In this document: in pieces, positions 1 through 48,747 of the stretch
Layout of the letters: every line of letters begins with the position of its first letter
Numbering within the stretch: position 1 is the stretch's first letter
Origin: a virus
Length of the DNA stretch: 48,747 nt
Reading direction: 5' to 3' (one strand)
IMG/VR virus record: IMGVR_UViG_3300044712_001199
Coordinates: 1-48,747 of that record
Position numbers and translations under genes: made by a program
Notes under the pieces: generated by a model
Database searches by the model: none
The model's input: the letters and a program-made list of their open reading frames with translations, nothing else
What the model was told of the DNA's origin: nothing

Positions 1-2233
1 GGCCATAAATATCCATGCCCCTGAGTGGGTTCGGAGTGAGTGAATCCGACACAATGGTATTCAGTGGGTGCGAAAGAATGGAAACTTCTTTTCCGGATAA
101 AGCTGCAATGCCTCTTTCCGAAATAAAAATGATGGATCCGTGAATAGGCAGGGTATTTCTTCCAACACATACTTCTGAGTTCATCGGTACTATTGCTGAG
201 AACAGAACATTGCCGTCACCCTGCATCAAAGCGTAAATTCCTTCCGTGGTAAACACGTTCATCGGGTACTGACCGAACTGTCCGGTTGAAACTGTCTCGG
301 TAGTGGAGTCCATAGCGACAATCTTTCCGCTTCCCACCCGGTAAGAGTGTTTTGAAAGGAAAGTAAACGGATTATCCACCTCAGAAACGATGATCCGGTT
401 TTGGTCAATGTAACTATTCAGTGTATTTGGAGCAGAAAACAGTGTTAGGCCCGGCAGTGTTTCTCCGGCGTGCTGAATTATGACCGTTGTGAAGTTGAAA
501 TACTTGTAAGTGGAAAACATGGATGCGGACCATGCCGGATTGGAAGCAAAACCATTCTCCCTTGCCTGTCCCCAAGATACATTGACGTATTGGGCAAAGT
601 TGCTGTTGACCGAACTTGTCAAAGCCACTTCTTTGAGGAACATTTCCGCATCATTAGATGGTTGAATGATGGTAAATACCATTTTGTACGCTCGTCTATC
701 CGGGTAACCTATCTGCCCGGGCAGTGCAATCAGCCTGTCATTGCTTGGGGATAGCGTGTAAACGCCTCCGTTGTATGAATATTTCTTGTACGTCTTGTAG
801 GTTTGCGGTGTCCGGATGATTCTTTCACCGTCCGAGGTTTTCAGGTAAGCGTAAGAATAGCCTGAGAAATTCTCTGATCCTGCCGAACGAAAAACATTGT
901 CCCCGTTATTCACACCTTTGACGATGGAATCAAAAATTGCATCCACCGGTTGTTGAAGCAGGTACCCGTCACTCAGGTTTACTTTGATATCTCCCAGGAG
1001 TAACCTGGAATTGTAAACTTTTGATGCTTTCGGGACTGAAACGTGCCATGACTCATCCGCCAAAGAGAATGTTTCCCTTGTAGCGTAGTTATTCCAATAG
1101 TTTTTCAGGTCGATTTTCATGTTGTAGAATCCACCCGAACCTTGCATATTGACAATATCTTCAAGGTTATGGGTGCCTACTTTGTACCAGATTTCGGGGT
1201 CGTTGCCTTTGTCCCGGAAGAGTTCGTTGAGTGCGAAGATTTTTGAGTAGGCATAAGGCGAGTCATTCACTGCCAGTCTCAGGGAATCACTCTTTTGCAG
1301 TTTACCCTTATCTAAATCAAAAACTCTTTGTGGCGCCGAAGCGAAAACCTCAATACCCTTGATGAAGTTTTTCACATTACAGGTGTTCCCGGCTACCGTG
1401 TTGTCAGTCAGAAGTGTGTCAATAACTGAGGACTGTACTGATAAAGAGTAAAGATTTGAGTAAAGTTTTGGCCGGTAGTTCATGATAGAGTTACCACCCT
1501 CCCCTGTTGTGCTTGACTTGTAAAGACTGTTGTCCACCTTTGCACCCCATGAGAAAATTGGTTGAGTTGGGAAAAGTATCGTATCGTCAAAAAGTCTCAG
1601 GCCAATCCTAAACCAGCATACCCCCGGTAACCCACCCTGCTCGGCAGACATTTTGCTTTCCAATTTGTAAATATCATCCAAAATGGCAATGTCGAAATCA
1701 TCAACAAATGAGTGAGTGTGAAGAAGGTAGTATTCATGGTTCACTCCCTCGAAAACAGTAGGGTTATCACTCGGGCATACCCTGAAATCAATCTTCCTAA
1801 AGTCATAAACATTGGCTCTCTTATAGGTGATCCGGTCGTTATCGTCCGTATACCCAAAGTAAACCCTGAGTTGAGACGAAGTAATCACGTACAGGTAATT
1901 TTTGAACGAGCGAATCTCGAGCAATGTACTTCCGTCCGAGCAAACAGAAGAATCGAAAGCGGTAACAGTGGATTCACTGGCCGTGCCTTTCCCTCCGAAG
2001 TTTGACAGTACCCCATTGTCAAGTTTAATCCATGACTCCCACTCTGCTGTTTTGTGCAGAAAGGTTTTAGTCACTGTTCCGGCCATAGTCAAAGGGTGTG
2101 CTGACCGCTTCTTTCCAATGGGTCGAAGTACATTACCCTCATGTCGAAGGTTAATCAAATGGGACAGTGTACCGTTCTTTGAAATTGAGGTAAAGTCTGT
2201 CGTTGTCAGGGGTATGTCAATTCTATTCTCCAT
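1..2233 (-). CDS. Large virion structural protein (stabilisation/tail-hub-like), C-terminus cut by window edge
   Basis: A long open frame runs on the minus strand from the ATG at 2233 to the window edge, at least 744 codons without a stop; the protein continues beyond base 1. It starts MENRIDIPLTTTDF and is rich in beta-strand-type sequence with many Tyr, Asn and Ser residues, like beta-propeller tail proteins. The last visible part contains IIFISERGIAALSG, which resembles the late segment of the tail stabilisation proteins of crAss-like and P22/T7-like podoviruses. The start is set by an 11-base overlap with the upstream 62-codon gene. It lies downstream of a candidate small terminase gene on the same strand. 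A virion role is likely; the exact position (head-tail stabiliser or tail tube B-like) is inferred from general resemblance only. Confidence 0.6.
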   Translation of the reverse strand, partial: MENRIDIPLTTTDFTSISKNGTLSHLINLRHEGNVLRPIGKKRSAHPLTMAGTVTKTFLHKTAEWESWIKLDNGVLSNFGGKGTASESTVTAFDSSVCSDGSTLLEIRSFKNYLYVITSSQLRVYFGYTDDNDRITYKRANVYDFRKIDFRVCPSDNPTVFEGVNHEYYLLHTHSFVDDFDIAILDDIYKLESKMSAEQGGLPGVCWFRIGLRLFDDTILFPTQPIFSWGAKVDNSLYKSSTTGEGGNSIMNYRPKLYSNLYSLSVQSSVIDTLLTDNTVAGNTCNVKNFIKGIEVFASAPQRVFDLDKGKLQKSDSLRLAVNDSPYAYSKIFALNELFRDKGNDPEIWYKVGTHNLEDIVNMQGSGGFYNMKIDLKNYWNNYATRETFSLADESWHVSVPKASKVYNSRLLLGDIKVNLSDGYLLQQPVDAIFDSIVKGVNNGDNVFRSAGSENFSGYSYAYLKTSDGERIIRTPQTYKTYKKYSYNGGVYTLSPSNDRLIALPGQIGYPDRRAYKMVFTIIQPSNDAEMFLKEVALTSSVNSNFAQYVNVSWGQARENGFASNPAWSASMFSTYKYFNFTTVIIQHAGETLPGLTLFSAPNTLNSYIDQNRIIVSEVDNPFTFLSKHSYRVGSGKIVAMDSTTETVSTGQFGQYPMNVFTTEGIYALMQGDGNVLFSAIVPMNSEVCVGRNTLPIHGSIIFISERGIAALSGKEVSILSHPLNTIVSDSLTPNPLRGMDIYG

Positions 2234-2411
2234 TTCCGTCCATTATTAAATTATCTTCCTCAGTTAAAATAACTCCTTTGCCACAGGCAAGGACTACAAC
2301 AGCATTTGCAAATTCAAAGTATCCTGTTATTTGAGTCTGCTTGTTGTTCAAATAAACCTTTCCGGCTTTAATCCGGCGGTCAAGTGCGGTGCGGTATTGT
2401 TCGTTACTCAT
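2223..2411 (-). CDS. Small protein of unknown function (62 aa)
   Basis: A short gene of 62 codons starting MSNEQYRTALDRR. It overlaps the upstream gene by 8 bases and the downstream structural gene by 11 bases, a spacing typical of translationally coupled phage genes, which is the main reason to believe it. The first third is polar and basic; the middle (AVVVLACGKGVIL) is hydrophobic and strand-like; the end is acidic. No family is recognised. It may be an accessory of the large structural protein it precedes. Confidence 0.55.
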   Translation of the reverse strand: MSNEQYRTALDRRIKAGKVYLNNKQTQITGYFEFANAVVVLACGKGVILTEEDNLIMDGNGE

Positions 2412-2853
2412 TGGGTAAAAGTTCTTCGTTGATTAAGGCGTAATAAAGGTTTTGCCACTCATGAACGAACATCCCGCGCCTCTTGAAGTCGTTGTTCCAA
2501 AGAGTGCAAATATTATCTTCCATGCTTTCAGAACCATCCATTCTTTCAATATCTCGCAGATAGATATAATCTCCCGAAAAAACAATCTTCTTTCTGTGGG
2601 TTAAATGGTATTCGTGATTACCAAAACCATTCTTTTGTGACCCTAATTTATTATGCCATTCTTCGGTTAATGGGATTGGCTCAAAACGATCCATTGAAAA
2701 TGCCACATAAAGATTTTTGTTATCAGCATCAACATATTGCGTCGTTCCACAATACAGTTTATCACGAAATGCTCTTACTGTAACCTCAATCTTTGTGCCA
2801 TCATCTGAAATAAAGTAAATTGAATTTCCAATTCTACACTCTTTCGCTTCCAT
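2404..2853 (-). CDS. Conserved Bacteroidetes-phage protein of unknown function (149 aa)
   Basis: The protein begins MEAKECRIGNSIYF and has the hallmarks of a small family common in Bacteroidetes phages: an N-terminal RIGN element, a central EPIPLTEEW motif and a C-terminal W/LQNLYYAL..EEL motif (here HEWQNLYYALINEELL). The function of the family is not known to me. I chose the start at 2853 because it lies one base after the stop of the upstream gene and puts RIGN near the N-terminus as in relatives; an in-frame ATG at 2877 would add eight residues and overlap the upstream gene. It sits between the candidate small terminase and the 62-codon gene in one minus-strand unit. Confidence 0.7.
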   Translation of the reverse strand: MEAKECRIGNSIYFISDDGTKIEVTVRAFRDKLYCGTTQYVDADNKNLYVAFSMDRFEPIPLTEEWHNKLGSQKNGFGNHEYHLTHRKKIVFSGDYIYLRDIERMDGSESMEDNICTLWNNDFKRRGMFVHEWQNLYYALINEELLPNE

Positions 2854-2854
2854 T

Positions 2855-3565
2855 TCACTCAGTTTTAGCTTCTTCAATTACTACTTCCACATCTTCTGTT
2901 GTATCTTTCTGATAATTATTTATTTGTATAAAACTACTCTGGTTTAATTTACCCATAATGGAGGCCATCATTTCCTCTTGGTTAATGCTCGCTCCATTCG
3001 CCATTTTTTGAAGCGCCGGAAGAATACTTCCTCCACCCTCCTTGATCTGGTCACTGTCATTTTGAATAAGAATGTTCATTTCCTTAATGACAGAAAGAAG
3101 GTTGTCAACTCTTTTTTCTTGGGGAATAATCTCTAAAATTCGGTCAATAGCCAATGTTCGGGCACTGACAGCCTTGTCAATGATTTTATCCACCCCCATA
3201 TCAATTCTTTCCATTGCCTGAGTGACGTTTGGAATGACAACTACGCCATCCTCGGGGTGCGTACCCGCTATTCGAATGACAAGTTGGTCAATAACTGCTT
3301 TGGCCGTGGAGTCAATTTCTTCCGTAAAGGTATCGTACCTCCACATTTTCAATGTTTTGGGATTCATTCCCACCATTTTTCCGGTTAGATTGTAGTCCCA
3401 ACCATTTGCCCTGCAAAGCTGGTTAATGACAGCCCTCTCCTTTGGTGAAAACACTTTTTTGGGATTGGACATTAATCTTCCTACCCTCTGACTGACTATG
3501 GTTTCAATCTTCATCCCCTGTCTTCCGGTAATTCTTGTGCCGTCCGGTCTACGTTTTGATGCCAT
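2855..3565 (-). CDS. HTH DNA-binding protein, candidate terminase small subunit
   Basis: A 236-residue protein with a basic N-terminus (MASKRRPDGTRITGR), then a region around residues 45-80 that reads as a helix-turn-helix (ERAVINQLCRANGWDY ... GMNPKTLKMWRYD), a long helical middle with coiled-coil character, and an acidic C-terminal tail (EDVEVVIEEAKTE). This plan, DNA-binding head, oligomerising helices and acidic tail, fits terminase small subunits. It is the first gene of the leftmost minus-strand unit. The large terminase gene lies about 16 kb away, so the usual neighbour argument does not help; the short gene next to the large terminase (21890-22300) is the competing candidate. Treat the terminase assignment as inference. 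Confidence 0.4.
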   Translation of the reverse strand: MASKRRPDGTRITGRQGMKIETIVSQRVGRLMSNPKKVFSPKERAVINQLCRANGWDYNLTGKMVGMNPKTLKMWRYDTFTEEIDSTAKAVIDQLVIRIAGTHPEDGVVVIPNVTQAMERIDMGVDKIIDKAVSARTLAIDRILEIIPQEKRVDNLLSVIKEMNILIQNDSDQIKEGGGSILPALQKMANGASINQEEMMASIMGKLNQSSFIQINNYQKDTTEDVEVVIEEAKTE

Positions 3566-3698
3566 AAGATAAAATATAAACTCTTACCAAAGATAATTGA
3601 TTTTTTCAAAATATATCCACTTTACTGCTAAATAGTTGGGTATTTTCACTTTGTCAAAATATAAATTGACGTATGCTAAAGATTAGATTCTTAAAACT
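3566..3698. promoter_or_regulatory. Divergent A/T-rich promoter region with repeated boxes
   Basis: This gap separates two outward-facing genes. Read on the minus strand it holds TATCTTTG (complement of 3588-3595), a match to the Bacteroidetes -7 consensus TAnnTTTG, about 23 bases before the ATG at 3565. A TATATTTTGA box lies 11 bases further upstream (complement of about 3606-3615), and a second copy, TTATATTTTGA, is at about 3655-3665. The same pair with a 12-base gap occurs in the other divergent region at 22301-22420. The spacing is shorter than the usual -33/-7 distance of the host primary sigma factor, so the upstream box may be an activator or phage-specific element. No good box was found for the plus-strand gene. 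Confidence 0.45.
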
Positions 3699-4187
3699 AT
3701 GGCAGAATCAGCAATTAAGAGGGTTAACGATGACAGGATAGACGAATTGGAGGCCATTATGGTAAACAATATGCCACCTGTCGAACTGCCCTTGAAGCAC
3801 ATTTTCTGCAAGGGAATGTACCTAAGAGAAATATCCTGTCCTGCCGGGACATTAATCACCACCAAAATTCACAAACAGGAGCATCCTTTTACAGTTTCAA
3901 AAGGCAAATGCCTGGTATGTATTGACGGAAAAGATTGGGTTGAAATATCAGCACCCTACACCGGAATAACAAAAGTTGGTACCCGAAGAGTAGTATTTGT
4001 CGTGGAAGATTGTGTTTGGACAACATACCATAGGTACCACACTATCAAAGGTTCAGAAAACGAACTGACCGAAGAGGAAAAACAGAAAATTGTTGACCGG
4101 ATTGAAAGCCGGATTATTGAAAAGCATCACAACGCACTAATGTATAGGAGAACCTGTTATGAAAAGAGTATTCCAGAGCAGAATTGA
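3699..4187 (+). CDS. Cupin-fold-like phage protein
   Basis: A 162-residue protein whose middle (residues about 35-110) reads as a small beta-barrel: IFCKGMYLREISCPAG, then HKQEHPFTVSKGKCLV, then GTRRVVFVVEDCVWTTYH. The paired strands, the Gly-rich turns and the HxxEHP histidines match the double-stranded beta-helix of cupins. The C-terminal third is a charged helix. It is the first gene of the plus-strand block that ends with the portal, and overlaps the next gene by 29 bases. Such proteins are found in structural blocks of other phages, but their substrate or virion role is unknown. Metal binding by the His cluster is possible. Confidence 0.5.
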   Translation: MAESAIKRVNDDRIDELEAIMVNNMPPVELPLKHIFCKGMYLREISCPAGTLITTKIHKQEHPFTVSKGKCLVCIDGKDWVEISAPYTGITKVGTRRVVFVVEDCVWTTYHRYHTIKGSENELTEEEKQKIVDRIESRIIEKHHNALMYRRTCYEKSIPEQN

Positions 4188-4617
4188 AAAAAAGCATGGA
4201 ACCTGCGAGCAGGCCGCCGTTGCATCTTTATTTGAAATGTTTATTGATGATGTGCCCAATTTTATTGAACTTGGTGATAAATGGTATTATGCTCTTGTTA
4301 ATTTTTATAATGACAAGGGCTATGGACATATATGCGAGTTTAATCCAAAGGGAAGATCCCATTTAGTAAAACAGGTTTTAGAACACGATGGTGGAGTTAA
4401 TGGATATTGGGAGGCAACAGTAGAAAGTATTTGTCTTGGACCCGGTACAACTCACGCCGTTATCATTGACAAGGATATGAATGTTGTACATGATCCTAAT
4501 CCAAACAATTTTGGGCATACGTATAAGCCCGAGGATATAATATCAATTTGCACCGTAAAAGATGATTGGCATATTGATCTTGACGGACAATTAAAGATCG
4601 AAGAAAAGGAGGACTAA
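4159..4617 (+). CDS. Papain-like/C39-like cysteine peptidase-fold protein
   Basis: A 152-residue protein with GTCEQAAVASLF near the N-terminus (Cys16 at the start of a helix), THAVIIDKDMNVVHDPNPN (His99 with an acidic/His-Asp pair at 111-112) toward the C-terminus and GVNGYWEATVES between them. This order, Cys in helix 1 then His then Asp, is that of papain-like and peptidase C39-like folds. Small phage proteins with these same motifs are widespread and usually unannotated. It might process another virion protein or act on the cell wall; the substrate is not shown by the sequence. It overlaps the cupin-like gene and precedes the internal virion protein genes. Confidence 0.55.
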   Translation: MKRVFQSRIEKKHGTCEQAAVASLFEMFIDDVPNFIELGDKWYYALVNFYNDKGYGHICEFNPKGRSHLVKQVLEHDGGVNGYWEATVESICLGPGTTHAVIIDKDMNVVHDPNPNNFGHTYKPEDIISICTVKDDWHIDLDGQLKIEEKED

Positions 4618-4620
4618 GTT

Positions 4621-5208
4621 ATGGCATGGGTAGCAGTAGGCGTATCGGCAGCATCGGGAGTTTACGGACTCATAAAGAGCGCACAGGCCAACAAGAAAAA
4701 TAAGTCGTTGGTGAAAAAACAACAGGGACTTCTTGATCAGGAATATTTACCAGACATGAACAGAAGATACCTTGAAACAGAACAGGGATCTTCGTTTCTG
4801 TCCACGATGAGGGATAAGTTAAAGGAGAATAACCAACAGGCACTTGACCGTTCAGCTATTACTGGAGGAACAGATGAAGCAGCACTGGCCGCCCGTGACA
4901 ATAATGTGCGTTCTTACGGTGACTACCTGAACAAACTGCAAGGTTACGGCACTCAGTACACGCAAGGACTGAAAGATCGCTACATATCAGGAAAGAATCA
5001 GTTGTTCGGCACTGAATTGAATCAGAACGCTTCCGATTCGGCTTCCGGTGCAAATGTGTTTGGTAACTCAATGAGCAGTATAGGGGATGTCGCCCTAAGA
5101 TCAATGTTTGATGGAAGTAAAGTGCCGGGAACAGGGGCCGGGTTTGCATTAGACCCTACGTTAATGTCAGGAAAGACACCGAAACTGAACTTTACCCCTA
5201 AATTCTAA
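4621..5208 (+). CDS. Internal virion/ejection protein (T7 gp14-like)
   Basis: 195 residues beginning MAWVAVGVSAASGVYGLIKS, a small-residue, weakly hydrophobic segment like the membrane-active N-terminus of T7 gp14 and similar ejection proteins. Then follows a long Gln/Asn/Lys-rich helical stretch (residues about 25-130) and a Gly/Ser-rich end. Its position just before another helical protein and a giant polyvalent protein, all upstream of the portal, fits an ejectosome gene cluster of a podovirus. The role in the virion is inferred from composition and order. Confidence 0.6.
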   Translation: MAWVAVGVSAASGVYGLIKSAQANKKNKSLVKKQQGLLDQEYLPDMNRRYLETEQGSSFLSTMRDKLKENNQQALDRSAITGGTDEAALAARDNNVRSYGDYLNKLQGYGTQYTQGLKDRYISGKNQLFGTELNQNASDSASGANVFGNSMSSIGDVALRSMFDGSKVPGTGAGFALDPTLMSGKTPKLNFTPKF

Positions 5209-5213
5209 CCGCC

Positions 5214-6404
5214 ATGAACCTATACGATGATCCGTTTGTAAGGAAAATGCTCGATGGCACCGATGGCCCTGATCCTAATTTAACTCAGGACCAGTCCGGA
5301 TTAAATATGCAGACTCAGCAGTTTGTACCTAACTCGGTATTCCCGGAACATCAGCAAAGAGTAGCGGATGATCCGGCCCTGATGGATACCCCGGCCAATA
5401 CTACCATCCCTGACCCTACAATTCAGCCGGCCACAGCCCAGCCGCCGAAAATACAATCCATTCTTGACCTTATAAGGGAAACTAAGCCTGTTCAAGACCC
5501 AACTCTTGACGAGCGGTACAAAAAAGCAGCCATGTTGGACTCTCTTGGACAGGCATTTGGAAATTTAGCCGGAGCAGTGGGTGTAGGAATGGGTGCAACA
5601 GTTCCGAAACTTGCGCCAAACAACAATATTGCAAGGCTTTATGGTATGAGGGATGCCGAAAAACAAAGGTACTTGCAACAAAAACGTGATTGGGACAGGC
5701 AGATGCTTCAAGGCAAGATTCAGGAAATGGGAATGGATGCACAGGCAAGGAAAGATAAGGAAACGGCAGACCGTTGGAATGAAGATTATGCCCTTAAGGC
5801 CGAGAAAAATAAGCAGGACTACGAAATCGCATTAGGCAAAGCAACAACCGCAGCAGAACAGCAGAAAATTACCAATGATTTCAAGAAAATAGGACTTGAA
5901 CTAGAAGCTGAAAGGAATAGAATTGCACTGATTCGTGCAAACAAACCTTCCGCCTCGGAGACGGCAAACGACCCGAATAAAATTATTTACACATGGAGAA
6001 ATCCATACACGCAAAAATTGGAGCAATACAATTCTGCCGACTTTGCAAATTTGTTTGATTCCGCAAAGCTGAACAAGTCAACCGATGACATTAAAACCAT
6101 AATGTCAAACTACCAAAATAATACAAAGGACGGGCAAAAGGAGATTGTTACAAGAATGCTCAACGAGAGAGCAAAGTCAGAAAAAGAATTATCAGACAGG
6201 GCAAGTTACATGGTAGGTTCTGCCGATATGGACAAAAAACCACAGGCATATCCAACACCTACAGGTAAACCATTAACCGCAGAACAGTTAGGCAATCACA
6301 CTCAACCGGACCCCGCCCCGCCTGTTCCCGGAACTATTACTGGTCCGGCGGTAGGTTCTCATGCAACCACAAAAAAGGATTGGAGTAAATACAAAAGAAA
6401 CTAA
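5214..6404 (+). CDS. Coiled-coil internal virion protein, putative ejection protein
   Basis: 396 residues. The first 100 are acidic and Pro/Gln-rich (many DP and QP pairs), then a segment at about 105-135 rich in Gly and Ala (GQAFGNLAGAVGVGMGA) that could contact membrane. A long charged, Lys/Glu/Gln-rich predicted coiled coil follows (about 140-250) and a Pro-rich tail ends the protein. The gene starts five bases after the gp14-like gene and ends two bases before the polyvalent protein gene, so the three are likely translated together. No named family is recognised; role as second ejection or scaffold-like protein is inference. Confidence 0.5.
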   Translation: MNLYDDPFVRKMLDGTDGPDPNLTQDQSGLNMQTQQFVPNSVFPEHQQRVADDPALMDTPANTTIPDPTIQPATAQPPKIQSILDLIRETKPVQDPTLDERYKKAAMLDSLGQAFGNLAGAVGVGMGATVPKLAPNNNIARLYGMRDAEKQRYLQQKRDWDRQMLQGKIQEMGMDAQARKDKETADRWNEDYALKAEKNKQDYEIALGKATTAAEQQKITNDFKKIGLELEAERNRIALIRANKPSASETANDPNKIIYTWRNPYTQKLEQYNSADFANLFDSAKLNKSTDDIKTIMSNYQNNTKDGQKEIVTRMLNERAKSEKELSDRASYMVGSADMDKKPQAYPTPTGKPLTAEQLGNHTQPDPAPPVPGTITGPAVGSHATTKKDWSKYKRN

Positions 6405-6406
6405 TT

Positions 6407-9400
6407 ATGGCTGATCCGCAATTTATACGGTCATTCAAAGATGCTGATGGCAAAACATACGATATACCTTCTGATGAGGCCAATGACTTTGTGAAAGAAT
6501 TTCCCAAAGCACAGGAGATTCATTCTTTTGTAGTCGGTAAAGATACCCTTGATATTCCAAAAGAAGAAGTCGCTGATTTTGTAAAGGATATACCGGAAGC
6601 AAAACCGCTTCAAAACTATGATTTGGGCCAACCTGTTCCTGTTCAACCAAAACCCTTAATAGCAGAACCAGAGACAGGCAAAGACACAAAGCCCGATCAC
6701 GGCTACCTTATGTCAAATATCCTTCAGGGGATTACTTCGACCGAGAAATGGATTTACGATCTCCCGAAGCTTCTTTACAAAACAGCAGCACTTCCCTTTG
6801 AAGGGCTTGCCAATGTTACCGGATTCGAAGCGCTCAGGCCACCTTCCACAGAACAAATTAATAAGGGTTATGAAAAGATCCCCGGAGTAGGTAATATCAG
6901 TAAAATGCTCGGTGATTATTCGGACTACCTGCAAAACAACATAGAGGCCGATCCTGACGCAAAGAAAAACGTTATAGATACTTTCACCAACGGGATAAGG
7001 AATGGTGACATTAAAGAAATAGGCACCGGATTTAAGCTCTTAGGTGGTCAGTTATTGCAGTCTCTTCCTTCAACCATACTTGCCGGAGCAGCCGGAATGA
7101 AAGCGGTTGATACCGGACTGAAAATGACACCTTACCTGAAAGAATTAGCGAAGTCATACGCACCCCTTACGGCGGTATTTGCGGAAGGCAAACTTGATGA
7201 GATTGAAAAGAATGCACCGGATCTGCCTAACGCCGAAAAGCTGACTATTGCATGGGCCAACGGATTCTTTGAGAACCTTTTTGAAAGAGAACTCGGAGCC
7301 GGAGCAGTGGCACAGTCTTTGGCCGGAATCATAAAGAATGCCGGAAAAGAAGAAGGCGCAAAAATTGTTAAGCAAGGCTTTAAGAAAACTTTTGCCGAAA
7401 TGCTTACCGATAAACCCTGGATGGCACCATTTGGGGAAATGTTTGAAGAAATGGGTACGCAGATTTCCGAAAATGCCTTTGACAAATACTTTGGGTACAG
7501 ACCCGAAATGAGTCTCATGGATGGAGTGGCCACGGCCGGACTTGCCGGATTAACGATGGGTGGCGCTTTCGGTGGAGTTATCTCAGGAACAAAATACGGT
7601 GTCGAAAAAGTCAATCAGGCCGCTTACAACAAAAGAAAGTCAGACCTAATCAATCAGGCCGGAACACACATTGATGAAAACGTTATTCCCCTGATTAAAC
7701 ACGACACTTCAGACCAAATTATTGAAGTAAATCATAAAGGTAAAGGCTGGTTTGTGGTCAGTGGTGATGTCAACGACCCATCATCCATGCTTATCCTTGC
7801 CAACAAAGAGAATCCACAGGAAAGGATTACTCCAAGCAGGGCCGAAATTGACACCAAGGATATTCTTTACATACCAACTTCCGAGTTTCGTGACTCACAA
7901 CTGCAAGATCTTAAAGATCAATTTGCAGAAATTGAGGCAAAGAAGAAGCAGAAAGTCCAACAGGAAGATCATGCCGCATCATTCACGCTTAATGACCCCG
8001 TAACCATGCCAGATGGCAGAACCGGAAAAATAATCCGTATTGAGGGCCGCGACCAATTCTTTGTCGTTCCAGATGAAAACGAAGGTCGGGAAGTCAACCC
8101 AATGCTGTTTAGTCCGGCAGAACTCACAAAGATTCAACCCCCAACAGATCAATCCACCATTGAACCAGTAACAGACCAACAAAATGAGCAACCATCAAAC
8201 ACCAATCCAGTTGAGACAAAGCCAAAAGAGCAGCTTATCAACATCGGAACTCAAGCAGAACCTCAAAATACGAGGCTTATCACCGACCCGGATGGGATCA
8301 AACGAGTTGATGCGAAGTTCGATGACCAAGCCTCCGCTAATAAAGCTGCTGAAATTATTCGTACAAAAGGTAAAGTATCAGCTAACTACGATGTAACAGT
8401 TGACAGAGTTGAATTAAATCCTGACGATGAATTTACTGATGTAATCTATACCGTCACACTTCGCCCAAAGGTGGCCGTAAGTTCCCAAATATCTCCTAAT
8501 TCTGAACAAATTGGGAATAATTTGGAATCAAAGGTTTCAGAAACAGCCGTTACCCCCACGGTTGAGGTGACACAGGAGCAAGCCCCAAAGACCTCTACTC
8601 CTGTTGAGCCTGAAAATGGGAATATTCTCAATTCGCAAATTGCAAATGTTTCAGAAAATGTTAACAATAATTTAATACAAACTGAAAATGTTTCCGAAAT
8701 AAAGCCACAAGAAACTAATATTGAGACTATTACTGAAACTATACCGACTGAAAGTTTACAGAAAAGTTCAACTCAAAAAGTAAAAAAAGAAAAAAGTGCA
8801 CCGAAAATTCAAACCGAAGCCTACAATACAGAAACTCACCCAAGAGATGTAAGGGCAATTGTCCTGAAACACTTCATCGGTGGAGGCAAGATAAATAAGT
8901 CTGCACTTCAAGAACTGTTTGGAAAGAAAAACAGCACCAATAGGGACGCTGCGGTTGAGGCTGAACGCAAACCAAGATTCACATGGGTTTCAGATTCAGA
9001 AGGTTCAAGTATTGCACAAATAGCGCACTCTCTTTGGGAAGAACACGGCCTTGACTCGGAAGGAAACACTATTGAAGGAATGAGTGACCAGGACTTCCGC
9101 AACGAAATTGAAGATGTAATCAAGAGTTATTCTTCCCCTGTTCAAATGGCTAAAGACCTTCTTTCAGTAAATAAGGCCAAAGAAAGCCAATATACTGACG
9201 AGCAAATCCTTGAAATGGAAAAATTAGGGATAACAAATGAACCATTGTCAGAAGAAGATGCTATATTTGTAAATAGTGCACCACAAGATGATGCTGAATA
9301 CATTAACGCTCTTAATGAATACTACGGGTTATCAGCCGAAGATCAAACAGCACTAAATAATTTATACCATGAGTCTTACACAGGAACAGAGAATGGAGTT

Positions 9401-12400
9401 AGCCAAAGCAGCCCGAAACCTGAAAGCAATGGAACAAGCCAAGCAGAGAACAGGCCAGTCTCACCCGAAAGAGAAAAAATCGAATCCGAAATAACTCAGG
9501 TTAAGTCCGATTTAAAGAAGGCAAAATCCCTTGCCACAAAAGCATCATCCCTTTACAATAAGTTAAAGAAATCGCCTGAATTTGGCGGAAAAGGTCAAAT
9601 ATCCCAAGACGGAACAGTTGCGGGAAGTGAAGCTATTGATTTTGGTAATGATGCAATTTTAAACGGTGCGAAGAAAAAAGTAACCGAAGCTAATCAGGCT
9701 GTTTCTGAACTCGAAAAGAAACATGCCAAACTTGAAGATTCCCTTGTAAATGTAGTGCATAATCAACAGGAATTGTTTGTTTCTCCCCTCACCGACCTTA
9801 TTGACCAATCTAAAAAGAAATCAAATACTGTTGACTCTCAACTCAAAGGTCAAGACATTAACCTCAATCCAACAGAAGGTCAAAAAGAAGCCGGAAATTA
9901 CGCTAAAGGCCATGTAGTAGTTCGGGGAATGAATATTACCATTGAAAATCCAATTGGTTCAGTCCGAAAAGGTATAGACGAAGATGGTAAAGCATGGGAA
10001 CACACCATGAAATCCCATTATGGCTACTTCAAGCAAACCGAAGGAAAGGACGGTGACCATATTGACACATTCATTGGCCCTAATCCCGAAAGTGAAAAAG
10101 TATTTGTAGCTGACCAAATCAATCCAAGTACCGGAAATTTCGATGAAAGTAAGGTGATGATTGGTTATAACACCGTTGAAGAGGCACATCAAGCCTATTC
10201 CGAGAATTACGACAAGGATTGGAATGGGTTAAAGTCCATCACGGAGGTTGGTATAGTTCCTTTCAAAGAATGGCTAAATGACGGCAAAAAACAGCACAAA
10301 CCCTTTGCGGAGTACAAAGAGACTCCTGACCCAACAATAATTGTTCCACTTAACACCCAACCCAATGAAAGCGAAAAAGTGCAAGCCGAAGGTGGTAAAA
10401 CCGCCAAAGAAGAAGTAAAATCTGAACAACCAAGTGTTGAAACAGTTAAGAAACCGTCTTTGGAAACGGAGGCGGTTTCAGTTTCTCCCCTTGAATCACT
10501 TATCGCTACCTCTCAAAAGAAAACAAGTGTAAAAGTTACTTCTCAGGCCGCAAAAGTCTTTGAACCCGGCACAAAAGTCAACACAAAGTTCTTAGGTCAA
10601 CCACTTAGGGCGACCGTACTTGATTCCCCAAGAATATCCGAAGGAAAACTGAAAGTTAAGTCAAGTGATGGAGTTATCTATACCGTGAAGGTGAGTGATA
10701 CAAGCGTGGCTGAATCAAGATATTCAATGTTGGATGATATGATTTCTCCTTTCCTTGATTTAGTTCAGGGGAAACAGTCTCAAAAAGCAATTGCAAGAGC
10801 GATTCTTTCAATATCAAAGACCAAACAAAAAATTCTTTTCCTAAATAAAGAGGATGCCGCTAATAATATGGTACAAAATGGAGTTAGTCCGGCAGACGCA
10901 AAAGAAACACGGATAAAAAATTATCAGGCAGTTCAGATAAAAGGAAGAATTTATATAAAGCCCGAAATTACTGACCCAAGAGAAGTTGGACGACTTATTA
11001 TACATGAATTAATACATGGTAAAATAGAGTCACAATTTCCCAACCTATTAGATAGGAAAGCGTACTGCGAAGATATTTATCTTGCGTTGGGTAAAAACGA
11101 GATTGAATCCGTTGTTCCGGAAGGATATTGGTCTGACCCAATACGGATTCAAGGAGAAGAATACTTCTCTCATAAAGTCGAACAAATAATAGAAAGATTA
11201 CTTTTTAGTCCACAAAAATCTGCCGAACAGATATTTGACGAAATATTGTCAACAGTTCCAGATAATTCAATTAAAAACGCTATCTTAGAAACAGTAAATC
11301 AAACCATTGAACTTAATAAATTAAGAGATGTTATCAACACCCATATTACAGGAAATAGTGTTAGTAAACAAAAGCGATCTATCACCAAAGGAGAAACAGT
11401 TAGTAATAGACTGTCTGAACCAAGACACTCCGTGGACCCCAGAAGCGGAGGAACTTCTGAACAAGGTCTACGATACGGTGGGAAAAGAACCCCTATTCAA
11501 CAGGTAACCCATGCCTACGACATACTTAATCCGGGAGATAAAACGGTATCTGAGGGTACTAAAAAGATTGGCAACAAGAAAGAAAAGCCAGCCAACAATT
11601 GGATTTCCCAACGGCAGGAAGTACCGGAAATGGGACAAGTTCATGGAAACCCCGTACATGAAGGCGAAAATGGAAGAAGAAATGGCAATTCCATACCAAA
11701 AGAGAGTAAGAAATCCGCTCCCCCAGCAATTAAAATAGATGGAGTTGACCAACCCACTCACGCCTTAGATATTCTCAACGGAACAGCAATGTTCTCCCGT
11801 GATGCGAAACCCCTGACAGTTGAAGAAAAAAGGGCACAGCAAAAAGCCGAGATCACAGAAATTGAATGGGTAAAGACTGCTGGAGAAAGACTCAGAAGAG
11901 GCATGCAGGATGCGGAACTCTCCGCAAAGTTAATGCAGGAATTTATTGAAAAGGCCACAGGGGAGAAATTACCAAGCCACATGGACGGTTACAAGTCCCA
12001 AAACCTTGAATCTTCCAAAAATGCCTATGCCATAAAGCAACTTGAAGAGACTATTGTAAAACCTTTAGTCCGGGCGCAGCTTGACCTAAAAAATAACTAC
12101 AAGGTTTCCGATGAAGAAATTGCCGACTATGTTATGGCCTCCCATGCACCGGAACGGAACTTAACAGAACGAGCAAAACGGGTTAATGCAGATTATAGCA
12201 AGGTAGAAAACTCAGTAGGCACAACAGAACAGGTGGTCAATTTAATGGATGACCTGAAAGCCCAAAACAAATACAAGGAGCAAGTCACCAATATGTCTGC
12301 CGATGAGTTTAGGGCCTGGTACCTGGAAAAGAAAAAAGCCCAACTCGAAAAGAAATATGCCGAAAATGACTATGCTGGACTGACCGAATGGATGAATGAA

Positions 12401-15022
12401 GAAGTTGATAAAGGTCTTTATCACCCAAGCAACAGAGAGGAATCGCGAGAAAAATGGTCTGTTGACGAATTTGCCAACTTCAAAATCAAGCAGTTTGAGG
12501 ATAAAGTCACGGATAAAAAGCATCTGAAAGAACTTTGGCACCAGGTTAACCGGTTGACAAAATTTTCACTCGATGAAGATTTAAGAAGCGGAAGAATCAA
12601 TCAGCAGATGTACGATTTTTTACTCAACAGGTGGAAAAAATACGTGCCATTAAGAGGTTTTGAAAACATTACCGCCGGAGACGTATTCGACTACACAACT
12701 GGAGAAACTAACGGGATGATTCAGCCCATGAAAAGAATTGAGGGCCGCAGATCAAAAGCCGATGATCCGTTTGCCAACATGGTCAGTATGGCCCAATCCT
12801 CAATCATTCAGGGGAACAAAAACAGAACAGCACTGAGCGCACTGTATATGGTTCGTGCTTATCCACAATTTCAAGCGAAAAACGATAAGGCAAGTGGACT
12901 GTTTCGTTTGGCAAAAACCGTACTCAGAAAAGACACCGTAACGGGTAGTTGGTTTGAATATGACGAAAACGACGGAGTTGTTCCGCAGGAAGATTTTGAC
13001 AAAGGTCTCGCCAAGCGAGTTAGCGACCCTTCATCTTTCCTTTTGAGAAGGACAAATCTTCAAGACAAAGAAAGTCAGGTTGTGGCCGTTGAGGACGGAG
13101 TACGAAAAGTAATGTATTTCGCAGACCCGGACGTTGCCCGGTCTTATAAAGGAATCAATAAGGAAAGCACCGAGAAAGTTGTTAAGGCTTACACAGCAGT
13201 TATAGGGAAACCCACAAGGATAATTACCCGGCTCTGGACAACATACAGCCCAAAATTCATCCTGAGCAACACTCCGGTTGACTTACTGTTCTCTGAGTTT
13301 AATCACATGATTAACAGCAACGGAAACTTCATCGGTTTCAATCAGGCGCTTCCCGGATCCGCAAAAGTCCTTTCTAAATATGTTTGGGGTGGTAGGGAAT
13401 CGCTTAAACCCGAATACGACTCCAATGGTGTCCCGACAAATATGGATGGATTCATGGTGGAGTTTTTGGAGAATGGAGCAGAAACCGGATTTTCACACCA
13501 AATGAGCATAGCACAACACAGAATAGCAATCAACAAGTTGCAAAAAGAGTTAAGTGGAGATGCCCTGTATGCGCCTAAAAAAGTTCTCGATGTTGTAATT
13601 GACCAAATTCAGCACACGGCAGAACTTTCAGAAGGACTTTCAAGACTTTCAACTTATGTCGCCTCGAGAAAATCTGGAAAGACAAAACAACAGTCCGCTT
13701 TTGATGCCCACGAGATAACTGTGAACTTTACCAAGTCCGGTAAATATACCTCTGTATTCAGTCCTTTGTACGGATTCTTTAATGTAGGGTTTCAGTCTTT
13801 AAAGACCGGAGCAACACTGATTAATCAAAATAAAGGTAAAGGAATAGCAGCTTTGGCCGCACTGGTTGCACTCGGTTATGCAACGGCGGCGGTACTCTCA
13901 GCCACAGGGCCGGAAGATGACAAAGACAAGTCACTCTATTACTCGCTTTCGGACTATGACAGGTTCAATAAATTCATAATTCGTAACGGAAAAGGATTTA
14001 TCGTCATTACAGTTCCTCACTTTTTCAGGGCTTTCTACGCTTTGGGGGTAGGCATTCACGACATAACATCCGGCCACAAAAATATGATGGACGGTGTTTT
14101 GGATGTTTCGGGGAATATGCTTTCCACCCTCTCACCCATAAATATGCAAGGATCAGGATTCACTAAAGATGGAGCGAGCGCAAGGTTTGTTGTTCCGACC
14201 GCACTACAACCCGTTTTAGACCTAAAAACCAATAGTGATGCTTTCGGTTCAAAAGTATATAAAGAGCCTTTCCTTCCGGCCATGAACGGTGTTGATCCGG
14301 CTTATACAATGTCCATGCCTTATGTGAACCCCACTTTAAAAGAGGCATCCCGTAAATGGAACAACCTATGGGGTGGTGACGACAACAGATCAATGGAAAT
14401 GGTTGTCAATCCCAAAACGCAGGAATGGGAACACAACAAACTTAAGGGTATGATAGACTGGAACCCCTCTCAGGTTGAACACGTTTTTGAATATATGGGT
14501 GGCGGTGCGGCGAGATCATTCAACGAGCTTGCCAAAACAGTAAACTACCTGATTGATAAAAGTAACGGAAAGGATGTTCCACTTGAACCAAGAAGTACTC
14601 CAGTTTTAAGCACCTTCTATCGGGAGCCAAAATCGGTAAATGATATTTCTAAAAGCTACAACCTTCTTAAAAGCAGGATGCAAACACAGGATTTCATGAC
14701 CGCAAAGGCTAAAGAAGAAATGATTACCAATAAAAATTCAAGTCCTTTCATTAAGGAAATGAGCAATATCTACACACGAAGAAGGATGGCTGCGTACGAC
14801 ATAGCCGAAAAACAGTTGGATGCCCTTAACAAGTCATTCAAGTACGATCCTTCCATGAAAAATGCAGAAATGATGGATAGGGTCAACCAGATTAAAAAAA
14901 CAGCAGTGGATGAAGTTTTGAAGATCGACAAAAATCTTGAAGAACTCTATAAAACCGGATCAAACGAAGATACCCGTAATAAATCTTCTGCCGATAACCT
15001 ATTAAAATACCTTCATAAATAA
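6407..15022 (+). CDS. Giant polyvalent protein: InPase-like, HExxH peptidase and LPD38-like regions
   Basis: At 2871 residues this takes up 18% of the window. Residues 5-68 hold two ~33-residue repeats (..YDIPSDEANDFVKEFP.. and ..LDIPKEEVADFVKDIP..). Residues about 860-930 are charged and helical. Residues about 1160-1300 match the InPase (inorganic pyrophosphatase-like) domain of polyvalent proteins: NYAKGHVVVRGM, SHYGYFKQTEGKDGDHID, then a VGIVPFKEW ending. HELIH at 1533-1537 is an HExxH zinc peptidase motif. About 1830-2760 resemble the LPD38-type C-terminal region, with YVPLRGF near 2080 and two hydrophobic stretches at about 2478-2502 and 2525-2550. Polyvalent proteins of phages are thought to enter the cell with the DNA and counter host defences. 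Its place between ejection-type genes and the portal fits packaging in the capsid. Confidence 0.75.
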   Translation: MADPQFIRSFKDADGKTYDIPSDEANDFVKEFPKAQEIHSFVVGKDTLDIPKEEVADFVKDIPEAKPLQNYDLGQPVPVQPKPLIAEPETGKDTKPDHGYLMSNILQGITSTEKWIYDLPKLLYKTAALPFEGLANVTGFEALRPPSTEQINKGYEKIPGVGNISKMLGDYSDYLQNNIEADPDAKKNVIDTFTNGIRNGDIKEIGTGFKLLGGQLLQSLPSTILAGAAGMKAVDTGLKMTPYLKELAKSYAPLTAVFAEGKLDEIEKNAPDLPNAEKLTIAWANGFFENLFERELGAGAVAQSLAGIIKNAGKEEGAKIVKQGFKKTFAEMLTDKPWMAPFGEMFEEMGTQISENAFDKYFGYRPEMSLMDGVATAGLAGLTMGGAFGGVISGTKYGVEKVNQAAYNKRKSDLINQAGTHIDENVIPLIKHDTSDQIIEVNHKGKGWFVVSGDVNDPSSMLILANKENPQERITPSRAEIDTKDILYIPTSEFRDSQLQDLKDQFAEIEAKKKQKVQQEDHAASFTLNDPVTMPDGRTGKIIRIEGRDQFFVVPDENEGREVNPMLFSPAELTKIQPPTDQSTIEPVTDQQNEQPSNTNPVETKPKEQLINIGTQAEPQNTRLITDPDGIKRVDAKFDDQASANKAAEIIRTKGKVSANYDVTVDRVELNPDDEFTDVIYTVTLRPKVAVSSQISPNSEQIGNNLESKVSETAVTPTVEVTQEQAPKTSTPVEPENGNILNSQIANVSENVNNNLIQTENVSEIKPQETNIETITETIPTESLQKSSTQKVKKEKSAPKIQTEAYNTETHPRDVRAIVLKHFIGGGKINKSALQELFGKKNSTNRDAAVEAERKPRFTWVSDSEGSSIAQIAHSLWEEHGLDSEGNTIEGMSDQDFRNEIEDVIKSYSSPVQMAKDLLSVNKAKESQYTDEQILEMEKLGITNEPLSEEDAIFVNSAPQDDAEYINALNEYYGLSAEDQTALNNLYHESYTGTENGVSQSSPKPESNGTSQAENRPVSPEREKIESEITQVKSDLKKAKSLATKASSLYNKLKKSPEFGGKGQISQDGTVAGSEAIDFGNDAILNGAKKKVTEANQAVSELEKKHAKLEDSLVNVVHNQQELFVSPLTDLIDQSKKKSNTVDSQLKGQDINLNPTEGQKEAGNYAKGHVVVRGMNITIENPIGSVRKGIDEDGKAWEHTMKSHYGYFKQTEGKDGDHIDTFIGPNPESEKVFVADQINPSTGNFDESKVMIGYNTVEEAHQAYSENYDKDWNGLKSITEVGIVPFKEWLNDGKKQHKPFAEYKETPDPTIIVPLNTQPNESEKVQAEGGKTAKEEVKSEQPSVETVKKPSLETEAVSVSPLESLIATSQKKTSVKVTSQAAKVFEPGTKVNTKFLGQPLRATVLDSPRISEGKLKVKSSDGVIYTVKVSDTSVAESRYSMLDDMISPFLDLVQGKQSQKAIARAILSISKTKQKILFLNKEDAANNMVQNGVSPADAKETRIKNYQAVQIKGRIYIKPEITDPREVGRLIIHELIHGKIESQFPNLLDRKAYCEDIYLALGKNEIESVVPEGYWSDPIRIQGEEYFSHKVEQIIERLLFSPQKSAEQIFDEILSTVPDNSIKNAILETVNQTIELNKLRDVINTHITGNSVSKQKRSITKGETVSNRLSEPRHSVDPRSGGTSEQGLRYGGKRTPIQQVTHAYDILNPGDKTVSEGTKKIGNKKEKPANNWISQRQEVPEMGQVHGNPVHEGENGRRNGNSIPKESKKSAPPAIKIDGVDQPTHALDILNGTAMFSRDAKPLTVEEKRAQQKAEITEIEWVKTAGERLRRGMQDAELSAKLMQEFIEKATGEKLPSHMDGYKSQNLESSKNAYAIKQLEETIVKPLVRAQLDLKNNYKVSDEEIADYVMASHAPERNLTERAKRVNADYSKVENSVGTTEQVVNLMDDLKAQNKYKEQVTNMSADEFRAWYLEKKKAQLEKKYAENDYAGLTEWMNEEVDKGLYHPSNREESREKWSVDEFANFKIKQFEDKVTDKKHLKELWHQVNRLTKFSLDEDLRSGRINQQMYDFLLNRWKKYVPLRGFENITAGDVFDYTTGETNGMIQPMKRIEGRRSKADDPFANMVSMAQSSIIQGNKNRTALSALYMVRAYPQFQAKNDKASGLFRLAKTVLRKDTVTGSWFEYDENDGVVPQEDFDKGLAKRVSDPSSFLLRRTNLQDKESQVVAVEDGVRKVMYFADPDVARSYKGINKESTEKVVKAYTAVIGKPTRIITRLWTTYSPKFILSNTPVDLLFSEFNHMINSNGNFIGFNQALPGSAKVLSKYVWGGRESLKPEYDSNGVPTNMDGFMVEFLENGAETGFSHQMSIAQHRIAINKLQKELSGDALYAPKKVLDVVIDQIQHTAELSEGLSRLSTYVASRKSGKTKQQSAFDAHEITVNFTKSGKYTSVFSPLYGFFNVGFQSLKTGATLINQNKGKGIAALAALVALGYATAAVLSATGPEDDKDKSLYYSLSDYDRFNKFIIRNGKGFIVITVPHFFRAFYALGVGIHDITSGHKNMMDGVLDVSGNMLSTLSPINMQGSGFTKDGASARFVVPTALQPVLDLKTNSDAFGSKVYKEPFLPAMNGVDPAYTMSMPYVNPTLKEASRKWNNLWGGDDNRSMEMVVNPKTQEWEHNKLKGMIDWNPSQVEHVFEYMGGGAARSFNELAKTVNYLIDKSNGKDVPLEPRSTPVLSTFYREPKSVNDISKSYNLLKSRMQTQDFMTAKAKEEMITNKNSSPFIKEMSNIYTRRRMAAYDIAEKQLDALNKSFKYDPSMKNAEMMDRVNQIKKTAVDEVLKIDKNLEELYKTGSNEDTRNKSSADNLLKYLHK

Positions 15023-15027
15023 ACGCC

Positions 15028-16965
15028 ATGACAGACTTTGCTATTAAAACCGACTACCGGAAATTCAACAAAACCTCTTTAGGTATTGAAGATACTCCAC
15101 CGGAACCACAGATACTTCCCTTGGATCAAAATGTTCAGTTGGGAGAAGAGCTGATTCAGAAAGCATGGCGATACTATTCTGCCATGCAAGACTTCCGCAC
15201 AAGAAGGAAGCGGGCCAGAATGTACCTTCGAGGAGACCAATGGGGAGAACCTGTAATTGTCAACGGCAAGCAAATGACCGAAGGAGAATACATAACCCTT
15301 CAGGGAAAGACTCCATTGAAAAATAATAAACTCCAGCAGATCCGCAAAAATGTCATCGGCCAGTGGCGGGGTAACGAAAGTAAACCTGTGGTGCAAGCCA
15401 TTCAAAAAAGGGATGCCTTTGCCGAAGAAATGCTCACCAATGCTATCTACAAGGTTTACGACATAAACAACATCGCAGAACTCGACACAAGGGCCTTTGA
15501 TGAATTTACCTTGTCGGGTGCAATTGTCTGTAAGGTCACCTATGAATACTGTAAAGAGCGCAACCACAACGAGATTTACAACGGACTTATCAACGTAAAC
15601 CGATGGTTTCAGGATACCGATGTTGAAGATGTACGGATGCACGGACTGAAATTCTGTGGTCACTTCATGGATTTGGAGCGTGACCAGGTTATTTCTGCCT
15701 TTGCCAAAACCCAGGAAGATATTGACAGGATAGAAGCGATTTACACGAATAAAAACATGGATTCCCAGCCTAATAGCAGGGCCTTTTCTTCGGCAGCTGT
15801 GGACAACATTTCTTTTCTCACCGCTAACGATGCCAGTAAATGCAGGGTATTTGAGATTTGGCAGGAAAAGTTAATTCCCGTACTTCATTGTCACGACACC
15901 CTCACAGGTAAGAAAATCAGCACCCGCCGCCCAAAAGAAGAAATTGATGAAGTGAACAGAAAAAGGATGGCCGAAGCTATTGCTCAAGGTGTGCCGCCGG
16001 AGGCCGTCCCGATAGTCTATTACGAAAAGGCTTTTGAACAAGTTTGGGAGTGTTACTTTGTTTCACCTTACGGACATATTCTCTATCAGGGAGAAACACC
16101 ATATACCCACGAATCCCACCCTTTCATCGTTTTGATGTACCCATTAATTGACGGTGAAGTTTGGGGTATGTATGAAGATATTATCGACCAACAACGGTAT
16201 ATCAACCGAATGATTATCCTGTATGACTTCATCATTTCAGCCTCAGCTAAAGGGGTTTTAATTGTGGATGAAGCAAGTATAGCAGACGATTTTGATTTGG
16301 ACGCAATTGCTGAAGAGTGGGTAAAATACAATGGCGTTATCAAAATGAAGTTAAAGGCTGGTGCGGTTGCTCCAAAACAGGTGTCGGCCAACTCAACCAA
16401 TGTAGGACTTCAGGAAATGATCGCGCTTCAGATGCGTGACCTTCAGGAAATATCCGGCGTACACGGAGCATCGCAGGGAGCCGAAGCTAAGTCAGGAACA
16501 GCAGCTTCACTTTACGCTCAACAGGCACAGAACGCAGCTACTAACCTCAGAGACCTGTTTGAAACTTTTGTGAACAACTATAAGCAAGCAAGGGATACCA
16601 AGATAATGAAGTTGATCCTTCAATATTACAATGAACCTCGGTCAATTTCTTCATCCAAAGTCAGTGTACGGGCAGGACAAACAGATATGTTCGACCCTGA
16701 CGTTATCCGTGACATGGAATTTGATTTGCATATTACCCAAAGCTCCGACACCCCTGTTTACCGTCAAATGATGGAGACAACGCTTGTCAGACTTTTGGAA
16801 TTACAGGCTATTGATGTTGAGTCGTATCTTGAAAACAGTTCTGTCCCATTTGCTCAGAATCTTTTGGAGTCAATTCAAAAGAAAAAAGCTGAGTTTGCTG
16901 CACAGCAACAAGCCCTTGCAGCAGCCAATCCGCAAGCAGTAGCACAACCCCAAGAAGCGCAGTAG
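15028..16965 (+). CDS. Portal protein
   Basis: 645 residues with the organisation of P22/crAss-type portals: a helical N-terminus (WRYYSAMQDFRTRRKRARMYLRGDQWG), a KNNKLQQIRKNVIGQWRG segment, the mixed wing region, and later YGHILYQGETPYTHESHPF followed by WGMYEDIIDQQRYINRM. The stem/crown helices are rich in Gln and Ala near the end (residues about 460-520 and 610-645). The portal forms the dodecameric ring at one capsid vertex through which DNA is packaged and ejected. It is the last gene of the plus block and ends just before a bidirectional terminator. Its separation from the terminase gene, which faces it on the other strand, is noteworthy but does not weaken the call. Confidence 0.85.
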   Translation: MTDFAIKTDYRKFNKTSLGIEDTPPEPQILPLDQNVQLGEELIQKAWRYYSAMQDFRTRRKRARMYLRGDQWGEPVIVNGKQMTEGEYITLQGKTPLKNNKLQQIRKNVIGQWRGNESKPVVQAIQKRDAFAEEMLTNAIYKVYDINNIAELDTRAFDEFTLSGAIVCKVTYEYCKERNHNEIYNGLINVNRWFQDTDVEDVRMHGLKFCGHFMDLERDQVISAFAKTQEDIDRIEAIYTNKNMDSQPNSRAFSSAAVDNISFLTANDASKCRVFEIWQEKLIPVLHCHDTLTGKKISTRRPKEEIDEVNRKRMAEAIAQGVPPEAVPIVYYEKAFEQVWECYFVSPYGHILYQGETPYTHESHPFIVLMYPLIDGEVWGMYEDIIDQQRYINRMIILYDFIISASAKGVLIVDEASIADDFDLDAIAEEWVKYNGVIKMKLKAGAVAPKQVSANSTNVGLQEMIALQMRDLQEISGVHGASQGAEAKSGTAASLYAQQAQNAATNLRDLFETFVNNYKQARDTKIMKLILQYYNEPRSISSSKVSVRAGQTDMFDPDVIRDMEFDLHITQSSDTPVYRQMMETTLVRLLELQAIDVESYLENSSVPFAQNLLESIQKKKAEFAAQQQALAAANPQAVAQPQEAQ

Positions 16966-17000
16966 TGGTTTTCATAGTTAGTTTAGTTAGTGGTTGAAGA

Positions 17001-17026
17001 AAAGCCGGGTATTTTAGCCCGGCTTT
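17001..17026. terminator. Bidirectional hairpin terminator between portal and minus-strand genes
   Basis: AAAGCCGGG (17001-17009) pairs perfectly with CCCGGCTTT (17018-17026) around an eight-base loop, and a T run follows on the plus strand (with A bases on the other side giving a T run on the minus strand). It lies 35 bases after the portal stop and just before the stop of the convergent minus-strand gene, so it can end both transcripts. Confidence 0.85.
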
Positions 17027-17032
17027 TTGAAT

Positions 17033-17284
17033 TTAATTAATCCAAGAATTTGTAATCCACTTATAAGCAGGTTTCTTAACCCACTTCATAACCATTTTTC
17101 CTGTTTTGGGATCTTTTACCCAAATAGAAGAACGGTTTATGGAGTCCATGTGCTTGCAGAAATTATCAAGAATTTCTTTGGTCTGGTCATTGAGTTGCGA
17201 CTTAGGAACACAAACAGTTTTATTTTGTCCACAAAATTTTACTCCCGGAATGGCTTTTCTTAATTCATTTTTTGTTGTAATCAT
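17033..17284 (-). CDS. Small basic protein of unknown function (83 aa)
   Basis: A polar, Lys-rich protein starting MITTKNELRKAIPGVKFCGQ, with the end rich in Trp and Lys (MKWVKKPAYKWITNSWIN). The coding frame is convincing because it directly follows the secreted protein gene at 17296-17910 with an 11-base gap and ends at the terminator. No family is recognised. It is the last gene of the terminase-led minus unit. Confidence 0.5.
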   Translation of the reverse strand: MITTKNELRKAIPGVKFCGQNKTVCVPKSQLNDQTKEILDNFCKHMDSINRSSIWVKDPKTGKMVMKWVKKPAYKWITNSWIN

Positions 17285-17295
17285 AGCTATCTGAT

Positions 17296-17910
17296 TTAGT
17301 TCGTTTCAATTATCCCCTCCTCCACCAACCATCTTTCCCAAAAATCATTCCAATTGGCTTTACGATTTTTAATGAGGCAGATTTTATCTCGATAAATTAT
17401 TTTAGGCTCATCTTTATTTGCATCACGCTGGTATGTAAGTGTACCTGAATACCCCCATGTGTTTCCAGATGAATCCACGGTGAAAAAAGGCCCCGAACTA
17501 CCCCATGAATTACTCATTAATTTATATTCTGCACAACTCTGCTTACTCCAAACTGTGTCTTTCGGTACTCGCTTGTAGGCAATAATCTGACCATTAACTT
17601 TTACCGGAATGCCTTTAGTATGGATTATTCCGACTTCCTTCACGGTATCAGCCACAAGTTTGTTGCAGTCTGCAAGATATTTCTCCCAAAAATATAATAT
17701 CGAATTTGTTGGTGGGGCGTTATAGTCCAAGTGAGTGATTGGAGTATTCCAGTCAAACTTTGGTGGATAAACATGAACGGTGTCGCCATTTTCTTTTGCC
17801 ATTATTACCTGACCTGTAATACCTTTTGCTTGGTCTACAAGTCCCAAGTAGGTATCCTGACTGAATCCCAATATTGGGATAAAAAGCATAATAAAAAGTA
17901 GTTTTTTCAT
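17296..17910 (-). CDS. Secreted or envelope protein with Sec signal peptide
   Basis: 204 residues beginning MKKLLFIMLFIPILGFSQ, a textbook Bacteroidetes Sec signal peptide with predicted cleavage after FSQ or nearby. The mature part has several Tyr/Trp-rich strands (NTWGYSGTLTYQRD) and three Cys residues after the signal. The product should enter the periplasm or outer surface of the host. No enzymatic motif is seen. Being part of the same unit as the terminase, it might be a superinfection-exclusion or envelope-modifying protein, which is speculation. Confidence 0.6.
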   Translation of the reverse strand: MKKLLFIMLFIPILGFSQDTYLGLVDQAKGITGQVIMAKENGDTVHVYPPKFDWNTPITHLDYNAPPTNSILYFWEKYLADCNKLVADTVKEVGIIHTKGIPVKVNGQIIAYKRVPKDTVWSKQSCAEYKLMSNSWGSSGPFFTVDSSGNTWGYSGTLTYQRDANKDEPKIIYRDKICLIKNRKANWNDFWERWLVEEGIIETN

Positions 17911-17934
17911 TTTGAATTTGTTTTTACTGGTTAT

Positions 17935-18252
17935 TTATCCGTGTGACTGAACAGGTTTCCGAGGACACAAATCACTGTTTTCATCACAACAGTGCAATAT
18001 TTTTTTGAAAATAACCCCGTTTGCCTCATATCGTGGACAGTCGATGTTATTTGGGTAACATACTTTCTTTGGATTTGGGCCTTCTTGCAAAAATCCTTCG
18101 GTTTCACTAAAGTCAGGTTCATCTATAGTCGAATCTGTGAGAAAGGTATGTATTACCATTGCGTCTGACACAAGTTTTTCAGCACCGCACTTGTCGGCAC
18201 TGCAATTGTATGCCATCCTTATGCAAAACTGCCTGAGTTTAATGTCTTTCAT
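17935..18252 (-). CDS. Cysteine-rich small protein of unknown function (105 aa)
   Basis: The protein starts MKDIKLRQFCIRM and carries eight Cys residues (C..C...C, KKVCYPNNIDCP, LHCCDENSDLCP) that could bind zinc or form disulfides. I chose the ATG at 18252 because it overlaps the stop of the dUTPase-like gene as ATGA; an in-frame ATG at 18264 adds four residues. No known family is recognised. Confidence 0.55.
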   Translation of the reverse strand: MKDIKLRQFCIRMAYNCSADKCGAEKLVSDAMVIHTFLTDSTIDEPDFSETEGFLQEGPNPKKVCYPNNIDCPRYEANGVIFKKILHCCDENSDLCPRKPVQSHG

Positions 18253-18662
18253 TCTTTCGGACATTTAACGATTTGAATAAACCCAATCATATCATTTTGG
18301 TCATATGGTGTTTCGTAGGAAGAGCCTTCGGTGAAGTGCGGAAGTTGACTTTTCCACATTTCAAGTTCAATCTCTGCTTTGTAGCCTGGGAGAATTACTT
18401 TTGGTGCATTGGCTGAAATAAGTCCTGTTTTGTGGATATTGTTGATTGGTGAAACAATTCCACAGTAGCCGGGCTGAATATCCAAGCCTATGCCTGTTTG
18501 CAGCTTCAACAAGCCAATAGAATTGGGAGCGCATGACTTTATCCCTCTGCGGTAGATAATGACCGTAGAGCCGTTTTCTACGTCAAATTTGGAGTCATTG
18601 TGAAGAACTCTAACCATGAATGGTTTTTTCTTCTTTAGGAATTTGGGTAAGGTGAATTTCAT
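18249..18662 (-). CDS. dUTPase-fold protein with altered catalytic motifs
   Basis: 137 residues with the trimeric dUTPase layout: a strand-rich N-terminal part, GLLKLQTGIGLDIQPGYCG at 50-68 (IPxGYxG-type turn), SPINNIHKTGL at 71-81 where family members have the motif 2 PRSxxA, APKVILPGYKAEIEL at 86-100 where motif 3 GVIDxDYRGE is expected, and DQNDMIGFIQIV at 121-132 as motif 4. The motif 3 Asp is replaced by the LP of VILPGY, the motif 2 Arg-Ser is replaced by Ile-Asn, and there is no Gly-rich motif 5. It is therefore likely to keep the fold but not ordinary dUTP hydrolysis; a nucleotide-sensing or regulatory role is possible. Confidence 0.65.
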   Translation of the reverse strand: MKFTLPKFLKKKKPFMVRVLHNDSKFDVENGSTVIIYRRGIKSCAPNSIGLLKLQTGIGLDIQPGYCGIVSPINNIHKTGLISANAPKVILPGYKAEIELEMWKSQLPHFTEGSSYETPYDQNDMIGFIQIVKCPKE

Positions 18663-18665
18663 AGT

Positions 18666-18923
18666 TTATCCGATTATAATATTTGCAAGTTCTCTTTTGA
18701 TTAGTCTCTCCATTAACAATGAAGCACTTGTTCCTTCAAGTGTGCATCCACATGACTTCATCACCATACAGGTGCCAAACTCAAATTTGTATCTGTCGCC
18801 TCGCCACGTGAAATAAATTGCACCATCTTTTTCAAGGTCGATTTCTTTCATTTGCTCAGGATATGGCAACGCCCTATTCAGAACTTCCATTGCCGCACCT
18901 TTTGATGTGGTTAAGTTCCTCAT
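18666..18923 (-). CDS. Small protein of unknown function (85 aa)
   Basis: The gene starts MRNLTTSKGAAMEVL and its ATG overlaps the upstream stop as ATGA, supporting real translation. The middle holds a YFTWRGDRYKFEFGTCMV strand pair and KSCGCT with two Cys separated by one residue. It lies two bases upstream of the dUTPase-like gene, so the two are probably expressed together. No family recognised. Confidence 0.55.
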   Translation of the reverse strand: MRNLTTSKGAAMEVLNRALPYPEQMKEIDLEKDGAIYFTWRGDRYKFEFGTCMVMKSCGCTLEGTSASLLMERLIKRELANIIIG

Positions 18924-19456
18924 TTCGCAAAAGTTAATCGTTGATAGTGGTCATTCCCCAAAGGACACGTTGCCCCAATCCTGAAACAGCAAATCTCATT
19001 CAGCCTTTTGGCATCAAGATTCTTTTCAAAGACTCTGATTTTCCTGAGTTTTGCAATTTCGTTCACGTTCCCAACGAAGAAAGTTGCACCTTCTCCTTCG
19101 ATTACGTAGTAGGTCTTGTTATCGACCTTAAACCTTCTTTTAGCGAGGTTTTTAGCACGGGTGTAAGAAAGGTACTTCCAATTGTAAACCATTGCTTCCT
19201 TCACTCCCGAGAACCAAATGGACAAATACCCGACCAACCACTTTATCAGGAACATAAAAGTGTTGTGATTACTTTTTGCTCCTTTCAAAATGGCGTTTCT
19301 TTGTTCTCTGAGAATAGCATCAACGTCCCTTGTCCAAATGGTGAAGAAATACTGCCATCTTCCATCCTCAAAAATTCGGTCACGAAAACGGTATTCTCCG
19401 TTTCTGCTTTGAATTTCAAACTTCTTTCTGAGTTTTCTTAGTAGTTCTGCTTTCAT
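18920..19456 (-). CDS. Basic membrane-associated protein of unknown function (178 aa)
   Basis: The protein begins MKAELLRKLRKKFEIQSR and is strongly basic in its first third. A hydrophobic stretch (FMFLIKWLVGYLSIWFSG) at about 75-95 could be a membrane or re-entrant helix. The rest contains KTYYVIEGEGATFFVGN. The start at 19456 gives an ATGA overlap with the upstream stop; an in-frame ATG at 19501 would overlap that gene by 49 bases and is less likely. Both neighbours are also coupled by overlaps. No family recognised. Confidence 0.55.
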   Translation of the reverse strand: MKAELLRKLRKKFEIQSRNGEYRFRDRIFEDGRWQYFFTIWTRDVDAILREQRNAILKGAKSNHNTFMFLIKWLVGYLSIWFSGVKEAMVYNWKYLSYTRAKNLAKRRFKVDNKTYYVIEGEGATFFVGNVNEIAKLRKIRVFEKNLDAKRLNEICCFRIGATCPLGNDHYQRLTFAK

Positions 19457-19866
19457 GGGTTTATTAATAATGGGTTTAGTTTTGATACTGCAATTTCCCA
19501 ATCTTCCCGATCAATAATAACATGGTTTACATCGAGTTGATTTACCTTCTCCATTTTTGGGTGCGTATGTAGAAATGAATTTCCAAAAGGTATGTATGTG
19601 GGATCATCTGAGTTTACACCTTTCACATCCTTTGGCGTATGTTTTTCATTTTCACTATCGCGCTTCTCCGAACGTCTTTTTTTTCTGAGATCAACGTACC
19701 ATTTAAGAATAACTTGTTCTTGTTCAGATTCTTTCTTATCTCCGTAAGCGGAAACAAACGCCTCAATCACCCTAATCCTTTTTTCTTGCCGAATAATCAT
19801 AGCCCATTGTTGAATAAGCACCAACAAACATCCAATTCCCAGAATCCAATAAAATAAGTGTTCCAT
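19453..19866 (-). CDS. Small single-pass membrane protein (137 aa)
   Basis: MEHLFYWILGIGCLLVLIQQWAM at the N-terminus is one clear membrane helix, followed by a very charged region (KKRRSEKRDSENEKH) and an acidic/hydrophobic C-terminus. This N-in or N-out single-pass plan resembles many small phage membrane proteins, but it has no diagnostic motif. It is 18 bases downstream of the large terminase gene in the same unit. Confidence 0.5.
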   Translation of the reverse strand: MEHLFYWILGIGCLLVLIQQWAMIIRQEKRIRVIEAFVSAYGDKKESEQEQVILKWYVDLRKKRRSEKRDSENEKHTPKDVKGVNSDDPTYIPFGNSFLHTHPKMEKVNQLDVNHVIIDREDWEIAVSKLNPLLINP

Positions 19867-19884
19867 AATAAAAATATTTAGTGG

Positions 19885-21921
19885 TTAAAATCTACTATCT
19901 ACTGCCCCCGCTGTCTGCTGAAGCCTTCTCCCTGTGGAAAATTTAACTTCTGAAACCGGATCCATGTTGTTCATACAAACCCACAGTCCTATTGCGGTAC
20001 ACATAACCCTGTCGTCCCTTGCACCGTCAACGGCTCCATATTCTCCATTATCTTTTAACTCGTATTGGTCGCACTCCACAAGCGTTTCATCGTCATAGTC
20101 AACATATCCGCCAGTCCTGAGTGCTGTCCTCAGACCGGATATAGCCATAGGTTTTGTTTGTGTGTTGGTATGAAATCCGTATTGTGCGGGTTTACCCTCC
20201 CTGATCTTATCAATGGAAGTCCGGCAATATAAATTATCGTAAATCTCTTTGATCTCATTCAGTACGGTTAGGAAGTGATCCCCTTCCCCTCTTTCGGTGC
20301 GAAGTGAATTACTCTCAACGACTAATAGTGCATTATCATATTGCATCGCTATCCTTGCGGCCATCCAAGCAATCATATCCTGTGGTAAGTGCCCTGCCCA
20401 TGTAGCAACGGCTTCCGGTACACCTCCCGAAAGAATTGGAATCCTGTCAAAAACACGGATAACTGAGTTATCTGAATCTTTTGTTGTTCCTCCAATATCC
20501 ACCGAGACCAAATATCTGTTATTGTATCGCTTAGTCAGGTCGGGCATGGCCCAAACCTTAAAACAGCCCTGTTCGTTAGGTACAAAGCTTACTCCTTTCA
20601 AAGAATCTAAACCCGTGTCTGCATCCCCTGTAACATCACCGATAAAGGAAGGTTTACATACCCATGTTTTTCTCATTCTGTCAACATCTTCCGGCGGGAA
20701 AACACGGGAGCCTGTACTTTGAAATGCCTCCTCTGAAGTGGCCGGAAATTCCGACATCATGCGCCATTCATCGTAATTCTCCCTCTTCATGAAGTTGAAA
20801 TACCATTTTATTGCCTCCAAAGTAGCCCCAATAGACCATAGCCAAAGTGCCCTTTTACGCTTATCCGGCTCCCAACAATTCATCTCATGAATGAACTTTG
20901 AGTAGTTGGAAATAGGTTCTTCGTACAACTCAATTTCCCAAAAACCAATAAACAGAGGATAGTAACCTGACTTTCCTGAAATTGACGCTTGCCACTCCTG
21001 ATACCAAAAGTTTCCGGTGCCTTTTGCGGTGGATTCCTGTACGATTATGGTATTCTTTTTGTTTAAAATGCCTGAACGAATAGATTGCACAACGTCTTTA
21101 GGCTCTTTCCCTTCGGTCTTTTTCCAAAATGCAAGCTCACTCAGGTGCGCCATCTGATACGCAAATGACCTTGAAGCATTAGGCTTTTGCATGGAAGAGA
21201 CAGTAATGTAGCAGTTCCTTCCCACAATAGTCCTGGTATTTGTCATTCGCTCATACGGTCTTAAAACTACTTCACCGTAGGCTTTCGGGTAGTGTTCGGC
21301 TACCTTTGTGAGCATGGAAAGGATGTTTCTTGCCTGATCTTCAACATCGGTAGTAATAATTGAGTTCCATCCGGTCAACCTACGAATCTGCATCCAATCA
21401 AAATAGATATGTACCAATGTTGACCCTCCCCACTGACGGGCTTTCAAAAGATTTATCCGTATAGGGAGACTTTGCCACCGGTGTTCAACTTCCAAGACAT
21501 AAAGTAGTCTTTTTTGAGCATACCGTAATTTAAACGGGACCATGCTTGCTGACTCTTTATCCTGAATCTTTACTGTCTCAATAGCCCAATATTCAAAATC
21601 CTCATCAAGCCTTATGTCGGTGAAAGTTTTGTAAACGTCAGCGATATTATTTGGGGTTGGCTTTACTCCCAATGCAATACAGGTCTGGTAGAAACTTCCA
21701 TTGTGACAAATAAAGTTTATTACCGGATTCAGCATCATTGGTACCGGAAGCCAGAGATTACCTAAGTCAATAATCTTCCCATCCTTATCTTTTTTCTCAA
21801 ATTCAGCAATGCGCACTTCTATACGGGGAAGCAGACTACCTTTCCCTGTATGCTGATCGTAGGGATCAGTAAACTTTTTCTTTCGAAGATTATTCTCTTT
21901 TATGTATTCGGATGCAAGCAT
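19885..21921 (-). CDS. terL: Terminase large subunit (ATPase-nuclease)
   Basis: 678 residues with both motor and nuclease parts. ATPase: a Walker A-like LKARQWGGST at 159-168 (terminase type R-Q-x-G), a Walker B-like MAHLSE at 257-262 and coupling motif ESTAKG at 296-301. Nuclease (RNase H fold): LVSVDIGGT with Asp475, ALLVVE with Glu536, and DGARDDRVM with Asp636/637. These are the residues expected to cut the concatemer and drive DNA into the prohead through the portal. The length is a little greater than typical because of an extra N-terminal ~130 residues. It starts 32 bases inside the upstream 136-codon gene. Confidence 0.92.
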   Translation of the reverse strand: MLASEYIKENNLRKKKFTDPYDQHTGKGSLLPRIEVRIAEFEKKDKDGKIIDLGNLWLPVPMMLNPVINFICHNGSFYQTCIALGVKPTPNNIADVYKTFTDIRLDEDFEYWAIETVKIQDKESASMVPFKLRYAQKRLLYVLEVEHRWQSLPIRINLLKARQWGGSTLVHIYFDWMQIRRLTGWNSIITTDVEDQARNILSMLTKVAEHYPKAYGEVVLRPYERMTNTRTIVGRNCYITVSSMQKPNASRSFAYQMAHLSELAFWKKTEGKEPKDVVQSIRSGILNKKNTIIVQESTAKGTGNFWYQEWQASISGKSGYYPLFIGFWEIELYEEPISNYSKFIHEMNCWEPDKRKRALWLWSIGATLEAIKWYFNFMKRENYDEWRMMSEFPATSEEAFQSTGSRVFPPEDVDRMRKTWVCKPSFIGDVTGDADTGLDSLKGVSFVPNEQGCFKVWAMPDLTKRYNNRYLVSVDIGGTTKDSDNSVIRVFDRIPILSGGVPEAVATWAGHLPQDMIAWMAARIAMQYDNALLVVESNSLRTERGEGDHFLTVLNEIKEIYDNLYCRTSIDKIREGKPAQYGFHTNTQTKPMAISGLRTALRTGGYVDYDDETLVECDQYELKDNGEYGAVDGARDDRVMCTAIGLWVCMNNMDPVSEVKFSTGRRLQQTAGAVDSRF

Positions 21922-22300
21922 TGCGCCTTGATATTATAAATGCTACCATTCTCCAATTGATGTAAAATCTCGGAGCCTCACTTTTAATTGTCTCTACAAC
22001 CAGTTCCTTTTTGTCCTTCTCGGGGAATCTATTCTTAATCGACAGGTAAGAATCCAAAAAAGCATTGTCCCTCATTCGGGTTAAGTCCCTTGACCTTCTC
22101 CTACATCTTCCAGCTTCATGGTGAGAAATAATGCTCATTGCCTCATTGGTGGTCATAAAAAAACAGGGTGCCGGTGATTCTGCTGTGGCCTTGTAGATTT
22201 TGTCAATGCGGTGTGTACAGCCCATCTCCTTGATTTTTACATCAAAGATTTTCTTTACCTCATTGTACATATCCACTGTAACCTGTAAATCTCTCGGCAT
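21890..22300 (-). CDS. Basic protein upstream of terL, alternative terminase small subunit candidate
   Basis: 136 residues, starting MPRDLQVTVDMYNEVKK. The central and C-terminal regions are Arg-rich (GRCRRRSRDLTRMRD, RMVAFIISRRN) and end with an APRFYINWRMVAFIIS segment that resembles the APRFYVSYE...RR motif seen in small proteins of Bacteroidetes phages and conjugative elements. It overlaps the large terminase start and is first in that unit, the classical place for a small terminase subunit. It lacks an obvious HTH, so the HTH protein at 2855-3565 competes for that role. Confidence 0.5.
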   Translation of the reverse strand: MPRDLQVTVDMYNEVKKIFDVKIKEMGCTHRIDKIYKATAESPAPCFFMTTNEAMSIISHHEAGRCRRRSRDLTRMRDNAFLDSYLSIKNRFPEKDKKELVVETIKSEAPRFYINWRMVAFIISRRNACIRIHKRE

Positions 22301-22420
22301 AAGACGATTTAAAAAGTAAACTACTACAAATATAAACTAATTATTTCAAAATATAAACTATTATTCTTATGTTATTCAATGATATTTGGTTATGAATTAT
22401 ATTAACTAAATTATTGTGTT
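22301..22420. promoter_or_regulatory. Divergent A/T-rich promoter region between terL unit and head genes
   Basis: Read on the minus strand, TATATTTG (complement of 22327-22334) matches the Bacteroidetes -7 consensus TAnnTTTG and sits about 27 bases before the ATG at 22300; a TTTATATTTTGA box lies 12 bases further upstream (complement of about 22346-22357). The pair repeats the arrangement at 3588-3615. Toward the plus-strand gene, the last 20 bases (ACTAAATTATTGTGTT before the ATG) are almost the same as the leader of the head-fibre-like gene at 34786. Confidence 0.5.
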
Positions 22421-23323
22421 ATGTCAGAAGTTGCAACAGACGGTGGAAGCGCAGCAAGTACAGCACCAGCAGGTGATGTTCAGGTTGAATCTGCCGAAGT
22501 AACCCAACCGGTAGAAACCGCCGAAGAATCTGCTACCGAAGAATCTGATACCCCTGCCGCCGAAGAGGTTACGGAAGAATCAGAAGAGCCGAAAGAAGAA
22601 AAGCCTGCCCGAAAATCGGCTAAAGAATGGGCGAAAGAAACCCTTGAGAGAGACTTTGACGACGATGAGCAAGCCGATGAATTTGTTCGGGACTTTGCCG
22701 CAAAATCTCAAACGCTGAATAAACAACTGCTTAACTGGTTTACAAAAGAACCTGATGTAGCAGACATTGTATCTAAAACAGTTAAGGGCGGAGATTCATT
22801 TTGGGAGGTTATGGCTGAATACTTAACACCCGAAGAATATGCAGACCTGATTGACTCTACTGAAAAAGGCAAGGAGAATCGTGCAAACAGGCTTGCTAAG
22901 ATCGAGGCAGACAAAAAAATGGCTGAGGCCATTAAAGTCAATACTGCTAAAAGCGAAAAAGCCCTTGTTGCTTTCATGGAAGAGAATAACATGGACGAAA
23001 AGGCTACAGGCGAGTTCTTTGACAAAACCGTCCTTCCGATCGTGAAAAGATTGGTTTCTCAGGACTTCGACAAAGAGTTCTTCGATATGCTTTTAAAGTC
23101 TCACAACTACAAAAATGCCATCAAAGAGGCTTCGGAGGTAGCTGAGATAAAAGGCCGTAATGCAAAAATTGTCACCGAGAAAGAAAAGACTCCGGCAGAC
23201 GGACTCCCAAAAATAACCGGCGGTGGCATGGGTAAACCGGCAGAAGAAGTGGCACAAAAGCAAATGAGTTCCATTGCAAGAGTTGCCGCACAAAGTGAAG
23301 CAGAGCAAAAACGAATTAAGTAA
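22421..23323 (+). CDS. Scaffold-like head assembly protein
   Basis: 300 residues with a very acidic, Ala/Glu/Thr-rich disordered N-terminus (residues 1-65), a helical middle with many Lys/Glu and two FD/DF clusters, and a basic helical C-terminus ending AEQKRIK. Acidic helical protein directly before the major capsid gene is the standard plan of a scaffolding protein, whose C-terminal basic helix binds the coat. It is the first gene of the long plus-strand head/tail block. No protease domain is seen. Confidence 0.65.
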   Translation: MSEVATDGGSAASTAPAGDVQVESAEVTQPVETAEESATEESDTPAAEEVTEESEEPKEEKPARKSAKEWAKETLERDFDDDEQADEFVRDFAAKSQTLNKQLLNWFTKEPDVADIVSKTVKGGDSFWEVMAEYLTPEEYADLIDSTEKGKENRANRLAKIEADKKMAEAIKVNTAKSEKALVAFMEENNMDEKATGEFFDKTVLPIVKRLVSQDFDKEFFDMLLKSHNYKNAIKEASEVAEIKGRNAKIVTEKEKTPADGLPKITGGGMGKPAEEVAQKQMSSIARVAAQSEAEQKRIK

Positions 23324-23329
23324 TCAGGA

Positions 23330-23464
23330 ATGAAAAAGATACGGCCCGATACGCCAAAGAGACCCCCAAGAATATGTTCGGAATGTGTCACAACACAGGC
23401 TACCGAAAGTATTGCACCGGGATTTAGCGCAAAAGCAACAATAGCAAGAGGAAAAAGTAAGTAA
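23330..23464 (+). CDS. 44-residue protein between scaffold and major capsid genes
   Basis: An ATG seven bases after the scaffold stop opens 44 codons ending at TAA: MKKIRPDTPKRPPRIC..., then a second Cys (C-S-E-C at 16-19), a Thr/Ala-rich middle and a basic end (RGKSK). The spacing, the good fill of the gap and the paired Cys support a true small gene. It could be a zinc-knuckle head protein or a decoration peptide; this is inference. Confidence 0.5.
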   Translation: MKKIRPDTPKRPPRICSECVTTQATESIAPGFSAKATIARGKSK

Positions 23465-23481
23465 TTAAAAACAAGAAAAAA

Positions 23482-24861
23482 ATGAAAATGAAAAGGTTTT
23501 TCGGGGTGATGGCAGTAGTAGCTATGCTCGCCCTTATTGTGGACTACTCCTTCGGTGTAAGAACATTCGGAGATGTAATGATTGCGGTGGCCCCGGCTGC
23601 TTCAATAGTTGATGGAACTGTAACTGTCGAGGAAGGACAGACAGCCGCCCCTACCCTGTATTTGGCAGACATAGACCAGGAAGTTGTTAAAATTGACCCA
23701 TCCCGATTCCCGCTCGACACGTGTTTACGGCAGATGGCAAAGAGTCGTAAGGTGCAGTCTCAGATTACCAAATTCTACACAAGGGACTACAAGGCATTCA
23801 GCGACACGGTACACGCTGCGGTAGTTGGAGCAGATCAGCACTCATTTGATGTTGTTGTTCACAACATTACTACCTGGTCTTTGCATGACACTATTATGTT
23901 TGACGGCGTTCCGGCTTACGACCAAAAGGTAACCGTAAATGCTGTAAATGCCAATGCTTCTTTGGTTTGCTACATTAACAAAATCGCCAAAGGCACAAGT
24001 ACCCTTACGGTTCAGCCTGCTAACGGGAAAATAGTTGGTGGCGTTATGGTTCTGCCAACCGGAGACGATATTGCTGCCGATACTAAGGTTATTCGTTTAG
24101 GAAGGGCCGAAGCCGAACTTTCCATGCAGACAAGTTCTTATGCTATCTTCCCCCAAAGTGAGACCAACAACTGCCAGAACTTCATGGCACAGATCGAGCA
24201 ATCAACTTTTGATGCGCTTACAAAGAAAGAGGTTAGCTGGAACTTCACCGACTTCGAAGAGGCCAATATCAAGGACATGAAGGCCCAAAAAGAACTTTCT
24301 TTCTTATTTGGCGCGCGTTCCGAGATTCAAGACCACGAATCAGGTGATAGAATTTACACTTGCGGTGGAGCAACCGAGTTCTTGACTAAATCTTTGGAGT
24401 GGGACGATGCAGACTTTGATACTGCCGCACACGCAGACGCTTGGTTTGTCGCTTTGACCAAAAAGGTATTCCAGGGTAACTCCGGCTCTCAATTACGTTA
24501 CGCCTTCTTCGGGCCAGACTTAGTTGAAAAAATCAACGCCGTTCCGCTTGTACAGAAACAGCTTGACGCTAAAAATGTCGAGGTTAAATTTGGTCTTACC
24601 TTCAATGAGATTGTAACGAACTTTGGTATTCTGAGGGTTATGAAGCATGACCTTTTAGGAGAGATTGGTTATGGTGACAGGGGTTTCGTCTTTGACGTGG
24701 CCAAGATGGAATACCATAAATTCATCGCTCTGAAAGAGACTGAACTTGACCTTAAAACTTCCGGCCAGAAAAACGCTCAGGCAAAGGTTATCCAAGAGGT
24801 TTCCTGCCCTGTATTCAAATATCCGGATACTCACCTGTATCTGTTAAAAGCATCAGCTTAA
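23482..24861 (+). CDS. Major capsid protein with signal-like N-terminus
   Basis: 459 residues in the position expected for the coat protein, after the scaffold. After a basic hydrophobic N-terminus (MKMKRFFGVMAVVAMLALIV), the sequence LYLADIDQEVVKIDPSRFPLD and RKVQSQITKFYTRDYKAF recalls the N-arm and early domain of HK97-fold coat proteins of Bacteroidetes phages. A long strand-rich middle follows and the end is KYPDTHLYLLKASA. The leader is A-rich (AAAACAAGAAAAAAATG), as in highly expressed Bacteroidetes genes. The first 25 residues look like a Sec signal or membrane anchor, which is unusual for a coat protein; it might be removed or hold the prohead at the membrane. Confidence 0.8.
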   Translation: MKMKRFFGVMAVVAMLALIVDYSFGVRTFGDVMIAVAPAASIVDGTVTVEEGQTAAPTLYLADIDQEVVKIDPSRFPLDTCLRQMAKSRKVQSQITKFYTRDYKAFSDTVHAAVVGADQHSFDVVVHNITTWSLHDTIMFDGVPAYDQKVTVNAVNANASLVCYINKIAKGTSTLTVQPANGKIVGGVMVLPTGDDIAADTKVIRLGRAEAELSMQTSSYAIFPQSETNNCQNFMAQIEQSTFDALTKKEVSWNFTDFEEANIKDMKAQKELSFLFGARSEIQDHESGDRIYTCGGATEFLTKSLEWDDADFDTAAHADAWFVALTKKVFQGNSGSQLRYAFFGPDLVEKINAVPLVQKQLDAKNVEVKFGLTFNEIVTNFGILRVMKHDLLGEIGYGDRGFVFDVAKMEYHKFIALKETELDLKTSGQKNAQAKVIQEVSCPVFKYPDTHLYLLKASA

Positions 24862-24878
24862 TATTCTCAGTTTAAATC

Positions 24879-24905
24879 AAAGGAGAGGGACACCCCCTCT
24901 CCTTT
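24879..24905 (+). terminator. Strong hairpin after the major capsid gene
   Basis: AAAGGAGAGGG (24879-24889) pairs perfectly over 11 bases with CCCTCTCCTTT (24895-24905) around a five-base loop; a short T-rich stretch follows. It is placed between the coat gene and the next gene in the same direction, so it may be a partial terminator that keeps coat mRNA much higher than downstream messages. Confidence 0.7.
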
Positions 24906-24919
24906 AATTCCTCTTTGTT

Positions 24920-25330
24920 ATGCTTAAAATATACATCACCCCCAATAGAGTTGACTTCACTGTTGGTATTAACGTTGGGAAAACAAGGCAACATATCAAT
25001 TTCGCTCCCCGTCAGACCGCCGGAATAAGAACGGGTACATTCTCCACTTCGGACGAAGAAGTGCAAGAAGCACTTGAATCTCACCCAAATTTCGGAACCA
25101 AATGGGTCTTAGTGAAAGAAAAAGTTGTCAAAGAAGTTGCGCCGGAAGTAACCGTCACCGGACTTGTTGTTGTTCCAAAAAGTATTGTCAGTCATTTCCA
25201 GACGGCAAAAAAATATCTCATCGACAAGGGTCTTGCTACGGCAGAAGATGTTCGCACTAAAGAACAGGTTTTAGCTGTGGCAGAAAGTAACAAGATTGTA
25301 TTTGCCGGATGGCTCAAAGACGCTAATTAA
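24920..25330 (+). CDS. Conserved head-associated protein with C-terminal HeH/LEM-like segment
   Basis: 136 residues. The first half (MLKIYITPNRVDFTVGINVG ... FSTSDEEVQEALESHPNFGTKW) is strand-rich with a short helix; the second half reads SHFQTAKKYLIDKGLATAEDVRTKEQVL, like the helix-extended-loop-helix (HeH/LEM-like) segments at the end of small phage head proteins. Similar proteins follow coat genes in Bacteroidetes phages. Position after MCP suggests head-completion or a decoration-type role; not proven. Confidence 0.5.
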   Translation: MLKIYITPNRVDFTVGINVGKTRQHINFAPRQTAGIRTGTFSTSDEEVQEALESHPNFGTKWVLVKEKVVKEVAPEVTVTGLVVVPKSIVSHFQTAKKYLIDKGLATAEDVRTKEQVLAVAESNKIVFAGWLKDAN

Positions 25331-25337
25331 AATTGCC

Positions 25338-25970
25338 ATGTCAACAAGAAGTGAGATAATCCAAATGGTAATGAAGAAGATGGATGAGTTAACCCCTTAT
25401 AATGAGGGGTTAGTCTTAACTCCGCTATCTTCACAAAAGCCAATTGAAAGCACCATAGAATCAATACTCGATGAGTGCGCAAGAGATATTCTTGTCTCTC
25501 ATCCATTATCAAAACTTCCACTGACATCAATTATTCCTATCCCGATAGGACAACCGGACGGTTCAGGATTTATAACTCTCCCATCCAATTATTTACGACT
25601 TGTATCTTTGCAGATTAAGGGATTTAAACGCGATGTGGTCAACCTGATCTCTCCGGAAGATCCTTTGTATAAACTACAATCGAACCCTCACGTAAGAGGC
25701 TCCAAAAACAAGCCAGTAGCATTTTTAGCACAGAAGGTTGTGGGTGGCACTCCCCGGCAGGTAATTCATTATTTCTCACTCAATGCAGGCGACACCCATA
25801 CGACAGAGCAATTTATCTATGTGGCACTCATCCCGGCTGAAAACTTCAATTCCTACCTGCTTGATGGATTAGGATGGCTGGCTGCATCAAAAGCCCTTGT
25901 GGCCCTCGGACACGTACCGGAAGGGGCAAAAGCGATGGAATTATTCTCACAATTTAATAGCAGAAGATAA
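25338..25970 (+). CDS. Head-tail connector / adaptor protein
   Basis: 210 residues beginning MSTRSEIIQMVMKKMDEL. The central SGFITLPSNYLRLVSLQIKGF and C-terminal YLLDGLGWLAASKALVALG are typical of helical adaptors that dock under the portal (T7 gp11/P22 gp4-like and crAss-type ring proteins). I chose the ATG at 25338; an in-frame ATG at 25296 would overlap the previous gene and add 14 residues without family support. It follows the MCP-linked gene and overlaps the next start by one base (TAATG), which fits coupled translation. Confidence 0.65.
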   Translation: MSTRSEIIQMVMKKMDELTPYNEGLVLTPLSSQKPIESTIESILDECARDILVSHPLSKLPLTSIIPIPIGQPDGSGFITLPSNYLRLVSLQIKGFKRDVVNLISPEDPLYKLQSNPHVRGSKNKPVAFLAQKVVGGTPRQVIHYFSLNAGDTHTTEQFIYVALIPAENFNSYLLDGLGWLAASKALVALGHVPEGAKAMELFSQFNSRR

Positions 25971-27223
25971 TGACACTTGCATTAATTGTAACCAGGATAG
26001 AAGAATTAGTCAATAAGTGCGTTGACGCTGTAATGGCCGGGTACGCCAAATCTACCGACCTTTTTTCAGGTGATCACAAAGACCTGACCAATATAGGCAC
26101 TCGCACCCATGAGCAAATTGACGAGTTTATTGCCGGTGTTGAGGCTGGAAATGCAAACGTAGGCTCGCACGCCGCTTCTCATGCTATTAATGGTAGTGAT
26201 GAAATTACCCCTGAAAGTATCGGTGCAGCCCCGGCAGAACATTCTCATCCGGCCACCGCTCACGCACACAGTTTCTCACAAATCGCAGGTGATGCAGCAG
26301 ATAACGAAAGCCTTACGGCTTATGTCAATGAAGAAATTGCGGCACATGCCGGATACGGGAACCATGCCGCCAATCACTCAGAAGGAGGGAGCGACCAGCT
26401 TACTCCGGCCAATATAGGTGCGTCTCCTGATGACCACGTTCATACATGGGATGAAATAGAAGGCTCAGACCCTTCGGCAAACTCGGTTTTGGACACCTAC
26501 GTTAAGGGATTAATTACGGCAGGTGCAGAAGGAGTTCAGATTGAGACCTGTAAAGTTTCTGGGACAATGGTTCAAACTTCTGGACTCACCCATACCGTTT
26601 CGGCCCTCGAGTATAAAATATTAGGTGAGAACTATACCTCAGTCGGTGGAGAAGTAACATTTGACGCAGAAGCAAGCGACCTAAAGCGCATTGATCTGGT
26701 TTATGCAGATACCGCAGGATTGATTCACATTCTAAAAGGAACAGCGTCTGCTAATCCTATTAAGCCCGTACTCGACAATTCTTATGTTGAGATAGCTTCA
26801 ATTTTGATTGATGGCTCAAATACATCGGTAGGAAATAGAACTCGGGTATTCACCATTAAGTTACCGTCGGCCACAACAGTTGCGGGCAGATTGTCTGCCA
26901 ATTGGGGTGCGGCATGGGATGGCGCTGGTGCGCCGATACAAGAAGGGGTGCACTTTCCATCCGGATGGGTACTGAGTGCATATTTTGCAGATCCAACTTC
27001 ATTATTTATAAACCATTCTCTTGGATTACATATTGTGGATGTCAAGGTTTATTCCATCGCAGACACATTTGAAGCAATCAAAACAGAAAGGTTATTGATT
27101 GGTAGTGCAGCTTATTCCGGAATAATCGCTCCTGATGTAAACGGGGTAATTATAGAGTCGTTAGCCACAGTTCAAACAACCCTGTATATCCACATTACAC
27201 TGTCTGACAGATCTAATGCCTAA
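25970..27223 (+). CDS. Tail fibre/appendage protein with His-rich repeats
   Basis: 417 residues. Residues about 65-165 contain repeated HAASHAINGSDEITPESIGA and NHAANHSEGGSDQLTPANIGA units together with HSHPATAHAHS: the GSDxLTPxxIGA motif is common in phage fibre shafts, and closely spaced His residues can bind metal ions along a fibre axis. The N-terminal 50 residues are helical and could be the attachment part; the C-terminal half is strand-rich with no enzyme motif. A trimeric fibre or collar appendage is likely. Confidence 0.65.
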   Translation: MTLALIVTRIEELVNKCVDAVMAGYAKSTDLFSGDHKDLTNIGTRTHEQIDEFIAGVEAGNANVGSHAASHAINGSDEITPESIGAAPAEHSHPATAHAHSFSQIAGDAADNESLTAYVNEEIAAHAGYGNHAANHSEGGSDQLTPANIGASPDDHVHTWDEIEGSDPSANSVLDTYVKGLITAGAEGVQIETCKVSGTMVQTSGLTHTVSALEYKILGENYTSVGGEVTFDAEASDLKRIDLVYADTAGLIHILKGTASANPIKPVLDNSYVEIASILIDGSNTSVGNRTRVFTIKLPSATTVAGRLSANWGAAWDGAGAPIQEGVHFPSGWVLSAYFADPTSLFINHSLGLHIVDVKVYSIADTFEAIKTERLLIGSAAYSGIIAPDVNGVIIESLATVQTTLYIHITLSDRSNA

Positions 27224-27225
27224 CA

Positions 27226-27912
27226 ATGACACCGCAAATACCTATACAGGATTTTGAGTTGCACAAACCACAAATAGCTTGGACTGCCATTGTCCGAAAC
27301 ATAGTGGTGCTTGGTAATTATCGGTATAGGTGTACTGTTACCCCGATTGACATTAACGAACCCGGTGGAGAGTTGGCCGAAAAAGAGGTGGGGTTCTTTC
27401 TTATAGACTTCATTGGCTCATTATATATCCTTGATACAATAAATGTCAATTCTGATCCAAATGTGATTGAGGTTGAGGACATATTCAATACTGGATTTTG
27501 CCCGCAGTCGGGTCAGATAGCAATAATATACAAGTCTGTTTGGGATGGGACATCCCCTTTTATTGCACCCGTAAAATTAGATAAACTCGACAAGTCGGCC
27601 AGAGACAATTACCAGACCATTGAAAAAAGTATTCTTTGGATCAGTCAGCAGCCTTTGGAGTTGGCATACGAAAATACAAATCACCCATCTGTAACCTACA
27701 CCGAATTATACAGAAAGATTTTTACCAACAACCCCAAAATAATGCTTGTTACTCCAGAATTTGATCCAGAGACAGGACAACCAACGGGCAATGAACTGGA
27801 AAACGTTTCCCGCCCAAGAAGGGTTATGGACAACGGGTTATTGGTCGCTATTGAATATGACTTGGCAGACACGCCCGAATTACAGAGTGGTAAAATAATC
27901 ATTTCACGATGA
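27226..27912 (+). CDS. Virion/tail structural protein of unknown type (228 aa)
   Basis: A strand-rich protein with WTAIVRNIVVLGNYRYRCTV at the start, a central FIDFIGSLYILDTINV-like region and a C-terminal part rich in Pro and Asn. It is placed between two fibre genes, three bases after one and overlapping the next by an ATGA junction. There is no signal peptide. A baseplate or fibre-linker role is likely but only from context. Confidence 0.5.
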   Translation: MTPQIPIQDFELHKPQIAWTAIVRNIVVLGNYRYRCTVTPIDINEPGGELAEKEVGFFLIDFIGSLYILDTINVNSDPNVIEVEDIFNTGFCPQSGQIAIIYKSVWDGTSPFIAPVKLDKLDKSARDNYQTIEKSILWISQQPLELAYENTNHPSVTYTELYRKIFTNNPKIMLVTPEFDPETGQPTGNELENVSRPRRVMDNGLLVAIEYDLADTPELQSGKIIISR

Positions 27913-30900
27913 GAAACGCACTGATCATATTGTCTTTAATTATTTTCCTATTATCAGGAAAATGCTTTTCACAGGACACAAAACCGTTGACAAATTTTGT
28001 GACCATACCCGCCAATGTTTATTCATTCGGATACTATAAAACAGACAGTACGGTGTGGATATGGAAGGGAACAGTTCTTGGATGGACCCAACTTGCCAAT
28101 AACAGGGATGGATGGTATGCTAAAACACTTGTAGGTACAGATACTATCGTTATTCGAATTGCACCAAAAGATACCTTAAATCTTGCAAAGTACATGCTTC
28201 ACAATGACAGCATCGACGTAACAGGATATTTTACCAATAGAAAAGGGTTATTAAAAGTTGACAAAAATCCAGACATAACACCCGGGACACATACCAAAAT
28301 CAGTTACGACGCCAAAGGATTAGTTACAGGCGGAGCGGATGCTACTACCGCCGATGTGGAACCAATAGGAAACAGGCAATATTTAACACCAGAAGATTCA
28401 ATTCAACTTGACAATCTGGCGGCAAACCTCAATGCAAAGGTTGACAAGGTTGCCGGCAAATCCCTTGTTTATGACACGGAGATCGCCAAGATTCATGCGC
28501 TGCATGCAGATGATCAGGATCTGTCGAACCTGGTTGTTAAAAATGACAGCTCGAAATTTTACGAAAAGCTTGTAAACAAAACCACTTCAGTAAGCACTGA
28601 CGGCGCAAGCGACATAAAATATCCAACCGCTAAAGCGGTAAAAACCTACGCCGATGCAAAGGTAGCGGATGCCATCAACGACGGCACAACGACCGTGGCG
28701 CCCTCACAGAATGCTGTATTTGATGCACTGGCAGTAAAACAGCCATTAGCCACAGCATTGACTAATATTCAGGACTCGTTAAATAACAGATATAGAAGGC
28801 AGGATACTGCAACAGTATTATTAAGTAGATTAAGAGCTATAAACACTTATCAAACCAAATTAACTAATCCAATTTTAGGAACTGGAACAACAAATTATAT
28901 TGCTAAATGGTTGACATCAAGCACACAAGGAGATAGTCCAATTAAATCAGAATCGGATAAACTTTCAATATTTGGTGATACGTATTCTCATTGTGTTGTT
29001 TCGCTTGGTTTAAATAGCATTAGTCCATTGAGTCAATTACATCAGGTAGGATTTTATTCTGCATTAAATGGTAATTCATATGCAAATGGTGTAGGAAGTT
29101 TTATTGCAGGATTCGAGACGGCATTAGGAACTGCATCAGGAAGTCAAACAGTAGATCAGGTAACAAATTTTAGTGTTGGTGGAATTGCAAAGGGTTCAGG
29201 TACGTCAATAACTCGGACTATTGGGTATAGTGCTTATGATGAATCAGCCGGAACAAATAACGCAGCTATTGCATTATTTGAATCTTCTTTTACAGGTAAT
29301 TGGTGGATGTATTACCCGGGTTCAAGGCCATCATATTTAAATGGTAAATTACTGATTCAAGGAACCAATCAGGTAGGAATGCTAAATGTTGGAACACTTT
29401 CGACAGGATGGGTTGGGAATAATATAGATATGGCTGTTAAGTTGGCTAATTCAAATTATGGAGCAATATGGGAGGCGGATAACGATCAGAGCGCATTATT
29501 ATTGACAAGCGCAACAGGTAAATTCAAATTTTCTACATCCTATGCTTCTACGGGAAGTTATAGAAAGATAGATATTACGCCTGGCGGTAATCAGGATGTG
29601 TATTTACAATCATCAGGAACAGGGAAGGTGACAATAGGCGGAACGTCAGGAACAGGTAAGTTAACTATTGGAAATACTGCAACATCAGGATTTGGAACCA
29701 ATGTATTAGATTTGGTTATTAAATTATCAAGTACTTATGGTAGTTATTTTGAGGCTGGAAATGATGACAGTGGATTAATGATTAAAGACGCATCCGGTAT
29801 TTTTAATTTATCAACAACATATGGATCAACAGGTAGTTATAGAAAAATAGGAATAACACCTGGAGGTAATGCTAATTTATTATTACAACAGTCAGGATCA
29901 GGATCGGTATTTGTTGGATATTCAGCAGACCCAACATCCGGAAATAAATTTGCAGTCAATGGTACTGGATATTTTTCAGGAAATTTATATGCGCCAGCAA
30001 TTAAATTATCAAATTCGACAGAAGGTTACGTACTTAAAATTCATTCAGACGGTACAGTTTATCCCGACTCACCTACTTCCGGAACTATCTACAATGGTGC
30101 ATGGGATGCTTCAACAAATACACCAACTCTTGCAAATGGAGTAGGTACAACAGGAAGTTATTATCATTGTACAGTATCAGGAACTGTTAACTTTGGAGCC
30201 GGAAATATAACCTTCACAGCATATAGTGATGACGTGGCTTACAATGGATCAATTTGGCAGAAAATACCACAGGCGCAATATTCTCCGGTAATTGCAACTG
30301 CTTCAAATTTAGGGGTGGTTAAAATTGGATCAGGAATTACGGTTGATTCAAACGGAATTATAGGTACTTCTCTTTCCGGATTAGGGGGAATTGGACTAAC
30401 AAACTTAAGTTCTACCATGTCGGGTTTAACCTATACCAACACAACCGGAGTATTCAGTTTAACATCAGGTTACTATTTCCCAACAACAACAGATCAAACA
30501 AACTGGAATAAATACAATCAATGGGATGGAGGCAGTACTGGTTTAGTTGCAGCAACAGCACGCACTTCATTAGGTCTTGGTTCTGCCGCATTATTAGATT
30601 CAACTCATTTTTCAATATTTAATCATGTTCATGGTAATATTACAAATACAGGATATTTAGGCACAACCGCAACGATCCCTTTAATAACCGGAACTGGAGG
30701 AATCATTCAGGCCGGAAGTTTTGGTACAACGGCCGGAACATTTGCGCAGGGAAATGATTCCCGAATAAACAATGGACAGACGGCTTATGGCTGGGGGAAT
30801 CATGCTTCCGCCGGATATGTTACTGGCACTCCGTGGACTGGTTATGGGTATCTCACTTCTGCTGACTTAAGTGGATATGCAACACAATCGTGGGTAAACT

Positions 30901-31460
30901 TACAAGGCTACGTTACTGGCACTCCTTGGACGGGCATGGGTTATCTCACCTCCAGTTCACTGACTGGCTATGCAACGCAAACTTGGGTAGGACAGCAGGG
31001 TTTTGTAATAGGGGACTATCTCCCAATCTCGGGAGGAACCCTTACCGGAGCATTAAACGGTACTTCAGCAAGCTTCTCTTCGTCTGTGACAGCCTCCAAT
31101 TTCTGCGATTCAGACATTCGGCTCAAAAACCTGCTTGGGTCGTTTGATATCACTGATTACAACAAGGTGTCTGCCATTAAGTTTCACAAATACAATTTTA
31201 AAGCGGATACAACCGCCACAACACGATATGGGGTCGTAGCGCAGGAGGTCGAAAAGGTATTACCTGAACTTGTGCACACGGACGCCGACGGATTGAAGTC
31301 GGTTAACTACGTCGATATGTTGGTTTTGTTGGTGGCACAACAGAAGGAGGCAATAGAGAAATTGGAAAAGAGAATCTCGGAAATGGAAAATAGGACAGAC
31401 GTAATTCAAGGAAAGAGATTCGAGATAGGAAATTCCCAAATTAATTATCTACCAAAATGA
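27909..31460 (+). CDS. Large tail fibre with signal peptide and C-terminal S74 self-cleaving chaperone
   Basis: 1183 residues. The N-terminus MRNALIILSLIIFLLSGKCFSQ is a Sec-type signal peptide. A DGTTTVAPSQNAVFDALAVK unit follows near residue 260, typical of phage fibres. Two related ~93-residue units (STGSYRKI.ITPGGN at about 547 and 640) are in the A/T-rich middle. YVTGTPWTG.GYLTS repeats are at about 970-1030. The C-terminus holds an intramolecular chaperone/peptidase S74: SDIRLK (Ser1068 and Lys1073 form the catalytic dyad known from endosialidase chaperones), followed by VVAQEVEKVLPELV and a terminal coiled coil. The chaperone drives trimer folding and is cut off. Probable receptor-binding fibre. 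Confidence 0.8.
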   Translation: MRNALIILSLIIFLLSGKCFSQDTKPLTNFVTIPANVYSFGYYKTDSTVWIWKGTVLGWTQLANNRDGWYAKTLVGTDTIVIRIAPKDTLNLAKYMLHNDSIDVTGYFTNRKGLLKVDKNPDITPGTHTKISYDAKGLVTGGADATTADVEPIGNRQYLTPEDSIQLDNLAANLNAKVDKVAGKSLVYDTEIAKIHALHADDQDLSNLVVKNDSSKFYEKLVNKTTSVSTDGASDIKYPTAKAVKTYADAKVADAINDGTTTVAPSQNAVFDALAVKQPLATALTNIQDSLNNRYRRQDTATVLLSRLRAINTYQTKLTNPILGTGTTNYIAKWLTSSTQGDSPIKSESDKLSIFGDTYSHCVVSLGLNSISPLSQLHQVGFYSALNGNSYANGVGSFIAGFETALGTASGSQTVDQVTNFSVGGIAKGSGTSITRTIGYSAYDESAGTNNAAIALFESSFTGNWWMYYPGSRPSYLNGKLLIQGTNQVGMLNVGTLSTGWVGNNIDMAVKLANSNYGAIWEADNDQSALLLTSATGKFKFSTSYASTGSYRKIDITPGGNQDVYLQSSGTGKVTIGGTSGTGKLTIGNTATSGFGTNVLDLVIKLSSTYGSYFEAGNDDSGLMIKDASGIFNLSTTYGSTGSYRKIGITPGGNANLLLQQSGSGSVFVGYSADPTSGNKFAVNGTGYFSGNLYAPAIKLSNSTEGYVLKIHSDGTVYPDSPTSGTIYNGAWDASTNTPTLANGVGTTGSYYHCTVSGTVNFGAGNITFTAYSDDVAYNGSIWQKIPQAQYSPVIATASNLGVVKIGSGITVDSNGIIGTSLSGLGGIGLTNLSSTMSGLTYTNTTGVFSLTSGYYFPTTTDQTNWNKYNQWDGGSTGLVAATARTSLGLGSAALLDSTHFSIFNHVHGNITNTGYLGTTATIPLITGTGGIIQAGSFGTTAGTFAQGNDSRINNGQTAYGWGNHASAGYVTGTPWTGYGYLTSADLSGYATQSWVNLQGYVTGTPWTGMGYLTSSSLTGYATQTWVGQQGFVIGDYLPISGGTLTGALNGTSASFSSSVTASNFCDSDIRLKNLLGSFDITDYNKVSAIKFHKYNFKADTTATTRYGVVAQEVEKVLPELVHTDADGLKSVNYVDMLVLLVAQQKEAIEKLEKRISEMENRTDVIQGKRFEIGNSQINYLPK
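30786..31010 (+). repeat. Tandem repeat in fibre gene encoding YVTGTPWTG..GYLTS
   Basis: Two copies of an ~87-base unit encode GYVTGTPWTGYGYLTSADLSGYATQSWV and, less closely, GYVTGTPWTGMGYLTSSSLTGYATQTWV (listed only to show register; each half is under 20 identical residues). The nucleotide copies differ at many third positions, so the duplication is not recent and is kept at the protein level. Such Tyr/Gly/Thr units occur in shaft regions close to S74 chaperones. Confidence 0.7.
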
Positions 31461-32842
31461 AAGTAAAACTATTATTTCTATTCCTGATCATGTGGGTTAA
31501 TACCTACGCACAGAAACTGCCTATCAATGGCCTGTGCTGGTCGGACATTAAAGCAGCCGTTGGTGGAAGCTGTCTCGATGAAGCGTTTGCCAATGCCAAC
31601 CCTGCATGGTTTGATACTACTTATAGTGAGAGCGGTAACTGCTTGATGGAGTTTCGTAATTATGGAGCACCACCATGCACTCGTCCAAGTGGATTAACTG
31701 CTTGTAGTTTATGGTATGAAATGCAAAGTGGGTATAGTGTTACGTGTGACAATGTTTGCACTGCCGTAACATTATCAGCCGTATATGGATTGGATGCTCA
31801 AGGGGCATTAACAGAAGGGTCAGATATTTATTTCAATTCACATTCGGATGATTGCACAAAAATAGATGATGGTTGTTATGTGCTAACAATAGGATTGGGA
31901 CCAAAATATCCCGTTCAGGTATCTGGCGGTAAATTATATTATTTAAGTTGTTCGTCAGTTGCAACGGTAACGACAAACTCAATTATAAATATTGCCTACA
32001 CAACCGCATCAAGTGGCGGGAATGTGACGGCAGACGGCGGGGCTACCGTAACTGAGCGGGGTATTGTGATTGGCACCTCTTCTGATCCTACAATCGCATC
32101 ATATATTCAAAAAATAAGTAGTGGAACCGGAACCGGATCCTATTCAATTGACATTACCGGACTTTCTGTCGGAACAACCTATCATGTGAGGGCTTATGCG
32201 ATCAACTCCGCAGGAACCTCATACGGCTCAGATGTTTCATTTTCGACTGCATCCATTACCGTCCCAACGGTATCAACCACTACGGCCTATTTCATTGATT
32301 TTGATGCCGCTTATTTTGAAGGGACAGTCAATGACGATGGCGGGGCAAGCGTAACTGAGCGGGGATTCTGTTGGAGTACATCGCCTAATCCAACCATTTT
32401 CGATAATACGTCTTCAAACGGAACTGGTACGGGATCATTTAATCACACCGCATATGCCCTCGAGCAAAACACCACCTACTATATCAGAGCTTATGCCACA
32501 AATAGTCAGGGTACGGCCTACGGGGCTGAACTTAGCGTAACACAGCCAGAAGAATGCACAACAAGGCCCGTGGGACTAACTCATTATGTTTTCATGAATG
32601 CAACTCGGCTTGGATCTGTTTGGACGGATGTTACATCTAGCAATATCTGTACAATAAATCTCAATGATGAGGGTACTGGATATCAAGGTGAATCATCTGG
32701 TGCAGGCACAGCAGTGTATCTTGGGCTGACAGAAACCGATTGCAGTAAAGTTCCAGATGGATACTATCTAGTCACTCAATTTTTTATACTACGAGCTAGA
32801 ATCCATATAATTAACGGAATATGGCACGATGAATGTCCATAA
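31457..32842 (+). CDS. Secreted protein with two FN3/Ig-like domains
   Basis: 461 residues with a signal peptide MKVKLLFLFLIMWVNTYAQ, then a Cys-rich part (residues about 25-150 with ten Cys). Two FN3-like domains of Bacteroidetes type follow (GGNVTADGGATVTERGIVI ... TTYHVRAYAINSAGTSYG and VNDDGGASVTERGFCW ... TTYYIRAYATNSQGTAYG), and a Cys-containing end. Such FN3-like repeats are frequent in Bacteroidetes surface proteins and in fibre-associated phage proteins, where they can stick to surfaces or glycans. It overlaps the fibre stop as ATGA, suggesting co-translation and a joint adhesion role. Confidence 0.6.
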   Translation: MKVKLLFLFLIMWVNTYAQKLPINGLCWSDIKAAVGGSCLDEAFANANPAWFDTTYSESGNCLMEFRNYGAPPCTRPSGLTACSLWYEMQSGYSVTCDNVCTAVTLSAVYGLDAQGALTEGSDIYFNSHSDDCTKIDDGCYVLTIGLGPKYPVQVSGGKLYYLSCSSVATVTTNSIINIAYTTASSGGNVTADGGATVTERGIVIGTSSDPTIASYIQKISSGTGTGSYSIDITGLSVGTTYHVRAYAINSAGTSYGSDVSFSTASITVPTVSTTTAYFIDFDAAYFEGTVNDDGGASVTERGFCWSTSPNPTIFDNTSSNGTGTGSFNHTAYALEQNTTYYIRAYATNSQGTAYGAELSVTQPEECTTRPVGLTHYVFMNATRLGSVWTDVTSSNICTINLNDEGTGYQGESSGAGTAVYLGLTETDCSKVPDGYYLVTQFFILRARIHIINGIWHDECP

Positions 32843-32917
32843 TAAATTACTGAAGCAAAATTGCCACCGTGCTGCAGCTATATAAAAATATTTTTGTTAA
32901 CACGAAAAAGAAGAGAC

Positions 32918-33271
32918 ATGACAGACGAAGCAAAACAACGATACGACGAGGACAAACCACATTATGAGGTTATAAGGACTATCGTCCAGGACGAATTTAA
33001 GCCGATAATCAGAAATCTTAATTGGTTTTTCGTTATTGCAATATCGTCAATTGGTTATCTGTTCATTAAAACTTCTGACCTGGAAAACAATAAGGCAAAC
33101 TCAGGAGAAGTGATTTTAAAGTCACAATACTACCAGATTGAAAAGGACGAGCACAGGATGATGAAAGAGGTATTTATCAATCCTTCTCGATCAATCTACG
33201 TTCTGGATCAAATCAATGAAAATATAGCAGAGAAATTGGGATTTACCTACATCACAAATAACAAACAATAA
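32918..33271 (+). CDS. Small single-pass membrane protein in lysis region
   Basis: 117 residues starting MTDEAKQRYDEDKPHYEV. One membrane helix (LNWFFVIAISSIGYLFIK) lies at about residues 33-50, after an acidic soluble N-part, and is followed by a polar ~65-residue domain. I chose the start at 32918 because it follows an A-rich stretch; an in-frame ATG at 32861 would add a Cys/Arg-rich extension. Its neighbours are the M15 endolysin and a holin-like gene, so a spanin-like or lysis accessory role is possible. Confidence 0.5.
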   Translation: MTDEAKQRYDEDKPHYEVIRTIVQDEFKPIIRNLNWFFVIAISSIGYLFIKTSDLENNKANSGEVILKSQYYQIEKDEHRMMKEVFINPSRSIYVLDQINENIAEKLGFTYITNNKQ

Positions 33272-33276
33272 AAATC

Positions 33277-33696
33277 ATGGTAAAGAGTGAAGACTGTATT
33301 CATAAATACGGCACGCCATCGCAGGCAAACAAATGGATGGTATTGTGGAATATTCCGGAGGAGCTAAAAGTAGGGATGATCCCAAAGAGGATTTATTGTA
33401 ATTCTGACTTGGTTGAGCCTCTAAAACTCGCATTTAAGTCTCTAATTAACACCGGAATGGTTGATGAGTTAAAGACATGGGACGGCTGTTTTAATATCCG
33501 AAAAATGGCCGGATCAAACCTTATGAGTCTGCATAGTTGGGGAATCGCTGTTGATGTCAACGCTGCCGAAAATGGATTAGGGCAACCCCCAAAACTTTCG
33601 AAGGAATTTGTCGAGTGCTTCACTAAAAATGGTTTCGATTGGGGTGGAAACTTCACCCGTCAAGATGGGATGCACTTTCAATTATCACATATTTAA
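33277..33696 (+). CDS. Peptidase M15-type endolysin
   Basis: 139 residues with the zinc-binding pattern of the M15 (VanY/L-alanyl-D-glutamate or D-Ala-D-Ala) peptidases: LMSLHSWGIAVDVN has His86 and Asp93 (HxxxxxxD), and GMHFQL supplies His133. WGIAVDVN and NGFDWGGNF are family hallmarks. It should cut peptide cross-links of peptidoglycan from the periplasm to release phage. The length matches single-domain phage M15 endolysins. No signal peptide is present, so it needs the holin-like neighbour for export. Confidence 0.82.
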   Translation: MVKSEDCIHKYGTPSQANKWMVLWNIPEELKVGMIPKRIYCNSDLVEPLKLAFKSLINTGMVDELKTWDGCFNIRKMAGSNLMSLHSWGIAVDVNAAENGLGQPPKLSKEFVECFTKNGFDWGGNFTRQDGMHFQLSHI

Positions 33697-33715
33697 CCAC
33701 TTAACACTTTTTATC

Positions 33716-34225
33716 ATGACAATCGCAGGAAGAATTTTAAGAGCAATTGCAACGCTATTCAATAATTTGAAGCGTGATGTAAAGAAAGCATTACCGTTGG
33801 CAGTTGTAGTAGTCAACGGCGTAAAGGACTTGGTAACAAATCCTACAAGCGGGAGTATTTTCGATTCGGTGCTTGACTTCGTGAAAAAGGCAATTCCAGG
33901 TGTTCTTGATGATGCTATAATTGACAAGGTTCATTTGGCCCTACACAATACACTGCCAAAACTCGCACTCAACCTAACAATTCTCAACGAAATTGAAGCT
34001 ATTTCAGATCCTGTTTTGAAAGCCGAAAAACTTAATGATGCTCTTCAAAACGCAATAGCACAACTGAATTTCTCAACAGACGAAGCAAAAAGAAATTTTT
34101 GGGACGGTCTGATGAAATTAGTTGCAGTGGATATTTCAGATGGGAAAATAACATGGGAAGAGCTTTCCGGACTTTCCAAATTCGTTTTTGACAACATCGA
34201 AGAATTGAAAGTTAAAATCAAATGA
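33716..34225 (+). CDS. Conserved helical protein of lysis region (169 aa)
   Basis: Starts MTIAGRILRAIATLFNN at 33716. An earlier in-frame ATG at 33608 would lie in the endolysin gene and is rejected. The protein is mostly helical (VKKALPLAVVVVNGVKDLV, then SIFDSVLDFVKKAIPGVLDDAI) and amphipathic at its N-terminus, which suggests membrane or lipid contact. Proteins of this type are often next to endolysins in Bacteroidetes phages. No enzymatic motif is present. Confidence 0.5.
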   Translation: MTIAGRILRAIATLFNNLKRDVKKALPLAVVVVNGVKDLVTNPTSGSIFDSVLDFVKKAIPGVLDDAIIDKVHLALHNTLPKLALNLTILNEIEAISDPVLKAEKLNDALQNAIAQLNFSTDEAKRNFWDGLMKLVAVDISDGKITWEELSGLSKFVFDNIEELKVKIK

Positions 34226-34285
34226 AAATCCCTGACTTCCAAATTAATATCGTTTCAGTTTATCAATTCATAAAAAAATTATGCC

Positions 34286-34705
34286 ATGAAAAATTTAAAA
34301 TTAGTGCTATTATTCGGGGGAACCCTGATCCTGTTGTTGATATTCCAAAATGTGAATGCCCAGGAAGCGATTCAATCAGTAACGCCAAACCCCGGATTCT
34401 TCGGTAAGATCGGCCAGTGGTTGCAAAGTCAAGTTGTTTGGTCTGTAGTATTATTTGTTGCAGGTATAGCATCTAAAAACGGATGGACTAAGATAGCTAA
34501 GGCTATTTTAGGGAGAACTACTATCGTGACAAGAGAGTTGAGCCATGTTTCGCTTGCTGTATCGAACTTTTCTGATTTAATTGATAAAGCTATTGAGAAT
34601 AATGGGAATGTAGATCAGAACAGCTTAAAAGAAGCGTGGGGGGCTGGAAAGACCGTTGTAGTTGAGGCAAAAGAAGCTTGGGTAACGATTAAACCCAAAG
34701 TATAA
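34286..34705 (+). CDS. Holin-like membrane protein
   Basis: 139 residues with two hydrophobic segments: a signal-like one at the start (NLKLVLLFGGTLILLLIFQ followed by NVNAQ) and VVWSVVLFVAGIA at about 50-62; a charged helical C-terminal part follows. A small membrane protein with this plan near an endolysin is a good candidate for a pinholin or holin. A/T-rich leader and the start AAAATTATGCCATGAAAAATT fit. Alternatively it may be a periplasmic lysis regulator. Confidence 0.5.
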   Translation: MKNLKLVLLFGGTLILLLIFQNVNAQEAIQSVTPNPGFFGKIGQWLQSQVVWSVVLFVAGIASKNGWTKIAKAILGRTTIVTRELSHVSLAVSNFSDLIDKAIENNGNVDQNSLKEAWGAGKTVVVEAKEAWVTIKPKV

Positions 34706-34785
34706 TCCTCATATTTTCAGAATATAACGACCCAAATAAAAAACACAGACGTAAATTTGATTTTTGAATACTAAATTATTGAGTT
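34706..34785 (+). promoter_or_regulatory. A/T-rich leader shared with the scaffold gene, possible promoter
   Basis: An 80-base gap. It contains TAAATTTG (about 34751-34758), a match to the Bacteroidetes -7 TAnnTTTG element about 28 bases before the ATG. The last bases (ACTAAATTATTGAGTT before ATG) copy the leader of the scaffold gene (ACTAAATTATTGTGTT). No upstream -33 box is obvious. A promoter or a translation-enhancing leader used by head genes is likely. Confidence 0.4.
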
Positions 34786-36873
34786 ATGGTAGTGAAATTA
34801 TTAAAATCATGGTTGGGACAATCCATAGGTGACGAAGTAAATGTCCCCGCAGTAGTGGGTGAACAAATGATAGCTCAGAATATTGCTACCATAATCGACC
34901 CTAACGAATATCCGATAGTGAAAAAACTATCGGTGGAACTTGTACGTCCGGCTACAACGACAACTTATGATGCCGGAGACGCCATATTAGGTACGGTAAC
35001 GGCGGTAAAGCAAAAATGGACACTGACCCTTTCAGGTACCTTTGGATCTGCTGTAATCTCAGATGTTGGCGGGTTGTCAAAAACCATTGACTTCTCAACC
35101 TCACTGACGCTTACCGCAGCCGGATTTGTTACTGATAACGCAGCCGATTATTTGGCCGAAGGAGTAACATTAACCTCTGATGGTGCTGATCTGATTTTCG
35201 AAGCTGTCACCGAGGGTAATCCAATTGCCAAACCTGTTATTACTAACCCAACAAGTGATATGGCTGGAACGGTTCACCACAATACAGCGAACCGTGCAGC
35301 AGTCAAGCAAAAAGAGACAATTACTCTTGCCGGAGAATACGGATCGTGTGTTATTTCAGCAGTTGGTGGACTAAGTAAAACGGTTACTTTCGATACCGAC
35401 TTGGGCACCACAGCAGGAAACTTTGTAACTGCCAACGCTGCAGAATACCTCACAAAAGGCATCGTCCTAACAAGTAATGTTGCAGACCTTATTTTTGAAG
35501 CTAATGTCGCCGGAGTAGGTTTTACCGCTCCACTCATTTCGGGTGTGGCCGGAGATTTTTCAGGAATAGTAACTCATGCTGTTGCCAACAGGGAAGCGGT
35601 TGCTCAGGTTGATACGGTAACTATCACCGGTGAAAACGGTACTGCCCTTGTAACAGGTATTGGCGGACTGTCGAAAATTATGGATTTTGACACTTCCTTG
35701 AAAATAACGGCGGATGCTTTTGTAACTAATCATGCAGCAGCTTATGATGCAGCCGGAGTAACGGTGACGGCCGGAGAGACCGACACGCTTATCTTTACTT
35801 CAAAAGTGGCCGGAACACCCCTTGTGGCCGCAGTTGTCACCAATCAAACCGGAAATTTAGCGGGGACTAATGCCGTTTCAACGGAAAACGTAACAGCAGT
35901 AAAGCAAGTTGAGTCAATTGCAGTTTCGGGAGTAAGTGGTTATGCGGTGATTGCACTTACAGGTGAACTTACCAAATATTTGACTTACGCAACTTCTGTC
36001 GCTGCTTCGATAAATGCTTTTATCACAGCCAATGCGGCCCTTTATCTTGCACAGGGAGTTGTTCTAAGTAGGGATAACGCCAACCTTGTAATGACTGCTA
36101 ATGTCGCCGGCGCAGGCTTTGTCGCACCAACTATTACCAACGTACCCGGAGTTCGTGGAACAGTAGATCATACCACAGCCAATGTTACCGCTATCAGACA
36201 GATGGAAGAAATTTTGATTAGTGGAACTTTTGGTCAGGCTACCATTGCAGCGGCCGGGGGACTAAGCAAGGTAATCACCTTTAATGGTTCACTTACAACA
36301 ACACTCGTAGATTTTGTCACTACGAACATAGCCCTTTATGACGCACAGGGCATTATGATCACTTCCGCCGGAAACTCATTGAGATTTTATGCTAAAGTAA
36401 CGGGTACCGGATTTACAGCACCGACAATTACCGTGAAAGCAAACCTGTCTGGTGTAGCAGTACAGACAACGGCCAACACTTCTCTTTCGGCGCTGAAATT
36501 TATAGGTGCTGCAAAACAAAAAGGTGCCGGAGGAAAACTTTTGATGGTAAAAGTGGCTACTAACATGACCATGTTTGCCGGCAAAACTATTCGTCTGTGG
36601 TTCTCGGCTTCTGAACCAACTTTGATTGTAGGTGACAATATCGCCTATGTCAGTAAGTATGCCAATGCCGGAGCAAGTGATTTTTATGTGGACGTTAAAT
36701 TTGACGCTCTGCTGGCTAACTCAGATATGGTTTACGGCGTGGCTCTTCCGGCTCAGCCTATGCCATTTTCCACGGCAGATAAAACGCTGTACTGTCTGGT
36801 CCAGTCTGTCGACGGCGCAGAAACGCCAACCTCGGAAGGAAAAATTCTCTTTAACGCTTATTTCGAAAGATAA
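34786..36873 (+). CDS. Head-fibre-like virion protein with five inserted ~99-residue repeats
   Basis: 695 residues. N-terminal MVVKLLKSWLGQSIGDEV and the segment VRPATTTTYDAGDAI (54-68), together with the C-terminal LSALKFIGAAKQKGAGGKLL (568-587) and MTMFAGKTIRLWFSA, form one known phage structural domain (RPAnTTaY..GD...L.F..a....G..G). Between these halves lie five tandem repeats of about 99 residues (73-171, 172-270, 271-370, 371-468, 469-566), each beginning AVKQ/AVAQ/AIRQ and holding a GGLSKTI-type strand, a FVTxNAAxYLxxGV helix-strand and LIFEAN. They look like Ig-like or decoration domains displayed in a loop of the core. Probable head or tail surface protein. Confidence 0.7.
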   Translation: MVVKLLKSWLGQSIGDEVNVPAVVGEQMIAQNIATIIDPNEYPIVKKLSVELVRPATTTTYDAGDAILGTVTAVKQKWTLTLSGTFGSAVISDVGGLSKTIDFSTSLTLTAAGFVTDNAADYLAEGVTLTSDGADLIFEAVTEGNPIAKPVITNPTSDMAGTVHHNTANRAAVKQKETITLAGEYGSCVISAVGGLSKTVTFDTDLGTTAGNFVTANAAEYLTKGIVLTSNVADLIFEANVAGVGFTAPLISGVAGDFSGIVTHAVANREAVAQVDTVTITGENGTALVTGIGGLSKIMDFDTSLKITADAFVTNHAAAYDAAGVTVTAGETDTLIFTSKVAGTPLVAAVVTNQTGNLAGTNAVSTENVTAVKQVESIAVSGVSGYAVIALTGELTKYLTYATSVAASINAFITANAALYLAQGVVLSRDNANLVMTANVAGAGFVAPTITNVPGVRGTVDHTTANVTAIRQMEEILISGTFGQATIAAAGGLSKVITFNGSLTTTLVDFVTTNIALYDAQGIMITSAGNSLRFYAKVTGTGFTAPTITVKANLSGVAVQTTANTSLSALKFIGAAKQKGAGGKLLMVKVATNMTMFAGKTIRLWFSASEPTLIVGDNIAYVSKYANAGASDFYVDVKFDALLANSDMVYGVALPAQPMPFSTADKTLYCLVQSVDGAETPTSEGKILFNAYFER
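35002..36483 (+). repeat. Five tandem ~297-bp protein repeats
   Basis: Repeats begin at about 35002, 35299, 35596, 35896 and 36190. They diverge strongly in DNA but keep a protein pattern of paired GGLSK strands, FVTxNAA and LIFEA. The fourth copy has lost GGLSK (TGELTK instead), so the copies are old and probably have different surfaces. Confidence 0.75.
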
Positions 36874-37454
36874 TGAACACACGAAAAATGGTTGCCGGTA
36901 AAACATACATTGAGTTTTTATACTCAATGTCAGACCTGTTTACCATCATTAAAAACAGGTGTTCAATCTACGTGGCCGCACTGGTGGCCGAGGGAAAGAT
37001 TAAAGATCCGGACAGGTTTCTTATTTCCGATGACGAAATGTCTTTTTTCTACGCTTCCGGTGAAAGTGCTATGTTTAACTCATACAACACGCTCAGTCAG
37101 CTTTCTAGGGAGATCACTAATATCATACCCACAACGGTTTTTGACAAGTCTGAGGGCACGATAACCATCCGTGTTGGGTATAAGTCCACCATTGACAATT
37201 CAGTGATTAGTTCATGGGAAATTGCCATTCGTGACGTGATAAATTCCTACATCCTAAAAGATTGGTATCAACAGTTCGGTTTCGCAAGCGTGGATGACTA
37301 CCCCGCCAAATTCAAAACCCTGTACGATATTTCCATGACACGGTTTAAGAGCGACCTGAATTGGCTTGATCCCGATTCTTTAGAGACGGCAAGGATTAAT
37401 TTGGAGACCGCTTTCAGGGAATACATTGATGAAAATTTTGTACTTAAAGCATAG
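36873..37454 (+). CDS. Neck/virion protein, paralog of the next gene
   Basis: 193 residues beginning MNTRKMVAGKTYIEFLYSMSDLF. The ATG overlaps the previous stop as TAATG. It is helical at the start and has a central strand pair (GTITIRVGYKSTID) and a C-terminal helical part with IAIRDVINSYILKDWYQQFG. It shares that last motif with the next gene. Placement after a virion repeat protein and before a terminator suggests neck or completion protein; function is unproven. Confidence 0.5.
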   Translation: MNTRKMVAGKTYIEFLYSMSDLFTIIKNRCSIYVAALVAEGKIKDPDRFLISDDEMSFFYASGESAMFNSYNTLSQLSREITNIIPTTVFDKSEGTITIRVGYKSTIDNSVISSWEIAIRDVINSYILKDWYQQFGFASVDDYPAKFKTLYDISMTRFKSDLNWLDPDSLETARINLETAFREYIDENFVLKA

Positions 37455-37457
37455 GCC

Positions 37458-37973
37458 ATGATACTTTCAACTCAAAATAGTCTGCTGAAATTTAAGTACG
37501 ATATAAATGATCTGCTAAAAATCATTCAGCCGCTTACATTCCTTAAGAATAGAAGCCGGAAAGACCCCACGGGGTCCTCACTGATCGAAGATAAGGGAAT
37601 GGACGAAGAAGACAAGCTAATCCTACTTAACTTCCTTGAATCAGGCTCAAAACGCGCCTATGAGGTTCTTACCTTTCTTACCAGCGATGTAGTAAAACCC
37701 TATTCGTGGAAAGAGGCCGGGACTGAAAGTCAAAATGCGGTGGTGATAACTATAAATAAACTGGATTGGATGGCAACCAATCTTCCGGTTTTGGTTGATG
37801 AGAGGATTCAGCAGGTTATTATTGAGTACACGCTTTATCAGTGGTACAAACACAATGCGATGTATGACGATATGAAAGTTCATTTCCTTGAATATGAAAA
37901 CGCAACTCAGGATTTAAGAACCGGAAGTCGCTTGCGAAAAACAAGGCTGGTCCGGCCAATGAGTTTTCCATAA
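37458..37973 (+). CDS. Neck/virion protein, paralog of the previous gene
   Basis: 171 residues starting MILSTQNSLLKFKYDINDLL. The C-terminal half reads LVDERIQQVIIEYTLYQWYKHN, like the corresponding region of the previous gene, and a basic end RLRKTRLVRPMSFP. Last gene of the long plus block, three bases after its paralog and immediately before the terminator. A virion role in the neck or head-tail ring is likely from the position; no family name is certain. Confidence 0.5.
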   Translation: MILSTQNSLLKFKYDINDLLKIIQPLTFLKNRSRKDPTGSSLIEDKGMDEEDKLILLNFLESGSKRAYEVLTFLTSDVVKPYSWKEAGTESQNAVVITINKLDWMATNLPVLVDERIQQVIIEYTLYQWYKHNAMYDDMKVHFLEYENATQDLRTGSRLRKTRLVRPMSFP

Positions 37974-37975
37974 AA

Positions 37976-38000
37976 AAAGCCACTCTATTCGGGTGGCTTT
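37976..38000. terminator. Hairpin terminator between head/tail block and replication block
   Basis: AAAGCCAC (37976-37983) pairs with GTGGCTTT (37993-38000), with A bases before and T-rich sequence (ATTATTTTAC) after. It stands just after the last plus-strand gene and before the convergent minus-strand gene, so it can serve both directions. Confidence 0.8.
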
Positions 38001-38045
38001 ATTATTTTACTTTCGGGGTTAAAACTTAAATAGTGGGAATGTTAT

Positions 38046-38336
38046 TTAAGTTTTTAAGAATAATTCAACCTCAGATCCAAAATCATACATTGTTCCTCTG
38101 TTTTTACAGCATCCATTTTTGCCATTTTTAGGAGTGTAATCTTCACAATCTTTTCCGCACTCAGATGCTTCTCCGCAAGTTTGTGCCTCCTTGCAGTATA
38201 TAAAGTTTTTGTCTTTGCTTTTTACGGCTTCAAACACTTTAATTTTCGTCAATCTACTAAATCTCATTACATCTTGAAAATGATCTTCTGGATAGCAATG
38301 CTCTGAATCCTCATCTTTAAAATACAACTTTTTCAT
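38046..38336 (-). CDS. Cysteine-rich small protein (96 aa)
   Basis: Starts MKKLYFKDEDSEHCYPEDHF. Seven more Cys lie in the middle (YCKEAQTCGEASECGKDC, GCCKNRG), spaced like zinc ligands. The protein is acidic in the first part. It is the last gene of the early minus-strand unit. No family is recognised. Confidence 0.5.
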   Translation of the reverse strand: MKKLYFKDEDSEHCYPEDHFQDVMRFSRLTKIKVFEAVKSKDKNFIYCKEAQTCGEASECGKDCEDYTPKNGKNGCCKNRGTMYDFGSEVELFLKT

Positions 38337-38345
38337 GGTTTTATT

Positions 38346-38672
38346 TTAAAATGGTAAATCGTCCGGTTCGTTTGAATCCCCACTGTAAGTAGGAGCTTCG
38401 TGCTTATTAATAGGATATTCAGCTTTGGTGGCAGGCGCCTCCGGTTGTTCTCTTCTTTCAAAGTTGAAAGTTTTACCGGAACCAACATAAATTTTTGGTT
38501 GCCTTGATGTTCTTTCTTCTTTGGTTTGGCTGATAAATACAGACAGGTCGTTACCGAAATTATCCGGTTCTCTTCGGGTGTCTGTGGTTATGTTGAAATA
38601 CTTTTTACCGTTCTTTCCTTTTGTAATTTTACTCTCAGGAATGTCACTCAGACAGATGCTTAAATTTTGCAT
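38346..38672 (-). CDS. ssb: Single-stranded DNA-binding protein-like
   Basis: 108 residues: NLSICLSDIPESKITKGKNGK at the start, then FNITTDTRREPDNFGNDLSVFISQTKEE, which fits an OB-type fold, a polar spacer rich in Pro, and the SSB-style acidic tip EPDDLPF. The tip binds host replication partners in bacterial SSBs. Expected to coat single strands during phage replication and RecT-driven annealing. It is shorter than host SSBs because the OB part is compact. Confidence 0.7.
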   Translation of the reverse strand: MQNLSICLSDIPESKITKGKNGKKYFNITTDTRREPDNFGNDLSVFISQTKEERTSRQPKIYVGSGKTFNFERREQPEAPATKAEYPINKHEAPTYSGDSNEPDDLPF

Positions 38673-38890
38673 GATTGATTGTTTTTAATTTCCTTTAACA
38701 TATTGTAAATTTCCAAAACATTTTGATTTTCATTTTCTTCAAAGTTGATATACTCACCTCCGTAAAGGAGGAAATGGTAGGTTCTTTTCAGCACGAAAAG
38801 GTTATGCGCAATTAAAATTAGCGCAAAGACAAATGGTAGTGCAAGCATTCTCGGAAAGAAATGTCGCTTGTTAAATTTTAGGTTTTTCAT
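38660..38890 (-). CDS. Small membrane protein (76 aa)
   Basis: MKNLKFNKRHFFPRMLALPFVFALILIAHNLFVLKR has one membrane helix with a basic N-side, then an acidic C-terminal part (YINFEENENQNVLEIYN). It lies between the DnaA-domain gene and SSB and overlaps SSB by 13 bases. Function unknown; it might tether replication to the membrane, which is speculation. Confidence 0.45.
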   Translation of the reverse strand: MKNLKFNKRHFFPRMLALPFVFALILIAHNLFVLKRTYHFLLYGGEYINFEENENQNVLEIYNMLKEIKNNQSCKI

Positions 38891-38893
38891 AGA

Positions 38894-39307
38894 TTAGATT
38901 TTAATTTTGAATTTTATTTCTCGATATAGTGCCTGTATTTCCGGTATGTTTTCAACGTTTTTAAGATGCTTAATTACAGTAGAGTGGTCACCCCTATCTG
39001 TAAATGAACCAACCTCTCTCAGTGATAATTCAGGCCATAATTCTGTTACAATAGCACTTGTTACGGCCCTCATGTCTGAATATTCCCTTTTCCTGCAAGT
39101 CCCCCTTAGATTTTCCTTACTGACACCAGACGCCTCACAAATAGCATCCACTATCGTATCGTAAGTATAGTTGCAGATCTTAACTTCCTTCTCTTTTTTT
39201 ACCTTAAACCTGAATGCGTTTACTCCGGTGCGTGACAAACACCTGTGAAGAATGATTTGTACCATCTTTGCCTCTGATCTGGTTATCTCGATAAATTCTG
39301 CATCCAT
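38894..39307 (-). CDS. Stand-alone DnaA domain IV-like DNA-binding protein
   Basis: 137 residues. Residues about 48-118 match the DnaA C-terminal domain: ICEASGVSKENLRGTCRKREYS, then AVTSAIVTELWPELSLREVG, then the signature SFTDRGDHSTVIKHL with DHSTV at 107-111. In DnaA this part contacts the DnaA box; the ATPase and oligomerising domains are absent here. A free domain IV could mark phage origins for the host or block host DnaA boxes. It is in the replication block near the initiator and SSB. Confidence 0.75.
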   Translation of the reverse strand: MDAEFIEITRSEAKMVQIILHRCLSRTGVNAFRFKVKKEKEVKICNYTYDTIVDAICEASGVSKENLRGTCRKREYSDMRAVTSAIVTELWPELSLREVGSFTDRGDHSTVIKHLKNVENIPEIQALYREIKFKIKI

Positions 39308-39327
39308 GACCTATTCTAAGTTTTAGG

Positions 39328-39747
39328 TTATTTTTCAATCCATCTTTTTCTCCCATCTACCACAATCAACTCAAAATTGTCGCTTGTCCGGTGCGGATTA
39401 CACATGGCTGTCATTTCAAGATAAGAATATGTTTTGATTTTGCGGTCAAAAGAGACGATTTCAGCTATCATCGGTCTTTTGTAATGGCAAGTATCAACTA
39501 CGTGTGCAATCGCATCATGTAGCCTTTGTTTGGTGAACTTATGCTCCTTTATCCGGTCGGCTAGGATTATTATGTAGTTGTTATCAATCTCCGGGAATGT
39601 AACAGTCAGCTTTACCAGTTCCGATTTAAGGTCGGAGGCCGTAGCTAACTCATCCTGGTAAAGAGATATTTCGTTACTGGTCGAACTTTGCGTCAATGAT
39701 TGCTCCGAGGTTTGTAGCTTTGGGAGCAGATTTGATAGTTTTTCCAT
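39328..39747 (-). CDS. Possible helicase-loader/replication partner protein (139 aa)
   Basis: A protein with a Ser/Gln-rich N-terminus and then VTFPEIDNNYIIILADRIKEHKFTKQRLHDAIAHVVDTCHYKRPMIAEIVSFDRKIKTYSYLEM arranged as helices; the last elements (YKRP.IAEI.SFD) recur in small Bacteroidetes phage replication proteins. It overlaps the upstream initiator gene by 74 bases, a large overlap, but no internal ATG before the conserved part exists. A loader or initiator partner is an inference from order. Confidence 0.5.
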   Translation of the reverse strand: MEKLSNLLPKLQTSEQSLTQSSTSNEISLYQDELATASDLKSELVKLTVTFPEIDNNYIIILADRIKEHKFTKQRLHDAIAHVVDTCHYKRPMIAEIVSFDRKIKTYSYLEMTAMCNPHRTSDNFELIVVDGRKRWIEK

Positions 39748-40477
39748 TTTTAAGTTTGTTGTTGATTTCGTTGAATTTTGAAACGATTATTGGTAGGCTC
39801 ATATTTTTCTGCAACCAATCATCCGGAATCATGCAGCAGTTTTTAAAAAACGCAGCCAAATCACAAATCGTTTTTTCTGAGTTTGCATCCGGATATTTTG
39901 ATTTGTAGAGCTGTAGAATTTTTGAAGCAGCAGCTCTTTCTTTTCCTTTCGCCATCAAAACATATTCTGAACCAAATATTTCAAAATAGGATTTCTGGAA
40001 GGATTCGATGATTTGTGAAACAAAATCATCTTTCTTATTCTTATCATTCTTTACATTCTTATCATTATTGTCTATATTGAGACTCTCTCGTTGCCTTCGT
40101 GTTTCCTCCGTGATTTCTTCATAGTTGCCTTCATAGTTTTTAGGGTCTTGGTAATACTCATAATTTAAGGCTGTTATAAGTGTTCCGTGTGTTGCTTTCA
40201 TGGTTGCCACCATGTTTCTTTCACGTAGCTTTCGTAGAGATTTCGTAAGCTGTGGTTTTGAGTACTTCATTTTCCGGAATCCGGCATACCAATGAAGATC
40301 TTCTGCTACATCGGTAAGATTAAAATATCCACAACCTCGTTTAAGCTTTCCATCTGGATTGTGGTTCACTTTTCTTAGAATATAAAGCCATAATTCCCTT
40401 ACAATAGGTGGCTCATGAATTAATTCAGAATTATCAATTACTCTCGGCTGTAATATGTAACCTCCTTTAATACACAT
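39674..40477 (-). CDS. Replication initiator-like winged-helix protein
   Basis: 267 residues. The first 110 read as a winged helix: PPIVRELWLYILRKVNHNPDGKLKRGCGYFNLTDVAEDL, then KPQLTKSLRKLRERNMV and a strand turn. This matches the N-terminal domain of phage replisome organisers/DnaD-type initiators. The middle is Asn/Asp/Lys-rich and flexible; the C-terminal 130 residues are helical and could bind the helicase loader. It is directly upstream of a likely partner gene. The start MCIKGGYILQPRVI gives the motif at the expected distance. Confidence 0.62.
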   Translation of the reverse strand: MCIKGGYILQPRVIDNSELIHEPPIVRELWLYILRKVNHNPDGKLKRGCGYFNLTDVAEDLHWYAGFRKMKYSKPQLTKSLRKLRERNMVATMKATHGTLITALNYEYYQDPKNYEGNYEEITEETRRQRESLNIDNNDKNVKNDKNKKDDFVSQIIESFQKSYFEIFGSEYVLMAKGKERAAASKILQLYKSKYPDANSEKTICDLAAFFKNCCMIPDDWLQKNMSLPIIVSKFNEINNKLKNGKTIKSAPKATNLGAIIDAKFDQ

Positions 40478-40913
40478 TTGATTTTCCTTTATTACATTTA
40501 AAGCATAATGACTGAAGATTATCTTTAGTGGACTTTCCCCCTAATGACACGGGGATTATATGGTCAACCTCGATTTCTGTTTCAGATGCAGATTTTCCGC
40601 AAGAGACACATTTGAATTTGTCCCTTTTAAGAATTTCATACCTTAGTCGGTAGTTGATGACTGATCTTTCTTTTTTTATGGAAGATTTTGTTGATTTAGC
40701 GGTAGATATTATTTTTCTCAGGTATAAAACCTTACTGAAATAGAAAAGTTTCCAGCTATTATTATAGAATGTTTTCCAGTCAAACAATCCAATCAATTCT
40801 CCATTTTCGTTTTTAACTTCAATTCCAATGGATATTTGTTTATTAGTCACGGAGCATAAAATTGGATCATCTGTGTACCAAATGGAGTTTGATCTTTTTT
40901 GATATAATTCCAT
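40467..40913 (-). CDS. HNH endonuclease
   Basis: 148 residues, starting MELYQKRSN. The C-terminal part has CVSCGKSASETEIEVDHIIPVSLGG ... NLQSLCFKCNKGKSN: two CxxC zinc pairs and the DHxxPxxxGG...N...N core of HNH nucleases. The N-terminal part (residues 1-90) is not recognised. I chose the start at 40913, five bases after the upstream stop; an in-frame ATG at 40949 overlaps that gene. It lies between a small basic gene and the initiator and may be a mobile homing nuclease. Confidence 0.75.
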   Translation of the reverse strand: MELYQKRSNSIWYTDDPILCSVTNKQISIGIEVKNENGELIGLFDWKTFYNNSWKLFYFSKVLYLRKIISTAKSTKSSIKKERSVINYRLRYEILKRDKFKCVSCGKSASETEIEVDHIIPVSLGGKSTKDNLQSLCFKCNKGKSNVY

Positions 40914-40917
40914 AACC

Positions 40918-41118
40918 TTAGTTTTTATCGTTATTTCTTGCCTTTTCAAGTTTTAGGATAAACTCTTCCTTCTTTTTTACCGGATCGTCTCCTTTATGGA
41001 TGAAGATTACCGTTTTTGCGTCAATTCTCAAAGCAACAGTTCTCTTAACTGAGACATTTTTCTTTATCCTTCGGATAGCAGCCTTTTCTTCGTGGCGAAA
41101 TTTGAGTGAGTCAATCAT
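40918..41118 (-). CDS. Small basic protein (66 aa)
   Basis: MIDSLKFRHEEKAAIRRIKKNVSVKR at the start gives a strongly basic helix; a strand pair (TVALRIDAKTVIFIHKG) and a Lys-rich helix follow. It overlaps the NinG stop region by 8 bases. No family known; nucleic-acid binding is possible from charge. Confidence 0.5.
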   Translation of the reverse strand: MIDSLKFRHEEKAAIRRIKKNVSVKRTVALRIDAKTVIFIHKGDDPVKKKEEFILKLEKARNNDKN

Positions 41119-41746
41119 TGGTTTGGTGTTTTAGTTTATATTCCTGGTTGAGTTTTTTGTATTTTGTGATTATGAACATAACTTGAAACCTGTCCCATTT
41201 CCATCCATTACGTTCTCGGTTGGCGGTTAGGTCTTTTAGTTTTTGATATTCTACCTCTCCTATTTTTTTTCTAACCCAATCACCGTATTCGTAACCTACT
41301 CCATGTTTCCAATAATTACACGCCTTACAGCCACCGAAAACATTATTCTCATTAAACTTAAGTTCGGGGTAGTGTCCAGCAGGAAATAGGTGACAGGCTT
41401 GGTAATTATCCCCCGTTATCTGTTTTGTTTTTTTACAGGTTGGACAATAAAATCTGTCATTTGGTAGCCTATCCCGATTTCGAATGAATAAATTAAATTC
41501 GGTTCTTGCCATATCAAGCAATACCGGAAGAGGTTTACCCATTAAATTATCTGCTCTGCTTTTTTTGCCTGTTTTAGGCTTAATTTTCAACTCTTCTTTC
41601 TGAGATAGTATTTCCCTTTTCTTTGCCATTTCTTTTGATATGAGACAATCTTTGCATAGCTTGGAGAAGTGTAAACCACTTGCCATTACTATTGGTGTGA
41701 ACGGAAGTTTACAGGAAGGGCAGATTATTTGGGTGGAATCGGTCAT
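41111..41746 (-). CDS. ninG: NinG/Rap-like recombination nuclease
   Basis: 211 residues with a zinc-ribbon N-terminus (CPSCKLPF ... CKDC), a basic middle, then the NinG core: LLDMARTEFNLFIRNRDRLPNDRFYCPTC, QACHLFPAGHYPELKFNENNVFGGCKACN. NinG (Rap) of lambdoid phages is a Holliday-junction-type HNH-like nuclease that helps Red-mediated recombination. Here it is in the same unit as RecT, an annealing protein, giving a natural partner. It overlaps the next upstream gene as ATGA. Confidence 0.82.
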   Translation of the reverse strand: MTDSTQIICPSCKLPFTPIVMASGLHFSKLCKDCLISKEMAKKREILSQKEELKIKPKTGKKSRADNLMGKPLPVLLDMARTEFNLFIRNRDRLPNDRFYCPTCKKTKQITGDNYQACHLFPAGHYPELKFNENNVFGGCKACNYWKHGVGYEYGDWVRKKIGEVEYQKLKDLTANRERNGWKWDRFQVMFIITKYKKLNQEYKLKHQTND

Positions 41747-42069
41747 AATACAAATAATTCTCCTTGTTTATACTCTTTATCCAAAATTCTCAGCCTCCAT
41801 TTATAGTTTGGCCGGCCATATTGTTCAACTACCTTTTCGTTGGTTTTTTGTAATTTCCCTTCGCTTTCCAAATTAGAAATACTCCTTCTCACGGAAGTTA
41901 TGGGAACAGATTCAGGGAATAACCTTCGCCAAATTTCTGCCGGAGTGAAAGAACAAAATGGATTTTCTGCAAAGAATTTTATGATCTTGTCGGTTTGATT
42001 CTTTGCTGCCTCGGTAAGATTTTTAACCATACCGGGGGATTCACAAGTTGTATTGTAGAATTGGGTCAT
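41743..42069 (-). CDS. Winged-helix regulator-like protein (108 aa)
   Basis: A DNA-binding fold is visible in NQTDKIIKFFAENPFCSFTPAEIWRRLFP followed by ITSVRRSISNLESEGKLQ and a wing-like YGRPNYKWRL. These are hallmarks of small winged-helix proteins that bind DNA. It could regulate the phage early unit or act in replication. It overlaps neighbours by ATGA junctions on both sides. Confidence 0.62.
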   Translation of the reverse strand: MTQFYNTTCESPGMVKNLTEAAKNQTDKIIKFFAENPFCSFTPAEIWRRLFPESVPITSVRRSISNLESEGKLQKTNEKVVEQYGRPNYKWRLRILDKEYKQGELFVL

Positions 42070-42896
42070 GGGTTGAATATGTTATAGTCACGATCAACAC
42101 AGCTTGCATTATTCAGACAAAGTGCCTCACGGGATACGCTAGTTAACTTTATAAGCGAATCTTTGATGTACACCTTTGTATGATTACACGAGCAAGCAAT
42201 AAGAATCTTTGTCATAAACCACTGCGCATCTTTTTTGTCGTACTTTCCGCCGGACATTAAACCAACTTTATACAGGTCGCAAAAATTTAATGTCTGCTCG
42301 ATCATCCGGTAGCTACTTTCAAAATCAATGATCGGCTCAATACTGGAAAATGTTTTGAATCCGGCATTGTGAAGCTTTTCCATTGCCTCAATTCGTTCTT
42401 GATTGGTTGATGCACCCGGTTCAAGCTCATCGTGGCCGGTAAGGGTAAAGCCAAAAGCGTACAATTCAGGATTTTCAACTCCTCCCCCAAAATTCTTCGA
42501 ATCTTCCAGCCAGTCATCTACCCACCAAGTACACTTCGTTAGGATTTTAACCGGAACCTTTTTATAGACTGCCATCCCCACGGCATCCCATGTTAAATCA
42601 ATAGTTTCCGGCAACATTGGATCTGTTGTGAAAGAGAAAAATAATCCATGTTCTTTTAACTCTTGCAAATTTTGCACAAGTTCCTTATGGAAGATGTCGA
42701 GTGCATGCGTTTCGTGCTCAAAGAATTTCTTCAATTGTGGCCTGTCCTGCCCCATTACTCCGGCCAGGATTCCCTTTTTGCAATAGCAATAGGTACATCC
42801 GTTTGAGCAACCTACATGAAAATTGCACCCCCAATAACTGTACTCACCGGCTTTTCCGGATGGGTTGTAAATAGCTTTACCTTTAAATGTTTTCAT
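42066..42896 (-). CDS. Radical-SAM protein, SplB/Gp37-Gp68-like
   Basis: 276 residues with an iron-sulfur cluster motif CSNGCTYC (Cys30, Cys34, Cys37; CxxxCxxC of radical SAM) followed by a YCKKGI stretch. FFSFTTDPMLPETIDLTW and PVKILTKCTWW are early core strands, and GHDELEPGASTNQERIEAMEKLHNAG is typical of phage Gp37/Gp68 and spore photoproduct lyase-like proteins. Such enzymes cleave S-adenosylmethionine to make a radical; substrate here is unknown, DNA or nucleotide being likely from the neighbours. Extra Cys pairs at the C-terminus (CNHTKVYI ... LCLNNASCVD) may bind another cluster. Confidence 0.75.
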   Translation of the reverse strand: MKTFKGKAIYNPSGKAGEYSYWGCNFHVGCSNGCTYCYCKKGILAGVMGQDRPQLKKFFEHETHALDIFHKELVQNLQELKEHGLFFSFTTDPMLPETIDLTWDAVGMAVYKKVPVKILTKCTWWVDDWLEDSKNFGGGVENPELYAFGFTLTGHDELEPGASTNQERIEAMEKLHNAGFKTFSSIEPIIDFESSYRMIEQTLNFCDLYKVGLMSGGKYDKKDAQWFMTKILIACSCNHTKVYIKDSLIKLTSVSREALCLNNASCVDRDYNIFNP

Positions 42897-43252
42897 ATTT
42901 CAGAAAGATTTCTATTTAAACTCTGGCACCCATTAAGTTCTGCCTGAATTGCCTGTATGTTTGACAGTATTGCCCGGTAACCATTCTCTTCTGCCTCTTT
43001 ATCAAAGCACTCTTTAAAACACAATCCTTTAGCAATGTAAGGGATGAGATTGGCGGCTACTTTCCCAATGTTTTCTCCGTCCAATTGAGTAATGGTTCCA
43101 TTCTTAATTTTCAGGACTGCGATTGCAACTGCCCGGTCGTAATTGGAGATCGCCTGGGCTTTGGCTTGCGCCTGATCTAACAATTTTGGTCTTTCCTGTT
43201 CGAGCTCCTGAATCTTTTCCCTTATTAGGTCTGCTACTTGTAGTACTTCCAT
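42893..43252 (-). CDS. Conserved phage protein of unknown function (119 aa)
   Basis: Starts MEVLQVADLIREKIQELEQER. The first half is a coiled coil and the second half reads AVLKIKNGTITQLDGENIGKVAANLIPYIAKGLCFKECFDKEAEENGYRAILSNIQAIQAELNG. This pattern (LKLKNG...DG..I......IAKGIC...C..K..AE.NYR......QAELNG) recurs in small phage proteins near RecT. Function unknown. ATGA overlap with the radical-SAM gene shows coupling. Confidence 0.6.
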   Translation of the reverse strand: MEVLQVADLIREKIQELEQERPKLLDQAQAKAQAISNYDRAVAIAVLKIKNGTITQLDGENIGKVAANLIPYIAKGLCFKECFDKEAEENGYRAILSNIQAIQAELNGCQSLNRNLSEI

Positions 43253-43379
43253 TTTTTCTCTTATTTCGTGATAACTTGGTTTCTTTTATTTCCAGAACAT
43301 AATCCCGGTCTTTCTTAACCTTCCGTCTTATCTCCCGGAAGATGCCTTCAAGGGCGGCGTTCTGAATGTTGAATCTCAT
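43104..43379 (-). CDS. Doubtful small ORF filling the gap between methyltransferase and next gene
   Basis: The first ~42 codons (MRFNIQNAALEGIFREIRRK ... YVLEIKETKLSRNKRKN) fill 95 bases that no other gene uses, and look like the beginning of NinB/YqaN-type recombination proteins. Beyond that the frame runs through the next gene and becomes low-complexity, so it may be a remnant of a longer gene or an accident. Confidence 0.22.
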   Translation of the reverse strand: MRFNIQNAALEGIFREIRRKVKKDRDYVLEIKETKLSRNKRKNGSTTSSRPNKGKDSGARTGKTKIVRSGASQSPGDLQLRPGSCNRSPEN

Positions 43380-44868
43380 ATTCTTGTATAGATTTAAATA
43401 TCATTAGGGCGATTTGCGGTACTATTGCGTTTCCGTAGGCTTTGATTGATTCGTTACGATGCCAACCAAGGAATTTGACAACTTCTTTTTCAATCTCCTT
43501 AGTCGCCAGTGCAATTTCATGTGACAATTGTGGCAAAGAGTCTGCAAATTGCTCTCTGAATTGTTTTTCCAGTTCCCGTCCACGTGGTGAACATCCAAGA
43601 GAACCGTACTTGTGCAAAGTTCGCAATAGTCCTTCTGATGCTTTCTCGCCAAAAGGTGAAAACTCCCCTTGTGCGATATTGGGGGCCTGACATAACTGCA
43701 AGACTTGGAGCAGTATTCCCTCTGTATGAATCTTGTATAATCCTCCAACCTCCCGTTGAACATCCTTCGATTGAAAGGCGTCCCACACTTCTTGCAGATC
43801 TTTTCTGTCGTAATCTTTGCTAATCGTCCCATATACCTCTGATTTTATATTTCTAACCATTGATTCGGAAATCCCATCATACACGCCACGAACCGGGGAT
43901 TGAGTTGGGAAGTTTGTCCAGTCCGCAACAGGAAACCTGGAACTGTATCCCGATCTCGCAGCGAGATCGGGAGTGTTGAGTTTTTTCCGTCTTGTGCTGA
44001 CGGGGTTGGGATAAGCGAATATTTTGGTCTCTTTGTGCTGTGATACTTCGCTTGTTCGAAGTCCTGATAAGTCACCATTGAATTGGTGGGAGTTGGGAGT
44101 AGCTTCATTTCCGCTAAGTCGTTCAGGCCAAATGTCCATCCTTGTTGAATTTTTCTCTGAGTCCGACCATCTTCCAACTTCGATCCGCTCTTTTCGTCCC
44201 GCGCTTGTGGTGTTGGAAGTAAACCCCGATTTGCCAATTCTCCTATTGTCATTCCGAATCCATTCCCATTCTTCTTGGATGATTTCGCTTTTTCCCTTCT
44301 TTTGTCCACAACTTCCAAATCCCCGCAATTTGTGTCCATAACAAGCGGAGTGGGCAATAAACCAAACCCTATCCCTTCTATGGGGAGCGTTGACACCACA
44401 AGCTGGAAGTATAAACGGTTGTACTTCGTACCCTTCAGTTTCCAGGTCAGTCTGCACCTGCTCGAATACCACCCCTCCATCCCAACTAATAATCCCGCCA
44501 ACGTTTTCCCCCACGATGTACTCCGGGCGGATCTCTCGTATAAGTCTAAGCATCTCCGGCCAGAGGTGGCGGTCATCTTTTGTGCCTTTTCTTTTTCCTG
44601 CAAGGCTGAATGGCTGGCATGGGAACCCTCCTGTAAGGACGATTGGCCCACATCTCCAGTTTGCTCCAAAACGCTGAATAAGTTCTGTATTGAGTAATTC
44701 ATAAGTTAATGTTTTTATATCTCCGTGATGATAGGCTTCCGGCCAATAATATTTCAAAACTTGTTGTCCAAATGGGTTAATTTCACATGATGCGTAGTTT
44801 TTCCAACCCATCCATTCCGAAGCCAGTTCAAAACCACCAATGCCGGAAAATGTTGAAATGTGTATCAT
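43348..44868 (-). CDS. dcm: C5 cytosine DNA methyltransferase (Dcm-like) with internal insert
   Basis: 506 residues. Motif I STFSGIGGFELA at the start, motif IV GGFPCQPFS with catalytic Cys84, ENV at 121-123 (motif VI), APHRRDRVWF at 161-170 (motif VIII) and KAYGNAIVPQ at 476-485 (motif X). It should methylate cytosine in phage or host DNA, for example to protect against restriction. A ~125-codon segment between GVYDGISESM (about 329-338) and FLGWHRNESIKAYGN (about 466-480) is an insertion; it coincides with an HNH gene in the alternate frame (43422-43832). The frame stays open right through the insert. Confidence 0.85.
   Translation of the reverse strand: MIHISTFSGIGGFELASEWMGWKNYASCEINPFGQQVLKYYWPEAYHHGDIKTLTYELLNTELIQRFGANWRCGPIVLTGGFPCQPFSLAGKRKGTKDDRHLWPEMLRLIREIRPEYIVGENVGGIISWDGGVVFEQVQTDLETEGYEVQPFILPACGVNAPHRRDRVWFIAHSACYGHKLRGFGSCGQKKGKSEIIQEEWEWIRNDNRRIGKSGFTSNTTSAGRKERIEVGRWSDSEKNSTRMDIWPERLSGNEATPNSHQFNGDLSGLRTSEVSQHKETKIFAYPNPVSTRRKKLNTPDLAARSGYSSRFPVADWTNFPTQSPVRGVYDGISESMVRNIKSEVYGTISKDYDRKDLQEVWDAFQSKDVQREVGGLYKIHTEGILLQVLQLCQAPNIAQGEFSPFGEKASEGLLRTLHKYGSLGCSPRGRELEKQFREQFADSLPQLSHEIALATKEIEKEVVKFLGWHRNESIKAYGNAIVPQIALMIFKSIQEYEIQHSERRP
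43422..43832 (-). CDS. HNH endonuclease encoded in alternate frame inside dcm
   Basis: 136 residues starting MGRLAKITTEKICKKCGTPF, in a frame different from dcm. The sequence has CKKCGTPF, REYCSKSC, DYCELC and CHNCH zinc pairs and the HNH core HHVDGNWKNNSESNLQTLCHNC with following HMKLHW: a complete HNH homing nuclease. It begins 13 bases after the stop of the 285-codon alternate-frame ORF and ends over the dcm GNAIVPQ motif. Its presence matches the extra dcm segment, so it probably invaded dcm. Confidence 0.75.
   Translation of the reverse strand: MGRLAKITTEKICKKCGTPFNRRMFNGRLEDYTRFIQREYCSKSCSYVRPPISHKGSFHLLARKHQKDYCELCTSTVLLDVHHVDGNWKNNSESNLQTLCHNCHMKLHWRLRRLKKKLSNSLVGIVTNQSKPTETQ
43845..44702 (-). 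CDS. 285-codon ORF overlapping dcm in alternate frame (LPTP-type)
   Basis: This ORF is in the same alternate frame as the HNH. It starts MNYSIQNLFSVLEQTG and contains KMTATSGRRCLDLYE, TWKLKGTKYNRLYFQL, four LPTP motifs (LLPTPLVMD, LLPTPQARD, LLPTPTNSM, LIPTPSAQD) and a terminal LNPRFVACMMGFPNQW. These exact motif types occur in proteins annotated next to phage cytosine methyltransferases, sometimes as separate genes, so this may be a real overlapping gene. It may instead be an echo of conserved dcm codons. It covers dcm residues about 56-341. No function is known. Confidence 0.45.
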   Translation of the reverse strand: MNYSIQNLFSVLEQTGDVGQSSLQEGSHASHSALQEKEKAQKMTATSGRRCLDLYERSARSTSWGKTLAGLLVGMEGWYSSRCRLTWKLKGTKYNRLYFQLVVSTLPIEGIGFGLLPTPLVMDTNCGDLEVVDKRREKAKSSKKNGNGFGMTIGELANRGLLPTPQARDEKSGSKLEDGRTQRKIQQGWTFGLNDLAEMKLLPTPTNSMVTYQDFEQAKYHSTKRPKYSLIPTPSAQDGKNSTLPISLRDRDTVPGFLLRTGQTSQLNPRFVACMMGFPNQWLEI

Positions 44869-45077
44869 GCCCTCATCTGTTTATGATCCCTTGAAAAGTT
44901 TCTTGCTTTAAGCTGCGGATGATTTGGCACAACCCTAACATAAGGCTCGGCTTCAAAAGGAAACCGAGGAATCTTTGAATAAGATATTTTGTTCTCTTCC
45001 AAAAAGTCAATGTATTCATCCAGTGTTAGGTCACACAGGTAAGATTCAAAGCAGGTAGATGTTTGGAGTTGGGTCAT
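44865..45077 (-). CDS. Small protein of unknown function (70 aa)
   Basis: Starts MTQLQTSTCFESYLCDLTLDE; the ATG at 45077 is just after the upstream stop, while an ATG at 45128 would overlap it. It overlaps the dcm start as ATGA, so translation of the two is likely coupled. The end is basic (QLKARNFSRDHKQMRA). No family is recognised. Confidence 0.5.
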   Translation of the reverse strand: MTQLQTSTCFESYLCDLTLDEYIDFLEENKISYSKIPRFPFEAEPYVRVVPNHPQLKARNFSRDHKQMRA

Positions 45078-45079
45078 GG

Positions 45080-45343
45080 CTATTTGGTTGCTTTGTTTAT
45101 TGCGGCCTGTCCTTGTTTTGAAATCCACGGGCTATTTGGGTATCTCTTTACCATTTCTATCGCAAATTCAAGTAATTCAGGTGCGGCGGCAATGAGTTTT
45201 GCGTTAGCCTCAACTACCTTCATATTCATTTCTGAAATATGGGTACAATCAGCATCATAAACTTGACATATTGTTTGTCCATTTTCTGCAATTACATCAA
45301 TGCCATCAATTATCCATTTTCCTTTTGTAAATTTCGTTTCCAT
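45080..45343 (-). CDS. Conserved phage protein of TKGKW..NAKLIAAAPELL family (87 aa)
   Basis: Starts METKFTKGKWIIDGIDVIA. The second half is ANAKLIAAAPELLEFAIEMV, a motif shared by many small phage proteins of unknown function. The start at 45343 is one base after the upstream stop; an ATG at 45364 adds seven residues. Function is unknown. Confidence 0.65.
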   Translation of the reverse strand: METKFTKGKWIIDGIDVIAENGQTICQVYDADCTHISEMNMKVVEANAKLIAAAPELLEFAIEMVKRYPNSPWISKQGQAAINKATK

Positions 45344-45344
45344 A

Positions 45345-46079
45345 TCAAAACGGTTGTTTATCAAAGTTTATCTCCATTCCCTTCTCTGCCACACTCACAT
45401 TTTTACCGGTAAGTTCCGTTATTTCTTTCTGAAATCGCTTACCATCCGAATTGTGGCTTGAAAGGTGGATGAGTACAATATTGTTGACTTGTGTTAAGTC
45501 GTTTGCCCGGAGTAGGTCTTTGAGGATTGAAAGCTCCGTATGAGATTCCTGTACCCGGTTGACCACCGAAGGGTGAACCTTGCCTGACAGAAGATTATCC
45601 ATGAGAATTTCTTGATCGTAATTACACTCACAAATTATCTGGTTTAATCCCTTGAATTTGAAAGGACTGAACCAGGTATCGGTGAGAAAAAGGATATTTC
45701 CTGATTCTGGGTGATGGATTAAGAAACCCAATGGCTCCCTCGCATCATGTTTAATTCCAAAGGCCAATACCTTAAATTCTCCGATCATTACCGAACACTT
45801 TGGAATAACATGTACTCGGTGCCCGGAAAGCCCTAAGGCGTCAATAGTGCCCTGTGAGGTAAAAACGTCTATCCCGGCCCTTGAGTATTCCCTTGCAAAC
45901 TTGCCATGATCTCCGTGTTCGTGAGTAATTATGGCCGAAACGCTTGAAATGTTAAAATCTAAGACCTTTTTTGCCTCTTTTAGAGGTATTCCACACTCAA
46001 TAATCAATGAACTGCCATCTTTACTTTTCAGGATGTAGCCATTACCTGCTGAAGATGAACCCAAGCAAATTAGTCGCAT
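45345..46079 (-). CDS. Metallo-beta-lactamase-fold hydrolase
   Basis: 244 residues. MRLICLGSSSAGNGYILKS at the start and ITHEHGDHGKF (His53, His55, Asp57, His58) provide the HxHxDH metal site of the family, with FLTDTW and HLSSHNSD supplying later ligands. The fold resembles YycJ/WalJ-type phosphodiesterases. In phage early blocks with RecT such proteins are thought to process DNA or RNA ends; here it is next to recT but separated by a hairpin. Exonuclease partner of RecT is an attractive but unproven idea, since no RecE/lambda Exo is seen. Confidence 0.75.
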   Translation of the reverse strand: MRLICLGSSSAGNGYILKSKDGSSLIIECGIPLKEAKKVLDFNISSVSAIITHEHGDHGKFAREYSRAGIDVFTSQGTIDALGLSGHRVHVIPKCSVMIGEFKVLAFGIKHDAREPLGFLIHHPESGNILFLTDTWFSPFKFKGLNQIICECNYDQEILMDNLLSGKVHPSVVNRVQESHTELSILKDLLRANDLTQVNNIVLIHLSSHNSDGKRFQKEITELTGKNVSVAEKGMEINFDKQPF

Positions 46080-46149
46080 CTTAATTCCTTTTTTGGTTTA
46101 GTTAATGAATCTTCTATGTTAAGGGCTTTAGGTATGAGTTATTTTTTAT

Positions 46150-46173
46150 GGGAGTAGGCATTACCCTACTCCC
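46150..46173. other. Perfect hairpin between recT and MBL hydrolase gene
   Basis: GGGAGTAGG (46150-46158) pairs with CCTACTCCC (46165-46173) over nine bases with a six-base loop. It stands just after the recT stop; in the direction of transcription (minus) no T run follows it, so it may be an attenuator, mRNA stabiliser or processing site rather than a terminator. On the plus strand it is preceded by T-rich sequence. Confidence 0.6.
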
Positions 46174-46182
46174 TGTTGATAA

Positions 46183-47112
46183 TTAGAATCTCGGTCCTTT
46201 AGGTTGATCTTTTGGAAATAGTTCAGAAGCAGGAGGATTTGTGGCTGCCGCCTCTTTCGAAGATTCTGCAACTTCCTGTTTCGGTTGCTGCTTAACCTCG
46301 GTGGCCGGTTCCGGGTTCTGCTCGGTCACATCTTCAAACCCTATTTCTTCCACGTTAGCGTCAACTTTCTGTTCCCGAATTTCCTTTTCTTCATCCTCAT
46401 CATACAAGTGGGAATCATCCGAAGAATTAATAATTGGCTTACAGGCTCTTTGGATTACTGTTTTGCAGCACATTTCGTCCGTGAAGTTGATATGCGCCCC
46501 AGAGTTACCTTTTGCGGCACCCTGCATCCATGCGTTACGGATTTGAGTCATGTTCATTAAGGTAATATCCTTAACTCCATTCTCCATTTCTGTAATTGCG
46601 TAGGCACCAATGATCTTTTTCAGGTCGATGTTTTCCAACTTCTGATCGTGTTTTATCAATCTCCTTCTTCCGGTTTCCGGGACGATTTCATAAACGAACT
46701 CATCACCTTCATAGATCACGTTTGCCACAACGTCTTTCATACCTACCCTTTTGGCAATGGCAACACTGCCTTGATAGCTTCTTGAAAGCTGAAGTTTGTT
46801 CCCGTAGGCAATGAAGTAGCACTGCTTTTTCATCGGGGAAAGCCCCTGAACAACCATATCAAGAAGAGCTTGGGCTACCGACTCTTTTGTGCAGACTGAA
46901 AGCACCGGTTTTTTATCCCGGTCAACCGTTTCCTGAAGAATAAGGAATGCACTTTTCAGGGAGTTTTCAGCACTAAAGTCTTTCGGAAGAGTTAGGGCAC
47001 CTGCTTGTTGGAATTGTACAATCTTCGCAAGTACCTGGTCACTGATGTTTTTCTCTTTTACCGCCGGGATTGCACTATTATCAGCAACCGGAGCGTTTTT
47101 GATTTCTGCCAT
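46183..47112 (-). CDS. recT: RecT-family single-strand annealing protein
   Basis: 309 residues. AFLILQETVDRDKKPVLSVC, then VAQALLDMVVQGLSPMKKQCYFIAYGNKLQLSRSYQGSVAIAKR, is the RecT core, followed by GDEFVYEIVP and DITLMNMTQIRNAW and MCCKTVIQRACKPII. The C-terminal 70 residues are an acidic/Gln-rich tail. RecT anneals complementary strands and promotes recombination of phage DNA. Its normal partner is a 5'-3' exonuclease; none is recognisable unless the neighbouring MBL protein serves. Confidence 0.9.
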   Translation of the reverse strand: MAEIKNAPVADNSAIPAVKEKNISDQVLAKIVQFQQAGALTLPKDFSAENSLKSAFLILQETVDRDKKPVLSVCTKESVAQALLDMVVQGLSPMKKQCYFIAYGNKLQLSRSYQGSVAIAKRVGMKDVVANVIYEGDEFVYEIVPETGRRRLIKHDQKLENIDLKKIIGAYAITEMENGVKDITLMNMTQIRNAWMQGAAKGNSGAHINFTDEMCCKTVIQRACKPIINSSDDSHLYDEDEEKEIREQKVDANVEEIGFEDVTEQNPEPATEVKQQPKQEVAESSKEAAATNPPASELFPKDQPKGPRF

Positions 47113-47133
47113 TTTAGTTTTGGGTTTTAAAAA

Positions 47134-47688
47134 TTATTGATTAAAAAGTGTGTCCTGAAGAATTGCCGGCATAATTATTGCCTCTTGATTTTCAACCCCA
47201 ACGGCATCAACAAGTACAGTTGTGTCAATTCCGGTAAACCTGCACCGAATGTTTTCATCCGGGCAATAGAGTGCCTTTGCTAACTTTGCGAGTAAAACAG
47301 GGTTGAATCCGATGAAGTGAACCGATTTAACACCCTTTGAAGTTGCGTCACTGAATATCTTATCGAAATTCGGTTGATCTCCTTCAAGTTTGAAGTATTC
47401 ATAGAAGGCCGTTCTGCCATCCGTGTCTTTACATTGGATTCCATCCTCATTTGCCTCTGCAAACTCAAACCCCATTATGGCTTTGTAGTTGTCTTTGTGC
47501 AGACTTTTGCCATCAAGCATTTCAGGATTGATAATTGAATGGTATTCCAACGATTGACGAATTGCAATATGTCCTTCCGAAGCGCAAGCGAACCCATTCA
47601 TAAAGTGAACGCAAGCAAATATTGGACGTAGTGGATCATTTGCACAAGCCTCATGTAGCTTGGTTGAGAAAGTGTATTTTTCTGACAT
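47134..47688 (-). CDS. Sliding-clamp-like protein
   Basis: 184 residues. ANDPLRPIFACVHFMNGFACASEGHIAIRQSLEY resembles a clamp domain: in DNA polymerase III beta-type domains a strand with a site for 'ASDG...' (here ASEGH) follows a VxF strand. The later YPN-like FDKIF, HFIGFNPVLLAKLAKAL and IIMPAIL segments have the same order as in phage beta-clamp-like proteins. Only about one or two clamp domains are present, so oligomerisation would be needed. Its place before recT in the replication unit supports a replication role. Confidence 0.45.
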   Translation of the reverse strand: MSEKYTFSTKLHEACANDPLRPIFACVHFMNGFACASEGHIAIRQSLEYHSIINPEMLDGKSLHKDNYKAIMGFEFAEANEDGIQCKDTDGRTAFYEYFKLEGDQPNFDKIFSDATSKGVKSVHFIGFNPVLLAKLAKALYCPDENIRCRFTGIDTTVLVDAVGVENQEAIIMPAILQDTLFNQ

Positions 47689-47720
47689 TTATTTTGGTTT
47701 TGTGCCCTTTCAGGCGGGTT

Positions 47721-48747
47721 TTATTTCACGAAAAAGTTTTTAAAGGTTGAATTTCCGTATTCACCTTTCGTTACTTCAATTATTTCAGCAATTGAGTATT
47801 CTTTCTCTTTTTTAGTAAGCCTGTTTGAAACAAAGTCTTTTGTTCCAAAACTGCATGCACCTGTAATCACACGATAACATTCAATTGCTTTTTCAAAACT
47901 CATTTTACTTTCAAGGCTGAGGTTTTGAAAGTCAGATTTATCACGATTTGATATTTTGAAAATCAAATCTTCTTTTGCTTCCTTAATCGTATCTCCATGT
48001 GAGAACTTACCTTTCCCATCGGTGACCAGATAGGTCTCTTTCGTTGATCCAATTTTCTGAATTTTGAAAATGTTCCCTTTGTGGGATATGACTTTTGAAA
48101 AAATACCATCGGCTTTGATGTATAGCTTATTCCTCCACTGAAAAAATGATTCCTCGTTGATGTTTCGTTTGACTTTACTTGTGTCGGTGATCTGTGTTCC
48201 ACTGAGGTCGAGGGAGCCACCAACAGTCAGGTTATCCGGTAATGCGGTGATCTGTGTTCCACTGAGGTCGAGGGAGCCACCAACAGTCAGGTTATCCGGT
48301 AAGGATGTGATCTGTGTACCACTGAGGTAGAGGGAGCCACCAACAGTCAGGTTATCCGGTAAGGATGTGATCTGTGTACCCCTGAGGTCGAGGTAGCCAC
48401 CAACAGTCAGGTTATCCGGTAAGGATGTGATCTGTGTTCCACTGAGGTAGAGGGAGCCACCAACAGTCAGGTTATCCGGTAAGGATGTGATCTGTGTACC
48501 CCTGAGGTCGAGGGAGCCACCAACAGTCAGGTTATCCGGTAAGGATGTGATCTGTGTACCACTGAGGTAGAGGGAGCCACCAACAGTCAGGTTATCCGGT
48601 AAGGATGTGATCTGTGTACCCCTGAGGTCGAGGGAGCCACCAACAGTCAGGTTATCCGGTAAGGATGTGATCTGTGTACCACTGAGGTAGAGGGAGCCAC
48701 CAACAGTCAGGTTATCCGGTAAGGATGTGATCTGTGTACCACTGAGG
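47721..48747 (-). CDS. Leucine-rich-like repeat protein, N-terminal part beyond window
   Basis: An open frame without a start runs from the window edge to the stop at 47721. At least 9.5 copies of a 20-residue repeat with the form LPDNLTVGGSLxLxGTQITS are followed by a unique C-terminal domain of about 153 residues (start ITDTSKVKRNINEESFF; then FIFK-like LIFKISNRDKSDFQ and EKAIECYRVITGACSFG). The repeats suggest a right-handed or leucine-rich-type solenoid; such 'LTVGGSLDLRGTQIT' proteins occur in phages of Bacteroidetes. Binding to a host factor or DNA is possible. It is the first visible gene in the early minus-strand block. Confidence 0.65.
   Translation of the reverse strand, partial: LSGTQITSLPDNLTVGGSLYLSGTQITSLPDNLTVGGSLDLRGTQITSLPDNLTVGGSLYLSGTQITSLPDNLTVGGSLDLRGTQITSLPDNLTVGGSLYLSGTQITSLPDNLTVGGYLDLRGTQITSLPDNLTVGGSLYLSGTQITSLPDNLTVGGSLDLSGTQITALPDNLTVGGSLDLSGTQITDTSKVKRNINEESFFQWRNKLYIKADGIFSKVISHKGNIFKIQKIGSTKETYLVTDGKGKFSHGDTIKEAKEDLIFKISNRDKSDFQNLSLESKMSFEKAIECYRVITGACSFGTKDFVSNRLTKKEKEYSIAEIIEVTKGEYGNSTFKNFFVK
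48181..48747 (-). repeat. 60-bp tandem repeat array (at least 9.4 copies)
   Basis: Each 60-base line from 48181 to the window end is a near-perfect copy; differences are restricted to a few codons: LYLSG versus LDLRG, one GGY for GGS, and ITAL/ITDT at the downstream end. Between 48301 and 48720 the Y-S and D-R versions alternate copy by copy (Y-S, D-R, Y-S, D-R, Y-S, D-R, Y-S). The array reaches the window edge and is probably longer. Confidence 0.95.

Follow-up and report, generated by a model that had tools for sequence, protein, structure and literature searches.

The methyltransferase gene and its overlapping frames

The window, by which we mean the whole stretch of 48,747 nucleotides analyzed here (IMG/VR virus record IMGVR_UViG_3300044712_001199), carries portal, terminase, tail fibre and RecT genes and, on its minus strand, a C5-cytosine methyltransferase ORF (dcm, here called alpha) of 506 codons that is open throughout from ATG to TGA (Table 1). 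Motifs I (FSGIGG), IV (GGFPCQPFS), VI (GENV), VIII (RRDRVW) and X (GNAIVPQ) were all found in this ORF; motif IX is absent, and motifs I–VIII and X are in the same large chain. The Pfam DNA_methylase profile matched alpha at 5 × 10−37, over residues 4–193 only, and the NCBIfam TIGR00675 match was above the cut-off. The AlphaFold model of alpha resembles the HhaI and HaeIII methylases; its catalytic core and motif X helix are confident, the linker is disordered, and the inserted segment described below is modelled as low-confidence helices, with no known domain in Pfam for the alpha-frame translation of that segment.

The +1 frame of alpha is open from 44702 to 43422 except for a single stop (TAA, 43847–43845), which divides it into a 285-aa ORF with LPTP motifs (beta) and a 136-aa HNH endonuclease ORF. 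The latter has four Cys pairs and the residues DVHHVDGN..NN..NL..LC..CH..LH, matches phrog_1271 (E = 8 × 10−12) and scores slightly below threshold against Pfam HNH (20.5 vs. 21.4 bits); its sequence match to I-HmuI (1u3e) is weak (E = 0.42). In the window, its ATG lies 12 nt past the beta stop, and AGAGG at 43836–43840 may be its ribosome-binding site. The layout described in the earlier note, namely, an alternate frame of dcm open but for one stop and holding both a complete HNH nuclease and a second ORF with LPTP motifs and an LNPRFV..MMGFP ending, along with a dcm frame that stays open and keeps its motifs, is borne out by this analysis.

Among the loci found, the nearest three-layer one is in Arachidicoccus rhizosphaerae, and hence the host of the window phage likely belongs to Bacteroidota. 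Downstream of alpha and on the same strand, 42066–42896 encodes a Radical SAM protein (Pfam, 5 × 10−10, DUF5131-like). A 2871-aa ORF at 6407–15022 has a DarB-like antirestriction match (phrog_10089, 1 × 10−48) and also matches other large phage proteins.

Table 1 Features of the methyltransferase locus in the window and nested HNH genes at other loci.
Feature	Position	Strand	Evidence or remark
Alpha, C5-cytosine methyltransferase catalytic subunit, 506 aa	43348..44868	-	Pfam, NCBIfam, AlphaFold
Beta, +1-frame ORF, 285 aa, LPTP motifs, motif IX-like end QLNPRFVACMMGFPNQW	43845..44702	-	phrog_1008, relatives, selection, motif IX profile
Beta motif IX-like codons (QLNPRFVACMMGFPNQW)	43857..43907	-	Aligned to motif IX of single-chain C5 methylases
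HNH endonuclease ORF, 136 aa, +1 frame of alpha, ATG	43422..43832	-	ORF list, phrog, alignment
Inserted segment, net gain 375 nt, boundaries ± about 15 nt	43462..43850	-	Comparison with HNH-less relatives
Alpha motif X (GNAIVPQIALMIFKSI); the HNH stop codon overlaps its start	43387..43434	-	Sequence, comparison with relatives
Staphylococcus phage CUB-EPI_14 (L141), methyltransferase	1842-3647		
Staphylococcus phage CUB-EPI_14 (L141), HNH	3001-3483		
L145, nested HNH	2992-3582		
L165 and L166, nested HNH	around 2986-3390		
Komagataeibacter phage phiKX1 (L161), three-layer alpha/beta/HNH gene	1360-3006		

Beta and the linker of alpha

Beta matches phrog_1008, 'DNA methyltransferase' (E = 4.5 × 10−30). 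A +1 ORF with LPTP motifs was found in 96 distinct intact alpha relatives (some of these were fetched using beta itself), where it extends from approximately codon 40–60 to just short of motif X and ends in LNP.FV..MMGFP. A nested beta is the rule for this enzyme family, being present in nearly every intact relative; it is found in relatives without HNH as well, which rules out beta as a component of the insert. The earlier note had treated the 285-codon ORF as an oddity of this gene comparable to the nuclease, and here the analysis departs from it: beta appears to be a family-wide nested subunit with motif IX. The end of beta aligned with the motif IX profile of single-chain C5 enzymes over 24 columns, a short match (E = 7 × 10−4, probability 27%). 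A Pfam search with beta produced no match, and nothing meaningful emerged when PDB sequences were searched with its profile; the AlphaFold model of beta alone was poor (pLDDT 57), and a fold search of this model against the PDB returned no match.

When substitution rates were compared by codon position in close HNH-less pairs, the alpha-only start of the gene yielded 0.051, 0.023 and 0.239 at alpha positions 1, 2 and 3, and the linker past motif VIII yielded 0.259, 0.143 and 0.127, with the highest rate at beta position 3. The simulation fit was walpha 1.0 and wbeta 0.2 for the linker and walpha 0.1 for the catalytic part, where the beta constraint was not significant (wbeta 0.65); these and the fits reported below come from a rough simulation rather than a full codon model, and they use few pairs and treat mutation simply. 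Because selection between motifs VIII and X fits the beta frame, this part of alpha is a linker written in beta coding DNA. The start codon of beta is uncertain, and given that the part overlapping the alpha catalytic region shows no significant beta selection, the real start may lie further in. Taken with the motif content of alpha, these observations make beta the probable missing second subunit of alpha, nested within its gene and supplying motif IX; target recognition, too, seems to fall to beta.

M.EcoHK31I is a two-polypeptide C5-methyltransferase (YGGCCR). Lee et al. are said to have located, in 1995, its small gene inside the large gene, in another frame. Motifs I–VIII and X of this enzyme are in the large subunit, to which the TRD is also assigned, and motif IX is in a separate small polypeptide (PMC3404938). 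Likened by description, the window enzyme is similar, with motifs I–VIII and X in alpha and, judging by the 24-column match, motif IX in beta; it differs in that the alpha linker is unconstrained (walpha 1.0) and beta is selected (wbeta 0.2). The window enzyme would work in the manner of M.EcoHK31I, but we do not file it as a member of that type, since its TRD is apparently located in beta rather than in alpha.

The inserted HNH gene

The distance between the FPTQSP and GNAIVP codons is 120 nt in almost all HNH-less relatives, 495 nt in the window and 495–504 nt among HNH carriers, so that the window has gained 375 nt (125 codons), in frame with alpha. This agrees with the segment of approximately 125 codons that had been proposed as an addition to dcm, and no HNH-less relative with the same dcm segment was found at this fixed site. 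The insert begins directly where the beta codons for motif IX end, supplies a new beta stop and precedes motif X of alpha, with the HNH stop at or close to that motif; in seven split-enzyme loci, the HNH start is 0–12 nt past the beta stop. Because the length of the insert is a multiple of three and the alpha frame contains no stops, alpha is still read through to motif X, which makes for the longer methyltransferase (+125 codons) that the earlier note had envisaged.

When the synonymous codons of the window HNH were permuted, a mean of 7.1 alpha-frame stops was obtained, compared to 0 observed (P = 2 × 10−4); with the codon usage of the locus, the mean was 10.5, and 0 of 5000 sequences were open. 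A chance open frame is thus ruled out by the codon permutation. Searches with HNH queries identified at least 14 loci where a C5-methyltransferase gene with an unbroken frame of its own holds an HNH gene of this kind in its +1 frame. At least 10 of these are split enzymes, either of the alpha type of the window (the window, L001, L002, L149, L150, L151, L152 and L163) or with a GWPTP- or GW-type beta (L161, i.e. phiKX1, and L164). In the single-chain C5-methyltransferases (L141, L145, L165 and L166), the HNH gene precedes motif IX, within the variable region, and in L141, L165 and L166, AGGAG is found upstream of the HNH start. All 14 of the loci found (at least 14) have no host-frame stop within HNH, against means of 5–13 expected from synonymous permutation (P ≤ 4 × 10−4 each); less related HNHs outside methylases have 2–23 stops in the equivalent frame. 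A plasmid search with the L165 HNH gave no match.

Simulation fits for the insert, based on three phylogenetically separate pairs, gave wHNH 0.2 and walpha 0.3, with log-likelihood drops of 18.4 at walpha = 1 and 37.5 at wHNH = 1. The fits agreed when the direction was reversed, with kappa 1 and 4, for the L163 pairs and for the single-chain pair L165–L166. Within the insert, purifying selection thus seems to act on both frames. It is in our estimation rather unlikely that the alpha frame is merely stop-free, with no selection on its amino acids, and that the walpha of 0.3 arose from codon preference or from a constraint on the DNA itself. Such an origin would be consistent with an alpha-frame segment that has no known domain and is modelled as low-confidence helices, and the published model of the ShiLan host frame is likewise poor (PMC11855218). 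However, the same method applied to the matched control, the linker, which has the identical frame geometry, yields walpha 1.0. Fourfold third bases are also more conserved in HNH (17/74 changed) than in the alpha N-terminus (18/29; p = 4 × 10−4), a contrast to which recent transfer adds and which is only supporting because the inserts are partly younger than their hosts.

In the tree of alpha catalytic domains, HNH carriers are scattered, with 4 changes, at least 3 of which are forced by starred branches, and HNH is missing from most relatives. A single clade of HNH carriers was rejected (AU p = 0.009); constraining the window and L001 alone together was not rejected (p = 0.107). Between L150 and L151, the insert differs by 1.6% and both flanks by 12–16% (Fisher 3 × 10−11); for L001 and L150, the pattern is the opposite, the hosts being closer and the inserts more distant. 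The scattered carriers and the young L150/L151 insert suggest a trace of homing, and together with the empty site and the open host frame, they favour the earlier proposal of a mobile HNH gene that inserted into dcm out of frame without closing the dcm frame. Neither of the outcomes that the earlier note had named as refuting this proposal was observed: HNH-less relatives with the same dcm segment did not turn up, and the per-frame fits show selection on the alternate frame.

The same distribution bears on the improbable alternative that HNH is the restriction partner of the methyltransferase, the two forming a compact modification-plus-restriction unit in one gene, and that it has spread through selection for this unit and not through selfish homing. 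HNH restriction enzymes exist, and all close HNH relatives with the N-terminal zinc finger are inside C5-methyltransferase genes. PacI is an enzyme of this kind named in PMC11855218. Against a partnership of this kind, HNH occupies two different sites in two enzyme architectures and most relatives have no HNH; furthermore, the TRD/LPTP region differs between L150 and L151 (alpha of 495 and 424 aa) with near-identical HNHs, so that matched specificity would break.

Splicing or bypass of the insert as a group I intron, an intein or a programmed frameshift, with the open alpha frame incidental, is very improbable. Group I introns often carry HNH genes (PMC11855218), but an Rfam search of the window and the locus detected no intron or other known RNA element, which led us to reject a group I intron, and no intein domain was found in alpha with Pfam and NCBIfam; the openness of the host frame far above chance in all loci found and the alpha-frame selection within the insert point the same way. 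Equally improbable is a defunct HNH that is only carried along, its open frames being left over from the past: one decayed copy is known (L082, with alpha and HNH frame-shifted), but wHNH is about 0.2, and the zinc-ribbon and HNH residues are intact in all aligned nested copies.

Proposed explanation and known systems

Our preferred reading, to which we assign a probability of roughly 0.8, is that the window encodes a split C5-methyltransferase with beta nested in the +1 frame of alpha and that a mobile HNH gene was inserted after the beta stop. Direct support comes from the anatomy of the locus and the empty site, from an open frame that is not random, from the presence of beta throughout the family, from signs of selection on both frames of the insert, and from the scattered distribution with one recently moved insert; the assembly of two subunits, cleavage by the nuclease, homing and the mode of HNH translation are what we infer beyond these. 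Under this split-enzyme reading, alpha would gain a 125-residue extra segment within a pre-existing linker, and alpha, beta and HNH would be translated off one transcript; for HNH, ribosomes would probably reinitiate at the beta stop or use a ribosome-binding site located there. HNH would then cut HNH-less copies at the conserved motif IX/motif X region, and repair would copy the insert in.

A more specific proposal, for which we see even odds, is that these HNHs are a homing lineage specialised for C5-methyltransferase genes, with true dual coding of the nuclease and of a selected segment that the host tolerates or needs, coupled in split enzymes to the beta stop and sparing both subunits. 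If the dual coding is real, such an element would live inside a gene in the manner of an intein, without any splicing. Its harmlessness would come from insertion into a linker that already codes for another subunit, and the stretch after the beta stop would offer a route for its translation.

Phage methylase genes that carry an HNH out of frame are already known. One such HNH, the ShiLan domain, lies in a mycobacteriophage methylase whose own frame stays open (Arsenault et al. 2025, PMC11855218), and the same work reports a second, different case, Pacc40; ShiLan-type elements were described earlier (PMC9957025) and also in phage Applejack (PMC12613952). ShiLan and the window share a zinc-motif HNH encoded out of frame within a phage DNA methylase gene; an insert without host-frame stops, absent from relatives and patchily distributed; no intron or intein signature; and a weak, partly helical model of the host-frame segment. 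The host in ShiLan is of the DPPY type (the motif is present in the gp65 sequence), with HNH in the +2 frame and a GTG start, whereas the window has a C5 host, the +1 frame and ATG; in addition, the window gene has a nested beta, its HNH follows the beta stop, and its host frame looks selected. Similarity between the two HNHs is weak, partial and limited to the core (best E = 1 × 10−4 in a nine-sequence search). What differs here is the C5 host class, the +1 frame, the three layers, the site beside a nested subunit and a host frame seemingly under selection, as well as HNH translation that likely starts from the beta stop or from an AGGAG close by. Because at least 14 nested loci were found and the general kind is published (PMC11855218), the description of the arrangement as rare in the earlier note was too strong.

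The single-chain C5 hosts (CUB-EPI_14 L141, L145, L165 and L166) share the HNH family, the +1 frame and the 0 host-frame stops with the window; they differ in that all motifs are in one frame and the insert lies before motif IX rather than after it. The likeness to I-HmuI is in the HNH core; unlike the HNH homing endonucleases of that type, the window HNH has no intron and occupies a second coding frame within its host. Out-of-frame HNH elements extend past mycobacteriophages to phages associated with Bacteroidota, Acetobacteraceae and Staphylococcus, in another methylase class and another frame, and a gene with three overlapping proteins is a good test case for methods that measure selection in overlapping frames.

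In the public records examined, e.g. those of phiKX1 and CUB-EPI_14, nested beta and HNH genes are either left out or wrongly labelled. The phiKX1 record contains fragments only, with the beta tail and the alpha motif X tail annotated as 'hypothetical protein' and HNH unannotated. L167 (2712-3380, high GC) has an HNH core out of frame just upstream of motif X (GNGVVPQ) and is probably a further nested case, left out of the 14. In L082 (2400-3600), stop and start are adjacent at the beta–HNH junction, but deletions or frameshifts affect alpha and HNH, as in a decayed copy. In L017 (3001-4971) and L003 (3001-4395), alpha, at 656 and 464 aa, extends far beyond motif X in a way that resembles an in-frame fusion with the next gene.
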